Source: a virus | Reading direction: 5' to 3' (one strand) | Virus record (IMG/VR): IMGVR_UViG_3300044972_000204 | Span: 1 to 33,682 of that record | DNA length: 33,682 nucleotides | In this document: piece by piece, positions 1 through 33,682 of the stretch | Layout of the letters: the number at the start of each line of letters is the position of its first letter | Position numbering within the stretch: position 1 is the first letter of the stretch | Notes under the pieces: model-generated | The model's input: only the letters and a program-made list of their open reading frames with translations | Told to the model about the DNA's origin: nothing | The model's database searches: none | Program-made: the position numbers and the translations under genes

Positions 1-142
1 ACCAGTTAGATTAGTTGCCACACCAGAAGCAGGAGTCCCCAATGCGGGAGTCACCAATGTAGGACTGTTTGACAGAACAACAGAACCTGTACCAGTAGAT
101 GAAGTTACACCAGTACCACCATTGGCAACAGGAAGAGTACCT
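1..142. repeat. Terminal direct repeat, left copy (matches 33541-33682)
   Basis: Bases 1-142 equal bases 33541-33682 except for one substitution (A at 127, T at 33667). The match begins at the first base and finishes at the last base of the window, as expected for a circular or circularly permuted genome read past its starting point. It lies inside the tail-fibre gene, so it is unlikely to be a packaging terminal repeat. The mismatch is silent (GTT versus GTA, both valine). Confidence 0.9.
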
Positions 143-483
143 GTGATGTCAGAAGTAGAAAGGCTAACAGCATCCCAAGAAACATTCGCTCCATCAGTTT
201 GGAGATACTTGTTTGCGTTACTTGTCTGTGAAGGCAAGAGATTATTGATAGCCGCAGTAGCTGTAGAAGCTCCTGTACCACCATCAGCAATTGCTAAATC
301 TGTAATACCAGTAATAGAACCACCAGTAATCGCGGCAGCAGAGTTATCTGTCTTAGTCGCAATAGCCGTGGAAATATTGTTGAACTCGGTGTCAATCTCA
401 GTACCACGAACAATCTTTAGTGGATCACCAGGAGATAAGTTATCCTTGGTAGCAAAATTAGTACTTTTTGTGTAATTTGACAA
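1..483 (-). CDS. Tail fibre, N-terminal part (gene continues across contig ends)
   Basis: This is the first 161 codons of a tail fibre or spike gene that runs off base 1 and continues in frame at the other end of the window. A TTG start at 483 is chosen because AAGGAG lies six bases upstream (490-495) and it follows the preceding tail gene directly; no ATG fits. The N-terminus (residues 1 to about 45, with RGTEIDTEFNNI) should attach to the tail. It is followed by Gly/Thr-rich shaft sequence with ANGGTG and SPTLVTPALGTP motifs common in phage fibres. Joined to the segment ending at 31318, the protein would be about 901 residues. Confidence is high for a fibre and moderate for the exact junction. 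Confidence 0.85.
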   Translation of the reverse strand, partial: MSNYTKSTNFATKDNLSPGDPLKIVRGTEIDTEFNNISTAIATKTDNSAAAITGGSITGITDLAIADGGTGASTATAAINNLLPSQTSNANKYLQTDGANVSWDAVSLSTSDITGTLPVANGGTGVTSSTGTGSVVLSNSPTLVTPALGTPASGVATNLTG

Positions 484-510
484 TCTATTCTCCTTGTGTG
501 AGCTTCATAC

Positions 511-2055
511 TCACGAAATCTTGCCATTCTTAGATTGAATTTCAATCTTCTGAATTGACAACTGAGTGCCGTTAATAGTGGTTTCGTAACCAGTTTGAAC
601 AATCTTACCTGCTCCAGACGCATTCACATCCAAAGTCTTAATCAACACGCCACCAGAGTACTCAGCAATGCCATATTCAGCAAGACCATACTCATAGTTC
701 TTTTGTTCAGGAATGTAAGCATTGCCAGACAAATAGTTAGCGGCAAAATCAAAGCCCCACTTAATCGTCACATATTGGTTTGAGCCACCAATCACTACTG
801 TCTTAATACGCTTTAGAACAGAAATCTGGTCTTGATTGCCTAAGTCAGCATGGTTTGTGAAATACGAAAATCGATAAGTAGAAGCATCATCTAAGTAACT
901 GGCATACTTACCAATATATCCAGTCTTACCAATGTACAAATCGCCATTACGAAGCGCATACAAGGACTTTGGAGTGATGGAATCCCACTTAGTCACACGA
1001 GCCGCACCATCAGGCAATTGCATCTTTGTATCAAAGCAAAAGACTTGAGCTGTAACTGGCAAGGTTAACAAGTAAAAAGCATTCTTCTCTGAGTAAACAG
1101 ACTTCAGATTAGCCAAAGTCTCTACTGCCAAAGAAGATACTAAGTCAGAGCGAACATTCTTAGATAGGTCACGCAAAGGAGCAGACTTCTCTTGAATAGT
1201 CCTCATCAAAGAGCGAACCCCTGAGTCTGACAAGAAAATTACATCAGTACCAATACTCTGAATTGAATCACGAGCAATACAACCAATAGAGCCTACTGTG
1301 TCGCTCAATTGAAGCGTAGCGGGAGTGGTAGCACCCTGATAAACAAGAATCTGTCGTTTACCAAAGATGAACAAGAAATCATTGTGAGCAGCCAAGCCCA
1401 TGATTTCATCTGAACCATTAGGCCACACACGAGAAACATCCAATGTTCCTGTTGTGCCACCAGACCACACATGACCTGCAATCAAATCAGAGAAGGTAAC
1501 TGTTACCTTGTCAGTAGATGTATTAGCAACCCACAAACGACCAAATGCTGAAATGCAGATATTGGCTTGCGGAACAGTACCAACATAACCAGTCTTTTCA
1601 GAAACTCTACGATAAGTAGTTGTACTTACAGCAGGGTCATAAATCAATGGGTCATAGCCAGACTGGAAAAAGTAAGTGATTCCATTTAAACTAGCGCAAT
1701 GCCAGTTATCTGATGTAATGGTAGGAGCAGTACCGCCTCCTCCATAAGTCAACTCAGTCACAGCATTAGCTGTTCCTAGCTTGAATAACTTGTTGTTACC
1801 AGCAAATAGAACAGTCAATGTGCCATCAGTTTGAACTAACTCATGGATAACAGTTACATCATTAGCACCTAAATTACCAGACGAAGAATTAACCTTTGTC
1901 CAACCTTTTCTAGCACCAATACGACCATACTGGTCAATTACGCAATTAGACGCAACCAAAGCAAAGCCAGAAGACAAATCCAATGGAGAGTCTTGTGTAT
2001 TCAGCCCATAGAAACCAGGCGCTGAAATGCTGTTACTTTGTAGTGGAGAAGCCAT
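511..2055 (-). CDS. Tail nozzle/hub-like structural protein
   Basis: A 514-residue protein beginning MASPLQSNSISAPGFYGLNT, lying between a tail-adaptor-like gene and the tail fibre. Size, beta-rich composition and position match the large tube or nozzle proteins of podoviruses (functional analogues of T7 gp12 or P22 gp10), which extend the portal channel and carry the fibres. Motifs near the start (SSGFALVASNCVIDQYGRIG) are typical, as I recall, of this tail family in environmental podoviruses. No transmembrane segment or enzyme motif is seen. Its ATG overlaps the upstream stop by one base (TAATG), so translation is coupled. The exact family is uncertain; a tail structural role is well supported by order. 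Confidence 0.7.
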   Translation of the reverse strand: MASPLQSNSISAPGFYGLNTQDSPLDLSSGFALVASNCVIDQYGRIGARKGWTKVNSSSGNLGANDVTVIHELVQTDGTLTVLFAGNNKLFKLGTANAVTELTYGGGGTAPTITSDNWHCASLNGITYFFQSGYDPLIYDPAVSTTTYRRVSEKTGYVGTVPQANICISAFGRLWVANTSTDKVTVTFSDLIAGHVWSGGTTGTLDVSRVWPNGSDEIMGLAAHNDFLFIFGKRQILVYQGATTPATLQLSDTVGSIGCIARDSIQSIGTDVIFLSDSGVRSLMRTIQEKSAPLRDLSKNVRSDLVSSLAVETLANLKSVYSEKNAFYLLTLPVTAQVFCFDTKMQLPDGAARVTKWDSITPKSLYALRNGDLYIGKTGYIGKYASYLDDASTYRFSYFTNHADLGNQDQISVLKRIKTVVIGGSNQYVTIKWGFDFAANYLSGNAYIPEQKNYEYGLAEYGIAEYSGGVLIKTLDVNASGAGKIVQTGYETTINGTQLSIQKIEIQSKNGKIS

Positions 2056-2702
2056 TAGACTGCCTCAAACATTGATTCTTCAGGGTAACGAGTGCTTTCT
2101 GTTGCAATAGCATCAGACAACATTCCTCTAAACAAAGCATAAGCCTCAGAAGAGTTAGTTCCTCCATCCTCACCACGCTCAATCAAAGCACGAGCATACG
2201 CACTCTGAGTCACCAAATAGTCTAATACCTTCACAGTATTGCTATCAGATGTCAATTGAGCTTGAGGAATAATCACATCAAACAAGATTGTGTAAGCGCC
2301 ATCAGGAATTGGATACAAATCAATCTTTGTGTCACCACTAGAATCTACGCCATTGAAGCAGTATTCAGAGGGAATTCCTTGGACAGGAGTGACAAAGTTC
2401 AGCTTACGATTCATGCTCGTAAAAACAATATCCCCCAACACAACATTGCTAGTTGTATTCAAAGCATCCATCACACGGAACTTCTGACCTGATCCAGTCA
2501 AAGCATAAGAGTGTGTGCCACCAGTAGTAGTTACTGTGATTGTTTGTGAGAGGCAATTCCAAGTGTAAGCATCTTCAATCTGACGCTTGGCATCATTGAC
2601 AAACTTGCCAATCAATGCGGAATAAGTGGTTTCTGATACTGTAGAAACAGTAGTCTCACGCAAACGAGTGAGTACATCATTGACTAATTCTAAGTAGGTC
2701 AT
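2055..2702 (-). CDS. Head-tail adaptor (T7 gp11-like tail tube A analogue)
   Basis: A 215-residue protein, MTYLELVNDVLTRLRE at the N-terminus, with FVNDAKRQIEDAYTWN around residues 30-50. That helical pattern (short helix, then V-N-D-A-K-x-x-I-E-x-A-W-x-W/N) is typical of podovirus adaptor proteins that sit under the portal ring. The middle is beta-rich and the C-terminus again helical (residues about 165-210). It precedes the nozzle-like gene and follows a small beta protein, the usual adaptor then nozzle order. The ATG at 2702 shares ATGA with the upstream stop. The adaptor role is inferred from order and pattern. Confidence 0.7.
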   Translation of the reverse strand: MTYLELVNDVLTRLRETTVSTVSETTYSALIGKFVNDAKRQIEDAYTWNCLSQTITVTTTGGTHSYALTGSGQKFRVMDALNTTSNVVLGDIVFTSMNRKLNFVTPVQGIPSEYCFNGVDSSGDTKIDLYPIPDGAYTILFDVIIPQAQLTSDSNTVKVLDYLVTQSAYARALIERGEDGGTNSSEAYALFRGMLSDAIATESTRYPEESMFEAV

Positions 2703-3034
2703 GTTCTTTGCGCTCCATATAGCACGAATGTATTTGTGGAAGACATTGCTGAAGCAGATTCTGGCGTAATTCGCACTTGGTCGCCTTCTTCAAGCACAAC
2801 ATAAGCGCCACCATCAAATCTTACATACTGAGTAGCCGCAATCTGATAAGCATCAATTACAGTAATCTCAGCATTGGCACTAGAGTCGTACCACCAGACA
2901 CTTACAGTCTTATTGTTGCCAGTATGGTTGGAGATGAAGCAAAGATTCCATAGAGCATAGTAACCAGTAGGCACAGTATAGACAGTAGTCTTTGAGCCTG
3001 CGGTTAGATTATTACCTACGGATATTGGTCTCAC
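2699..3034 (-). CDS. Small beta-rich virion protein, function unknown
   Basis: A 111-residue protein with alternating hydrophobic, Thr- and Tyr-rich segments (TVYTVPTGYYALWNLCFISN, VRFDGGAYVVLEEGDQVRI) that reads as a compact beta sandwich. Such proteins, with VPxGxYA and GDxVxI motifs, recur in phage structural modules as head or tail decoration or stopper proteins. I cannot assign it further. Both ends are coupled: the start shares ATGA (3031-3034) with the upstream basic-protein gene and the stop shares ATGA (2699-2702) with the adaptor. Confidence 0.6.
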   Translation of the reverse strand: MRPISVGNNLTAGSKTTVYTVPTGYYALWNLCFISNHTGNNKTVSVWWYDSSANAEITVIDAYQIAATQYVRFDGGAYVVLEEGDQVRITPESASAMSSTNTFVLYGAQRT

Positions 3035-3324
3035 TTCTTATTCCTCTTAGAGATCGCTTTAGCCTTAGCTTTAGCGTCTTCCTTGGACGTTGCGCCCCAA
3101 GCTCTAAGAGAAAGTAAAAGTCGGGTAGGCTTTCCATCTTTCATCTCAGCGCCAGGCATATTGCCCATTCGTGCTAAAAAGGATGCCCTACGAGGGTTAT
3201 CTCCCGACTTGACTGGTGCTTTTAAATTACCACCTGTTTCTGCATTATACGATGCTCTTCCTTTGGCATTCAAGCCCCCAGAAGCAGATTTTCCTTCTTT
3301 TCTTTGCCAAGCAGGAGTCTTCAT
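3031..3324 (-). CDS. Small basic phage protein (DUF6321-like)
   Basis: A 97-residue, Lys/Arg-rich protein: MKTPAWQRKEGKSASGGLNA, then NLKAPVKSGDNPRRASFLARM (split across residues about 33-53), MPGAEMKDGKPTRLLLSLRAW and a lysine-rich tail (KAKAKAISKRNKK). I recall this arrangement as a small family present in many phages (DUF6321, from memory), function unknown. It is the last of four consecutive small basic genes joined by ATGA overlaps. A role bound to DNA or to the capsid interior is plausible from charge but unproven. Confidence 0.7.
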   Translation of the reverse strand: MKTPAWQRKEGKSASGGLNAKGRASYNAETGGNLKAPVKSGDNPRRASFLARMGNMPGAEMKDGKPTRLLLSLRAWGATSKEDAKAKAKAISKRNKK

Positions 3325-3467
3325 TTCTTCTTTGCTGTTTTAGCAGCAGCCTTAAAAGCGGCCTCTGTCGGAGCGCCTTTTGAGCCTACCTTACGCATCT
3401 TTTCCTTAGAACCCGCCTTGATGCGTTCTCGTTTGGCATTGATATTGGCGTAAAGACCCTGTTTCAT
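3321..3467 (-). CDS. Tiny lysine-rich protein (48 aa)
   Basis: Reads MKQGLYANINAKRERIKAGS and continues KEKMRKVGSKGAPTEAAFKA with an Ala/Lys tail. Too short for usual callers but supported by ATGA overlaps at both ends (3321-3324 and 3464-3467) and by resemblance, from memory, to short basic proteins that accompany DUF6496 and DUF6321 genes in other phages. Function unknown; a nucleic-acid-binding role is suggested only by its charge. Confidence 0.65.
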   Translation of the reverse strand: MKQGLYANINAKRERIKAGSKEKMRKVGSKGAPTEAAFKAAAKTAKKK

Positions 3468-3634
3468 TTCTTTTTCTTCATCTTAGGCTTAGACATACCT
3501 GCTTCAGATAAAGCAATGGCAACTGCTTGCTTAGGCTTTTTGACTACAGGGCCACCCTTGCCAGAGTGCAGAGTACCTGCTTTGTACTCTCGCATAACCT
3601 TAGAGATTTTTGCCTCTGCTTTGGTCTTTTTCAT
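3464..3634 (-). CDS. Small basic protein (DUF6496-like, 56 aa)
   Basis: The sequence contains VMREYKAGTLHSGKGGPVV followed by KQAVAIALSEAG and a KMKKKK tail. The pattern M-x-E-[FY]-K-x-G-x-L-x-S-G...KQAIAIALSEAG is the hallmark I recall for DUF6496, a short domain found in phages and bacteria with no established function. It sits second in the run of four basic genes, with ATGA overlaps on both sides. The start is the ATG at 3634, which overlaps the stop of the preceding gene. Confidence 0.75.
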   Translation of the reverse strand: MKKTKAEAKISKVMREYKAGTLHSGKGGPVVKKPKQAVAIALSEAGMSKPKMKKKK

Positions 3635-3792
3635 TTGCCACGACCTGATTTCTTCATCATGTTAGTCGCTGTACGACCACCACGAGTAGGCATAGCACGA
3701 GGCTTACCAACAGCAATCATAATAGCCAAAGGCATAGATTTCTCTTTTTTCTTTGGCATCTTAGAGCTAGTCATCTTGGTTTTTCCGTACAT
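3631..3792 (-). CDS. Tiny basic protein (53 aa)
   Basis: Starts MYGKTKMTSSKMPKKKEKSM and continues PLAIMIAVGKPRAMPTRGGR, ending MMKKSGRGK. An AAGGAAA ribosome-binding site precedes the ATG at 3792, making this the entry point of the run of small basic genes. Rich in Lys, Arg and Met, with no acidic stretch. No family recognised. The ATGA at 3631-3634 couples it to the DUF6496-like gene. Confidence 0.6.
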   Translation of the reverse strand: MYGKTKMTSSKMPKKKEKSMPLAIMIAVGKPRAMPTRGGRTATNMMKKSGRGK

Positions 3793-3801
3793 GATGTTTC
3801 C

Positions 3802-4005
3802 TTAACGAATTATCTTGGTTGCAACAAACGAAACAATGCCGCCAACTACAGAGGCAATTGCCATCCCAACAAACATTCCACCTTTGGACTTGTTTGCCAT
3901 CTCTAAAAGGGCTTTAATATCTTCACGCATTGCATGAACTTCGTTCTGTAGAGCCTCTACTTGGGCTTCTAACTTACCGAATTCTCGTGGATCAATCTCA
4001 GACAT
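3802..4005 (-). CDS. Coiled-coil plus C-terminal membrane segment protein; holin-like candidate
   Basis: A 67-residue protein with an N-terminal heptad-rich coiled coil (residues 9-39, LEAQVEALQNEVHAMREDIK) followed by one hydrophobic segment (residues about 44-64, MFVGMAIASVVGGIVSFVA) and a short basic end (TKIIR). The layout resembles the XhlA/haemolysin-type accessory lysis proteins and small phage membrane proteins beginning MSEIDPREFG. A holin or antiholin role is possible, but it lies far from the lysis genes, among head genes. Its start overlaps the previous gene by eight bases. Confidence 0.6.
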   Translation of the reverse strand: MSEIDPREFGKLEAQVEALQNEVHAMREDIKALLEMANKSKGGMFVGMAIASVVGGIVSFVATKIIR

Positions 4006-4195
4006 TTGCAGTCTTCCTTGGACGACCCATCTTCTTGACAGGCTGTGGTTGAGACAATATTAAAGGCTTCTCAAAAGACTCTTTTTGCTCTTCATCAATT
4101 CTGACATAACCCGCATGACCTTTCATGCTATCAATATCATGTTGAAGCGTGAAAGTTACTGTTTGCCCACTTTGTAAGCACTTAAAGGTAGCCAT
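3998..4195 (-). CDS. Small protein with C-terminal AT-hook-like motif
   Basis: A 65-residue protein. The N-terminal half (MATFKCLQSGQTVTFTLQHD) looks like a small beta unit with conserved Gly/Tyr (KGHAGYVRID); the C-terminus carries KKMGRPRKTANV, whose GRPRK core resembles an AT-hook that binds AT-rich minor grooves. It is the first gene after the terminator at 4207-4233, so it is likely expressed at a lower level than the capsid genes. Function unknown. Confidence 0.6.
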   Translation of the reverse strand: MATFKCLQSGQTVTFTLQHDIDSMKGHAGYVRIDEEQKESFEKPLILSQPQPVKKMGRPRKTANV

Positions 4196-4206
4196 AAGAA
4201 TCTCCG

Positions 4207-4233
4207 AAGAAAAGGGGGTTATTAGCCCCCTTT
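4207..4233 (-). terminator. Rho-independent terminator after the small virion gene
   Basis: Read leftward, AAAGGGGG (complement of 4226-4233), a 7-base loop, then CCCCCTTT and a TTTTC run make an 8-bp stem followed by T residues. It begins four bases beyond the TAA at 4237 and should reduce transcription from capsid genes into the downstream small genes. Confidence 0.8.
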
Positions 4234-4236
4234 AGA

Positions 4237-4560
4237 TTAGACCATGCGAACAATAATGATGTCCATTGTTGCAGAAGCCAAGTCAACAGTAGAACCAGAC
4301 TCATTCTGAATGCGGAACTTAACTGTGTTAGCGGCAGAAACATAACCTGTTACTGTCAAACCAACCAAGTCAACTGCCAAAGATGAGCAAAGAACCATGT
4401 CACCAAGGGCTACGCCTGGTACTGTTACATCGTCTGTCTCGCCTGCACCATCAACCAATGAACCAGCGTTCAATGTGCAAACTACTGCCCATGTATCGCT
4501 AAAAAGTCCACGAAATTGATCGTTACCACGACGAGTTACAACTGAAGATGCGGTTGCCAT
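4237..4560 (-). CDS. Small virion protein, probable head decoration or fibre
   Basis: A 107-residue, Ala/Val/Thr-rich protein with no Lys or His and a predicted beta fold (MVLCSSLAVDLVGLTVTGYV, FRIQNESGSTVDLASATMDI). It is the only gene between two strong terminators and has a very good ribosome-binding site (AGGAGG, 7 bases before the ATG), the arrangement of a protein needed in many copies. Placed right after the major capsid protein, a head decoration protein is the best guess. Similar small proteins follow the capsid gene in other podoviruses I recall. Confidence 0.65.
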   Translation of the reverse strand: MATASSVVTRRGNDQFRGLFSDTWAVVCTLNAGSLVDGAGETDDVTVPGVALGDMVLCSSLAVDLVGLTVTGYVSAANTVKFRIQNESGSTVDLASATMDIIIVRMV

Positions 4561-4582
4561 AATAAATTCCTCCTAGATTAAG

Positions 4583-4613
4583 AAAAAATCCCCCCACCGA
4601 TTAAGGCGAGGGG
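4583..4613 (-). terminator. Rho-independent terminator after the major capsid gene
   Basis: Read leftward, CCCCTCGCC (4605-4613 complement), loop TTAATC, then GGTGGGG form a 9-bp stem with two G-T pairs, followed by A and six T residues (4583-4588). It lies 13 bases past the capsid stop codon. Confidence 0.85.
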
Positions 4614-4625
4614 AAAGTGGCAACA

Positions 4626-5600
4626 TTAAGCAGGAACTGCCAAGGCAAAAGCACCAGATGCGTTAGCGGCAGAGCTAGTAGCGTTTGTACGCAGAGCCTT
4701 CACACCATACAGAGTGTCAGCAGTAAACAATGTACCGAGGTACTCTTGCTTGTACTGAGTCTGTGAACGGATGCCCAATTGCTCAACCAAGACCATAGAG
4801 TCTTTGTGGCCCATCAAGCAGATGCGGTCTGTACCAGAAGAACCAGCGCCAGTATCAGCATTGGAAGATGCAAACACAGCCATGCCGTACAGTTGACCGA
4901 TTTCACCATTGCGGATTGCATCGCCATTGCCAATGAAGGCTTGCTCGGTGTAACGAGCCAGACCCATCAATGTGTTACGGCTTGAAGGAGGAATCAGGAA
5001 GAAACGACCATCCATAGGAATGTCGTTGTCGTCCAAACGCTGAATAGTGCGACGAATAGCAGCATCTGTCAAAGCAGCGGCATTTGATGTAGAGCTGTTA
5101 TAAGCAGTAGTACCATCAGAACCGATATATGCTTTTGTGCTAGAAGCAGAAGTAGCATAGTCGTCAGTACCGATAGTAGCGCCATTGAATGCACGACCCA
5201 ATTGAACCAAGTCTGTATCGATGCGTTTAGCCAATGCATAACCTGCGTCTTCTGTGTAGAAAGAACGCAAAGATGTCAGGGCTTGCACTTCAACGATGTC
5301 TTCGATCAAACGTGAGTACTCATAGTGCTTGTTGATCAACACTTGAATGTTAGTGTCGCTTTCAGCAATCAGAGTAACTGCATCGGTAGCGGCTTTAGCA
5401 GAAGCAGAACCACGAGCAGGGCTAGGGATGTTAACAGTGTCACCCTTTTTGCCTTTGAAAGACATCTTCTTGACCAAATTGGCCAATACGAGGTTCTTCT
5501 TATAGGCGGCAACAATTTCATCACTCCAAATTTCTGGAATGAAGTTAGCTGCGGATGTAGTGGTTACACTATTTGTGGGGGAAAAGGCGGTATTTGCCAT
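4626..5600 (-). CDS. Major capsid protein
   Basis: A 324-residue protein, starting MANTAFSPTNSVTTTSAANF and then IPEIWSDEIVAAYKKNLVLANLVKK. The I-P-E-[IL]-W-[SA]-x-E-[IV] start and the GDTVNIPSP motif are typical of capsid proteins of many small tailed phages, expected to have the HK97 fold. The middle holds IDTDLVQLGRAFNG and DDNDIPMDGRFFLIPPS; the C-terminal part holds YKQEYLGTLFTADTLYGVKAL. It directly follows the scaffold gene and precedes a terminator, the usual head order. The ATG at 5600 follows TTTGGAGATTTAATC, with GGAG as the binding site. Confidence 0.92.
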   Translation of the reverse strand: MANTAFSPTNSVTTTSAANFIPEIWSDEIVAAYKKNLVLANLVKKMSFKGKKGDTVNIPSPARGSASAKAATDAVTLIAESDTNIQVLINKHYEYSRLIEDIVEVQALTSLRSFYTEDAGYALAKRIDTDLVQLGRAFNGATIGTDDYATSASSTKAYIGSDGTTAYNSSTSNAAALTDAAIRRTIQRLDDNDIPMDGRFFLIPPSSRNTLMGLARYTEQAFIGNGDAIRNGEIGQLYGMAVFASSNADTGAGSSGTDRICLMGHKDSMVLVEQLGIRSQTQYKQEYLGTLFTADTLYGVKALRTNATSSAANASGAFALAVPA

Positions 5601-5626
5601 GATTAAATCTCCAAAATTAAAAAAAG

Positions 5627-6388
5627 TTACTTAACACGGCCTTCTGAGTACGCTTGCATGATCTCGTCACTCAGCATCTCATAACGACCAGGGTCTTGCA
5701 TTTTCAGCCGAATAAGGTCAGCCCTACGATAAACCTTCTTAGAAGATTCTCCAGAACCACCAACATCAACTCCAACAGCCTTTAGATTCTGCTTGCGAGT
5801 GGCTTCTCCAGCATCACTTGCTTGCTTAGTCTTCACGCTACGAAGTTGCTTGTAAGTAGACAGCAGTTCATTAGCTGAGTCGTAATCATATCCAGAGTCT
5901 GCTTGCTCGAACAACTTTAGACGCACAGGGCTAGACTTCACCCAATTCGCAAAGTCCTGATCTTTAGCAATGTCGCCAAAATCGGGATGTTCTTGAGCCA
6001 ACTTCTGCTGAATTTGTGCCTTTTTCATCTCTAACGTCACTTGTCGTGCCGCTAGGATGTCAGGGTGATTATCAACTGTCCGTTGAACTGCCTTCTGTGG
6101 ATTCTCAAAGAAATCTACTTCAGGCTCTTCCGTTTTTGTCTGTTGCTGTCTAGAACTAAGGTTCTGTTTTAGGAGTTCATCTGCCAGTTTGCGTACTTCT
6201 CCAACTTCTTGTGCTTGCTTACCAATGAGCTTCTCAGCCTCTTGGTGCATCTTCACAATCTCGTCTAAACTTTTATCCCTGTATTTCTCAGGAAGTTCAT
6301 TTTTCTGCATAGATTCTGCTTTTTGCAGAGCCTTCTGGTCTTCGATATCTAACTCGTTTAACTCTTCTGGTTCGTTGTCAATCAACAT
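5627..6388 (-). CDS. Capsid scaffolding protein
   Basis: A 253-residue, highly charged helical protein with coiled-coil segments (residues about 15-110 and 120-145) and a C-terminal domain YRRADLIRLKMQDPGRYEML then DEIMQAYSEGRVK. That ending is characteristic of podovirus scaffolds, which bind the coat protein to guide procapsid assembly and then exit. Position between portal-linked genes and the coat protein agrees. AAAGGAA precedes the ATG at 6388. No protease motif is seen, so the scaffold is probably released intact. Confidence 0.85.
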   Translation of the reverse strand: MLIDNEPEELNELDIEDQKALQKAESMQKNELPEKYRDKSLDEIVKMHQEAEKLIGKQAQEVGEVRKLADELLKQNLSSRQQQTKTEEPEVDFFENPQKAVQRTVDNHPDILAARQVTLEMKKAQIQQKLAQEHPDFGDIAKDQDFANWVKSSPVRLKLFEQADSGYDYDSANELLSTYKQLRSVKTKQASDAGEATRKQNLKAVGVDVGGSGESSKKVYRRADLIRLKMQDPGRYEMLSDEIMQAYSEGRVK

Positions 6389-6445
6389 ACTAATTTCCTT
6401 TTCCTGCCGCTTTCGGTTGTAGGAGATTCAACTCGGCATAATTGC

Positions 6446-6673
6446 TTATGAGTTGGCTTTGCGTTCAGCCTTCAACTTGTCAGTATGACTCTTGCCAAAC
6501 TTGCTATAAGCCGTTGGGAAAGAGCCAGACCAACCTTCTAGTCGAAATGCTGGCGCTGATAGAACACGATGAGTTTCCTCACCGCACTCACATTTGAGAA
6601 TTGTTGCCTCATAATCAACAAATCTCTCTGTTTTATGCCCATTTACACAGGCGAATTCATACATTCTTTTCAT
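6446..6673 (-). CDS. FmdB-type zinc-ribbon protein
   Basis: A 75-residue protein: MKRMYEFACVNGHKTERFVD, then a second pair CECGEETHRVLSAPAFRLEG. C9/H13 and C28/C30 form a zinc-ribbon like the FmdB family (Y-x-[CF]-x-x-C/H-G-H ... C-x-C-G ... R). In phages such proteins often lie near portal and scaffold genes; their role is unknown, possibly nucleic-acid or protein binding. It overlaps the upstream gene by 17 bases. Confidence 0.7.
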   Translation of the reverse strand: MKRMYEFACVNGHKTERFVDYEATILKCECGEETHRVLSAPAFRLEGWSGSFPTAYSKFGKSHTDKLKAERKANS

Positions 6674-6896
6674 TTAAGTCCTCAAATGCTCGCTCGCTGA
6701 CTTGCTTCAAGTTTTTCAGCCAAATAAGTATTGATAACTCACCTTTACGAAATTGTAGAGTCTTTTCATCTGCAATTGTTGAAATATTATTCAAAGGTTC
6801 AATCATCTTGTCAATATCCTCCATTAAATCCACCCAACCTTGAGTGGACATGGTGGTGAACCTATCCTCATAGTAGCGTTGCAGTTCAGGGGTCAT
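6657..6896 (-). CDS. Small conserved protein between portal and scaffold, unknown function
   Basis: A 79-residue, mostly helical acidic protein (MTPELQRYYEDRFTTMSTQG, then WVDLMEDIDKMIEPLNNIST). I recall similar short genes next to portal genes in pelagic and freshwater podoviruses, but no function is known. It shares ATGA (6893-6896) with the portal stop and overlaps the zinc-ribbon gene, which indicates coupled translation inside the head operon. Confidence 0.6.
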   Translation of the reverse strand: MTPELQRYYEDRFTTMSTQGWVDLMEDIDKMIEPLNNISTIADEKTLQFRKGELSILIWLKNLKQVSERAFEDLNEKNV

Positions 6897-8863
6897 TGTT
6901 TAGTCATCTGTTTTTCAACAATCTTAGCCTTGTTCTGAATATCTGCTTCTTTGAGCATCAATTCAGCAATCTTGACTCGCTTATCAAACTCTTTAGAAGC
7001 CAAAGCATCTTCGTTTGGCAGATTCTTAGTCGTAGCAGCCATGCTCTTAGCTTGCAACTCAATAGGCATCAATTGAGCCTCTGTTAACAACTTCTGAGCC
7101 TCTGCTTCGTTCTGCTTTGCTTGAGTCGTTTGGACAGCAATCTGAGCCTGAGCCAACTGCATATTCAACTGTTGTTGCATTGCTTGAGCTTGTTGGGCTT
7201 GTGGATCGCCTTGTGACATCTTGTCGAGCATCTCAATCAACTCAAAGCGGTTTGACAGAGAGGAATTCGCCATGATTCCTTTGAGAATGACTGGCAAAAC
7301 AGGAGTATTTGGGCCAAGGGTCTGCAAAAGCGCAATAAACTGCTGTTGTTCATGCTCACGAGCAATGATACCCAATGCGGCAGTCGGAATAAACTTCATG
7401 TCCACAGTAGGATAACGCTCTGGGTCGAACTGCATATAGCGATATGTCGCTTTGGTGATGAAGGGGATCATAAAATCCTCTTGGAAGTTCACCAATGTAC
7501 GTTTGTATTTCTTGATAATCGAGGCAACAGCCATCGAAATACCACCTTGACCCGCATCACGAGCAACAGCAGATACCATTCCTTGTGAGTCAAGAGTTCC
7601 AGTAGCCTGTAAAAGCATACGCTCAAACTCTTTAGCAGTAGTCAGGTTAGAGCCATCAGTATTGCCAAACTTGAATGGGAACAAAATCTCATTAGGATTG
7701 CCGTTTGTCAGGATAGCTTTGCCTGGCTTTACTTCAAACTTAGCACCACGAGGCAAGCGAGTAGCATCCATAGCCATCATTGGGCTTGTAGTCAGCGCCA
7801 AAGAATCTAAGTGGCTACGAACTTGGGCATCAATAGCCTTCTGTGAGTTGTAAGCCTTCTCAACAGTACCACGACCCAACAAACGATTAGGAACTGTATC
7901 GTCCTGATACGCAAGGATTGGGCGGTCTTTCATCATGTATGGGTTCTTTTCTGCCTTCAGAAGAACACCATCATTGGCAATCACAACAATTGCTTCAACC
8001 AGATCGGAATACTCGTCCTGAACAGAGTCTTCAGGGAACAAGTCTTCTACTTCACCATCTTCGTTTTCCAGTTGCTCAAGGTATTCCCTAGGAACTAGAC
8101 CATAGTATGTCAACAACTTAACTTTATCGTCTTCGTACTGAGTAATCTCTTGGGTAGGCTCTAAGTCCGTATCCATCGAATCAGTACCGATTTGTACCTT
8201 GCGATAGATGCCATCTTCCTGACCTTTAACGACTTTGTGGATAGAAACATACTTCTCTACAGCCACACCCATACAGTCATCAATTGATGTGCCGTTAGGG
8301 TCAAACAAGAAGTTTCTAGGGTTAACAGGAACAATCTTTACGGCAATGCGGTCTTTTTCGACAACACCAATAGCCGCTTGTCCCATTTGACCAGGGATTG
8401 CTTGAGTAGCGGGAACAAAGATTTTCTCTGTTTTGACAACAATCTCACCGATACCAGTACCATAGAGTTCTGCCAACAACTCAATTTGGTCAATAGATTT
8501 ACGAATCTTATCAACCTTGAAGTCTTCCATGAGTTGAGCCTTGATAGCAGCAACATCTAGAGGATTTCCATTGACATCACGGATATCGTCCTGAATGTCA
8601 AAGAACTCACCTTGACCAAAGATAGCCTCCATGATTTCGGCATGGCGGGTTTCTACGGCTTGTTGGGTAGCGGGAGTAACGATTCTTGAACGCTCGGAAT
8701 CACGAGTTTTATCCTCAACAGCCCACTCACCATTGAAGATACGCTCGTATTCAAGCCACTCTTCTAGGTAGTTGGTGTCTCGGTAATCACGCCAGCGATC
8801 ACAATGGTTAACAACAAAGGCGGTTAGTTCTTTGTCTGAATCGCTAGGTTCTTGGAATTCCAT
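6893..8863 (-). CDS. Portal protein (P22-like)
   Basis: A 656-residue protein. The N-terminus (HCDRWRDYRDTNYLEEWLEY, ERIFNGEWAVEDKTRDSERS, RIVTPATQQAVETRHAEIME) matches the P22-type portal family, which forms the dodecameric ring at one capsid vertex through which DNA enters and leaves. The last 120 residues are Gln/Ala-rich helix (QAQQAQAMQQQLNMQLAQAQ), consistent with the C-terminal barrel of podovirus portals. It lies one base after the large terminase gene. Length is in the usual range for podovirus portals (about 500-730). Confidence 0.92.
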   Translation of the reverse strand: MEFQEPSDSDKELTAFVVNHCDRWRDYRDTNYLEEWLEYERIFNGEWAVEDKTRDSERSRIVTPATQQAVETRHAEIMEAIFGQGEFFDIQDDIRDVNGNPLDVAAIKAQLMEDFKVDKIRKSIDQIELLAELYGTGIGEIVVKTEKIFVPATQAIPGQMGQAAIGVVEKDRIAVKIVPVNPRNFLFDPNGTSIDDCMGVAVEKYVSIHKVVKGQEDGIYRKVQIGTDSMDTDLEPTQEITQYEDDKVKLLTYYGLVPREYLEQLENEDGEVEDLFPEDSVQDEYSDLVEAIVVIANDGVLLKAEKNPYMMKDRPILAYQDDTVPNRLLGRGTVEKAYNSQKAIDAQVRSHLDSLALTTSPMMAMDATRLPRGAKFEVKPGKAILTNGNPNEILFPFKFGNTDGSNLTTAKEFERMLLQATGTLDSQGMVSAVARDAGQGGISMAVASIIKKYKRTLVNFQEDFMIPFITKATYRYMQFDPERYPTVDMKFIPTAALGIIAREHEQQQFIALLQTLGPNTPVLPVILKGIMANSSLSNRFELIEMLDKMSQGDPQAQQAQAMQQQLNMQLAQAQIAVQTTQAKQNEAEAQKLLTEAQLMPIELQAKSMAATTKNLPNEDALASKEFDKRVKIAELMLKEADIQNKAKIVEKQMTKQ

Positions 8864-8864
8864 C

Positions 8865-10124
8865 TTATACCCCTGAGATAATATCTATCGGTTGCCAATC
8901 CTCATTGTCATCTTCTTCCATGTAAGATGTAACAGCTAGTTGGTCAATGTAACTAAGGGAGTCAGGCAAGTCATCGTGGACACCTTGAGCAGGGAACAGA
9001 ATTAACTGGTCTACAAACTCATCCCAATCTTCCTCAGAATTTAACACAATTCTGCCATGCTCGAACCTACCTTGTAAAGCCCAGATTATCCTGTCAGCTT
9101 TTTTTCTATTCCCATGCGTCAAATCCACGATATGCGCAAAGGTGTTGTTTTTTCGCATAAGGTCACTCAGATAGGGCAAAACAGCGTTCTTTAGCGCCCC
9201 CCTCTCAATCCCCACAGCTAAAGGTCGGTAGTCCCGAATAGCCAGAAGAATCTTAGCCGCAGTCTCTCGAATGTCCCATCTTCCGTGTTCAATCTTCTGA
9301 ACAAACCACTTCCCATCGTCCGTAACCTTCACTATCGAGATAGCAGACTCGTCCAGACGCTTCTTAGAGTTAGCCGCTTGTTTGGCAACTTCCTCGAATC
9401 CCGCAAGGTCAACAGCGATGTAATAGCTTCCATAGTTCGGCTCTACACCATACTTGATCCATTCTTCCTTAAAAATATCAGAACCCGCATTGGTAAAGCT
9501 CGCCATGTACTCTTGTTTAAAAGCAAAAGAACTCAGGGTCTTCTTGGCAGACTCAATCTCTTTTTGGTCAATCAAAGGATTGTCTGCGGTGGTGAAGTGC
9601 CAACTCTTCCAATCAGGATCATCTTCACTCTCTCCTAGTTTAAAGGTGTCGTAGAACCAATTACGCCCTTTGGGAGTACCGATGAATAATGCTCTTCCTC
9701 GTTTATCAGACAAACTAGCCCGAATGACCTGTTCCCATGCTTCAGGCTTAATATCAGCTACCTCGTCCAGTACAGCATAGGTCAAAGACACACCACGAAG
9801 GGTATCTGGTCTGTCAGCACCACGAACATAGATTCTTGCTCCGTTTATCAGAGTGATATCCAAGTTGTTCACATGACTATTCTGGATAATGTCCCTACCA
9901 AGGTCTAACAACAAGTCCCAGATAATCTGTCTAGACTGTCCCATAGTGGGACTAACGTAAAGAACTGCAGAGCCTTGTGGACACTTAAGTCCTTCAATCA
10001 GTAGGGTAACTGCCGCCATACGACTCTTACCACACCTACGCCCAGCAGCCACTACCTTGAACCTCGTGGAATCCTTGAAGACTTCTTGTTGCCAGGGTAA
10101 AAGACTAAAGTTCAGGTCAGCCAT
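8865..10124 (-). CDS. terL: Terminase large subunit
   Basis: A 419-residue DNA-packaging motor. The ATPase domain shows Walker A AAGRRCGKS (residues 26-34), Walker B YAVLDE (about 116-121) and coupling motif FIGTPKG (about 147-153). The RNase H-like nuclease domain shows YIAVDLAG with Asp239, GIERGA with Glu306 and HDDLPDS with Asp383/384 as likely metal ligands. All key residues are present, so it should both translocate and cut DNA. Its start overlaps the small-subunit gene by eight bases. Assignment is firm; the packaging mode (headful or defined ends) cannot be told from sequence alone. Confidence 0.95.
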   Translation of the reverse strand: MADLNFSLLPWQQEVFKDSTRFKVVAAGRRCGKSRMAAVTLLIEGLKCPQGSAVLYVSPTMGQSRQIIWDLLLDLGRDIIQNSHVNNLDITLINGARIYVRGADRPDTLRGVSLTYAVLDEVADIKPEAWEQVIRASLSDKRGRALFIGTPKGRNWFYDTFKLGESEDDPDWKSWHFTTADNPLIDQKEIESAKKTLSSFAFKQEYMASFTNAGSDIFKEEWIKYGVEPNYGSYYIAVDLAGFEEVAKQAANSKKRLDESAISIVKVTDDGKWFVQKIEHGRWDIRETAAKILLAIRDYRPLAVGIERGALKNAVLPYLSDLMRKNNTFAHIVDLTHGNRKKADRIIWALQGRFEHGRIVLNSEEDWDEFVDQLILFPAQGVHDDLPDSLSYIDQLAVTSYMEEDDNEDWQPIDIISGV

Positions 10125-10482
10125 ATTTAGCCTCTACATCTTCTGCATCAGGGTTGGTATCAATCACAGTAGGCTCACCAAGTCCTGTAATGTTAATCGT
10201 TACAGCAGACCTTTGGCTCTTATCCTTCTCAAACATAGAAACAGGTAATGTCCTGTCTAAACACATCTTCAAAGCAACCAATTGGTGTGGGTGGTCATCG
10301 TTTAAAGCTATCTCTATGACCTTCTGAGCAACATCCTTACCTCCACTCCTAATCATCAACTCCTTTAGCTCCTTGAGCCTCTGGTGGTCTGTCTTAGGTA
10401 ATACAGCAGGCGGGTTATCAGCAAACCTCTGTATCGTCATCTTCACCGACCCTTTAGGTCTTCCTCTTCCTCTTTTTTCCAT
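10117..10482 (-). CDS. terS: Probable terminase small subunit
   Basis: A 121-residue protein directly before terL. The N-terminus MEKRGRGRPKGSVK contains an AT-hook-like RGRPKG, followed by a helical region (KTDHQRLKELKELMIRSGGK, then ALNDDHPHQLVALKMCLDRT) and an acidic C-terminus. This layout is common in small terminases, which bind the packaging start site and load the large subunit. A strong AAGGAGGAG ribosome-binding site precedes the ATG. Identity rests on position, size and the DNA-binding start. Confidence 0.75.
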   Translation of the reverse strand: MEKRGRGRPKGSVKMTIQRFADNPPAVLPKTDHQRLKELKELMIRSGGKDVAQKVIEIALNDDHPHQLVALKMCLDRTLPVSMFEKDKSQRSAVTINITGLGEPTVIDTNPDAEDVEAKYG

Positions 10483-10761
10483 TTTCTCCTCCTTGGAATG
10501 GATTAGTTCATTTTAGCTTTTTCTGGGGATGGGAAGCACCACAAATATCTACTACTCCCACCTACCCCCTCCCCCCCCATCTTTCCATACACCAGGGTTT
10601 CTACCTACTATCAATCGTTATGAGGGATAACTAATATCGTTATGTTTTATAACTATGTGCGAGAGTCTCTGCGGGTGCTTTTCAGGGTTACCTTTTCATT
10701 TCTGTTTATCAGTCTTACCTTATCGTTCCCTCTATCTATCCTTGTCTTACTCCCTATTGAT
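10483..10761. other. Non-coding gap upstream of terminase genes, with G-tract and direct repeats
   Basis: No convincing gene lies in this 279-base gap. It holds a C-rich tract (10565-10578) that on the late-coding strand reads G8-A-G5 and continues TAGGTGGG, a potential G-quadruplex. It also holds two copies of ATCGTTATG (10614-10622 and 10636-10644) spaced 22 bp apart. A pac or cos site, an operator, or a leader of the terminase transcript could all be here; nothing seen decides between them. A TAAAAT on the minus strand near 10515 is a weak -10 candidate. Confidence 0.5.
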
Positions 10762-10983
10762 TCACTCACTAAGGGCTGTCTCTTTATTCGCGGATTCTAT
10801 TCTTAAAGAACTCATTTCCATATCAGGTCTGTATCCTTCATTGTGCGCATACTGATAAAGGGCTAACACTGTTTCGAATCCTCTAGATAGATCGCCTTCA
10901 CCCGCTGATAGCAAGATCATCCTCTGAGGGTTTGACAATGTTCTTTGGAAATATCGGGTTTCAGGGTTTGAAGGTCTCGCCAT
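10762..10983 (-). CDS. Small putative DNA-binding protein at the late-operon head
   Basis: A 73-residue protein: MARPSNPETRYFQRTLSNPQ, then RMILLSAGEGDLSRGFETVL, ALYQYAHNEGYRPDME. The LSxxQRxxLLxxGEGDLSRGFExxL pattern resembles ribbon-helix-helix or antitoxin-like proteins found singly in phages. It is the first leftward gene from the divergent region 10984-11116 and could regulate the late or early promoter there. The ATG at 10983 follows AAGGGAAACA. The function is inferred from position and a loose pattern. Confidence 0.5.
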   Translation of the reverse strand: MARPSNPETRYFQRTLSNPQRMILLSAGEGDLSRGFETVLALYQYAHNEGYRPDMEMSSLRIESANKETALSE

Positions 10984-11028
10984 TGTTTCCCTTGTCTGAT
11001 AAATAATTTAAAATAATTGTACTTTATT

Positions 11029-11043
11029 AGGGTTTGTCCCTAT
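11029..11043. promoter_or_regulatory. Shared operator-like motif AGGGTTTRTCCCTAT, copy A
   Basis: AGGGTTTGTCCCTAT has inverted AGGG/CCCT arms. A near-identical copy (AGGGTTTATCCCTAT) is at 18353-18367, in the other divergent gap. In both places GGTG follows 15-16 bases to the right. It would cover the -35 position of the leftward TACAAT promoter, as a repressor or activator site might. Confidence 0.6.
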
Positions 11044-11061
11044 GTTTTTTTTATTTTTTGG

Positions 11062-11070
11062 TGCTACTAT
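11062..11070 (+). promoter_or_regulatory. Extended -10 promoter candidate, rightward early operon
   Basis: TGCTACTAT fits TGn-TAtaAT with one or two changes. The upstream T-rich region gives no good -35, so this would be an extended -10 promoter or one helped by a regulator. Transcription would begin near 11077, about 40 bases before the first gene. Confidence 0.45.
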
Positions 11071-11116
11071 ATCTTCACCGACCTAGAGGAACTAGGAACT
11101 TTTAATAGGCGTCAAC

Positions 11117-11293
11117 ATGGAAACAACCAAACTTCAAAATGGCTTTAAGGTTACTTTTGAGTACCTTACACGCAAGGGCTATTACATTGTCAAGCTCTAT
11201 AAATTCGATCAAGTAGTAGATACTTGCGAGACTTCATCACACTTAGGCGCTAGAGGTTGCGTCCGCTCTTATGTCGCTAGAGCAACAGTCTAA
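11117..11293 (+). CDS. Small early protein, unknown function (58 aa)
   Basis: First gene of the rightward early operon: METTKLQNGFKVTFEYLTRK, then GYYIVKLYKFDQVVDTCETS and SHLGARGCVRSYVARATV. It looks like a small beta-beta-alpha protein with two cysteines. Support comes from the AATAGGCGT leader four bases before its ATG, shared with five other genes of this operon, and from tight spacing to the next gene. Early position suggests a host-takeover or regulatory role, which is inference. Confidence 0.6.
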   Translation: METTKLQNGFKVTFEYLTRKGYYIVKLYKFDQVVDTCETSSHLGARGCVRSYVARATV

Positions 11294-11303
11294 AGGTGTA
11301 AAC

Positions 11304-11468
11304 ATGAAACGATCTGTGATTAGAACTTCTGAGGGCTTTGTTGTTTATGGCGCTTTCACTTGCATGATGCGCTTAGATACAAACGGCAATGTTGTTTACA
11401 GCAACATGAAACCTGACTCAAAAGAGCATAAGGCAATGCTCAGCACATTCAAGGCGTACACAAAATGA
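11304..11468 (+). CDS. Small early protein, unknown function (54 aa)
   Basis: MKRSVIRTSEGFVVYGAFTC then MMRLDTNGNVVYSNMKPDSK. The in-frame opening could be extended upstream to 11271, but the ATG at 11304 has the operon's AAAGGTGT leader four bases before it, so that start is chosen. A compact beta hairpin region with a helical C-terminus is likely. The stop overlaps the following start as ATGA (11465-11468). Confidence 0.6.
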   Translation: MKRSVIRTSEGFVVYGAFTCMMRLDTNGNVVYSNMKPDSKEHKAMLSTFKAYTK

Positions 11469-11560
11469 AGAATGATCTACTCGACTATCTAACGGCTATC
11501 GGCTTGGGAGTCTGCCTATGTATCGGCCTACTCGCTTACTTCGATATCCTTGTCAAATAA
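11465..11560 (+). CDS. 31-residue single-span membrane peptide
   Basis: MKNDLLDYLTAIGLGVCLCI then GLLAYFDILVK: one hydrophobic helix (residues about 9-29). It is coupled to the gene before by ATGA and sits 21 bases before the next gene. Tiny membrane peptides made early by phages may target host membrane proteins. It could also be a chance reading frame, but the overlap and clean hydrophobic segment favour a real gene. Confidence 0.5.
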   Translation: MKNDLLDYLTAIGLGVCLCIGLLAYFDILVK

Positions 11561-11581
11561 TCTCAATTTATAGGTGTTCAC

Positions 11582-11776
11582 ATGAAAATTATCGTTCACA
11601 TTCAAGGCAACTCTGAGAAAACATTTCCATCTATCCATGAGGCGCTGACGTTCGCTAGGTTGCAAGTGTATGCAACTCAAGCGACTATCATTAGGGCTTT
11701 TGACGCTTTGCAAGATGGTAAGCTCGCACAATGGAATTATGGGTTTTCCTCAGTTGCGATATACCCTCAGAACTGA
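11582..11776 (+). CDS. Small early protein, unknown function (64 aa)
   Basis: MKIIVHIQGNSEKTFPSIHE, then ALTFARLQVYATQATIIRAF, ending SVAIYPQN. The pattern of strand, helix and strand suggests a small alpha/beta fold. The ATAGGTGT leader lies four bases before the ATG. It precedes the clamp gene by 76 bases; that gap holds a short GTGCAA/TTGCAC hairpin (around 11815-11828) and the clamp leader. No family recognised. Confidence 0.6.
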   Translation: MKIIVHIQGNSEKTFPSIHEALTFARLQVYATQATIIRAFDALQDGKLAQWNYGFSSVAIYPQN

Positions 11777-11852
11777 CATTTCAACGTATAGGCTCATGTA
11801 TTGGGCTTATGCGGTGCAATGTTGCACTACTTCAATTCAATAGGTGTAAATT

Positions 11853-12482
11853 ATGAAATTCTCTATCAAACGTAAAGATATCCGCGCAATGCTTCACTTA
11901 GCGGCCAAAAAAGACATTCGCTATTATTTGCAAGGTGTTAACGTGGTGCGCGACAATAGAGGCACTTACATCGAAGCTACTGATGGTCACGTTTTAGGCC
12001 GTTTGTTCCTCAACAACACCACCTCTGACACTAAGCAAAATGTTGTTTTGCCTACTGAGGCACTTCAAAAACTTAAAGGCACTAAAAAAACCTCTGAGGA
12101 ATGGCTCAGTTTCTCTGTCGAAGGTTTAGCGGTGGAATGTATCGACAGCCAGTCAACCACCCGATTCTCAGCACATGACGCAAGGTTTCCTGATACTGAT
12201 CGGGTCATTCCTATGGTCATAAAGGATGAAGATATCAAACCCGCAACATTTAACCCTGATCTTCTGGTACGTTTTGTAGATGTATCGGAGGAAATATACG
12301 GAAAACGTCAAATTCCTATGGTTTTACAGCGTGGCTCTCAATCTGCCCTTGTCTCATTTCCTCAAATGGACGATCACTTCATTGGGGTTATCATGCCGAC
12401 AAAAGAATATGCACCCGCTAAAGTGCCAGAGTGGTGCTATCTGCCCTCAGTAAAACCAACTGAAACCCCTGAAACTATCTAA
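11853..12482 (+). CDS. DnaN-like sliding clamp lacking domain I
   Basis: A 209-residue protein that lines up with the second and third domains of bacterial DNA polymerase III beta. IRYYLQGVNV (residues about 23-32) and YIEATDGHVLGRL (about 40-52) match the beta-clamp RYYLNG and VATDGHRLA motifs. HDARFPDTDRVIP (about 108-120) matches the VDGRFPDYRRVLP region, and FIGVIMPTK near residue 180 matches the C-terminal YVVMPMRL. With only two domains it would need to be a trimer, as PCNA and T4 gp45 are, to close a ring. It is the largest early gene, led by AATAGGTGT and followed by a terminator. No phage polymerase is present, so it should work with host Pol III or other clamp-binding host proteins. 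Confidence 0.8.
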   Translation: MKFSIKRKDIRAMLHLAAKKDIRYYLQGVNVVRDNRGTYIEATDGHVLGRLFLNNTTSDTKQNVVLPTEALQKLKGTKKTSEEWLSFSVEGLAVECIDSQSTTRFSAHDARFPDTDRVIPMVIKDEDIKPATFNPDLLVRFVDVSEEIYGKRQIPMVLQRGSQSALVSFPQMDDHFIGVIMPTKEYAPAKVPEWCYLPSVKPTETPETI

Positions 12483-12493
12483 TTTTAAGACTG

Positions 12494-12542
12494 TAAGCCC
12501 TTAATTTAGGGGCTTATGGCCTTGGAATTTCCCAAGGTTTTT
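12494..12542 (+). terminator. Hairpin pair ending in T-run after the clamp gene
   Basis: Two hairpins follow the clamp stop: TAAGCCC/GGGCTTA (12494-12516), then CCTTGG/CCAAGG (12520-12537) followed directly by TTTTT (12538-12542). The second fits a weak intrinsic terminator. It probably attenuates rather than ends transcription, because genes in the same direction continue. Confidence 0.6.
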
Positions 12543-12557
12543 AATAGGCGTTAAAAA

Positions 12558-12830
12558 ATGATAGCAATTCACACAAAATATCTTGGCCCTACTAACACTC
12601 GCGGCTCGCGTATTAAGGCTTACACGGCCTCATGGGGTACTCATAAAGGCTTCGCAATCTCAGTACCTTATAACCATGCCTTAGATGGTGTAAACGTACA
12701 TTTTGAGGCGGTTAAAGCGTTAATCAAAAAGCACAATTTAGACTGGAATTTAGAAGCTATGCGTTATGGAGACAGCGCAGATGGGCGGGGTTTCAGTTTT
12801 TGTTTTGATTCTTCAAAAGTAGAAGGTTAA
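12558..12830 (+). CDS. Conserved phage/plasmid small protein, unknown function
   Basis: A 90-residue protein beginning MIAIHTKYLGPTNTRGSRIK, a start I recall from widespread phage and plasmid hypothetical proteins (KYLGPTNTRGSRIKA). The centre has ISVPYNHALD with helices following (EAVKALIKKHNLDW), and it ends with a Gly/Phe-rich strand (RGFSFCFDSS). No function is known for the family. AATAGGCGT lies six bases before the ATG. Confidence 0.7.
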   Translation: MIAIHTKYLGPTNTRGSRIKAYTASWGTHKGFAISVPYNHALDGVNVHFEAVKALIKKHNLDWNLEAMRYGDSADGRGFSFCFDSSKVEG

Positions 12831-12833
12831 ACC

Positions 12834-13061
12834 ATGACCACTTATACAAATGATCCTTGGACTGATAAACATTTCGGCCCTACTGTTGAGGTATTTATCC
12901 CAATTTCGAAGCCAAAAAGCTACTATGAAAGCGAGTTTTCTAGGCTTGGCAACACTCCCGCCACAATGCAAATTAGAAACGATCAGGGACAAACTCGATG
13001 GATGACTTTAAAACCTGAACAGATCGTTAAAATTTTAGAAATACTCAAAAAAGGCGAATGA
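12834..13061 (+). CDS. Small early protein, unknown function (75 aa)
   Basis: MTTYTNDPWTDKHFGPTVEV then FIPISKPKSYYESEFSRLGN and a helical end (LKPEQIVKILEILKKGE). GAAGG precedes the ATG by seven bases, and the gene begins three bases after the upstream stop. I recognise no family. The ISKPKSYYE and MTLKPEQI stretches look like a small alpha/beta protein. Confidence 0.55.
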   Translation: MTTYTNDPWTDKHFGPTVEVFIPISKPKSYYESEFSRLGNTPATMQIRNDQGQTRWMTLKPEQIVKILEILKKGE

Positions 13062-13062
13062 A

Positions 13063-13266
13063 ATGAATAAAGATCAAATTCAATTCTTAGCAGAAGATGC
13101 TTTGCATGAGGCTTGTCGGCTCATTCAAGATAAATTAGGCGTAACAGATGGCTTCAATGCTTCAATTTTCTTTAGTGGTGAGCGTGAAGATGCTATATAT
13201 GAGATTTTCCGTCAATATATAGAAGATGAACTAATGATTAAACAATATAAAACAGAACAAATTTGA
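13063..13266 (+). CDS. Small acidic early protein (67 aa), unknown
   Basis: MNKDQIQFLAEDALHEACRL, then IQDKLGVTDGFNASIFFSGE, then a helical acidic end (IYEIFRQYIEDELMIKQY). Largely helical with a net negative charge. It starts one base after the previous stop, in the same operon. No family or catalytic motif recognised. Confidence 0.55.
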   Translation: MNKDQIQFLAEDALHEACRLIQDKLGVTDGFNASIFFSGEREDAIYEIFRQYIEDELMIKQYKTEQI

Positions 13267-13276
13267 GGTGTTAAAA

Positions 13277-13450
13277 ATGATATTTCTTTTTGAATTTTAC
13301 GCAAATACAAATGATGAATACAGGTCTGAATATAAAGAATATAAAGCAGACTCATTAGCAAAAGCAGAGAATAAGTTAATAGAGGATTATCCAGACTGTA
13401 GGATATTAGGAACTTATATTCCAGTTAATGAAAGATTCGCCATTCTATGA
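13277..13450 (+). CDS. Last gene of the early operon (57 aa), unknown
   Basis: MIFLFEFYANTNDEYRSEYK, then EYKADSLAKAENKLIEDYPD and CRILGTYIPVNERFAIL. The strand-helix-strand pattern is like a small ferredoxin-type fold. The frame opens upstream at a GTG, but the ATG at 13277 is chosen because GAGGTGT, the operon's leader variant, lies five bases before it. A terminator follows after about 50 bases. Confidence 0.55.
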   Translation: MIFLFEFYANTNDEYRSEYKEYKADSLAKAENKLIEDYPDCRILGTYIPVNERFAIL

Positions 13451-13501
13451 TTTACGCTTGCCTTGCCTTAGTTCTGCGAATACTCACTAAACGCTAACAC
13501 C

Positions 13502-13528
13502 AAAGCCACCCTAAAAAGTGGCTTTTTT
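13502..13528 (+). terminator. Strong terminator of the rightward early operon
   Basis: AAAGCCAC, loop CCTAAAAA, GTGGCTTT and a run of T to 13528 form an 8-bp GC-rich stem with a six-T tail. It sits between two convergent operons. On the other strand the tail is only TTTG, so it should act mainly rightward. Confidence 0.9.
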
Positions 13529-13603
13529 GTTGTCTGTCAAAATCAACGTATAAGCGATTATTTCTAATTCCCTAGTGCTATATCATTCAAGCGTAAAAAA
13601 CGC

Positions 13604-13894
13604 CTAGAACGGGCTTCTATCGATTTTTAGAGGTGTTTCCTCGCACAATCTGCGGATGGTTTCATTCAGCGCATCAATTTCTAGCATTTTCCTGATTAAC
13701 CATGCACGTTTTTGACCATGCCATCCTAAAATCGGGTTTCTATGACAGTCAACACAAAGGGCGATGCAAGTGTACTGTAAACCCTGTTTGTAGTGATGGG
13801 CTTCGCTTGGCCCTTGTGCTTCGCAAACAGAACAAGGGAGAGACTTAACCCTTGCAAGGTGTAGCCGTTCCCTTGTGTTTAGTTTGTTGTTCAT
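13604..13894 (-). CDS. Ref-like RecA-dependent HNH nuclease
   Basis: A 96-residue protein with C21-S-V-C24, E-A-H33-H34, C47-V-D-C50-H51 and GWHG (57-60), followed by a helical end. The CxxC...HH...CxxCH...HG pattern matches the zinc-bound HNH core of P1 Ref and related small phage recombination nucleases, which cut DNA in RecA displacement loops. It is the last gene of the leftward recombination/replication operon that also carries RusA. An ordinary small HNH nuclease is the alternative. Its ATG overlaps the previous stop (13891-13894). Confidence 0.65.
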   Translation of the reverse strand: MNNKLNTRERLHLARVKSLPCSVCEAQGPSEAHHYKQGLQYTCIALCVDCHRNPILGWHGQKRAWLIRKMLEIDALNETIRRLCEETPLKIDRSPF

Positions 13895-14214
13895 TGAGTG
13901 GCCTTGACTTCTAGCCTAGCGTTATATTGCTCTGTTTGCCACACGCTTATTTTTGCTTGGGCGGTGGTCATCAACCAACGATAGCGTTCCTCTTGTTCTA
14001 CGGCCTCTCTGATGCCTTCTAAAATCTGGATATAGTCCTGATGAGCGTATGCGTAAGTTTCCTGTTTACCCAATACTTCAGTTCCCGCTTGACTCATTAA
14101 CTGAGCTTTTTTGCTTTTCCTGAATTCCTCTAAATACATTCTGTCAGATTTGGCTTTAGCGTATAGAGGGGCTGTATCGATTAAATACTGTATCGCACGA
14201 CTAGGATAATCCAT
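13891..14214 (-). CDS. Small helical phage protein, unknown
   Basis: A 107-residue helical protein: MDYPSRAIQYLIDTAPLYAK, central QETYAYAHQDYIQILEGI and ERYRWLMTTAQAKISVWQTE. The YRW-x4-AQA+I-x-VW+T stretch is familiar from phage operons that also carry Ref- or RusA-type nucleases, but no function is established. Its start overlaps the preceding stop by one base (TAATG) and its stop overlaps the nuclease start. Confidence 0.55.
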   Translation of the reverse strand: MDYPSRAIQYLIDTAPLYAKAKSDRMYLEEFRKSKKAQLMSQAGTEVLGKQETYAYAHQDYIQILEGIREAVEQEERYRWLMTTAQAKISVWQTEQYNARLEVKATQ

Positions 14215-14672
14215 TAGATAATCTCCACCACATTATTATTTTTTGATTTTAGATAATCCCTAGTTTTCTGAATATATCTTTCAAATTCAGACCTAGAAAT
14301 GCTTGATTGTTGGAGGTCTGCAAACTCGATCAACTCTCGAACCGCTTGAATTCCCTCTCCACTCAAACCCAATTGCATCGTTGAGTTGTATCGCTCTGCG
14401 GCTTCATAGAGGGCTTTTTGAGCCTTTTCGCAGACTGGTAGCACTTCAGGCCCGACACCGCCTCTCGCCATCGTTTCCGAGAGGTTTAACACCTCTGTTA
14501 GGGTGTGCCAATCCTGAATTGTTCCCATGCCCTTAGTTATCGCTTCTAGGGCTGAGTATTCCATTACCCTGAGTTTGTCTAGCTTTTCTCTATCGGTAAT
14601 GCAAGCGCCCTCGATAGCGTGTTTCAAGGGATTGAGCAACGCCCAAACCTTACGCTTAACTTGCTTTCTCAT
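14214..14672 (-). CDS. Conserved phage protein of unknown function (152 aa)
   Basis: MRKQVKRKVWALLNPLKHAI, then EGACITDREKLDKLRVMEYS and ALEAITKGMGTIQDWHTLTE, with METMARGGVGPE-like core (SETMARGGVGPEVLPVCEKA). The middle LNLSETMARGGxGPE segment and C-terminal SRSEFERYIQKTRDYLKSK are recalled from betaproteobacterial phage genomes, where the protein is uncharacterised. It is all-helical. ATGA coupling at 14669-14672 places it in the operon. A role alongside recombination or transcription control is only suggested by position. Confidence 0.6.
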   Translation of the reverse strand: MRKQVKRKVWALLNPLKHAIEGACITDREKLDKLRVMEYSALEAITKGMGTIQDWHTLTEVLNLSETMARGGVGPEVLPVCEKAQKALYEAAERYNSTMQLGLSGEGIQAVRELIEFADLQQSSISRSEFERYIQKTRDYLKSKNNNVVEII

Positions 14673-14908
14673 ACTGATTCTTGTTTGTAGTTCAGTTTGT
14701 GATGTTGAAAGCGCATAGCCGCCTCGATATCCAGTTCAGCATAAGCCTCCTCAGACATACATCCCACAATGTCACGACCTGAAAACCAAACTTCTTTTAC
14801 TGATTCGTTATAAGTGGACTTGTCATCGTCTATTTCGTATTCATAGACTACTGTTACGACTTCACCACCTGCACCGATTGTTGTGTCAAATTCCCATGTG
14901 TTCATCAT
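14669..14908 (-). CDS. Small acidic protein, unknown (79 aa)
   Basis: MMNTWEFDTTIGAGGEVVTV then VYEYEIDDDKSTYNESVKEV and an AYAELDIEAAMRFQHHKLNY end. The first half looks beta-rich and the second helical. CAGGAG precedes the double ATG; the second ATG (14905) is an equally possible start. No family recognised. It lies between RusA and the 152-residue gene. Confidence 0.5.
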   Translation of the reverse strand: MMNTWEFDTTIGAGGEVVTVVYEYEIDDDKSTYNESVKEVWFSGRDIVGCMSEEAYAELDIEAAMRFQHHKLNYKQESV

Positions 14909-14964
14909 TCACTCCTGTTTAAAACTGTTAATTTACTCTTGTTGAACAAAAAATCTATTAGGAC

Positions 14965-15393
14965 TTACCCTAAGTCTTCTTTCACCATTACTTCGACTGC
15001 GGGTGTTTCTGCATAAACCTTGGTCACATGGAGATTGACCACCTGTTTGTCATCAAGGTAAACAATGTCGTTCATCCCATCTAAAAAACACTTTGCTATG
15101 TTGTCCAGATCAGGCTTTTTAGTTGGTCTTAAGACTCCTGACAATGCGTCTTTACGCTTCTGTTTTGAATAGGAAGCGGGTATTCCAACTCTGATATAAA
15201 TTGCGACTGTCATAGGCGTGTCTAGAGGCTCTGAAGAACCCATTGCCGCCTTTGCCATCATCCTGATTTCGTCTTCATAGGTCTTTGTCTTTTGTGGGGT
15301 GTAGGTAGATGTAAATTTTCCTCTTCTAGCAAATCTTGGCCTGCCCTTGCCGACAGGCTCACCATAAACTGTGTACATAAGCATCATTGTCAT
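14965..15393 (-). CDS. rusA: RusA-family Holliday junction resolvase
   Basis: A 142-residue protein with the RusA core KKPDLDNIAKCFLDGMND (residues 92-109) followed by IVYLDDKQV. Asp95, Asp97 and Asp114 or 115 match the acidic catalytic set, and VGKGRPRFARRG near the start is typical of the family. It resolves four-way junctions made during phage recombination and removes branches before packaging. Several ATG codons open the gene; the one at 15393 is chosen because it forms ATGA with the upstream stop. Full length for the family. Confidence 0.9.
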   Translation of the reverse strand: MTMMLMYTVYGEPVGKGRPRFARRGKFTSTYTPQKTKTYEDEIRMMAKAAMGSSEPLDTPMTVAIYIRVGIPASYSKQKRKDALSGVLRPTKKPDLDNIAKCFLDGMNDIVYLDDKQVVNLHVTKVYAETPAVEVMVKEDLG

Positions 15394-15599
15394 TCAAGTG
15401 TCCCATCTTGCATTTGTTTCATAAAAGCTCTTATGCGATCTCTAGCGCCTATGCCATAGATTCGCTCTGCTCGTTCTAATCTGGCACGAATCAAATCACG
15501 ATTCTTTGACCATTCCCAATTGCGATAGAGTTCCCGAGCCTCTGCCATCTCGAGGATTTTTCTATCGCTTGGGCCTTCTACATTTCTTCTGGAATACAT
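15390..15599 (-). CDS. Small charged helical protein, unknown (69 aa)
   Basis: MYSRRNVEGPSDRKILEMAE then ARELYRNWEWSKNRDLIRAR and ERIYGIGARDRIRAFMKQMQ. Mostly Arg/Glu helices with aromatic residues, which could bind nucleic acid or a partner protein. It overlaps the previous small gene by 22 bases and joins RusA by ATGA, so it may be a RusA partner. No family recognised. Confidence 0.5.
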   Translation of the reverse strand: MYSRRNVEGPSDRKILEMAEARELYRNWEWSKNRDLIRARLERAERIYGIGARDRIRAFMKQMQDGTLE

Positions 15600-15700
15600 A
15601 AGTCGCCAGTAAGTTCTAAGGCTTTGTTTATCAGATGTAGTGGATAAGGTACGCCTTCACGCACCTTGTCCAGTAGTTTCATTGCATCAGCGTGGCTCAT
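15578..15700 (-). CDS. Tiny conserved phage protein (40 aa)
   Basis: MSHADAMKLLDKVREGVPYP then LHLINKALELTGDLCIPEEM. The pattern LLD+V+EG-x-x-[YV]P-x-x-[LI]I-N-x-AL-x-LTGD is one I recall from many phage small proteins of unknown function. The frame stays open upstream to 15772, but that would make it share space with the membrane-protein gene; the ATG at 15700 with TTGGTGAT before it is preferred. Confidence 0.55.
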   Translation of the reverse strand: MSHADAMKLLDKVREGVPYPLHLINKALELTGDLCIPEEM

Positions 15701-15854
15701 GCTTATCACCAAATTCAGAAACTGCCCAACCATGTGATAAACCAAGCCCAAAAGACCAAACAGCGAATCCAACTGTGCTAGACCAAAACATAACTATTAC
15801 TCCAACAATTGCTAAACCTATTGCAAAAAATCCAAGTTTTTCTTGAGCTGTCAT
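15687..15854 (-). CDS. Small two-span membrane protein (55 aa)
   Basis: MTAQEKLGFFAIGLAIVGVI, VMFWSSTVGFAVWSFGLGLS, HGWAVSEFGDKHEPR. Two hydrophobic spans (residues about 8-24 and 28-45). The ATG forms ATGA with the methyltransferase stop, and its 3' end overlaps the next gene by 14 bases, so it is locked into the operon. Function unknown; it could alter the host membrane or block superinfection, which is inference. Confidence 0.55.
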   Translation of the reverse strand: MTAQEKLGFFAIGLAIVGVIVMFWSSTVGFAVWSFGLGLSHGWAVSEFGDKHEPR

Positions 15855-16933
15855 GCAAAATCCAATGCTATTTGTGCTGTTCGCTTCTTTTGAAGTTTTC
15901 CATATTCAGGATTCAACTCACACCCAATATATTGCCTTCCAAGGTCTTGAGCTACTTGAGCGGTAGTTCCTGATCCCATAAATGGGTCTAAAACAATTCC
16001 CCCAAGTGGAGCGCCAGCAAGAATGCAAGGTTCAATCAGTTCTGTTGGAAAAACTGCGAAGTGCGCACCTGAATATGGCTTTGTAGCGACATTCCAAACA
16101 CTTCGTTTGTTTGCCATTTCATAAGACTTATCCAATCCAGAATGAGGCTGTAAACCTGTTCCTTCATTGTGATACTTACCATTTGTCCTGTCTCTCGTTC
16201 CCCAATCTTCTTTTACAGGCTCTTTGATTGCAACATGGTCAAAATGATATTTATGGGATTTGCTCAACAAGAAAATGTATTCGTGCGCTTTGGTGCAACG
16301 ATCTTGAACAGACTCAGGCATTGGATTAGGTTTACTCCAAACAATGTCCTGTCGCAAATACCAACCATCAGCTCTCAATGCAAATGCAAGCATCCAAGGT
16401 ATCCCAATCAGGTCTTTGGTTTTCAGTCCAGTAGCGTGTAACTTGTCCAGCTTCCTGTCATTAGCTGGCATATTGTTTCTGCCCTCACGCTGATATTCTG
16501 GACTTGCTCTGGCAAAACCATTGCTGTTGCAATAACTGTCTCCAATGTTGACCCATAGAGTGCCATCATCCTCAAGGACATCCCAAACACATCTGAACAC
16601 CTCTACCATGTTGTTTATGTATTCTTCAGGAGTGTCTTCTAACCCCAACTGTTCATCAATGCGTTTAGCTCCGCAAATGTGGCAGTTTGAGGATGATCCG
16701 CCTCTGTGACCAACTTCAGGACGCAAAACTTTTGTTCCTCGCTTTGGATCATTCCACTTTGTCGGCATTGATATGGAATGTTCACAATTAGGATCGCCAC
16801 CTTCCCATTTTGCTGTTCCATAGTCTCGCAAGCCGTAATATGGAGGGCTTGTTATACAAGTTTGAGCTTTAACGCCTTGTGATGCCCATTTACGCATAAT
16901 TTCACGGCAATCACCAAATTCAATCTTATTCAT
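15851..16933 (-). CDS. DNA methyltransferase (N4-cytosine or N6-adenine, beta-type order)
   Basis: A 360-residue enzyme with the catalytic motif TSPPYYGLRDYG (residues 28-39) ahead of the AdoMet motif DPFMGSGTT (about 316-324), the order seen in beta-class amino-methyltransferases. SPPY fits N4-cytosine or N6-adenine transfer. Between them lies an inserted zinc-binding-like region (C50-E-H52 and C84-H-I-C87). No partner restriction enzyme is present, so it is an orphan enzyme, likely protecting phage DNA from host restriction or marking it. It shares ATGA with the replication initiator gene and so should be expressed with it. Confidence 0.92.
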   Translation of the reverse strand: MNKIEFGDCREIMRKWASQGVKAQTCITSPPYYGLRDYGTAKWEGGDPNCEHSISMPTKWNDPKRGTKVLRPEVGHRGGSSSNCHICGAKRIDEQLGLEDTPEEYINNMVEVFRCVWDVLEDDGTLWVNIGDSYCNSNGFARASPEYQREGRNNMPANDRKLDKLHATGLKTKDLIGIPWMLAFALRADGWYLRQDIVWSKPNPMPESVQDRCTKAHEYIFLLSKSHKYHFDHVAIKEPVKEDWGTRDRTNGKYHNEGTGLQPHSGLDKSYEMANKRSVWNVATKPYSGAHFAVFPTELIEPCILAGAPLGGIVLDPFMGSGTTAQVAQDLGRQYIGCELNPEYGKLQKKRTAQIALDFA

Positions 16934-17652
16934 GCTTTTCTCCTAATTAAATTAAATACAGCAAGTTCTTCAGGTGTTGGTGGACGAGTTTTTTTCTCAT
17001 CCTCTTTAATCTTTAAAAGCGCAGGGTCAGGCTCATTTGATGGAGGAACTGTGACCCTACCAATGTCGGCAGGATTAAGTTTTTTCGCAACCCAATCTGC
17101 TTTGAATGCTTGCCAACCACGCACACAACATTCTTCTAATGCTTTCTCAAGAGTCCAACCTGCTTTTTCAGCTTCTGACATCAAACCATTTAAAGCTCGT
17201 TGAGTCATAGGCGCTCGCTTGGCTTTTCTCAAAGTAAGAAAGTCTTGCCAAACAGAAATAGAAACGCCTTCAGGCGGTGCAACGCTAGTTGCTTTCTTCT
17301 CTCTCTTTGTCTCTGTCTCTCTCTCTGTCTCTGGGATAGCATTATGCAAGCGTTCTGCTAGCACTCCGCTGACAATTACAAAAAAGTCTTTATCAATCAA
17401 TGGTTTAAGACCATCTTCGTATTCTTTAGGTGTGATGTGAAGACGAAAGACTAGCTCATCTAGTGAGCCATCAAAAATACCATCTTTTGATTCGCTTGCA
17501 AGCAACCAAAGCATAGGTGCTAGCGCCTTGCTAGCAATAGGCAAGCAGATATAAGACCTGTTGTTTAACAGTTCACGATGGAGTTTTATCCAAGGTGGGC
17601 AACGATCTTTGTAATGTTGAAAGACCGCCCAATTCTTAGGCTGTAATAGCAT
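16930..17652 (-). CDS. Replication initiator, lambda O-like replisome organiser
   Basis: A 240-residue protein. The N-terminal domain (WIKLHRELLNNRSYICLPIA, then SKALAPMLWLLASESKDGIF, DGSLDELVFRLHI) is the winged-helix fold typical of phage replisome organisers that bind an origin and recruit host helicase. A charged linker (residues about 108-122, ETERETETKREKK) follows. The C-terminal half (WQDFLTLRKAKRAPMTQRAL, EECCVRGWQAFKADW) resembles the helicase-loading portion. It is preceded by a strong promoter at 17752-17780. The coding DNA of the linker is a 40-base pyrimidine-rich tract that could mark the origin. Confidence 0.8.
   Translation of the reverse strand: MLLQPKNWAVFQHYKDRCPPWIKLHRELLNNRSYICLPIASKALAPMLWLLASESKDGIFDGSLDELVFRLHITPKEYEDGLKPLIDKDFFVIVSGVLAERLHNAIPETERETETKREKKATSVAPPEGVSISVWQDFLTLRKAKRAPMTQRALNGLMSEAEKAGWTLEKALEECCVRGWQAFKADWVAKKLNPADIGRVTVPPSNEPDPALLKIKEDEKKTRPPTPEELAVFNLIRRKA
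17293..17332. repeat. Pyrimidine-rich (TCTCTG)n tract inside the initiator gene; possible origin
   Basis: About 40 bases of C and T with only two or three G residues, containing repeated TGTCTCTG. It codes for the Glu/Thr/Arg linker. Lambdoid phages keep their replication origin in the same place, the middle of the O gene, and low-complexity tracts can unwind easily. This is a candidate only; no clear iterons of 15-20 bp are seen. Confidence 0.4.
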
Positions 17653-17728
17653 AAATTTTCCCGCTTTTTAAACCACCCTTTGAGGAATTGCCAGCAGGAG
17701 AAGGGTTAACTCTTTTCGGTACGCTCAT
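17636..17728 (-). CDS. Possible leader peptide before the initiator (30 aa)
   Basis: Reads MSVPKRVNPSPAGNSSKGGL then KSGKIYAITA and ends inside the start of the initiator gene in another frame (17-base overlap). It lies just downstream of the promoter at 17752-17780. No strong ribosome-binding site is seen. It may be a small gene coupled to the initiator, or just an open frame in the leader. Confidence 0.35.
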   Translation of the reverse strand: MSVPKRVNPSPAGNSSKGGLKSGKIYAITA

Positions 17729-17751
17729 GACTTCGTACCTAGCTGGATTCC

Positions 17752-17780
17752 ATAATATCAAAACTATTCTACTTTGTAAA
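17752..17780 (-). promoter_or_regulatory. Strong sigma-70 promoter for the initiator/methyltransferase operon
   Basis: Read leftward: TTTACA (complement of 17775-17780), 17-base spacer, TATTAT (complement of 17752-17757), with TGA just before the -10 as an extended element. This is the best housekeeping-type promoter seen in the window. It starts right at the end of the winged-helix regulator gene, so that regulator could control it. Confidence 0.8.
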
Positions 17781-17782
17781 CA

Positions 17783-18145
17783 TCAAAGATTTTTTGTGAA
17801 ATCAGGGTTTCCCTTAAAAAGCCTACGAGCTTGTGCATTCATCACAGCGTACTCAGCCTTAGAAAAGATACCTTTAGCGTTCCTGATATCAAAAGGATTG
17901 AGTAAGCAACGACCTGTTTCGTCTACTGTAGTCTTAACTCTCTTTTCAATCATGTGATCTGCCAAAGTGTATTTAGCTAAGTTATGGCGTCCTACTTTCA
18001 CAATCTCAGTAGTTAGTTCATTTTTGTAGCGTAACTTCTTTGCTGTTGACAAAACAGTAGCTTTTGGCATACCAGTTAAGTCTGCTATTTCAGAAGAGGT
18101 TAGTGGGCCATTCTGTAAAGCCTTAATGAGTCTTTCTTGGGTCAT
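17783..18145 (-). CDS. Winged helix-turn-helix transcription regulator
   Basis: A 120-residue protein. MTQERLIKALQNGPLTSSEI, ADLTGMPKATVLSTAKKLRY, KNELTTEIVKVGRHN reads as a winged helix: helix-turn-helix at residues about 15-38 and a wing near 45-55. The C-terminal part (NAKGIFSKAEYAVMNAQARR) may mediate oligomers. It ends two bases before the initiator promoter and is the second gene from the divergent region, where a regulator is usually placed. It could bind the AGGGTTTRTCCCTAT sites or the inverted repeats at 18417 and 18475. Binding targets are inference. Confidence 0.7.
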   Translation of the reverse strand: MTQERLIKALQNGPLTSSEIADLTGMPKATVLSTAKKLRYKNELTTEIVKVGRHNLAKYTLADHMIEKRVKTTVDETGRCLLNPFDIRNAKGIFSKAEYAVMNAQARRLFKGNPDFTKNL

Positions 18146-18315
18146 AGTTTTTCTAGGTCAATTGGTTTGTTGAGGTGGTTTTCTAAAGTCCTGGCAAGCA
18201 ATGCTGTGACAGAAGCAGAAAAGTCCTCTGGTTCGGATACATAAGCACTAGCCATTGTTTGAGCGTACTCAAGCAAGGTTTCAGCGCAAGTTTGTTCAAT
18301 TTGTTCGATGTTCAT
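18142..18315 (-). CDS. Small acidic protein at the head of the leftward middle operon (57 aa)
   Basis: MNIEQIEQTCAETLLEYAQT, MASAYVSEPEDFSASVTALL, ARTLENHLNKPIDLEKL. All-helical and acidic, with no family recognised. It forms ATGA with the winged-helix regulator gene and may be its partner or an inhibitor, as small acidic genes paired with regulators sometimes are. No clear ribosome-binding site, but the frame is clean and fills the space before the divergent region. Confidence 0.5.
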   Translation of the reverse strand: MNIEQIEQTCAETLLEYAQTMASAYVSEPEDFSASVTALLARTLENHLNKPIDLEKL

Positions 18316-18352
18316 ACGAGTAGCCTAGCATGATAAAAAAGGTTTGTAACTA

Positions 18353-18367
18353 AGGGTTTATCCCTAT
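18353..18367. promoter_or_regulatory. Shared operator-like motif AGGGTTTRTCCCTAT, copy B
   Basis: AGGGTTTATCCCTAT differs from the copy at 11029-11043 at one base. GGTGT follows 15 bases to the right, compared with GGTGC 16 bases to the right of copy A. Both copies lie in divergent gaps and in the same orientation relative to the rightward operon. Confidence 0.6.
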
Positions 18368-18416
18368 TAAAAAGGCTAAAAAGGTGTGGCACATTAGAGG
18401 TGTTGGGCAACTTTCC

Positions 18417-18434
18417 TCTCGAAGTCCATCGAGA
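18417..18434. promoter_or_regulatory. Inverted repeat, possible operator
   Basis: TCTCGA, six-base spacer, TCGAGA: a perfect 6+6 inverted repeat in the divergent gap, sized like a dimeric repressor site. Confidence 0.45.
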
Positions 18435-18474
18435 TAAACAGTTGCAATGCCATCGAAACTTGTGCCTAACATGG

Positions 18475-18487
18475 TTGATTGAATCAA
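18475..18487. promoter_or_regulatory. Inverted repeat, possible operator
   Basis: TTGATT-G-AATCAA, a perfect 6+6 inverted repeat about 60 bases before the first rightward gene. It is a different sequence from the repeat at 18417, so two regulators may act here. Confidence 0.45.
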
Positions 18488-18546
18488 GCGTAAAGCAGGG
18501 ACGAATTGCAAAAACGGACATCTTTGATAAACAAATAGGAGTGAAT

Positions 18547-18756
18547 ATGAAAAATGAAAGAGCTTTCCCAACATATCATGGAGGCTATGCAAAATGTGAT
18601 GCTGATGGCATGACCTTGCGTGACTATTTTGCGACAGGGGCTGTGCAAAACTTTGGAGATCAAATTGGTTGTCAATCTGACCAAGAATGGTTTGACAAAG
18701 TCGCAGAAGGCGCATACCGAATGGCAGACGCAATGCTGAAAGCGAGGGAAGCATGA
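18547..18756 (+). CDS. Small phage protein of the TLRDYFA...ADAMLKARE type (69 aa)
   Basis: MKNERAFPTYHGGYAKCDAD, then GMTLRDYFATGAVQNF and YRMADAMLKAREA at the end. The pairing of G-[LM]-T-x-R-[DE]-Y-F-A with an A-[YD]-x-M-A-D-A-M-L-x-A-R-E ending is a widespread phage hypothetical family I recall; function unknown. The open frame could begin at 18400, but the ATG at 18547 has AATAGGAGT four bases upstream. First gene of the rightward operon. Confidence 0.7.
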   Translation: MKNERAFPTYHGGYAKCDADGMTLRDYFATGAVQNFGDQIGCQSDQEWFDKVAEGAYRMADAMLKAREA

Positions 18757-18998
18757 GTGCAACAATTTATTGGGAAGCAATTGACCCAAATCCAAAATCT
18801 CTTTATGTAATGGCTCCGTCTTGGTTTATGGAATGTTTGGAGCGTGCAGGCATGGATTTGCCACACACTTTTAGCGAAGGTGACATCCCTGTTTTGAGAG
18901 GTTTGGCCGCCGCCATGAATGATGAAAAAAACCCATTCAAAGAGTTGATTGAAGCAATTCAAGAAAATGGCGCTGTAAATGTTTGGTATCAATATTGA
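18753..18998 (+). CDS. Small phage protein, unknown (81 aa)
   Basis: MSATIYWEAIDPNPKSLYVM, APSWFMECLERAGMDLPHTF, then LRGLAAAMNDEKNPFKELIE and a beta end NGAVNVWYQY. The shape (strand, helices, strand) and the FxELIxAIxENGxVxVW ending resemble phage proteins that I recall as conserved but uncharacterised. It shares ATGA (18753-18756) with the preceding gene. Confidence 0.6.
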   Translation: MSATIYWEAIDPNPKSLYVMAPSWFMECLERAGMDLPHTFSEGDIPVLRGLAAAMNDEKNPFKELIEAIQENGAVNVWYQY

Positions 18999-19013
18999 AA
19001 GCAAGGGTCGAAG

Positions 19014-19214
19014 ATGCCAATTCTTAATGGAAAGAAGGTCGTAGACCTAGAAGTAGATGGAGTCGATAGTAGGGATTATCCTGATTTCGCAGACGCATAC
19101 TTTAGCTATGCTTGCTATGAAGATGGAACACCTATGACAGAAGATGAGTTAGATAAACTCACAATCCTAGCAAGTGATGTACTTTGGGAAATGGCTTTTG
19201 ACAAGCTCCACTAA
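19014..19214 (+). CDS. Widespread small phage protein (DVDSRDYPDFxDAYF type, 66 aa)
   Basis: MPILNGKKVVDLEVDGVDSR, DYPDFADAYFSYACYEDGTP, then MTEDELDKLTILASDVLWEM. The sequence V-D-x-x-D-Y-P-D-F-x-D-A-Y followed by TE-x-EL-x-x-L and an EMAF end is found in many phages across hosts, as I recall; function unknown. Its stop overlaps the next start by one base. Confidence 0.7.
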   Translation: MPILNGKKVVDLEVDGVDSRDYPDFADAYFSYACYEDGTPMTEDELDKLTILASDVLWEMAFDKLH

Positions 19215-19396
19215 TGAAATCCTTGCTTGAAACTTACTTAGAAGAATTCTCAGGGATTCACTACTGCCAATACTGTTTAACAGTAAAAACAAACCAGTCA
19301 TGCTGTTCCGATGACTTTATCGATTTCAAGTACTTTGGGCTTGAAACACAAAAACAAATCATTCAACAAGAGTTAGAGCAACATTTGAATGTATAA
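19214..19396 (+). CDS. Small cysteine-containing protein (60 aa)
   Basis: MKSLLETYLEEFSGIHYCQY then CLTVKTNQSCCSDDFIDFKY and a helical end. CxxC at 18-21 with CC at 30-31 could form a small metal site. No family recognised. The stop lies 28 bases before the HNH gene start. Confidence 0.55.
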   Translation: MKSLLETYLEEFSGIHYCQYCLTVKTNQSCCSDDFIDFKYFGLETQKQIIQQELEQHLNV

Positions 19397-19424
19397 TAGG
19401 TTGTCAGCAACCTATGAGGAAAAG

Positions 19425-19916
19425 ATGAACAGTTTGTTAACACATGATGATGTAATTTCTCTCCTTGACTACAACAGGAATACTGGACATTTTCAATGGA
19501 AGAAAAAACGTAGAGGCATCAAAACAGGCGTGAATCTTGGTACTGATAACGGCTTTGGATATTTGCGTATAACAGTTCTTGGTAAATCATTCTATGCACA
19601 TCGACTTGCTTGGCTTTATTGCTACAAAGTCTTTCCAAAAGGAGAGATCGACCATATCAATGGAAATAAGCAAGACAACAGGATTGAAAACTTAAGAGAT
19701 GTAACGCAAATATCTAATGCACAAAACAAGTTGTCACCACAATCAAGAAGCAAAAGTCAAATGCTTGGAGTGAGTTGGCACAAAAAAGCAAAGAAATGGC
19801 AAGCCCATATTTGCATCTACAAACAAAGAAAATATCTTGGTTTGTTTGAGAATATAGAAGATGCTGAACAGGCGTATTTAAATGAAAGAAAGGCGATAAC
19901 TTATGTCAGTCCATAG
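19425..19916 (+). CDS. HNH homing endonuclease with AP2 DNA-binding domain
   Basis: A 163-residue protein, MNSLLTHDDVISLLDYNRNT at the start. The HNH-3 nuclease core is FYAHRLAWLYCYKVFPKGEI and DHINGNKQDNRIENLRDV (residues about 60-100). The AP2-like C-terminus GVSWHKKAKKWQAHICIYKQ, RKYLGLFENIEDAEQAY binds DNA. The frame opens at 19389, but GAGGAAAAG before the ATG at 19425 fits better. It is a free-standing mobile gene placed just before ERF, whose start it overlaps by 14 bases. No intron or intein sequence is seen in neighbours. Confidence 0.9.
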   Translation: MNSLLTHDDVISLLDYNRNTGHFQWKKKRRGIKTGVNLGTDNGFGYLRITVLGKSFYAHRLAWLYCYKVFPKGEIDHINGNKQDNRIENLRDVTQISNAQNKLSPQSRSKSQMLGVSWHKKAKKWQAHICIYKQRKYLGLFENIEDAEQAYLNERKAITYVSP

Positions 19917-20517
19917 CAAGTTAATGAATGCTCGTATCCGATTGCAGAATACGCAGCTTAAGAAAACTGGTCACAATAAATTTGCTGGCTACTACTATTT
20001 TGAGCTTGGAGATTTCCTTCCTCAAGTGCAAGAAATTTTCCATCAAGTAGGACTATGTGGATATATATCTTTCGACACAACAATTGCAACATTAACGATT
20101 GTTGATTTCGAAGATAACTCACAAATAACAATCACTAGCCCAATGGTTGAAGCCAACTTAAAAGGGGCACATCCTATTCAGAATTTAGGGGCGGTGGAGA
20201 CATACACCAGGCGCTATCTTTGGGTGTCGGCAATGGAGATTGTTGAGCATGATGCTTTAGACTCTTCTGCTCCTCTCAAAGAAGAGAAAGTAGTTATCAG
20301 TCCTACTCAGGGGGCAACAGACAATATTCCTCAAGAGGAATTACAGTACTTGCAGGAGATGGCAGTCGAATTGATTGCCATGTGTGAGCAAGGTGATCCC
20401 AAGGCAGCTTGGGTTAAGTTGGAGTCAGAGAACTTAGACAGCGAACAGAAAGTTGCTCTTTGGACTTTGCTCCCAAGTAAAGTGCGTTCAGCGTTAAAGA
20501 AAGCGAAGGAAATCTAA
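19903..20517 (+). CDS. erf: ERF-family single-strand annealing protein
   Basis: A 204-residue protein. MSVHSKLMNARIRLQNTQLK, then KTGHNKFAGYYYFELGDFLP, matches the ERF start where K-x-x-x-N-x-[FH]-x-x-[FY]-x-Y is conserved. GAVETYTRRYLW (residues about 97-108) is the second ERF hallmark. It should anneal complementary single strands for phage recombination and end repair. The C-terminal third (AWVKLESENLDSEQKVALWT) is variable, as usual. The next gene starts right after its stop and appears to be a single-strand-binding protein, the common recombination pair. Confidence 0.88.
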   Translation: MSVHSKLMNARIRLQNTQLKKTGHNKFAGYYYFELGDFLPQVQEIFHQVGLCGYISFDTTIATLTIVDFEDNSQITITSPMVEANLKGAHPIQNLGAVETYTRRYLWVSAMEIVEHDALDSSAPLKEEKVVISPTQGATDNIPQEELQYLQEMAVELIAMCEQGDPKAAWVKLESENLDSEQKVALWTLLPSKVRSALKKAKEI

Positions 20518-20757
20518 ATGGAAAAGCGTGATAACTCAGGTGTCTTGTTCAAAAATGACAAGAAAGAAACAGGAAACCATCCTGATTACAAAGGCAACAT
20601 CACAGTAAATGGTCAGGACTTCTGGCTATCTGCTTGGATTAAAGAAGGTAAAGGTGGAAAGTTCATGGGTCTTGCATTGTCCCCAAAGGAACAACAAGCA
20701 AAGCCTTCTGAGCGTTCTAAAGCCACTAGTTTTGATGATGGCGATATGCCATTCTGA
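20518..20757 (+). CDS. SSB-like OB-fold protein with SSB-type C-terminal tip
   Basis: A 79-residue protein: [40 protein letters not shown], then [11 protein letters not shown] and the end DDGDMPF. The strand pattern (HPDYxGxIxVxGxxxWxxAW) suggests a compact OB fold. The acidic tip DDGDMPF resembles DDDIPF, the tip of bacterial SSB that recruits repair and replication enzymes. It follows ERF with no gap. Too short for a classic SSB (about 110 OB residues), so DNA binding is inferred. A regulator of ERF is an alternative. Confidence 0.65.
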
Positions 20758-20835
20758 TAGTTTACGAGGGGAAAACGGACAGCAATGTCGGACGAACGCT
20801 AGTACCCTCACCAGTTCAATAAATAGGAGTTAATA

Positions 20836-21150
20836 ATGGATATTAAAAGTGCTTTCGACAAAATGTTTAACTTGTCTGAGTTTCCTAGAGTCAGGAAAAC
20901 AGACCCTGTAACATCACATGAGGCAGCAGAAGCAATAAAGCCTGTTGTTTCCCACCACTTCCAAACAATCTTAGAGTGCCTACAGACTTATGGGCCACTC
21001 GGTAAAGATGGAATCTCAGCCATGACAAACCTAGACTCAAATCAGGTTGCCAGGCGCTTAAATGAAATGCAAAAGATTGGGCTTATCAAGTTAACTGGTA
21101 AGACAGTCAAATCCGACTCAGGTCGTTCAGAAAGGGAGTGGACAGCATGA
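20836..21150 (+). CDS. Winged-helix DNA-binding protein
   Basis: A 104-residue protein with the phage-typical start RVRKTDPVTSHEAAEAIKPV, a helix-turn-helix (GKDGISAMTNLDSNQVARRL, residues about 55-75) and a wing GKTVKSDSGRSEREW. I recall this family as widespread in phages and of unknown target. AATAGGAGT is five bases before the ATG, after a 78-base gap without a gene, so it may have its own leader. It could be a regulator or take part in replication. Confidence 0.7.
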   Translation: MDIKSAFDKMFNLSEFPRVRKTDPVTSHEAAEAIKPVVSHHFQTILECLQTYGPLGKDGISAMTNLDSNQVARRLNEMQKIGLIKLTGKTVKSDSGRSEREWTA

Positions 21151-21323
21151 TTGAATTACCTCCACATTCAAAGATCAGCTATCCATCTGTTCCTTTGAAA
21201 GACTTTAAATGGGAATCAGGATCGGACGTTCAGGCTCTTTGGAGAAAGCATGGATGGACTCCTCCTAGTGAGAAGATGACACCTCCTCCTCCTGAAAGAC
21301 AAGAGTTTAGGAGAGTCAAATGA
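21147..21323 (+). CDS. Small phage protein with W-R-K-H-G-W-T-P-P motif (58 aa)
   Basis: MIELPPHSKISYPSVPLKDF, then KWESGSDVQALWRKHGWTPP and a Pro-rich end. The D-V-x-x-x-W-R-[KR]-x-G-W-x-P-P motif is one I recall in many phage small proteins, often next to a winged-helix gene as here. Function unknown. The ATG at 21147 overlaps the previous stop as ATGA; an upstream in-frame codon at 21138 is less likely. Confidence 0.6.
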   Translation: MIELPPHSKISYPSVPLKDFKWESGSDVQALWRKHGWTPPSEKMTPPPPERQEFRRVK

Positions 21324-21604
21324 AGGTCACGATGTATACCAAATCTGGTTGCCCTAATTGCGTCATAGCAAAGAATCTAATCGACTCCTTAAACATTGAG
21401 TATGAAGAGGTAGATGTAATGGTTGGCGACAGATTAGCTATCTTGCTTGCGGCTCGTCCAGAAGCTCGTCAGATGCCACAGATATGGGTCAATGACCAAT
21501 ATGTAGGTGGTTTGGCAGGGTTACAGGCTGCTTTAAAACAAGTCTGTCCTCCCTGTCATGGAAGTTGTAACCAGGGCAGAAACTGTCCTGCGAGGAACAA
21601 ATGA
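21320..21604 (+). CDS. Glutaredoxin with Cys-rich C-terminal extension
   Basis: A 94-residue protein. MKVTMYTKSGCPNCVIAKNL gives the redox site C11-P-N-C14; MPQIWVND has the cis-proline (Pro53) and YVGG the glutathione-contacting glycines (63-64). A thioredoxin-fold reductase that could supply electrons to host ribonucleotide reductase is the usual role. After the normal end (about residue 75) comes CPPCHGSCNQGRNCPARNK, with four more cysteines in a CxxCxxxCxQGRxCP pattern seen as a separate small phage protein elsewhere, so this appears to be a fusion. It is coupled to both neighbours by ATGA. Confidence 0.88.
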   Translation: MKVTMYTKSGCPNCVIAKNLIDSLNIEYEEVDVMVGDRLAILLAARPEARQMPQIWVNDQYVGGLAGLQAALKQVCPPCHGSCNQGRNCPARNK

Positions 21605-22293
21605 GTGAAGCCTTAAAAATAGCTATCAAATCATTGGAATTGATTGCCAATGTAAATGCTATGGACTATGAGTATCAGAAAGAAGCAAGAGATGCTTTGG
21701 AATCCATTAAAGCCGCACTAGAAGCGAAGGATGAGCCTTGGACACAAGATGACATAGCATATCGCCCCAATGGTTTACCACAAGAATTTATCAAGCATGA
21801 AGTTGAGTTGCCAGAAGATTGGTCTGAATGGGTCTGCCCAAACCCAGATGAATATTTCATGAAATGTTGTGACTGTGGGCTTGTTCACGAAGTTCAATAT
21901 CGTGTTGCAAGATATGGCGAAGGTGACTACTGCGAATTGGTGGACGATAAAGATGTTCAGGCGCAGTTCCGTATGCGAAGAAGAACCCAACCAAACCCAG
22001 AAGTAAAAAATGAAAAGCCGTGGGTTTGCGAGTGCGGAGAATGCTCGTACAACGCTTGCAAATGTGTATTTAAAGCCGCACTAGAAGCGAAGGATGAGCC
22101 TGATTACAAAACATTGTGGCAACAGATGTGTGAAAGGTGTGATGAGTTGGACAAGAAGTTGGCACAGCGCAAGCCGCTGACGGATGAGGAAATACTGACA
22201 TACCGATACATGATTGACTGGACTGCGGATTGGTCATACATCAAATTTGCCCGAGCCATCGAAGCAGCACACGGCATTAAGGGAAAAGAATAA
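21601..22293 (+). CDS. Modular phage protein of unknown function (230 aa)
   Basis: It shows AALEAKDEP-linked modules. The first half has a putative Cys region (CPNPDEYFMKCCDCGLVHEV) followed by an RRRTQPNP segment; the centre has CECGECSYNACKC. Then a second AALEAKDEP leads to CERCDELDKKLAQRKPLTDE and an FARAIEAAHGIKGKE end. The PLTDEEI...FARAIEAxHGI ending recurs in many freshwater phage proteins I recall. A 32-bp exact DNA repeat marks the duplicated linker. Function unknown; many Cys suggest metal binding. ATGA coupling at both its start and the gene before. Confidence 0.6.
   Translation: MSEALKIAIKSLELIANVNAMDYEYQKEARDALESIKAALEAKDEPWTQDDIAYRPNGLPQEFIKHEVELPEDWSEWVCPNPDEYFMKCCDCGLVHEVQYRVARYGEGDYCELVDDKDVQAQFRMRRRTQPNPEVKNEKPWVCECGECSYNACKCVFKAALEAKDEPDYKTLWQQMCERCDELDKKLAQRKPLTDEEILTYRYMIDWTADWSYIKFARAIEAAHGIKGKE
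21707..21738 (+). repeat. 32-bp direct repeat, copy 1 (copy 2 at 22070-22101)
   Basis: An identical 32-base stretch, from TTAAAGCC to GATGAGCCT, is at 21707-21738 and 22070-22101, 363 bp apart and in the same frame, coding for KAALEAKDEP. A shorter related stretch (GAAGGATGAGCCTG, near 22333) is in the next gene. Recombination between such linkers could swap modules. Confidence 0.9.
22070..22101 (+). repeat. 32-bp direct repeat, copy 2
   Basis: Exact copy of 21707-21738, inside the same gene, at the junction between its Cys-rich part and the C-terminal FARAIEA module. Confidence 0.9.
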
Positions 22294-22586
22294 TGGATGT
22301 AAACAATGACGGGTTTTTTGAGAAATTAAAGAAGGATGAGCCTGTGGCGTGGATATGGGAGAAAGAAGATGGTTACACATCTATTGAAACTCACAGCTTA
22401 GATAATGAGGACATGAAAAATGTTGGAGTTAAAAGCATGAAGCCTCTTTATGCCAAGCCTCAATTTATTGGTTTATCAGAGGATGAGATTGTTTTAATCT
22501 CTGCTGACTGTGCCTCTACCCATCAACACACGGATATTCACTTTGCACGAGCCATTGAAGCCAAACTCAAGGATAAAAACAAATGA
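22293..22586 (+). CDS. Small modular phage protein (97 aa), related ending to its neighbour
   Basis: MDVNNDGFFEKLKKDEPVAW then IWEKEDGYTSIETHSLDNED, KPLYAKPQFIGLSEDEIVLI and FARAIEAKLKDKNK. The KKDEPVAW start, PLYAKPQ and final LSEDEI...FARAIEA parts are recalled from a phage family with exchangeable modules. The last segment matches the ending of the gene before it. Function unknown. The start shares one base with the upstream stop and the end overlaps the next start as ATGA. Confidence 0.6.
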   Translation: MDVNNDGFFEKLKKDEPVAWIWEKEDGYTSIETHSLDNEDMKNVGVKSMKPLYAKPQFIGLSEDEIVLISADCASTHQHTDIHFARAIEAKLKDKNK

Positions 22587-22774
22587 TGCCATCAATCGAT
22601 ATGGGTTCGACTTTCTCAACCCATAGATTTAAGCTCTGTACCAAATGCGATACAGATAAACCACCAGAAGGCGGGATTGAAAATGGTCAAAAGTGGATAT
22701 GCCAATCCTGTTGGTTAAAGAAAATAACAGGTATTCATCTAAAACAAAACAGAATAGACGGAGGAAAAAAATGA
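22583..22774 (+). CDS. Small zinc-finger-like protein (63 aa)
   Basis: MMPSIDMGSTFSTHRFKLCT then KCDTDKPPEGGIENGQKWIC and QSCWLKKITG. C19/C22 and C40/C43 form a four-cysteine zinc finger (LCTKCDTDKPPEGG...WICQSCW), a common small phage fold of unknown partner. It is coupled to both neighbours by ATGA. Confidence 0.65.
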   Translation: MMPSIDMGSTFSTHRFKLCTKCDTDKPPEGGIENGQKWICQSCWLKKITGIHLKQNRIDGGKK

Positions 22775-23073
22775 GTTACGCTAATACAGAAATGAAGGTC
22801 ATCCAATGGGGTGAAGCTAGGCAGATTGTTCAGAACAGTACACCCTATGCTCAAGCTCAAAAAACTCAAGAAGAATTAAATGAACTTTTTGAAGCTATCA
22901 TTAAAAACGATAGAGCAGAAATGGCAGACGCATACGGAGATATTCTCGTAACACTCGTAATGGGTGCTGCTTGCGCTGATTTAGACCTTGTAGAGTGCTT
23001 TAAAGGCGCTTACGAAGAGATTAAAGACCGCAAAGGATTCCTCAATAAAGAGGGCATCTTTGTTAAGCAGTAA
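22771..23073 (+). CDS. MazG-like nucleoside triphosphate pyrophosphohydrolase
   Basis: A 100-residue protein starting MSYANTEMKVIQWGEARQIV. EELNE (residues 34-38) and EMADAYGD (50-57) give the E-x-x-E...E-x-x-D metal-binding pattern of the all-alpha MazG/dUTPase group, here a single short domain. It would hydrolyse NTPs or dNTPs, or lower host alarmone as proposed for phage MazG proteins. The start at 22771 is chosen for the GGAGGA six bases before it and ATGA overlap; an earlier in-frame codon at 22693 would overlap the previous gene too far. Its stop crosses the endolysin stop (convergent). Confidence 0.8.
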   Translation: MSYANTEMKVIQWGEARQIVQNSTPYAQAQKTQEELNELFEAIIKNDRAEMADAYGDILVTLVMGAACADLDLVECFKGAYEEIKDRKGFLNKEGIFVKQ

Positions 23074-23662
23074 GAACTGCTAGTGCCTGGTTGTAATGCT
23101 TCTCTCGATCTGCCAAACCAATAAAGCCACCATTGATTCTTTTCGTCATCATCTTGATGTCTCTATTGTCGGCAAGAACATTCAACTTGTGCGTATTCCA
23201 AAAGAAACCAGCACTCAATGCAGCATACATAGGTGTTGCAACGAGTTCTGGTTGCATAACAAAATCCTCTCCCAAGGCTTGTCCTGCATGGTAGTAGTTA
23301 GCATGACCTGTTAACTGAATACAGCCACGACCCCTAAAACGATAGCCATCACCAGAAGCCTCATCACGATTTCCCATGCGATTGGCATAAACCATATTGG
23401 CGATCTTCTTTGGATTCTTTGCATATTGATTGGCAAACTCTAAAGTTGGGAAACGCTTGGGCCATAACTTCATCAAAGTTTCGGCTCGATAATTTAAATT
23501 CTCTTCCAAGACCTTAAAGTTTCCGCACTCGTGACCACATTGGGCAATAAAAGCCGCCTGACGAAGAGGATTAGCAATGTCAAACCGATCAAATGTCGTG
23601 TTTAACGGCCCTTCCCAAACAGGGTCAATGTGCATTTGTTTAAGTTGTTCACTTGTTACCAT
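23063..23662 (-). CDS. Endolysin, glycoside hydrolase family 19 (chitinase-like)
   Basis: A 199-residue muralytic enzyme. AAFIAQCGHECGNFKVLEEN (residues 37-56) carries the catalytic Glu45 next to His44. YRFRGRGCIQLTGHANYYHA is the second family signature, and FFWNTHKLNVLADN follows. No signal peptide or cell-wall binding domain is seen, so release needs a holin. It overlaps the Rz gene by 14 bases and is the last gene of the late transcript. It should degrade peptidoglycan at lysis. Confidence 0.92.
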   Translation of the reverse strand: MVTSEQLKQMHIDPVWEGPLNTTFDRFDIANPLRQAAFIAQCGHECGNFKVLEENLNYRAETLMKLWPKRFPTLEFANQYAKNPKKIANMVYANRMGNRDEASGDGYRFRGRGCIQLTGHANYYHAGQALGEDFVMQPELVATPMYAALSAGFFWNTHKLNVLADNRDIKMMTKRINGGFIGLADREKHYNQALAVLTA

Positions 23663-24146
23663 TTAGCAAATCTCTCATCTGGTTATACGAGTCCACACAC
23701 GCATTCAAAGCGGCAGTATTCTTGTCACCTTGGGCGACTATTTCTGCGATGGCATCGATTGTTGCTCTTTCGGCATCAGAAGCTGTGTCAGTCGGTCTGT
23801 CAGGTTGACTGGTTGCTTTTGTATCTGCGCTGGCAATGGGGGTACTTGGGGTGGCTTGTACGTTACTTGTGGGGCAGAGCCGCAACTTGCCAGCACGATT
23901 GGCGACAGCAAGAGCAGTAGTCTTTTTGTTGATGGCATCATTAGCCTCCTGTAATTTGGCAGATTGTTGGTTCAGTTTCTCACTCATGTTTTGCTCGATC
24001 TGACGAGCCTCTTCATTCTTCTTAGCAATGGCTATTTTCATGTCGTTATCACGCTCTATCCATCCATAGTGATGTCCTACCCTGTAAGTCCCAAACAGGG
24101 AAATAAGAACACCAACAATCAACCAAGGTAGTGGTATAGGTAGCAT
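23649..24146 (-). CDS. Inner-membrane spanin (Rz-like)
   Basis: A 165-residue protein with one N-terminal membrane anchor (residues about 5-23, LPWLIVGVLISLFGTYRVG), then a long periplasmic coiled coil (ARQIEQNMSEKLNQQSAKLQ) and a C-terminal helix. This is the Rz layout, and the lipoprotein Rz1 is nested in another frame inside it. Together they fuse inner and outer membranes in the last step of lysis of a Gram-negative host. Start overlaps the upstream stop by one base (TAATG). Confidence 0.85.
   Translation of the reverse strand: MLPIPLPWLIVGVLISLFGTYRVGHHYGWIERDNDMKIAIAKKNEEARQIEQNMSEKLNQQSAKLQEANDAINKKTTALAVANRAGKLRLCPTSNVQATPSTPIASADTKATSQPDRPTDTASDAERATIDAIAEIVAQGDKNTAALNACVDSYNQMRDLLNGNK
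23738..23941 (-). CDS. Outer-membrane spanin lipoprotein (Rz1-like), nested in Rz
   Basis: A 67-residue lipoprotein, MMPSTKRLLLLLSPIVLASC, with lipobox LASC and lipidated Cys20. The mature part is Pro-rich (YKPPQVPPLPAQIQKQ), as in Rz1. It is read in a different frame entirely inside the Rz gene, the classic nested pair. Outer-membrane location is expected from Ser/Gly after the cysteine. Confidence 0.88.
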   Translation of the reverse strand: MMPSTKRLLLLLSPIVLASCGSAPQVTYKPPQVPPLPAQIQKQPVNLTDRLTQLLMPKEQQSMPSQK

Positions 24147-24673
24147 TAGTCAGCCTCCTGACGAGCTTTGGTAATCTCTTCACGAACCTCATCTGGCTCT
24201 TGATGGTCAGGTGGAGTTGTCGGTGGAGGACCAGGTGTCCAACTTTCATCCAACTCAGGATTAGTCCAAACAGGCATTGCACCGAAAGGTTGGCTTGGCA
24301 AACCATAAGCAGACTGTGGAGGTGCGTAGGATTGATTAAAACCGCCCATAGAGCCGTTAAAACCCATTGGTTGACACATTGGTTGCATTGGAGGTTGAGG
24401 CGCTCCAAAAGCCTTTGCCGCTGCTCCTGCCGCCCTCTTGGTCATCACGCCACCAATACCACCCACAATAAGCAAAACAATGTCGTTCAGCATCTTTGTG
24501 TAGGCTTGGTCAATCGGGGCCATGCTTTTGATAGGTTGAGTAACAAAAGTGACAGAGTACAGAAGTGCAATAACAATGAAGCAAAGAATGCAGGTCACAA
24601 CGACCACAACAAAGCCCCAAACTCGGACTTCGAACTCTTCAGTTGTTAGGTTTGGCTTCTGGTTGTTGGACAT
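24146..24673 (-). CDS. Two-span membrane protein with Pro-rich tail; best holin candidate
   Basis: A 175-residue protein with two hydrophobic spans (residues about 19-44, VWGFVVVVVTCILCFIVIAL, and 62-77, LNDIVLLIVGGIGGVM) and a Pro/Met-rich soluble tail that ends acidic. The segment IDQAYTKMLNDIVLLIVGGI is recalled from phage holin-like proteins. It stands directly before Rz/Rz1 and the endolysin, where a holin is needed. No biochemical motif can prove this. It begins within the previous lipoprotein gene (35-base overlap). Confidence 0.6.
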   Translation of the reverse strand: MSNNQKPNLTTEEFEVRVWGFVVVVVTCILCFIVIALLYSVTFVTQPIKSMAPIDQAYTKMLNDIVLLIVGGIGGVMTKRAAGAAAKAFGAPQPPMQPMCQPMGFNGSMGGFNQSYAPPQSAYGLPSQPFGAMPVWTNPELDESWTPGPPPTTPPDHQEPDEVREEITKARQEAD

Positions 24674-24851
24674 CGTTTACCTTTTTCTCCAAGATTGGGG
24701 CTACTAAGTACTCAGGACATTGTTGGGTGAACAAGCACTTAGGCTTTTGACACTCTTCGGCATGGAAGTGGTCAGGGTTCTGGCACTTATAGCGATATCT
24801 GTCTTCACATCCAGACAGGGCAATTGCCACCAAAATAAGCAAATATTTCAT
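24639..24851 (-). CDS. Small lipoprotein with conserved Cys pattern
   Basis: A 70-residue protein with a signal peptide and lipobox: MKYLLILVAIALSGCEDRYR, lipidated Cys15. The mature part YKCQNPDHFHAEECQKPKCL, TQQCPEYLV resembles the C-x-D-R-Y-[RK]-Y-x-C-Q-[DN]-P...C-x-x-P-x-C lipoproteins I recall from T4-like and pelagic phages. Role unknown; suggested roles are at the host envelope. ATGA couples it to the preceding gene. Confidence 0.75.
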   Translation of the reverse strand: MKYLLILVAIALSGCEDRYRYKCQNPDHFHAEECQKPKCLFTQQCPEYLVAPILEKKVNDVQQPEAKPNN

Positions 24852-25024
24852 ACTTTGACATCCACAGAGGTAGCCTTAACCCATTGAGTCTTAATCTCAT
24901 AGGCTTTGCATTGTTGTTCAGCTTGTCTGTTTAACTCGGCAAGTCTTTGCATATTCTGCTTGTGGATCACCCTATGAGCCTCCCAAAGCATCATGGCATT
25001 CTGCTGATAAGTGGTTATCTTCAT
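24848..25024 (-). CDS. Small helical protein (58 aa), unknown
   Basis: MKITTYQQNAMMLWEAHRVI then HKQNMQRLAELNRQAEQQCK and a beta end. One long amphipathic helix (residues 6-41). Not large enough for standard callers, but flanked by ATGA overlaps on both sides (24848-24851, 25021-25024). No family recognised. Confidence 0.55.
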   Translation of the reverse strand: MKITTYQQNAMMLWEAHRVIHKQNMQRLAELNRQAEQQCKAYEIKTQWVKATSVDVKV

Positions 25025-25173
25025 CCAAGTCCAATCTTTGATAGAAAAAGATTAACAATCTTGTCCGACAAATCATTCGGTAAGAACTTTAAGAACCCCA
25101 ACACCCACCAAACAATGCAAAGACGAACAAATATCTTGAGAAACAAATCGAATTGCTTCTGATACTCGTTCAT
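25021..25173 (-). CDS. Single-span membrane protein (50 aa)
   Basis: MNEYQKQFDLFLKIFVRLCI, VWWVLGFLKFLPNDLSDKIV, NLFLSKIGLG. One hydrophobic span (residues about 11-31), then an amphipathic end. Supported by ATGA overlaps at both ends. It could be a second holin or antiholin candidate, given its place in the pre-lysis run. Function unknown. Confidence 0.55.
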   Translation of the reverse strand: MNEYQKQFDLFLKIFVRLCIVWWVLGFLKFLPNDLSDKIVNLFLSKIGLG

Positions 25174-25667
25174 CGCCCACACTTGCCTCCAGCACACAAA
25201 CTCATCATTTCATTGATACCAATGAACACCAATAAAAGAACAAATGCAACACCACCAATAATCATTGCCAACTCTTGCATCTCTTCTTCTTTTTCTTTGG
25301 CTTTCTTGTCAGCAGCCTTCAATGCCGCCATCTCTTTGGCATCATCTCTGTCCATCTCAGCCTGACGCTGTTTAATCTTGTTCCAGACATCAATCTTGCC
25401 AGTCTGCATGAACAACATCTTCAACTCTTCCTCAAAGGCTCTAGCTTGCTCCAAAGCCATCTCAATCTGAAGAGCCGCACCCATGTTGCTACCCTTCTTC
25501 TCCCTCTTGGCTTGAAGCATCGCTTTGGTTGCTTGACTCTTAGCGTCAAACATCTTGCCAATCATCGGGGCAAGACCACCTAAATCATTGGCTACCTTAC
25601 TAGCCTTCTTAACCATCGAAATGGCGCTTTGTAGGCCATTTAATGCGTCAATAGGATCAATAATCAT
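25170..25667 (-). CDS. Coiled-coil protein with C-terminal membrane anchor (165 aa)
   Basis: MIIDPIDALNGLQSAISMVK, KASKVANDLGGLAPMIGKMF, DAKSQATKAMLQAKREKKGS: an N-terminal helical domain I recall from pelagic podoviruses (IDPIxALxxxxxAIxxVKKAS). A Lys/Glu-rich coiled coil follows (residues 80-130, ALEQARAFEEELKMLFMQTG), then one membrane span (about 137-158) and a Cys/Gly tail. The ATG at 25667 has GGGAGAG before it and is preferred to the GTG at 25682. A virion or membrane-bound role is possible. Confidence 0.65.
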   Translation of the reverse strand: MIIDPIDALNGLQSAISMVKKASKVANDLGGLAPMIGKMFDAKSQATKAMLQAKREKKGSNMGAALQIEMALEQARAFEEELKMLFMQTGKIDVWNKIKQRQAEMDRDDAKEMAALKAADKKAKEKEEEMQELAMIIGGVAFVLLLVFIGINEMMSLCAGGKCGR

Positions 25668-25777
25668 TTCTTTCTCTCCCACTTAATGCAGACAACTCTT
25701 CTGTTGTACACATCACCAGTCCAAGTCCACTTAATACATCGGTACTCTATGGTTGCCGCCAAGAGAAAGGCGATCAC
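25664..25777 (-). CDS. Tiny WTGDVYNR-motif protein (37 aa)
   Basis: Starts at GTG: VIAFLLAATIEYRCIKWTWT, then GDVYNRRVVCIKWERKK. The CxxWxWTGDVYNRxVVCxxW core is a motif I recall in short proteins of many marine and freshwater phages. A short hydrophobic start suggests membrane association. GTG overlaps the upstream stop (GTGA, 25774-25777) and its stop forms ATGA with the next gene. Confidence 0.65.
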   Translation of the reverse strand: MIAFLLAATIEYRCIKWTWTGDVYNRRVVCIKWERKK

Positions 25778-25866
25778 GGAAATGCCCAAACAATAACAAT
25801 ACTACAAAATATCACAAATATTGTGACGATGGCTGCCGTACATAATGCGAACAGCCAGTCTTTCAT
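25774..25866 (-). CDS. 30-residue membrane peptide
   Basis: MKDWLFALCTAAIVTIFVIF then CSIVIVWAFP: almost entirely one hydrophobic span after a short charged start. The ATG overlaps the stop of the large upstream gene (TGATG) and its stop overlaps the next start (GTGA). The tight fit on both sides supports it despite its size. Confidence 0.5.
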   Translation of the reverse strand: MKDWLFALCTAAIVTIFVIFCSIVIVWAFP

Positions 25867-27545
25867 CACTCACGTCTCTCTGACAGGTTGTATTGACCAA
25901 TCATGCTTGGCACAGTTACAGCACCAAGAGGTGTTGCTTGTTGAGAAAGCAATCCACCCATTCGCTTTGCCAACTCTGGTCGTTGACGTAACAACATATC
26001 AATTGCCATTTGTCCACCAGGACTGTAAGCGGGAGGAACAGTCATTGCTAAAGGAATACCCACCTGAGGTTGAGATAACAAACCCAAACCACCAACAGTA
26101 GAAGCCGCAATACGACCTTCTAAAGTCGATCTTGCTGTGTCTCCCAGTACTTGAACTGCCGCATCAGAGATTTCTTGTCCCTTTGCACGACCCTTTGCAA
26201 ACGAAGATTTACGTCTTGTTTGGTCTTGTTGTCGGACAGCAGTAGAGAATTGTTTTGGTGTAAACACACCATTGTCAGCACCAGAGTTAGCGGCTGCTAC
26301 ATTGATGACAGACAAATCGCTGTAAGCACTATCAATCCTACGCAACTTGGATGTTTGTTTAGGATTCTGGAAGTACAACTCTTTCTTGATAGCGCCAAGA
26401 ACATCGGTTAAAGCCTCTCCAATCTCACGCTCAGATGCAGTAGCACTATTGGCATAGTTACTTGCTTTTTTGCGCAAATCGGACTCAATACCTTTGTATG
26501 TTTGTCCATCAATCTTTTGACCTGCAAACTTACCAAACACCACATCATTCAATGTTTCGGTAATCTGTTGTCTTTGGTTGGAATCTAAACTCTTAGCTTT
26601 AGACAAAGCACCAAGGATATTGCTTGTTGTTGCAAAGTCTAAGTCAAATGACATTTTTGACAAAACATCATCGTACTTTTTGGATACTTCATCAGAAGCG
26701 TATGCAATGGCATCACGACCAACAACATCAGCAGGCAACTTGTCATCAACCTTTTGAAGAGCCTTATTGATTACACCTTTGTTAAAGTCAAACAAGACTC
26801 GTTGTCTAGCGTTTTCAATGCTTGATCCAATTAAAGGCAGATTCTGAGCGAACTCTTCGATAGTTTTAAACTGTCCACCAAGGGTTTGACCAGTCGTAGG
26901 AGTGATTCCAAGGTCACGCATGGTTTGTTCTGCTTTAGAAACCAAAGGATTTAAAGCACGAGAAACACCCTTAACAACCTTCTCTCCAATAGGAGCAGTT
27001 ACAGCGCCAAAACCAGTTTGCTCTAGCTTTTGTTCGGCAAAGTTATCACCTTGAACAACAGGTTGCATAGCGCCACTCACAGCGCCAGCAGTAACTGTTT
27101 GACCTAATGCGCCAACACCTGCCGCTTTAGCAAGTTGAGCCGCACGAGCAGCGGGAACAATACTAGCGGGGTTAACAATGTTTCCACCTAAACGAGGAAA
27201 ATCAAAACCTGTTTCACCTTGCTTCTCACGCTGTGCTTGATAGGCTTTCTCTTCAGATTGCACCATTTGGTTAACACGCTGAGCTTCTCTTGTAAGAAGT
27301 TCACTCAATGAATTAGGCTTTGTTCCACCCAAACTTGTTGCGTAAGCCAATGCGCGAGGAAGCATTTGTGCGCCTGCGCTGATAGGGTCTTTCAAACCCA
27401 TCATAAAGCCTGAAGTTGGTGCTTCAACAGGGGCTTCTTTAGGTGTTGGCTCTAAAGAACTCTTGATTCTGGAAAGAGCTTGGTCTTCAGTTAATCCATC
27501 TGGCAACTCATAAGAAACACCTTTGTATTCATAAATGGTAGCCAT
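25866..27545 (-). CDS. Large internal virion (DNA ejection) protein C, putative
   Basis: A 559-residue helical protein. It starts with a small beta unit (MATIYEYKGVSYELPDGLTE) similar to short phage/adhesin-type motifs, then long Ala-rich helices (AAQLAKAAGVGALGQTVTAG) and coiled segments to the end (MLLRQRPELAKRMGGLLSQQ). Podovirus ejection proteins (functional analogues of T7 gp14-16 or P22 gp7/16/20) are large, low-complexity, helical and encoded in a group of three, as here after the fibre. Sequence families differ widely. A role in DNA delivery is inferred from order and composition. Confidence 0.6.
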   Translation of the reverse strand: MATIYEYKGVSYELPDGLTEDQALSRIKSSLEPTPKEAPVEAPTSGFMMGLKDPISAGAQMLPRALAYATSLGGTKPNSLSELLTREAQRVNQMVQSEEKAYQAQREKQGETGFDFPRLGGNIVNPASIVPAARAAQLAKAAGVGALGQTVTAGAVSGAMQPVVQGDNFAEQKLEQTGFGAVTAPIGEKVVKGVSRALNPLVSKAEQTMRDLGITPTTGQTLGGQFKTIEEFAQNLPLIGSSIENARQRVLFDFNKGVINKALQKVDDKLPADVVGRDAIAYASDEVSKKYDDVLSKMSFDLDFATTSNILGALSKAKSLDSNQRQQITETLNDVVFGKFAGQKIDGQTYKGIESDLRKKASNYANSATASEREIGEALTDVLGAIKKELYFQNPKQTSKLRRIDSAYSDLSVINVAAANSGADNGVFTPKQFSTAVRQQDQTRRKSSFAKGRAKGQEISDAAVQVLGDTARSTLEGRIAASTVGGLGLLSQPQVGIPLAMTVPPAYSPGGQMAIDMLLRQRPELAKRMGGLLSQQATPLGAVTVPSMIGQYNLSERRE

Positions 27546-27547
27546 GA

Positions 27548-28744
27548 TTATTTATCCTTTAGCTTAATTGGATTTTGAGGTGAACCAAGAGGTGCGTTCA
27601 TTGGTGTAACTGGTAAAGGCTCGCCCTTACCGCTAGTAGACACTTGTTTTTGCAGTCGCTCAATGTTGTTACGAGTTTTCTTTTCAGCACTTTCCAAAAC
27701 ACGCAACATTGCTTTTGGCTCCATACGAAGTTCACCAGCAACAACCTTTTGCAAGTATTTCAACTCTTCATTGGAGTCATTGCCACCAAATTGTTGCAAT
27801 CTTGGAATAACAATTTCACCAATATTTGACATGAATACTTCAGTATTTTCAACCTTTTGTGGGCTACCAATACCTGCAAACTTAGCCGCAAACTGTCTTT
27901 CAGGGCCATAAGCACCCGCATAGATGCCTTGGTTGACCAGTTTGATAGCGTCATCAAATGCTGTCTTCAGAGAGAACTGTTGTTCAATATTGGCTACGTT
28001 TGTGCCAATAATCTCTCCAGCCTTCTTAGATGCCGCACCTGTATCAACATTGATGCCGCCAATAGTGACATTGCCAGTTCCTTTAGCCGCACCTTTGAGC
28101 TTTTCATTCGCATATTCAAGCATACGCTTTTGGAATGGCTCAGTACCTGGTGTAAGTCCAGCGTCAACTAAAGTTTGACCAAATGCAGATAACTTCTCTT
28201 TTTGATCTTTAGAAATCTGACCTGTGAGAGATGCGGCATAAGCTGTGTTGTACTCAGGTGAACCTTCTGGGCCTGACAACAAAGCAACTTCTTTAGCCAA
28301 TTGAACTTCTTTGGGAGAGGCTTGTACTTTTTCACGAGTAGCTTGCGCAATTGAGGCAAATGCCGCTGCTTTTCTCTGTTGTGTTTGAGCCATCTCACTC
28401 TGTGCTTGACGAGCATACTGAGCCAATGCCATAGCACCTTGTTGGTCGCCTGCTTGTGCCAACATCTGAGCGCCTTGTAGGATTGACTCAGGGTTGCTTT
28501 GATCTATCTGTTGAGCAATAGTGTTTCTAGCACTAACTAAACGCAACTGAGGGTCTTCTACACCCATAGCACCACCAATGGCAGTACCAAGTCCTCTAGC
28601 GCCTGCATAGGTCAATGCCGCACCACGAGCCGCAGGGTCTAGTTGAGCAAGAGCAATGCCTTCGTTTAAAGCACCAACACGCTGTTGCTCACCATACATT
28701 TGTGGGTTTAATCCAAATAGACCCGCTACGATATTGTCTGCCAT
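27548..28744 (-). CDS. Internal virion protein B, putative (398 aa)
   Basis: MADNIVAGLFGLNPQMYGEQ, then ALNEGIALAQLDPAARGAAL, TYAGARGLGTAIGGAMGVED. Ala/Gln-rich helices follow; the Cys is absent. The start G-L-F-G-x-x-P-x-x-[YV]-x-x-x-[QR] and Asp-Pro-x-A-R-G-x-x-x-Y-x-A-G are recalled from virion proteins in freshwater and marine podoviruses. It is probably packaged in the capsid and ejected. It starts nine bases after the 645-residue gene. Confidence 0.65.
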   Translation of the reverse strand: MADNIVAGLFGLNPQMYGEQQRVGALNEGIALAQLDPAARGAALTYAGARGLGTAIGGAMGVEDPQLRLVSARNTIAQQIDQSNPESILQGAQMLAQAGDQQGAMALAQYARQAQSEMAQTQQRKAAAFASIAQATREKVQASPKEVQLAKEVALLSGPEGSPEYNTAYAASLTGQISKDQKEKLSAFGQTLVDAGLTPGTEPFQKRMLEYANEKLKGAAKGTGNVTIGGINVDTGAASKKAGEIIGTNVANIEQQFSLKTAFDDAIKLVNQGIYAGAYGPERQFAAKFAGIGSPQKVENTEVFMSNIGEIVIPRLQQFGGNDSNEELKYLQKVVAGELRMEPKAMLRVLESAEKKTRNNIERLQKQVSTSGKGEPLPVTPMNAPLGSPQNPIKLKDK

Positions 28745-28753
28745 GATGAATCC

Positions 28754-30691
28754 TTACAAGAATAATCCGAGGTCTTGATTGCCATAAGCCACACCTGTAC
28801 CAAAACCAGATGAACCTAATGCAGTATTACTTAATCCTGCTTGCAACCCAGATAAACCACCACTTATTAAGCCACCTGCAGCCTGACCAAACGCATTAGA
28901 AGAGCCTAAACCACTTAGCAATGTTGCATAAGGGTTTGTAGTAGCGGCTTGACCTGTAGCCAAACGAGTACTGAACTCAGCACCTGATAAGCCTAAACGA
29001 CCCATGTTTGCACCTGCTTGAGCCGCTTGTTGACCAAGAGCCGTACCCATTGTCAATGGTTGTTGTGCCGCAGTCTCCAAGGCTTGAACTTGTCCCAAAG
29101 CAGTCGTATAAGGAGCGTATGCGGCTTGCTGACCTGCATAATAGTTGCCCATAGTCTGCGCACCAGTACCCAATAGTCCCGCACCGAATGCAACTTGTTG
29201 TTGACCTGCTTGTTGAGCTTGTGCCGCCAATTGAGCCTCTTGTTGCGCACGAGCGTTATACAGAGCCTGTAATTCAGGAGTTGTAGCGCCCAAAGTACCA
29301 CCTTGAGCAACAGAAAGACCGCCACGACCTTGTTGTTGCAGTCTGTTTTGCAGATTAGCCAATTCCAACTCACGACCAGGTTGCAACAAAGCCATCTGTT
29401 GATTCAGATAGTTCTGAGCAACTTCTTGTGGAGATTGAGCCAAGTACTGATTACCAAGGCTAAACAAACTCTGAGCGCCTGTCTGCAAAGGAGCAAACTG
29501 TTGTTGTGCTTGTTCTGCCTGAGTGATTCCTTGACCTGCCAAAGCCACAAATCGGTCTTGAGCCGCTTTAGCTTCAGGACTTAATGTGTAACCTGCGCTT
29601 GTCAATTGACCAGTTGTAGGATCGACTTGGAACTGTGAAGTACCAAAACGAGTGGTCATTCCAATAGGACGGAATTGAGCCGCAGTCTTAGCAGCAGCAG
29701 TTTCAGCATCAATCATTGCTTGCGCACGTTGAGCCGCTTCACGAGATGTTTGTTGTTGGAGAAGACCCGCCCCTGTTGTCAAACCAGAAGTAAGCAAGTT
29801 TCCAATGTTTGTTGGTGTCAAAGCACTTGTTAAAGCCCCTGTAACAGCGGGTACTGCCGCTTTTACCAATGGACTAAGGGCAGAGGTTGCCGCAGGCGTT
29901 AAAGCTCCTGTAGCGGCTGTAGTCAAAGCACCTGTGGCAGTAGGAGTCAATGCACCTGTAGCCGCAGTAGTAACTGGAGTACCTGCGCTAGTCAACAAAC
30001 CAGTAGCACCTGCACCACCAGTCAAAGCGTTTGCACCGCTACCACCAGTCAAACTGGTAATAGTAGGTATAGCCGCACCAGTAGCCAAAGCATTTGCAAG
30101 GCTAGTAGCACCCGCAGTACCACCCGCCCCACCAAGAGCTAAATCTAGCTGAGCAAGTTCAGCCGCTGTTAAACCAGTAGTACCAACAGTAGCCGCTGTA
30201 CCACCTAATGCACCACCAGTTCCCAATAAACCACCAGCAGCCGCACCACCTAAAGCGGCTAGTACTACAGGGTCTTTAAAAGCATCTGCCAAGCCACCAA
30301 AGAATGATTGATCTTCTTTAGTTTTTATCGTGTTTACAAACTCGCCAGTAGGACTTAAAACTTGAACGTCTGAACCAACAGGGGCTTTGTAGTTAACATC
30401 GCCTGTAGTTTTTTCAAGATAAATGTTCTCAAGACCACCAATCTGCTGATCCATGCCAGAACCAGTAGTTTGATACTGAGGTGTAACACGAGTATCTCCA
30501 AGAGTAACTGACATACCCTCTGGGATTGTTGCTGCCACCCTAGATACAACCTCACCCTCTGGTAAACCAACAGCTTGAGCCATTTGGGTAGGAGAAATAC
30601 CATATTGCTCCATAGCCGCGACTATCTGAGCATCGCTCATGCCTGGATTAGCAAGCAAGAAATCTATAATTTGTTGACTGGTCACGGCCAT
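28754..30691 (-). CDS. Internal virion protein A, putative, Ala/Gly/Thr/Gln-rich (645 aa)
   Basis: MAVTSQQIIDFLLANPGMSD, AQIVAAMEQYGISPTQMAQA give a UBA-like helical start (residues 1-45). A Gly/Ala-rich hydrophobic centre follows (ALGGAAAGGLLGTGGALGGT), then short repeats TGALTPTATGALTTAATGAL (residues about 240-270), and then long Gln/Ala coiled segments (ARAQQEAQLAAQAQQAGQQQ). Such membrane-prone and coiled regions are usual in podovirus ejection proteins. It is the first of three such genes after the fibre. GGAG lies in the end of the previous gene before the ATG. Confidence 0.65.
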   Translation of the reverse strand: MAVTSQQIIDFLLANPGMSDAQIVAAMEQYGISPTQMAQAVGLPEGEVVSRVAATIPEGMSVTLGDTRVTPQYQTTGSGMDQQIGGLENIYLEKTTGDVNYKAPVGSDVQVLSPTGEFVNTIKTKEDQSFFGGLADAFKDPVVLAALGGAAAGGLLGTGGALGGTAATVGTTGLTAAELAQLDLALGGAGGTAGATSLANALATGAAIPTITSLTGGSGANALTGGAGATGLLTSAGTPVTTAATGALTPTATGALTTAATGALTPAATSALSPLVKAAVPAVTGALTSALTPTNIGNLLTSGLTTGAGLLQQQTSREAAQRAQAMIDAETAAAKTAAQFRPIGMTTRFGTSQFQVDPTTGQLTSAGYTLSPEAKAAQDRFVALAGQGITQAEQAQQQFAPLQTGAQSLFSLGNQYLAQSPQEVAQNYLNQQMALLQPGRELELANLQNRLQQQGRGGLSVAQGGTLGATTPELQALYNARAQQEAQLAAQAQQAGQQQVAFGAGLLGTGAQTMGNYYAGQQAAYAPYTTALGQVQALETAAQQPLTMGTALGQQAAQAGANMGRLGLSGAEFSTRLATGQAATTNPYATLLSGLGSSNAFGQAAGGLISGGLSGLQAGLSNTALGSSGFGTGVAYGNQDLGLFL

Positions 30692-30697
30692 GATTGT

Positions 30698-30835
30698 TTA
30701 CTCCGAAGTAGGAACTTGCGCTTCAGCCTGTTCTTTAATTTTAACGATTAAAGGCCAGCATCCGCTAGAGGAAGGAAGGTTTCCCAAAGCCTGCAAGATA
30801 AAGTTAATTTCGTTTGCGTCTAATTCTAATTTCAT
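30698..30835 (-). CDS. Small phage protein (45 aa), unknown
   Basis: MKLELDANEINFILQALGNL, PSSSGCWPLIVKIKEQAEAQ, VPTSE. The form MKL-x-L-x-x-x-E-[IL]-x-x-[IV]-L-x-x-L and a helical end LIxKIxxQAxAQ recur in phage genomes, often beside tail-fibre genes, as I recall. Function unknown. ATGA overlap at 30832-30835. Confidence 0.6.
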   Translation of the reverse strand: MKLELDANEINFILQALGNLPSSSGCWPLIVKIKEQAEAQVPTSE

Positions 30836-31131
30836 ACTTGTCCCCAAGGTGTGCCAGTAGCTGTTACAGGATTCTTCTGCAAAGCAATATTAGCTGCAAG
30901 AGCCGCTTCTGTACTAGCTTTATCAACACCATTAGCCCACACCCATCCAAGCACAGTTTCTTGTGTTAGGTCTGCATAGGCAATCGTTGGTGTGCCATCA
31001 GCCCATGAGCAGGTTGAATAGATAGAGGCTGTGTAGTCTCCATCTACTGCTGTGGCTTGCCAATGTGCAGTTGTTACAAAGCCGTTTGAGGTTTCACGCT
31101 CAAGTGTTGAGATAGTCCAAGTCGTAGTCAT
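30832..31131 (-). CDS. Conserved small phage protein near tail fibre (DUF7936-like, 99 aa)
   Basis: MTTTWTISTLERETSNGFVT, TAHWQATAVDGDYTASIYST, CSWADGTPTIAYADLTQETV, LGWVWANG. The pattern W-x-I-x-x-[LM]-x-R-x-x-x-[DN]-G-[FG]-V-x-x-[AV]-H-W-x-x-[TK]-A-V-D-G is recalled from many tailed-phage proteins (DUF7936, from memory). It is beta-rich, probably a virion or fibre-related protein. ATGA overlaps at both ends place it in the tail-fibre operon. Confidence 0.7.
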   Translation of the reverse strand: MTTTWTISTLERETSNGFVTTAHWQATAVDGDYTASIYSTCSWADGTPTIAYADLTQETVLGWVWANGVDKASTEAALAANIALQKNPVTATGTPWGQV

Positions 31132-31301
31132 ACTGTTTCCTTTAAATTTGATTGCTGTTGTTTATAGTGAAAAAAACAATCTTTAATTTTGTTTTGCCAA
31201 CATGGGCATGGGTCTTGATATTGGCACTCTTTGTTATTGCACCATACACCTGTAGGTGATGAACCCATTGTTTCTTGTTTGCACTCAGGACAAGTAGTCA
31301 T
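31128..31301 (-). CDS. Cysteine-rich small protein after tail fibre (57 aa)
   Basis: MTTCPECKQETMGSSPTGVW, CNNKECQYQDPCPCWQNKIK, DCFFHYKQQQ. Seven cysteines, with C4-P-E-C7 and C21...C26 as probable zinc ligands, suggest a zinc-ribbon. AAAGGA precedes the ATG, and it starts 16 bases after the fibre stop. The stop forms ATGA with the next gene. Function unknown; not a known fibre chaperone type. Confidence 0.6.
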   Translation of the reverse strand: MTTCPECKQETMGSSPTGVWCNNKECQYQDPCPCWQNKIKDCFFHYKQQQSNLKETV

Positions 31302-31317
31302 GTCAGTCCTTTAGAGA

Positions 31318-33682
31318 TTAAGGGTGTGATGCTTTGTAGGCATCGAATTCTGCTTTGAGTTCTTGAATAGCCGCAGTCAATGTAGCCACCAAGAATGATG
31401 TGTCAATGCCTTGGTACTTAGGGTTGCCATTTTCATCCACAGCATCTTTTTCACCAACAACAGCATCAGGTACAACAGATTGCAATTCGTGAGCAATAAA
31501 ACCTTGACCCGATGAACCATTACTTTTCCATGTGTATGTGCATGGTTTAAGTTGGGCAACAGTAGTCAAAGCACTCGTCATTGGTGCAATGTTTTCTTTT
31601 AAACGATAGTCTGAAGAAGTTGCATAAGTAGTTGATGTATCGTTATGTGTAATTCTTCCAACAACACTACCAGCAGAATTTATAATACCCAAAACATAGT
31701 GTGTAGACGCAGAAGCAGTTTGTGATTTTGTAACAATGGTTGAGTAGCTTAAATCTTCGTTACTAAAATTTACAGCTTCACCAGAAGTTTGATAAACCCT
31801 AAATTTTTCAGTTCCAGAAAGACTCGTAGTCCCCACCAGCAAGTTACCGCTAGAGTCTATTCTGGCTCGTTCTGTGTTACCACCAGAAGCAAATTTAATA
31901 ATTCCACTTGCGCCATCAGCCATCAAAGTAATGCTGCGATTACTAGGCGTATAAATACACATGTCACCAACAGAAATAGCACCATAAGTTGAATCGTAAT
32001 ATCCAAGAACTGAGTTAACTGCGGATGTAGTGGTGTTGGTAAAATTTAAAGCAACAGTACCTGACGCGCCAACATTTAATCTGCCAGTTCCACCAGTTAA
32101 TCCAACTTGCAAATTCCCACTTGCATCCAGAGTCATCGCCTGAGTAAAGGAGATAGCGTCACCTGCTGTGCCTGATGCGGCTGTACGCCAAACGTGTTGT
32201 CCGTTTAGTTGGTAATACTGAGTTGCATAATCACTTGCAATGTATTTGTCGCCAGTATCTGAGTACCAATTACTTCCGAATGCTGTAAATGCACCACTTC
32301 CATAAACAGATGTTCTTCCCACTTGAAAAGTAGGATTGCCCCAAGCACTCGGAGTAACTCCCAAGCCTAGATTGCCTCCGTTTTTGTTGATTACTAAATC
32401 AGTCCATGCAACAGCGGGATTGATAGAGCCAATATGACCAACATTGTTGGTTGTGTCGTATCCAATGACAACGCCTTTGGTAGAGTTGTTACTGAAACGA
32501 GCCGCATAAGTTCCTTCATCACCAACAGTTAATGCTCCGCCTTTAACATCTAGCTTTACAGCAGGACTACTTGTACCAATACCCAACCCTGTTGAGGTGA
32601 GACGCATTTGTTCGGTATCATTCACAGTAACAACCAATGAGTGATTGCTTCTTGAACCCATGTAAACCAAACCATTGGTGTTGCTTGCAATAGTCTGAGC
32701 AATAACTCCTGTGCCTGTAACAAGGCTAATAGCATTGCCACCAGAGTTAGCAAGTTCTAAAGACCTAAATCCACTAAAACCACTTAGCGTATTTGTGCCA
32801 ACACCTAAACTTGTGCCATCAAAGTAAAGCGCAGACCCAGTAGCCAATGCACTAGAACTAGATGCGTAAACCACACCGCCTGATGTGAATGATGTTAGAT
32901 TTGTACCGCCATTGGCAGTAGGAAGTGTTCCTGTCACACCAGTTGTCAAAGGCAAACCAGTTGCATTAGTCAATGTTGCGCTTGTTGGAGTTCCCAATAC
33001 TGGTGTTACCAATGTCGGAGAAGTCGCAAAAACAGCAGAGCCTGTTCCTGTTTCATCAGTTAATGCAGAACGCAGATTAGCTGAACTAGGAGTGGCTAGA
33101 AAGGTTGCTACACCAGTACCTAGACCTGATACACCTGTAGAGATAGGAAGACCTGTAGCGTTTGTTAGAGTCGCAGCAGAAGGTGTACCCAAATCAGGAG
33201 TAACCAAAGCAGGAGAGGTAGCAAATACTGCTGATCCAGTTCCTGTCTCGTCTGTCAAAGCAGAGCGAAGGTTTGCACTAGATGGAGTACCTAAGAAGGT
33301 TGCTACGCCTGTTCCAAGACCAGAAACTCCTGTGCTGATAGGCAAGCCAGTCGCATTGGTCAAAGTTGCGCTAGAGGGCGTTCCAAGGGCAGGAGTAACC
33401 AAGGTTGGGCTATTAGCAAACACCAAAGCACCTGAACCTGTTTCATCACTAACAGCAGAAGCCAAGTTAGCAGATGAAGGTGTAGCCAAAAAAGTAGCAA
33501 CACCAGTACCCAAACCACTCACACCAGTAGAGATCGGCAAACCAGTTAGATTAGTTGCCACACCAGAAGCAGGAGTCCCCAATGCGGGAGTCACCAATGT
33601 AGGACTGTTTGACAGAACAACAGAACCTGTACCAGTAGATGAAGTTACACCAGTACCACCATTGGCTACAGGAAGAGTACCT
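31318..33682 (-). CDS. Tail fibre/spike, main part, with C-terminal S74 chaperone domain
   Basis: Continues, across the contig ends, the gene that begins at 483. Without the duplicated 142 bases it adds 740 residues, about 901 in all. It has at least three 65-residue repeats (VTPALGTP...ETGTGSAVFATSPTL), then a beta-helical or jelly-roll shaft, and ends with TSSDYRLKENI (about 100 residues from the end) and a helical C-terminus. SDYRLKENI is the hallmark of the peptidase S74 intramolecular chaperone, which folds the trimer and then cleaves itself at the Ser-Asp site. The fibre binds host surface structures. The frame is open to base 33682. Confidence 0.9.
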   Translation of the reverse strand, partial: GTLPVANGGTGVTSSTGTGSVVLSNSPTLVTPALGTPASGVATNLTGLPISTGVSGLGTGVATFLATPSSANLASAVSDETGSGALVFANSPTLVTPALGTPSSATLTNATGLPISTGVSGLGTGVATFLGTPSSANLRSALTDETGTGSAVFATSPALVTPDLGTPSAATLTNATGLPISTGVSGLGTGVATFLATPSSANLRSALTDETGTGSAVFATSPTLVTPVLGTPTSATLTNATGLPLTTGVTGTLPTANGGTNLTSFTSGGVVYASSSSALATGSALYFDGTSLGVGTNTLSGFSGFRSLELANSGGNAISLVTGTGVIAQTIASNTNGLVYMGSRSNHSLVVTVNDTEQMRLTSTGLGIGTSSPAVKLDVKGGALTVGDEGTYAARFSNNSTKGVVIGYDTTNNVGHIGSINPAVAWTDLVINKNGGNLGLGVTPSAWGNPTFQVGRTSVYGSGAFTAFGSNWYSDTGDKYIASDYATQYYQLNGQHVWRTAASGTAGDAISFTQAMTLDASGNLQVGLTGGTGRLNVGASGTVALNFTNTTTSAVNSVLGYYDSTYGAISVGDMCIYTPSNRSITLMADGASGIIKFASGGNTERARIDSSGNLLVGTTSLSGTEKFRVYQTSGEAVNFSNEDLSYSTIVTKSQTASASTHYVLGIINSAGSVVGRITHNDTSTTYATSSDYRLKENIAPMTSALTTVAQLKPCTYTWKSNGSSGQGFIAHELQSVVPDAVVGEKDAVDENGNPKYQGIDTSFLVATLTAAIQELKAEFDAYKASHP
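33010..33594 (-). repeat. Three tandem 195-bp repeats in the tail fibre
   Basis: Units at 33400-33594, 33205-33399 and 33010-33204 encode 65-residue repeats that start VTP[AD]LGTP and end SP[TA]L. The second and third differ at only about five residues. A partial fourth unit follows (about 32926-33009), and a partial unit precedes them. Such repeats can change in copy number and can confuse assembly. Confidence 0.9.
33541..33682. repeat. Terminal direct repeat, right copy
   Basis: Matches bases 1-142 with one difference (33667 T, 127 A). See the left copy. It indicates a circular map. Confidence 0.9.

Follow-up and report, generated by a model that had tools for sequence, protein, structure and literature searches.

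Sliding clamps are thought to work by encircling DNA. The clamps T4 gp45 and PCNA are built of two complete domains per subunit and close as trimers, as set out in a review. For the bacterial clamp, the beta subunit (DnaN) of Escherichia coli, PMC11139829 names seven conserved residues of the dimer interface (I78, R103, F106, I272, L273, E298 and E304), lists 18 residues of the clamp-binding-motif (CBM) pocket, and names Q149 as well as Gln15, Gly23, Arg24, Arg73 and Arg80 as contacts to DNA. The same review describes a monomeric variant, beta I272A/L273A, that still binds DNA and binds the delta subunit about 50-fold more tightly than the dimer does, and that is unable to tether Pol III for processive replication (PMC11139829).

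Here we describe a phage protein, which we call the half-clamp, encoded at 11853..12482 on the plus strand of a 33,682-nucleotide stretch of viral DNA (IMG/VR record IMGVR_UViG_3300044972_000204), the whole of which is referred to as the window. The gene was assigned to the phrog_3007 family from its ORF, from Pfam and PHROG matches and from an AlphaFold2 model. The half-clamp is homologous to DnaN but lacks two defining features of a bacterial sliding clamp, domain I and a complete domain III. In common with E. coli beta it has domain II, the second half of domain III, the residues of the CBM pocket and the Q149 loop; unlike E. coli beta, it has 209 rather than 366 residues and is without domain I, the first half of domain III and the seven named interface residues. 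It resembles the monomeric variant in having no dimer contact and an intact pocket, but the variant has three full domains, whereas the phage protein is natural and its interface regions are absent altogether. Like gp45 and PCNA it has fewer than three domains per subunit; it differs from them in having one and a half domains and in being a relative of DnaN by sequence, and neither the model nor the alignments contain the two complete processivity-fold domains per subunit that characterise gp45 and PCNA. Our evidence on the architecture, the beta-like fold, the loss of named interface residues, the selective conservation that sets apart the pocket and a basic loop, and the module context is computational.

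One and a half clamp domains

An earlier note on this DNA, made from the sequence alone, had described a 209-residue relative of the bacterial beta clamp bearing the motifs YYLQG, EATDGH, RFPDTDRVIP and a final VIMP, and the ORF with all four motifs is indeed present. In the search with DnaN domain HMMs that the note had proposed, the window protein matched PF02767 (domain II) as its sole Pfam family (E 9.7e-7; 29.5 bits against a cut-off of 27) and matched neither PF00712 (domain I) nor PF02768 (domain III). Among 57 diverse relatives, all matched PF02767 at E <= 1 (best E 4.5e-13), four matched PF00712 weakly (best E 0.0016), and PF02768 was not among the 14 Pfam families matched; nor did PF02768 match anywhere in the window record at E <= 10, whereas it did match in 11 of 14 control genomes. 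Moreover, a profile of the 57 relatives matched the beta clamp of P. aeruginosa with E 1.1e-27. The half-clamp is thus genuinely homologous to bacterial beta clamps, as had been claimed.

The match between the 57-relative profile and P. aeruginosa beta falls into two main stretches, 14-118 on 143-252 and 126-180 on 317-366, so that the alignment jumps from residue ~252 to residue ~317 of that clamp. The pattern on E. coli beta was similar, but there the first HMMER stretch extends to residue 275. Because this stretch can thus take in part of domain III's first half, the third repeat unit of the half-clamp (aa 122-185) was scored directly, giving -2.4 against residues 310-366 of E. coli beta and -31 against residues 250-311; shuffled controls scored -39.5 ± 6.2 (313-366) and -44.6 ± 5.8 (250-311). 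Alignment with hhalign placed one deletion at about residues 255-312 of beta, with a probability of 99.5%.

The AlphaFold2 model of the half-clamp, computed as a monomer (mean pLDDT 92.2, pTM 0.85), shows five strand/helix elements twice (units 2-54 and 62-106) and then a helix (135-149) and three strands (156-160, 165-168 and 176-180) that make up the third unit (135-180). With VIA-align, residues 1-185 of the model superpose on residues 126-366 of E. coli beta (7azk_B) with a Z-score of 17.0 and an rmsd of 2.6 over 175 aligned residues, at an identity of ~20% overall. A fold not of clamp type would have spoken against the earlier reading; the predicted fold is beta-like. A 177-residue protein from a distant lineage (L232-type; pLDDT 79) likewise superposes on 7azk_B 126..366 (Z 12.9, rmsd 3.2, 166 aligned). 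In this second model the second helix of domain II is missing and the C-terminal part is at low confidence.

Since the profile, hhalign, the unit scores and the model with its superposition concur, the protein consists of about one and a half domains and not two, and it lacks domain I as well as roughly residues 254-312 of E. coli beta, which form the first half of domain III. A complete domain II occupies aa 1-121 (11853..12215, plus strand), as judged from PF02767, the first profile stretch and model strands and helices at 2-106. It is followed by the second half only of domain III (aa 131-185; 12243..12407, plus strand), which corresponds to E. coli beta ~313-366 according to the profile, hhalign, the unit scores and the model. 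The C-terminal tail (aa 186-209; 12408..12479, plus strand) lies past the end of beta, as seen in the alignment of relatives; it is absent or different in distant relatives, and model confidence is lower at its very end. The claim that the protein comprises domains II and III therefore stands for the former and fails for the first half of the latter. The analogy with the two-domain trimeric clamps PCNA and gp45 does not hold either, the half-clamp having three of the four repeat units that a two-domain clamp has and neither of the two regions that form the dimer-interface faces. We reject the two-domain trimer reading because of the missing half of domain III, on the evidence of the model, hhalign and the third-unit scores.

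Domain I of the beta clamp requires some 120 residues. Upstream of the half-clamp ATG the window has 1 open in-frame codon, 46 close relatives have at most 31 and 27 further relatives at most 69, and so no domain I is hidden upstream. Thus the absence of domain I that had been claimed is borne out both by the short upstream frames and by the lack of a PF00712 match in the window protein, and an intact N-terminal domain in an upstream frame, which would have told against the claim, was found neither in the window nor in any of these relatives.

Docking pocket, DNA-contact loop and interface

All 18 of the pocket residues listed in PMC11139829 fall in segments that the half-clamp retains; 17 of them can be aligned, and at 13 the window protein has the identical residue. 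By alignment to the listed residues, the pocket includes five segments, all on the plus strand: R23-L26 (11919..11930; E. coli R152-L155), T43-L48 (11979..11996; T172-L177), P113-V118 (12189..12206; P242-V247), N134-L137 (12252..12263; N320-Y323) and V179-K184 (12387..12404; V360-R365). Across the 57 relatives the mean conservation of the pocket is 0.80, compared with 0.43 at the remaining positions within residues 1-185 (p 6e-8 by the Mann-Whitney test). Its weaker points are R176 and M364, which are poorly conserved, V344, which is unalignable, and Y323, which is L or Y. (Note that the geometry of the pocket is derived from the superposition and the alignment, and that conservation is no proof of binding because some pocket residues may be kept for structural reasons.) Retention and conservation of the pocket support the earlier idea that the protein may engage clamp partners of the host.

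Just before segment R23-L26, K19 and K20 stand at the positions of E. coli H148 and Q149, the latter being the named DNA contact that lies in the half-clamp; K or R occupies the H148 position in 88% and the Q149 position in 93% of the 57 relatives, so that this loop is more basic than its E. coli counterpart. The other DNA contacts named in PMC11139829 (Gln15, Gly23, Arg24, Arg73 and Arg80) are all within domain I and are missing from the half-clamp. The same applies to the dimer interface, in that all seven of the residues named there fall in segments that are missing. Because the interface parts are missing and the pocket parts are retained, neither a canonical dimer nor a trimer of the PCNA/gp45 type is to be expected.

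Because the ring-closing parts are lost and the pocket is almost unchanged, the half-clamp probably captures host replication proteins without encircling DNA. The reading that we favour, with chances that we consider about even, is that of a ring-less docking module: an adaptor, monomeric or open, that would have lost ring closure in evolution and retained just the pocket and a loop for DNA contact, and that captures host replisome proteins, in many cases for phages without a recognisable polymerase. The half-clamp would then represent the inter-domain junction of beta that holds the CBM pocket, minus the parts that build the dimer interface, and with the interface regions gone the usual ring would not form. 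It would bind the CBM peptides of host replisome proteins, such as Pol III alpha, the delta subunit of the clamp loader and others, and the phage could in this way recruit host replication proteins to its own DNA or keep them there, or draw them off the host clamp. The monomeric variant beta I272A/L273A offers a precedent.

A different assembly would make the protein a working sliding clamp, for instance with half-domains of two subunits joined as a single pseudo-domain to give a C-shaped dimer or a 12-unit tetramer (equivalent to six domains) around DNA. Three units in each of four subunits do yield the 12 units of the six-domain clamp of established structures, the DNA-contact loop is richer in basic residues than that of E. 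coli, and in several phages a family-A polymerase gene is adjacent. We nevertheless regard such a ring as unlikely, given that the half-clamp lacks the regions that make up either natural interface face, that symmetric pairing would be expected to break the head-to-tail order of known clamps, and that the scanned subset of window genes included no recognisable clamp loader.

Replication modules and candidate partners

The earlier note had also held that the phage has no DNA polymerase, and the 33.7-kb window record, which may be a fragment, yielded no family-A, -B or -C polymerase. The window does encode a lambda O-like replication protein (16930..17652, minus strand; phrog_26426, E 2e-29; phrog_678, E 9.3e-21), which by these matches is probably the phage's own initiator, together with an ERF annealing protein, an SSB-like protein and a DNA methyltransferase. 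In all eight records of the window clade, the window included, no polymerase was found, whereas 12 of 21 other half-clamp records have one of family A (11 above the Pfam cut-off); PolB and Pol III alpha were found in none of the 29 records (any of which may be a fragment). Searches of 14 control genomes matched families A, B and C in 10, 5 and 10, respectively. On a half-clamp tree of the 29 records, in which long branches leave the deep joins unsure, well-supported (starred) branches imply at least three changes in the presence of a polymerase.

The half-clamp gene follows the family-A polymerase gene in BcepC6B and in Acinetobacter phage 4316, and such a gene, or part of one, adjoins it in these two phages and at loci L122, L174 and L217. 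This adjacency suggests a role of the half-clamp in the phage's own replisome. A canonical CBM that could make the polymerase its partner is absent from 11 of 12 phage family-A polymerases, the twelfth having an internal match only; the G011 polymerase, scanned in both frames, has none. (At the prophage-like locus L266, G011:C1:2000-6500, the polymerase region is in two frames of 442 and 327 codons, whereas relatives have it in one frame of 702-758 codons, which reflects either breakage of the gene or an error in sequencing. At L174, 5338-7914, the N part of a polymerase, a GIY-YIG homing endonuclease and the C part of the polymerase lie beside the half-clamp, the polymerase gene being apparently split by that of the endonuclease.)

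In the lambda-type Hafnia phage yong1 (L367 5001-5537), rexAB-cI-cro-cII are followed by the half-clamp and then by replication genes, with ninB/G/H and Q present; L232 has repressor-type genes, the half-clamp and then O-like and DnaB genes. Xanthomonas phage Rb1 (L366 3970-6094) has the half-clamp directly between genes for an RdgC-type protein and a ssDNA-binding protein, with annealing-protein and exonuclease genes upstream. In Bcep781 the gene is among head genes. A survey of neighbours (181 ORFs from 34 loci, of which 82 picked by position and length were scanned and the first 25 families listed, with small tallies) found the half-clamp often among small ORFs. Overall, the half-clamp is often in replication or recombination modules, and because these modules carry it with or without a polymerase it is independent of a phage polymerase. 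For the polymerase-less phages with an O-type protein, capture of the host replisome would most likely be the most economical use of a half-clamp.

The same retained pocket and lost ring parts would also suit a decoy that occupies CBM-bearing proteins (Pol III, delta, Hda, MutS and ligase) and so stops or re-times host replication or repair, with no service to phage synthesis. Although the position among small ORFs and the polymerase-less window clade fit a decoy as well, we give it a low probability, for in several lineages, lambda-type phages with repressor genes among them, the gene is inside replication or recombination modules.

With respect to partners encoded in the window, CBM matches over its 56 ORFs numbered three for the pentameric motif (1.6 expected) and five for the hexameric motif (1.5 expected), one of the five being inside the half-clamp itself. 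The phage N6/N4 DNA methyltransferase (gene 15851-16933) ends in a candidate CBM, QIALDF (15857..15874, minus strand), followed by one residue. As judged by match to consensus, this tail resembles the consensus QLxLxF of hexameric clamp-binding motifs as well as LQLELDF, a phage-display peptide cited in PMC11139829. Among 80 relatives of the methyltransferase (the best 80 of 220), 74 have a tail that fits a loose form of the motif and 17 one that fits a strict form, and when each of the 36 distinct tails is counted once, 32 and 12 of them fit. For 14-mers from inside the proteins the loose and strict forms matched at 0.17% and 0; shuffled tails matched at 22% and 5.8%, so often because the composition of the tail favours the pattern. 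A half-clamp was found in the examined flank of just seven of the 80 methyltransferase loci, which led us to reject the tail as a dedicated partner of the half-clamp and argues that it is probably aimed at the host clamp. These patterns suggest that phage methylases with a QIALDF-type tail ride on the sliding clamp of the host.

Family, labels and constraint

The half-clamp is a member of a family of short phage proteins already known, by annotation, as 'DNA polymerase III beta subunit'. We found no description of a half-domain clamp architecture in the literature searched on phage and short clamps, which included text from PMC11139829, PMC9690074 and PMC3483164; subscription papers were mostly outside the search, and an earlier description is possible. 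Sequence relatives of similar length include Bcep781 gp15, BcepC6B gp31 and proteins of Acinetobacter phage 4316 and Hafnia phage yong1; matches by fold include BFVD A0A6J5S145 (202 aa) and Burkholderia phage AH2 gp20 (209 aa), with TM-scores by query of 0.79 and 0.62. A survey of viral replicases by Kazlauskas and Venclovas (2011) is reportedly the most relevant prior work.

Searching with the window protein (tblastn) recovered relatives in 104 phage records, and a distant lambda-type relative used as query matched 255, where longer clamps may be present in some. Scans of viral contigs with four queries confirmed 48, 412, 317 and 342 relatives in overlapping sets, the best 80 being taken from each of the last three. 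The loci examined contain 253 relative ORFs (some contigs counted twice), of which 248 are not cut by a contig end and 161 are distinct; the 248 are 68-228 aa long (median 208; 5th-95th percentile 182-213 aa), and no full-length clamp is among them. A first-pass scan of bacterial genomes recovered no relative, an alignment-based scan of representative bacterial genomes only three half-clamp loci, and nothing in the E. coli genome collection closely matched the lambda-type half-clamp region L232. To the terminases of named phages, that of the window is only distantly related.

In PHROGs, phrog_3007 is named 'RusA-like Holliday junction resolvase'. The window protein matches this profile with E 7.7e-30, its residues 1-185 aligning to positions 1-186 of the 190 in the profile, and all 57 relatives match it at E <= 0.001; the weaker PHROG match of the window protein is to phrog_947, 'DNA polymerase processivity factor'. 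Among the 40 matches listed of the 104 phage records, 17 are labelled as RusA, 15 as a beta subunit or clamp and six only as 'hypothetical', two having no annotation, and RusA-type labels were also met among the 15 listed of the 255 matches to the lambda-type query. That the half-clamp might itself be a RusA-like resolvase, as these labels have it, is hardly credible: it folds like beta, the 14 Pfam families matched by the 57 relatives do not include PF05866, and the window carries its own, separate RusA gene (14965..15393, minus strand; PF05866, E 1.4e-37; phrog_140, E 6e-46). The name of phrog_3007 looks like a propagated annotation error.

The half-clamp ORF is real and is under strong purifying selection, with dN/dS of 0.04-0.15 against nine relatives (Nei-Gojobori; synonymous sites near saturation). 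That it is what remains of a full-length clamp gene after decay, as the annotation of Bcep781 gp15 ('DNA Pol III b subunit fragment') and the two missing DnaN parts could suggest, is exceedingly improbable in view of these ratios, of the similar length of most of the 248 ORFs and of the same beta span being matched in lineages ~23-30% identical. A pseudogene or an assembly artefact is ruled out by the upstream-frame check, the constancy of length in relatives and the dN/dS values.

A scan around the half-clamp gene yielded no convincing promoter (two sites, below the shuffled count). The region 10900-13650 has seven terminator-like sites, where 2.1 are expected from shuffles (both strands pooled), hinting at short transcription units. 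In addition, a repeated leader, A-T/A-AGGYGT, was noticed by eye just before the ATG of several small plus-strand genes, the half-clamp included (11100-11119, 11291-11306, 11570-11585, 11840-11856 and 12543-12560).

These findings correct the 'RusA' label, by which many phage genomes misleadingly name members of this family. If the ring-less reading is true, the half-clamp would offer a ready-made minimal protein with which to study or block clamp interactions, a target of antibiotic research. A large natural family with the pocket and without the ring parts would mean that docking and encirclement have been separated, and would show how polymerase-less phages may commandeer the Pol III of their hosts.

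Follow-up and report, generated by a model that had tools for sequence, protein, structure and literature searches.

Is the small protein encoded directly behind a phage ERF annealing gene a minimal single-stranded DNA-binding protein (SSB), or does it carry an SSB-like tip for some other purpose? The question is raised by a 33,682-nt virus record (IMG/VR IMGVR_UViG_3300044972_000204, analysed over its full length and hereafter called the window). A sequence-only reading of this DNA had pointed to a 79-residue protein ending in DDGDMPF and had proposed either an undersized phage SSB or a decoy for host SSB partners. We followed up this proposal through profile searches, comparison of relatives and their neighbourhoods, and structure prediction. 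Loci of relatives are denoted below by L numbers.

The ERF and SSB-like genes form a compact module

The upstream gene was assigned to the ERF family of single-strand annealing proteins (SSAPs) by Pfam (37.3 bits against a cut-off of 25) and by the PHROG profile 'Erf-like ssDNA annealing protein' (3.4e-20). As the earlier reading had stated, the 79-residue protein follows ERF directly (Table 1). The ERF stop codon TAA occupies 20515-20517 and the SSB-like ATG comes next, with a gap of 0 nt. Since the stop abuts the ATG and GAAGGA lies closely upstream, the two genes are probably translated together.

Table 1. Features of the ERF/SSB-like module and its upstream neighbour in the window.
Feature	Position	Strand	Basis or remark
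HNH endonuclease gene, 14-nt overlap with ERF start	19389..19916	+	Profile matches
ERF-family single-strand annealing protein, 204 aa	19903..20517	+	PF04404 above cut-off; PHROG 155 Erf-like
Annealing head of ERF, residues 1-122	19903..20268	+	Sak (PF06378) head instead in relatives
ERF C-terminal domain, about residues 122-204	20266..20514	+	Stays with SSB-like gene under either head
GAAGGA (likely ribosome-binding site) plus ERF stop, ahead of SSB-like ATG	20505..20517	+	Sequence
SSB-like protein, 79 aa	20518..20757	+	PHROG 18154 (4e-15), PHROG 7364 (5e-10)
SSB-like core, residues 1-58, four predicted beta-strands	20518..20691	+	AlphaFold models
Variable basic linker, residues 59-71, predicted disordered	20692..20730	+	AlphaFold models and relatives
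Acidic tip FDDGDMPF, resembling bacterial SSB-Ct	20731..20754	+	Sequence, relatives

Elsewhere the window encodes a replication initiation O-like protein and a DNA methyltransferase. A profile search of the whole record found no PF00436 SSB. RusA-like Holliday junction resolvases are matched at two separate places in this one record (11853-12482 on the plus strand and 14965-15393 on the minus strand), and a glutaredoxin-like gene lies shortly downstream of the module (21320-21604). HNH endonuclease genes adjoin or split the SSAP/SSB-like junction in the window (19389-19916) and in L015, L030, L041, L042, L048, L050 and L079, where they resemble homing endonucleases aimed at the module.

The SSB-like protein belongs to a widespread phage family

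Both PHROG profiles that match the 79-residue protein carry the label 'single strand DNA binding protein' and fall within residues 4-61 (residues 4-60 for PHROG 18154). Searches of Pfam, NCBIfam and PDB sequences gave no above-chance match to the protein. With families listed at E <= 1, PF00436 matched neither the window protein nor any of its relatives (0/76), and the DUF669 phage SSB family (PF05037) did not match the window protein. When the family profile was compared with PDB sequences, E. coli SSB was aligned in the tail alone (E 0.14, not significant), and the other matches were at chance level.

The label itself calls for care. VpV262 ORF24 is annotated as 'similar to single strand DNA binding protein C-terminus'. 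As this early name rests on likeness to the SSB C-terminus, the SSB label adds little independent evidence; it may derive from the tip and be circular in part. The PHROG label is an annotation, and we found in the literature no functional test of the family and no ssDNA-binding measurement for any member. The family has been named ssDNA-binding by PHROGs already and is apparently uncharacterised in the searchable literature.

Relatives were found in 118 GenBank phage records and in 322 confirmed stretches from one IMG/VR scan, while a search of genome contigs returned a single relative, in a Burkholderiales MAG. Family members range from 68 to 151 aa around a core of about 57 residues, so the earlier statement that the body is smaller than known SSBs holds. 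The family is a real and widespread phage mini-SSB candidate. One 68-kb virus contig (IMGVR_UViG_3300043446_000617) carries two SSB-like genes (L002 and L005) about 30 kb apart; these may reflect two joined genomes or a mis-assembly.

The acidic tip is retained while the linker varies

The protein ends in SFDDGDMPF. Likeness of this tip to that of bacterial SSB had been noted in the sequence-only reading, which also named loss of the tip in relatives as evidence that would count against its proposal. An acidic tip ending in PF was found in 162 of 172 distinct full-length relatives, its pattern being an acidic stretch, one residue, Pro and Phe. Among other distinct ORF ends from the same loci, such a tip occurred in 3 of 2773, one of the three being a plasmid relative. 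The ten exceptions mostly come close to the pattern (EDDPF, TDSPF, DDVAF, or a tip with a few residues added after it), and one is truncated. Three distant 68-aa proteins (L219, L220 and L221) possess the core without linker or tip, and constitute natural tip-less controls. Distant members end in DFDDDIPF, as does E. coli SSB, and the tip is kept across linkers of about 5 to 83 residues.

Codon comparisons among close relatives gave a similar picture. The proportion of nonsynonymous differences was 0.09 in the core and 0.27-0.53 in the linker (depending on the alignment); it fell to 0 over the final two codons (PF), where synonymous sites are saturated. The synonymous proportion was 0.70-0.94 throughout the gene, with pS 0.70 against pN 0.09 for the core. 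Mean net charge is about +1 in the core, +1.5 in the linker and -3 in the last eight residues; judged from sequence, this is the layout of an SSB. Separately, a 153-aa phage protein (L212, 2641-3099) ends in AKPLDDEIPF but lacks a Pfam match and any similarity found to the core, and so presents an SSB-type tail on apparently another body.

The core is predicted to form a small beta-sheet

AlphaFold models built from a narrow (57 sequences) and a wide (76 sequences) alignment both consisted of four strands and a low-confidence tail. The predicted strands span residues 8-12, 24-30, 33-44 and 47-56, with no helix. Block pLDDT was 72-88 and pTM only 0.47-0.48. Foldseek searches of the PDB with the core models gave nothing below E 0.48; an OB-type protein, the Enc34 phage SSB, was listed at E 1.9, far from significant, although a fold's absence from such lists carries no weight against it. 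Matches in BFVD were phage proteins of the same kind, including one DUF736 entry.

Best Z scores from VIA-align were 3.6 and 3.5 for the two core models, and no match reached significance. AcrIIA22 (7jta) headed one list at Z 3.6, with several PUR-alpha and PC4 entries also present; PUR-alpha and PC4 entries appeared again for the other model, at Z up to 3.1 (overall PC4-like range, Z 2.1-3.6). Such entries made up 11 and 12 of 50 rows in the two lists. As their scores tie with those of unrelated rows, we treat this recurrence as a lead; the scores are too low to claim a PC4-like fold for the modelled core. AcrIIA22 has been described as a helix-less four-strand PC4-like sheet, with the phage T5 PC4-like SSB as its closest structural relative (PMC8545432).

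The nearest named sequence family is DUF736 (PF05284), matched weakly by 15 of 76 relatives (best E 0.0031); the window protein did not reach its Pfam cut-off. An hhalign comparison of the family with four DUF736 sequences gave, over 43 columns, a probability of 77% and a P value of 2e-5; the P values of five column shuffles were 0.04-0.68. The pattern PDY..G....AWxKxxKxGxxYxS is common to both families, and distant homology of the core to DUF736 is a good lead. Two Caballeronia plasmid proteins contain a tandem double core (L222, 2276-2770; L223, 2297-2773), the first copy being weak in one of them, and one of the two ends in LEDEDIPF. Relatives of L223 were found on conjugative plasmids of Pseudomonas, Cupriavidus and Stenotrophomonas. 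The tandem arrangement in the Caballeronia proteins suggests that the working unit consists of two cores.

Relatives adjoin recombination and replication genes

Upstream of the SSB-like gene, where Erf is not the neighbour, stand genes for Sak-like SSAPs, for exonucleases of the RecE-like or YqaJ type, for HNH endonucleases or for DNA polymerases. The gene stands behind, or one gene from, Erf or Sak in Microcystis phage Mae-JY35, Manatee Spring podoviruses and phage C72C1. A DNA polymerase gene and an adenylosuccinate synthetase-like gene of the PurZ type adjoin it in several phages of Acinetobacter, Salmonella, Pseudomonas and Burkholderia. A PF00436 SSB was missing in 48 of 49 virus records with the SSB-like gene, in a search to which control genomes responded, and several of these records may be fragments.

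The SSAP C-terminal domain stays with the SSB-like gene while annealing heads are exchanged

A new point is that the C-terminal ~80 residues of ERF make up a module of their own. In many close relatives, the upstream protein matches residues 124-204 of the window ERF alone, and its remainder is the Sak annealing domain PF06378. The 89 upstream ERF matches include some made via the C-domain under a Sak head, and this count overstates ERF. A comparison of the SSAP C-domain with the PDB gave helical chance-level matches at most.

To fetch loci independently of the SSB-like gene, the ERF C-domain was used by itself as the query. It returned 70 distinct C-domain proteins, 51 with ERF heads and 19 with Sak heads. 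The SSB-like gene came next in all 69 that had room downstream (50 ERF and 19 Sak heads), and it also lay directly behind the C-domain in the sole cultured or complete phage record that matched. Both heads were present in five of six C-domain clusters. Apparent SSAP/SSB-like fusions in L022 and L016 were ruled out, as an internal stop separates the genes.

Head-label changes numbered 27 on the C-domain tree and 32 on the SSB-like tree, figures that derive from a very short alignment and lack a shuffle comparison. Head exchange was judged instead by direct comparison of pairs. In L272/L303, L034/L048 and L238/L071, for example, C-domains identical over 66 residues and identical SSB-like cores occur under either head. 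At the DNA level, L034 and L029 share 92% identity upstream, cannot be aligned across the head (L034 2342-2785), reach 97% identity over the C-domain and SSB-like core (2786-3236) and diverge again beyond. For L272/L303, another 3 kb downstream of the module is conserved too. The SSAP head, ERF or Sak, is swapped as a cassette while C-domain and flanks are conserved in L034/L029, L272/L303 and L238/L071. The SSB-like gene is co-inherited with the SSAP C-domain while annealing heads are exchanged.

Proposed role and alternatives

The 79-residue protein is most likely a minimal phage SSB. We prefer this reading because of the PHROG label, the conserved tip, the recombination and replication neighbourhoods, and the absence of PF00436 from nearly all records with the gene. 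These points bear out the sequence-only reading in part; where it looked to an OB fold, structure prediction supplied a four-strand sheet and no significant match to any fold. A working mini-SSB with a partner-docking tip is, in our judgement, the best explanation of the data and a fairly probable one. The small beta-sheet core would hold ssDNA, probably as a dimer or larger oligomer, and the tip would tether partners: the annealing protein and, perhaps, proteins that bind host SSB.

A recruiter or decoy, the latter named in the earlier reading, would offer its tip to host SSB-binding proteins (such as PriA, RecO and exonuclease I) without general SSB action, either bringing host partners to phage DNA or drawing them off host SSB. 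This is compatible with the tip being the most strictly retained part of the protein, and with the putative nature of ssDNA binding by the core. It accords poorly with a core constrained like a working domain (pN 0.09 vs pS 0.70), with family members right beside the phages' own DNA polymerase genes, and with co-inheritance with the SSAP C-domain, which indicates a phage partner. A pure decoy is less likely than a working SSB, no finding favours it, and we consider it quite improbable. An accessory to the SSAP is likewise unlikely. Its core would bind the annealing protein or dsDNA while its tip contacted a host or phage helicase or exonuclease, the SSB name having come from the tail alone. 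The history of the VpV262 ORF24 label is in keeping with such a role, as are the core's want of sequence relation to PF00436 and its distant likeness to DUF736, a family of unknown function. Some members, however, adjoin polymerase genes with no SSAP alongside, and therefore an SSAP-only role cannot cover the family.

Co-inheritance, together with two precedents, leads us to propose that the tip may dock onto the SSAP C-domain, an idea we hold tentatively and place somewhat short of probable. The C-terminus of Red-beta binds E. coli SSB (PMC9870868), and the HK620 SSB stimulates its neighbour Sak4, with a 10-fold loss upon removal of the NDYPPF tip (PMC5928155). Linkage alone is a serious rival to docking: phage recombination may simply happen to fall within the SSAP gene, the tip docking host proteins to the exclusion of the SSAP. 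The adjacency of C-domain and SSB-like gene and the further 3 kb conserved downstream in L272/L303 are what linkage would produce. In L034/L029, by contrast, the conserved stretch stops inside the SSB-like gene, and the kept unit is therefore the C-domain plus the SSB-like core. The occurrence of both heads in most C-domain clusters and the unfailing company of the SSB-like gene wherever room allowed also speak against it. We regard linkage alone as possible, leaning towards doubtful.

If the mini-SSB reading is true, phages have equipped a second, smaller body with the bacterial SSB tip and set it within a module of interchangeable annealing heads. SSAP loading on SSB-coated ssDNA, a long-standing question, would become directly testable; tip, C-domain and head are separable because two different heads are found with one and the same combination of C-domain and mini-SSB. 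Outside E. coli, recombineering faces the practical issue of matching SSAP to SSB (PMC12262390), and matched pairs from such modules could be of use there. The reading would also provide a first functional hint for DUF736, which every ICE in one Mesorhizobium survey carried (PMC8627217).

Comparison with known systems

The family shares with bacterial SSB (PF00436; E. coli SSB) the order of core, variable linker and acidic (I/L/M/V)PF tip, but its core has about 57 aa and four predicted strands and is not matched by PF00436 in any of the 76 relatives. The HK620 SSB (DUF669) and Sak4 offer a similar arrangement, a phage SSB adjoining an SSAP and bearing a PF-ending tip needed for full SSAP stimulation. 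In contrast, DUF669 does not match the 79-aa protein, and ERF or a Rad52-type Sak takes the place of the RecA-like Sak4. Red-beta likewise has an SSAP C-terminal domain outside the annealing core that is thought to contact SSB; no sequence link to it was detected, and the SSB partner here would be phage-encoded, by the next gene.

For the core, DUF736 proteins of plasmids and ICEs share the sequence pattern described above (P 2e-5 over 43 columns), but the four compared are without the SSB tip and are longer than the common part. PC4-like folds (the phage T5 PC4-like SSB, AcrIIA22, PUR-alpha), whose curved sheets usually form dimers, resemble the models in having four strands. Z scores of at most 3.6 are too low for a relationship, and no sequence similarity was detected. 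AcrIIA22, like the predicted core, does without the usual helix.
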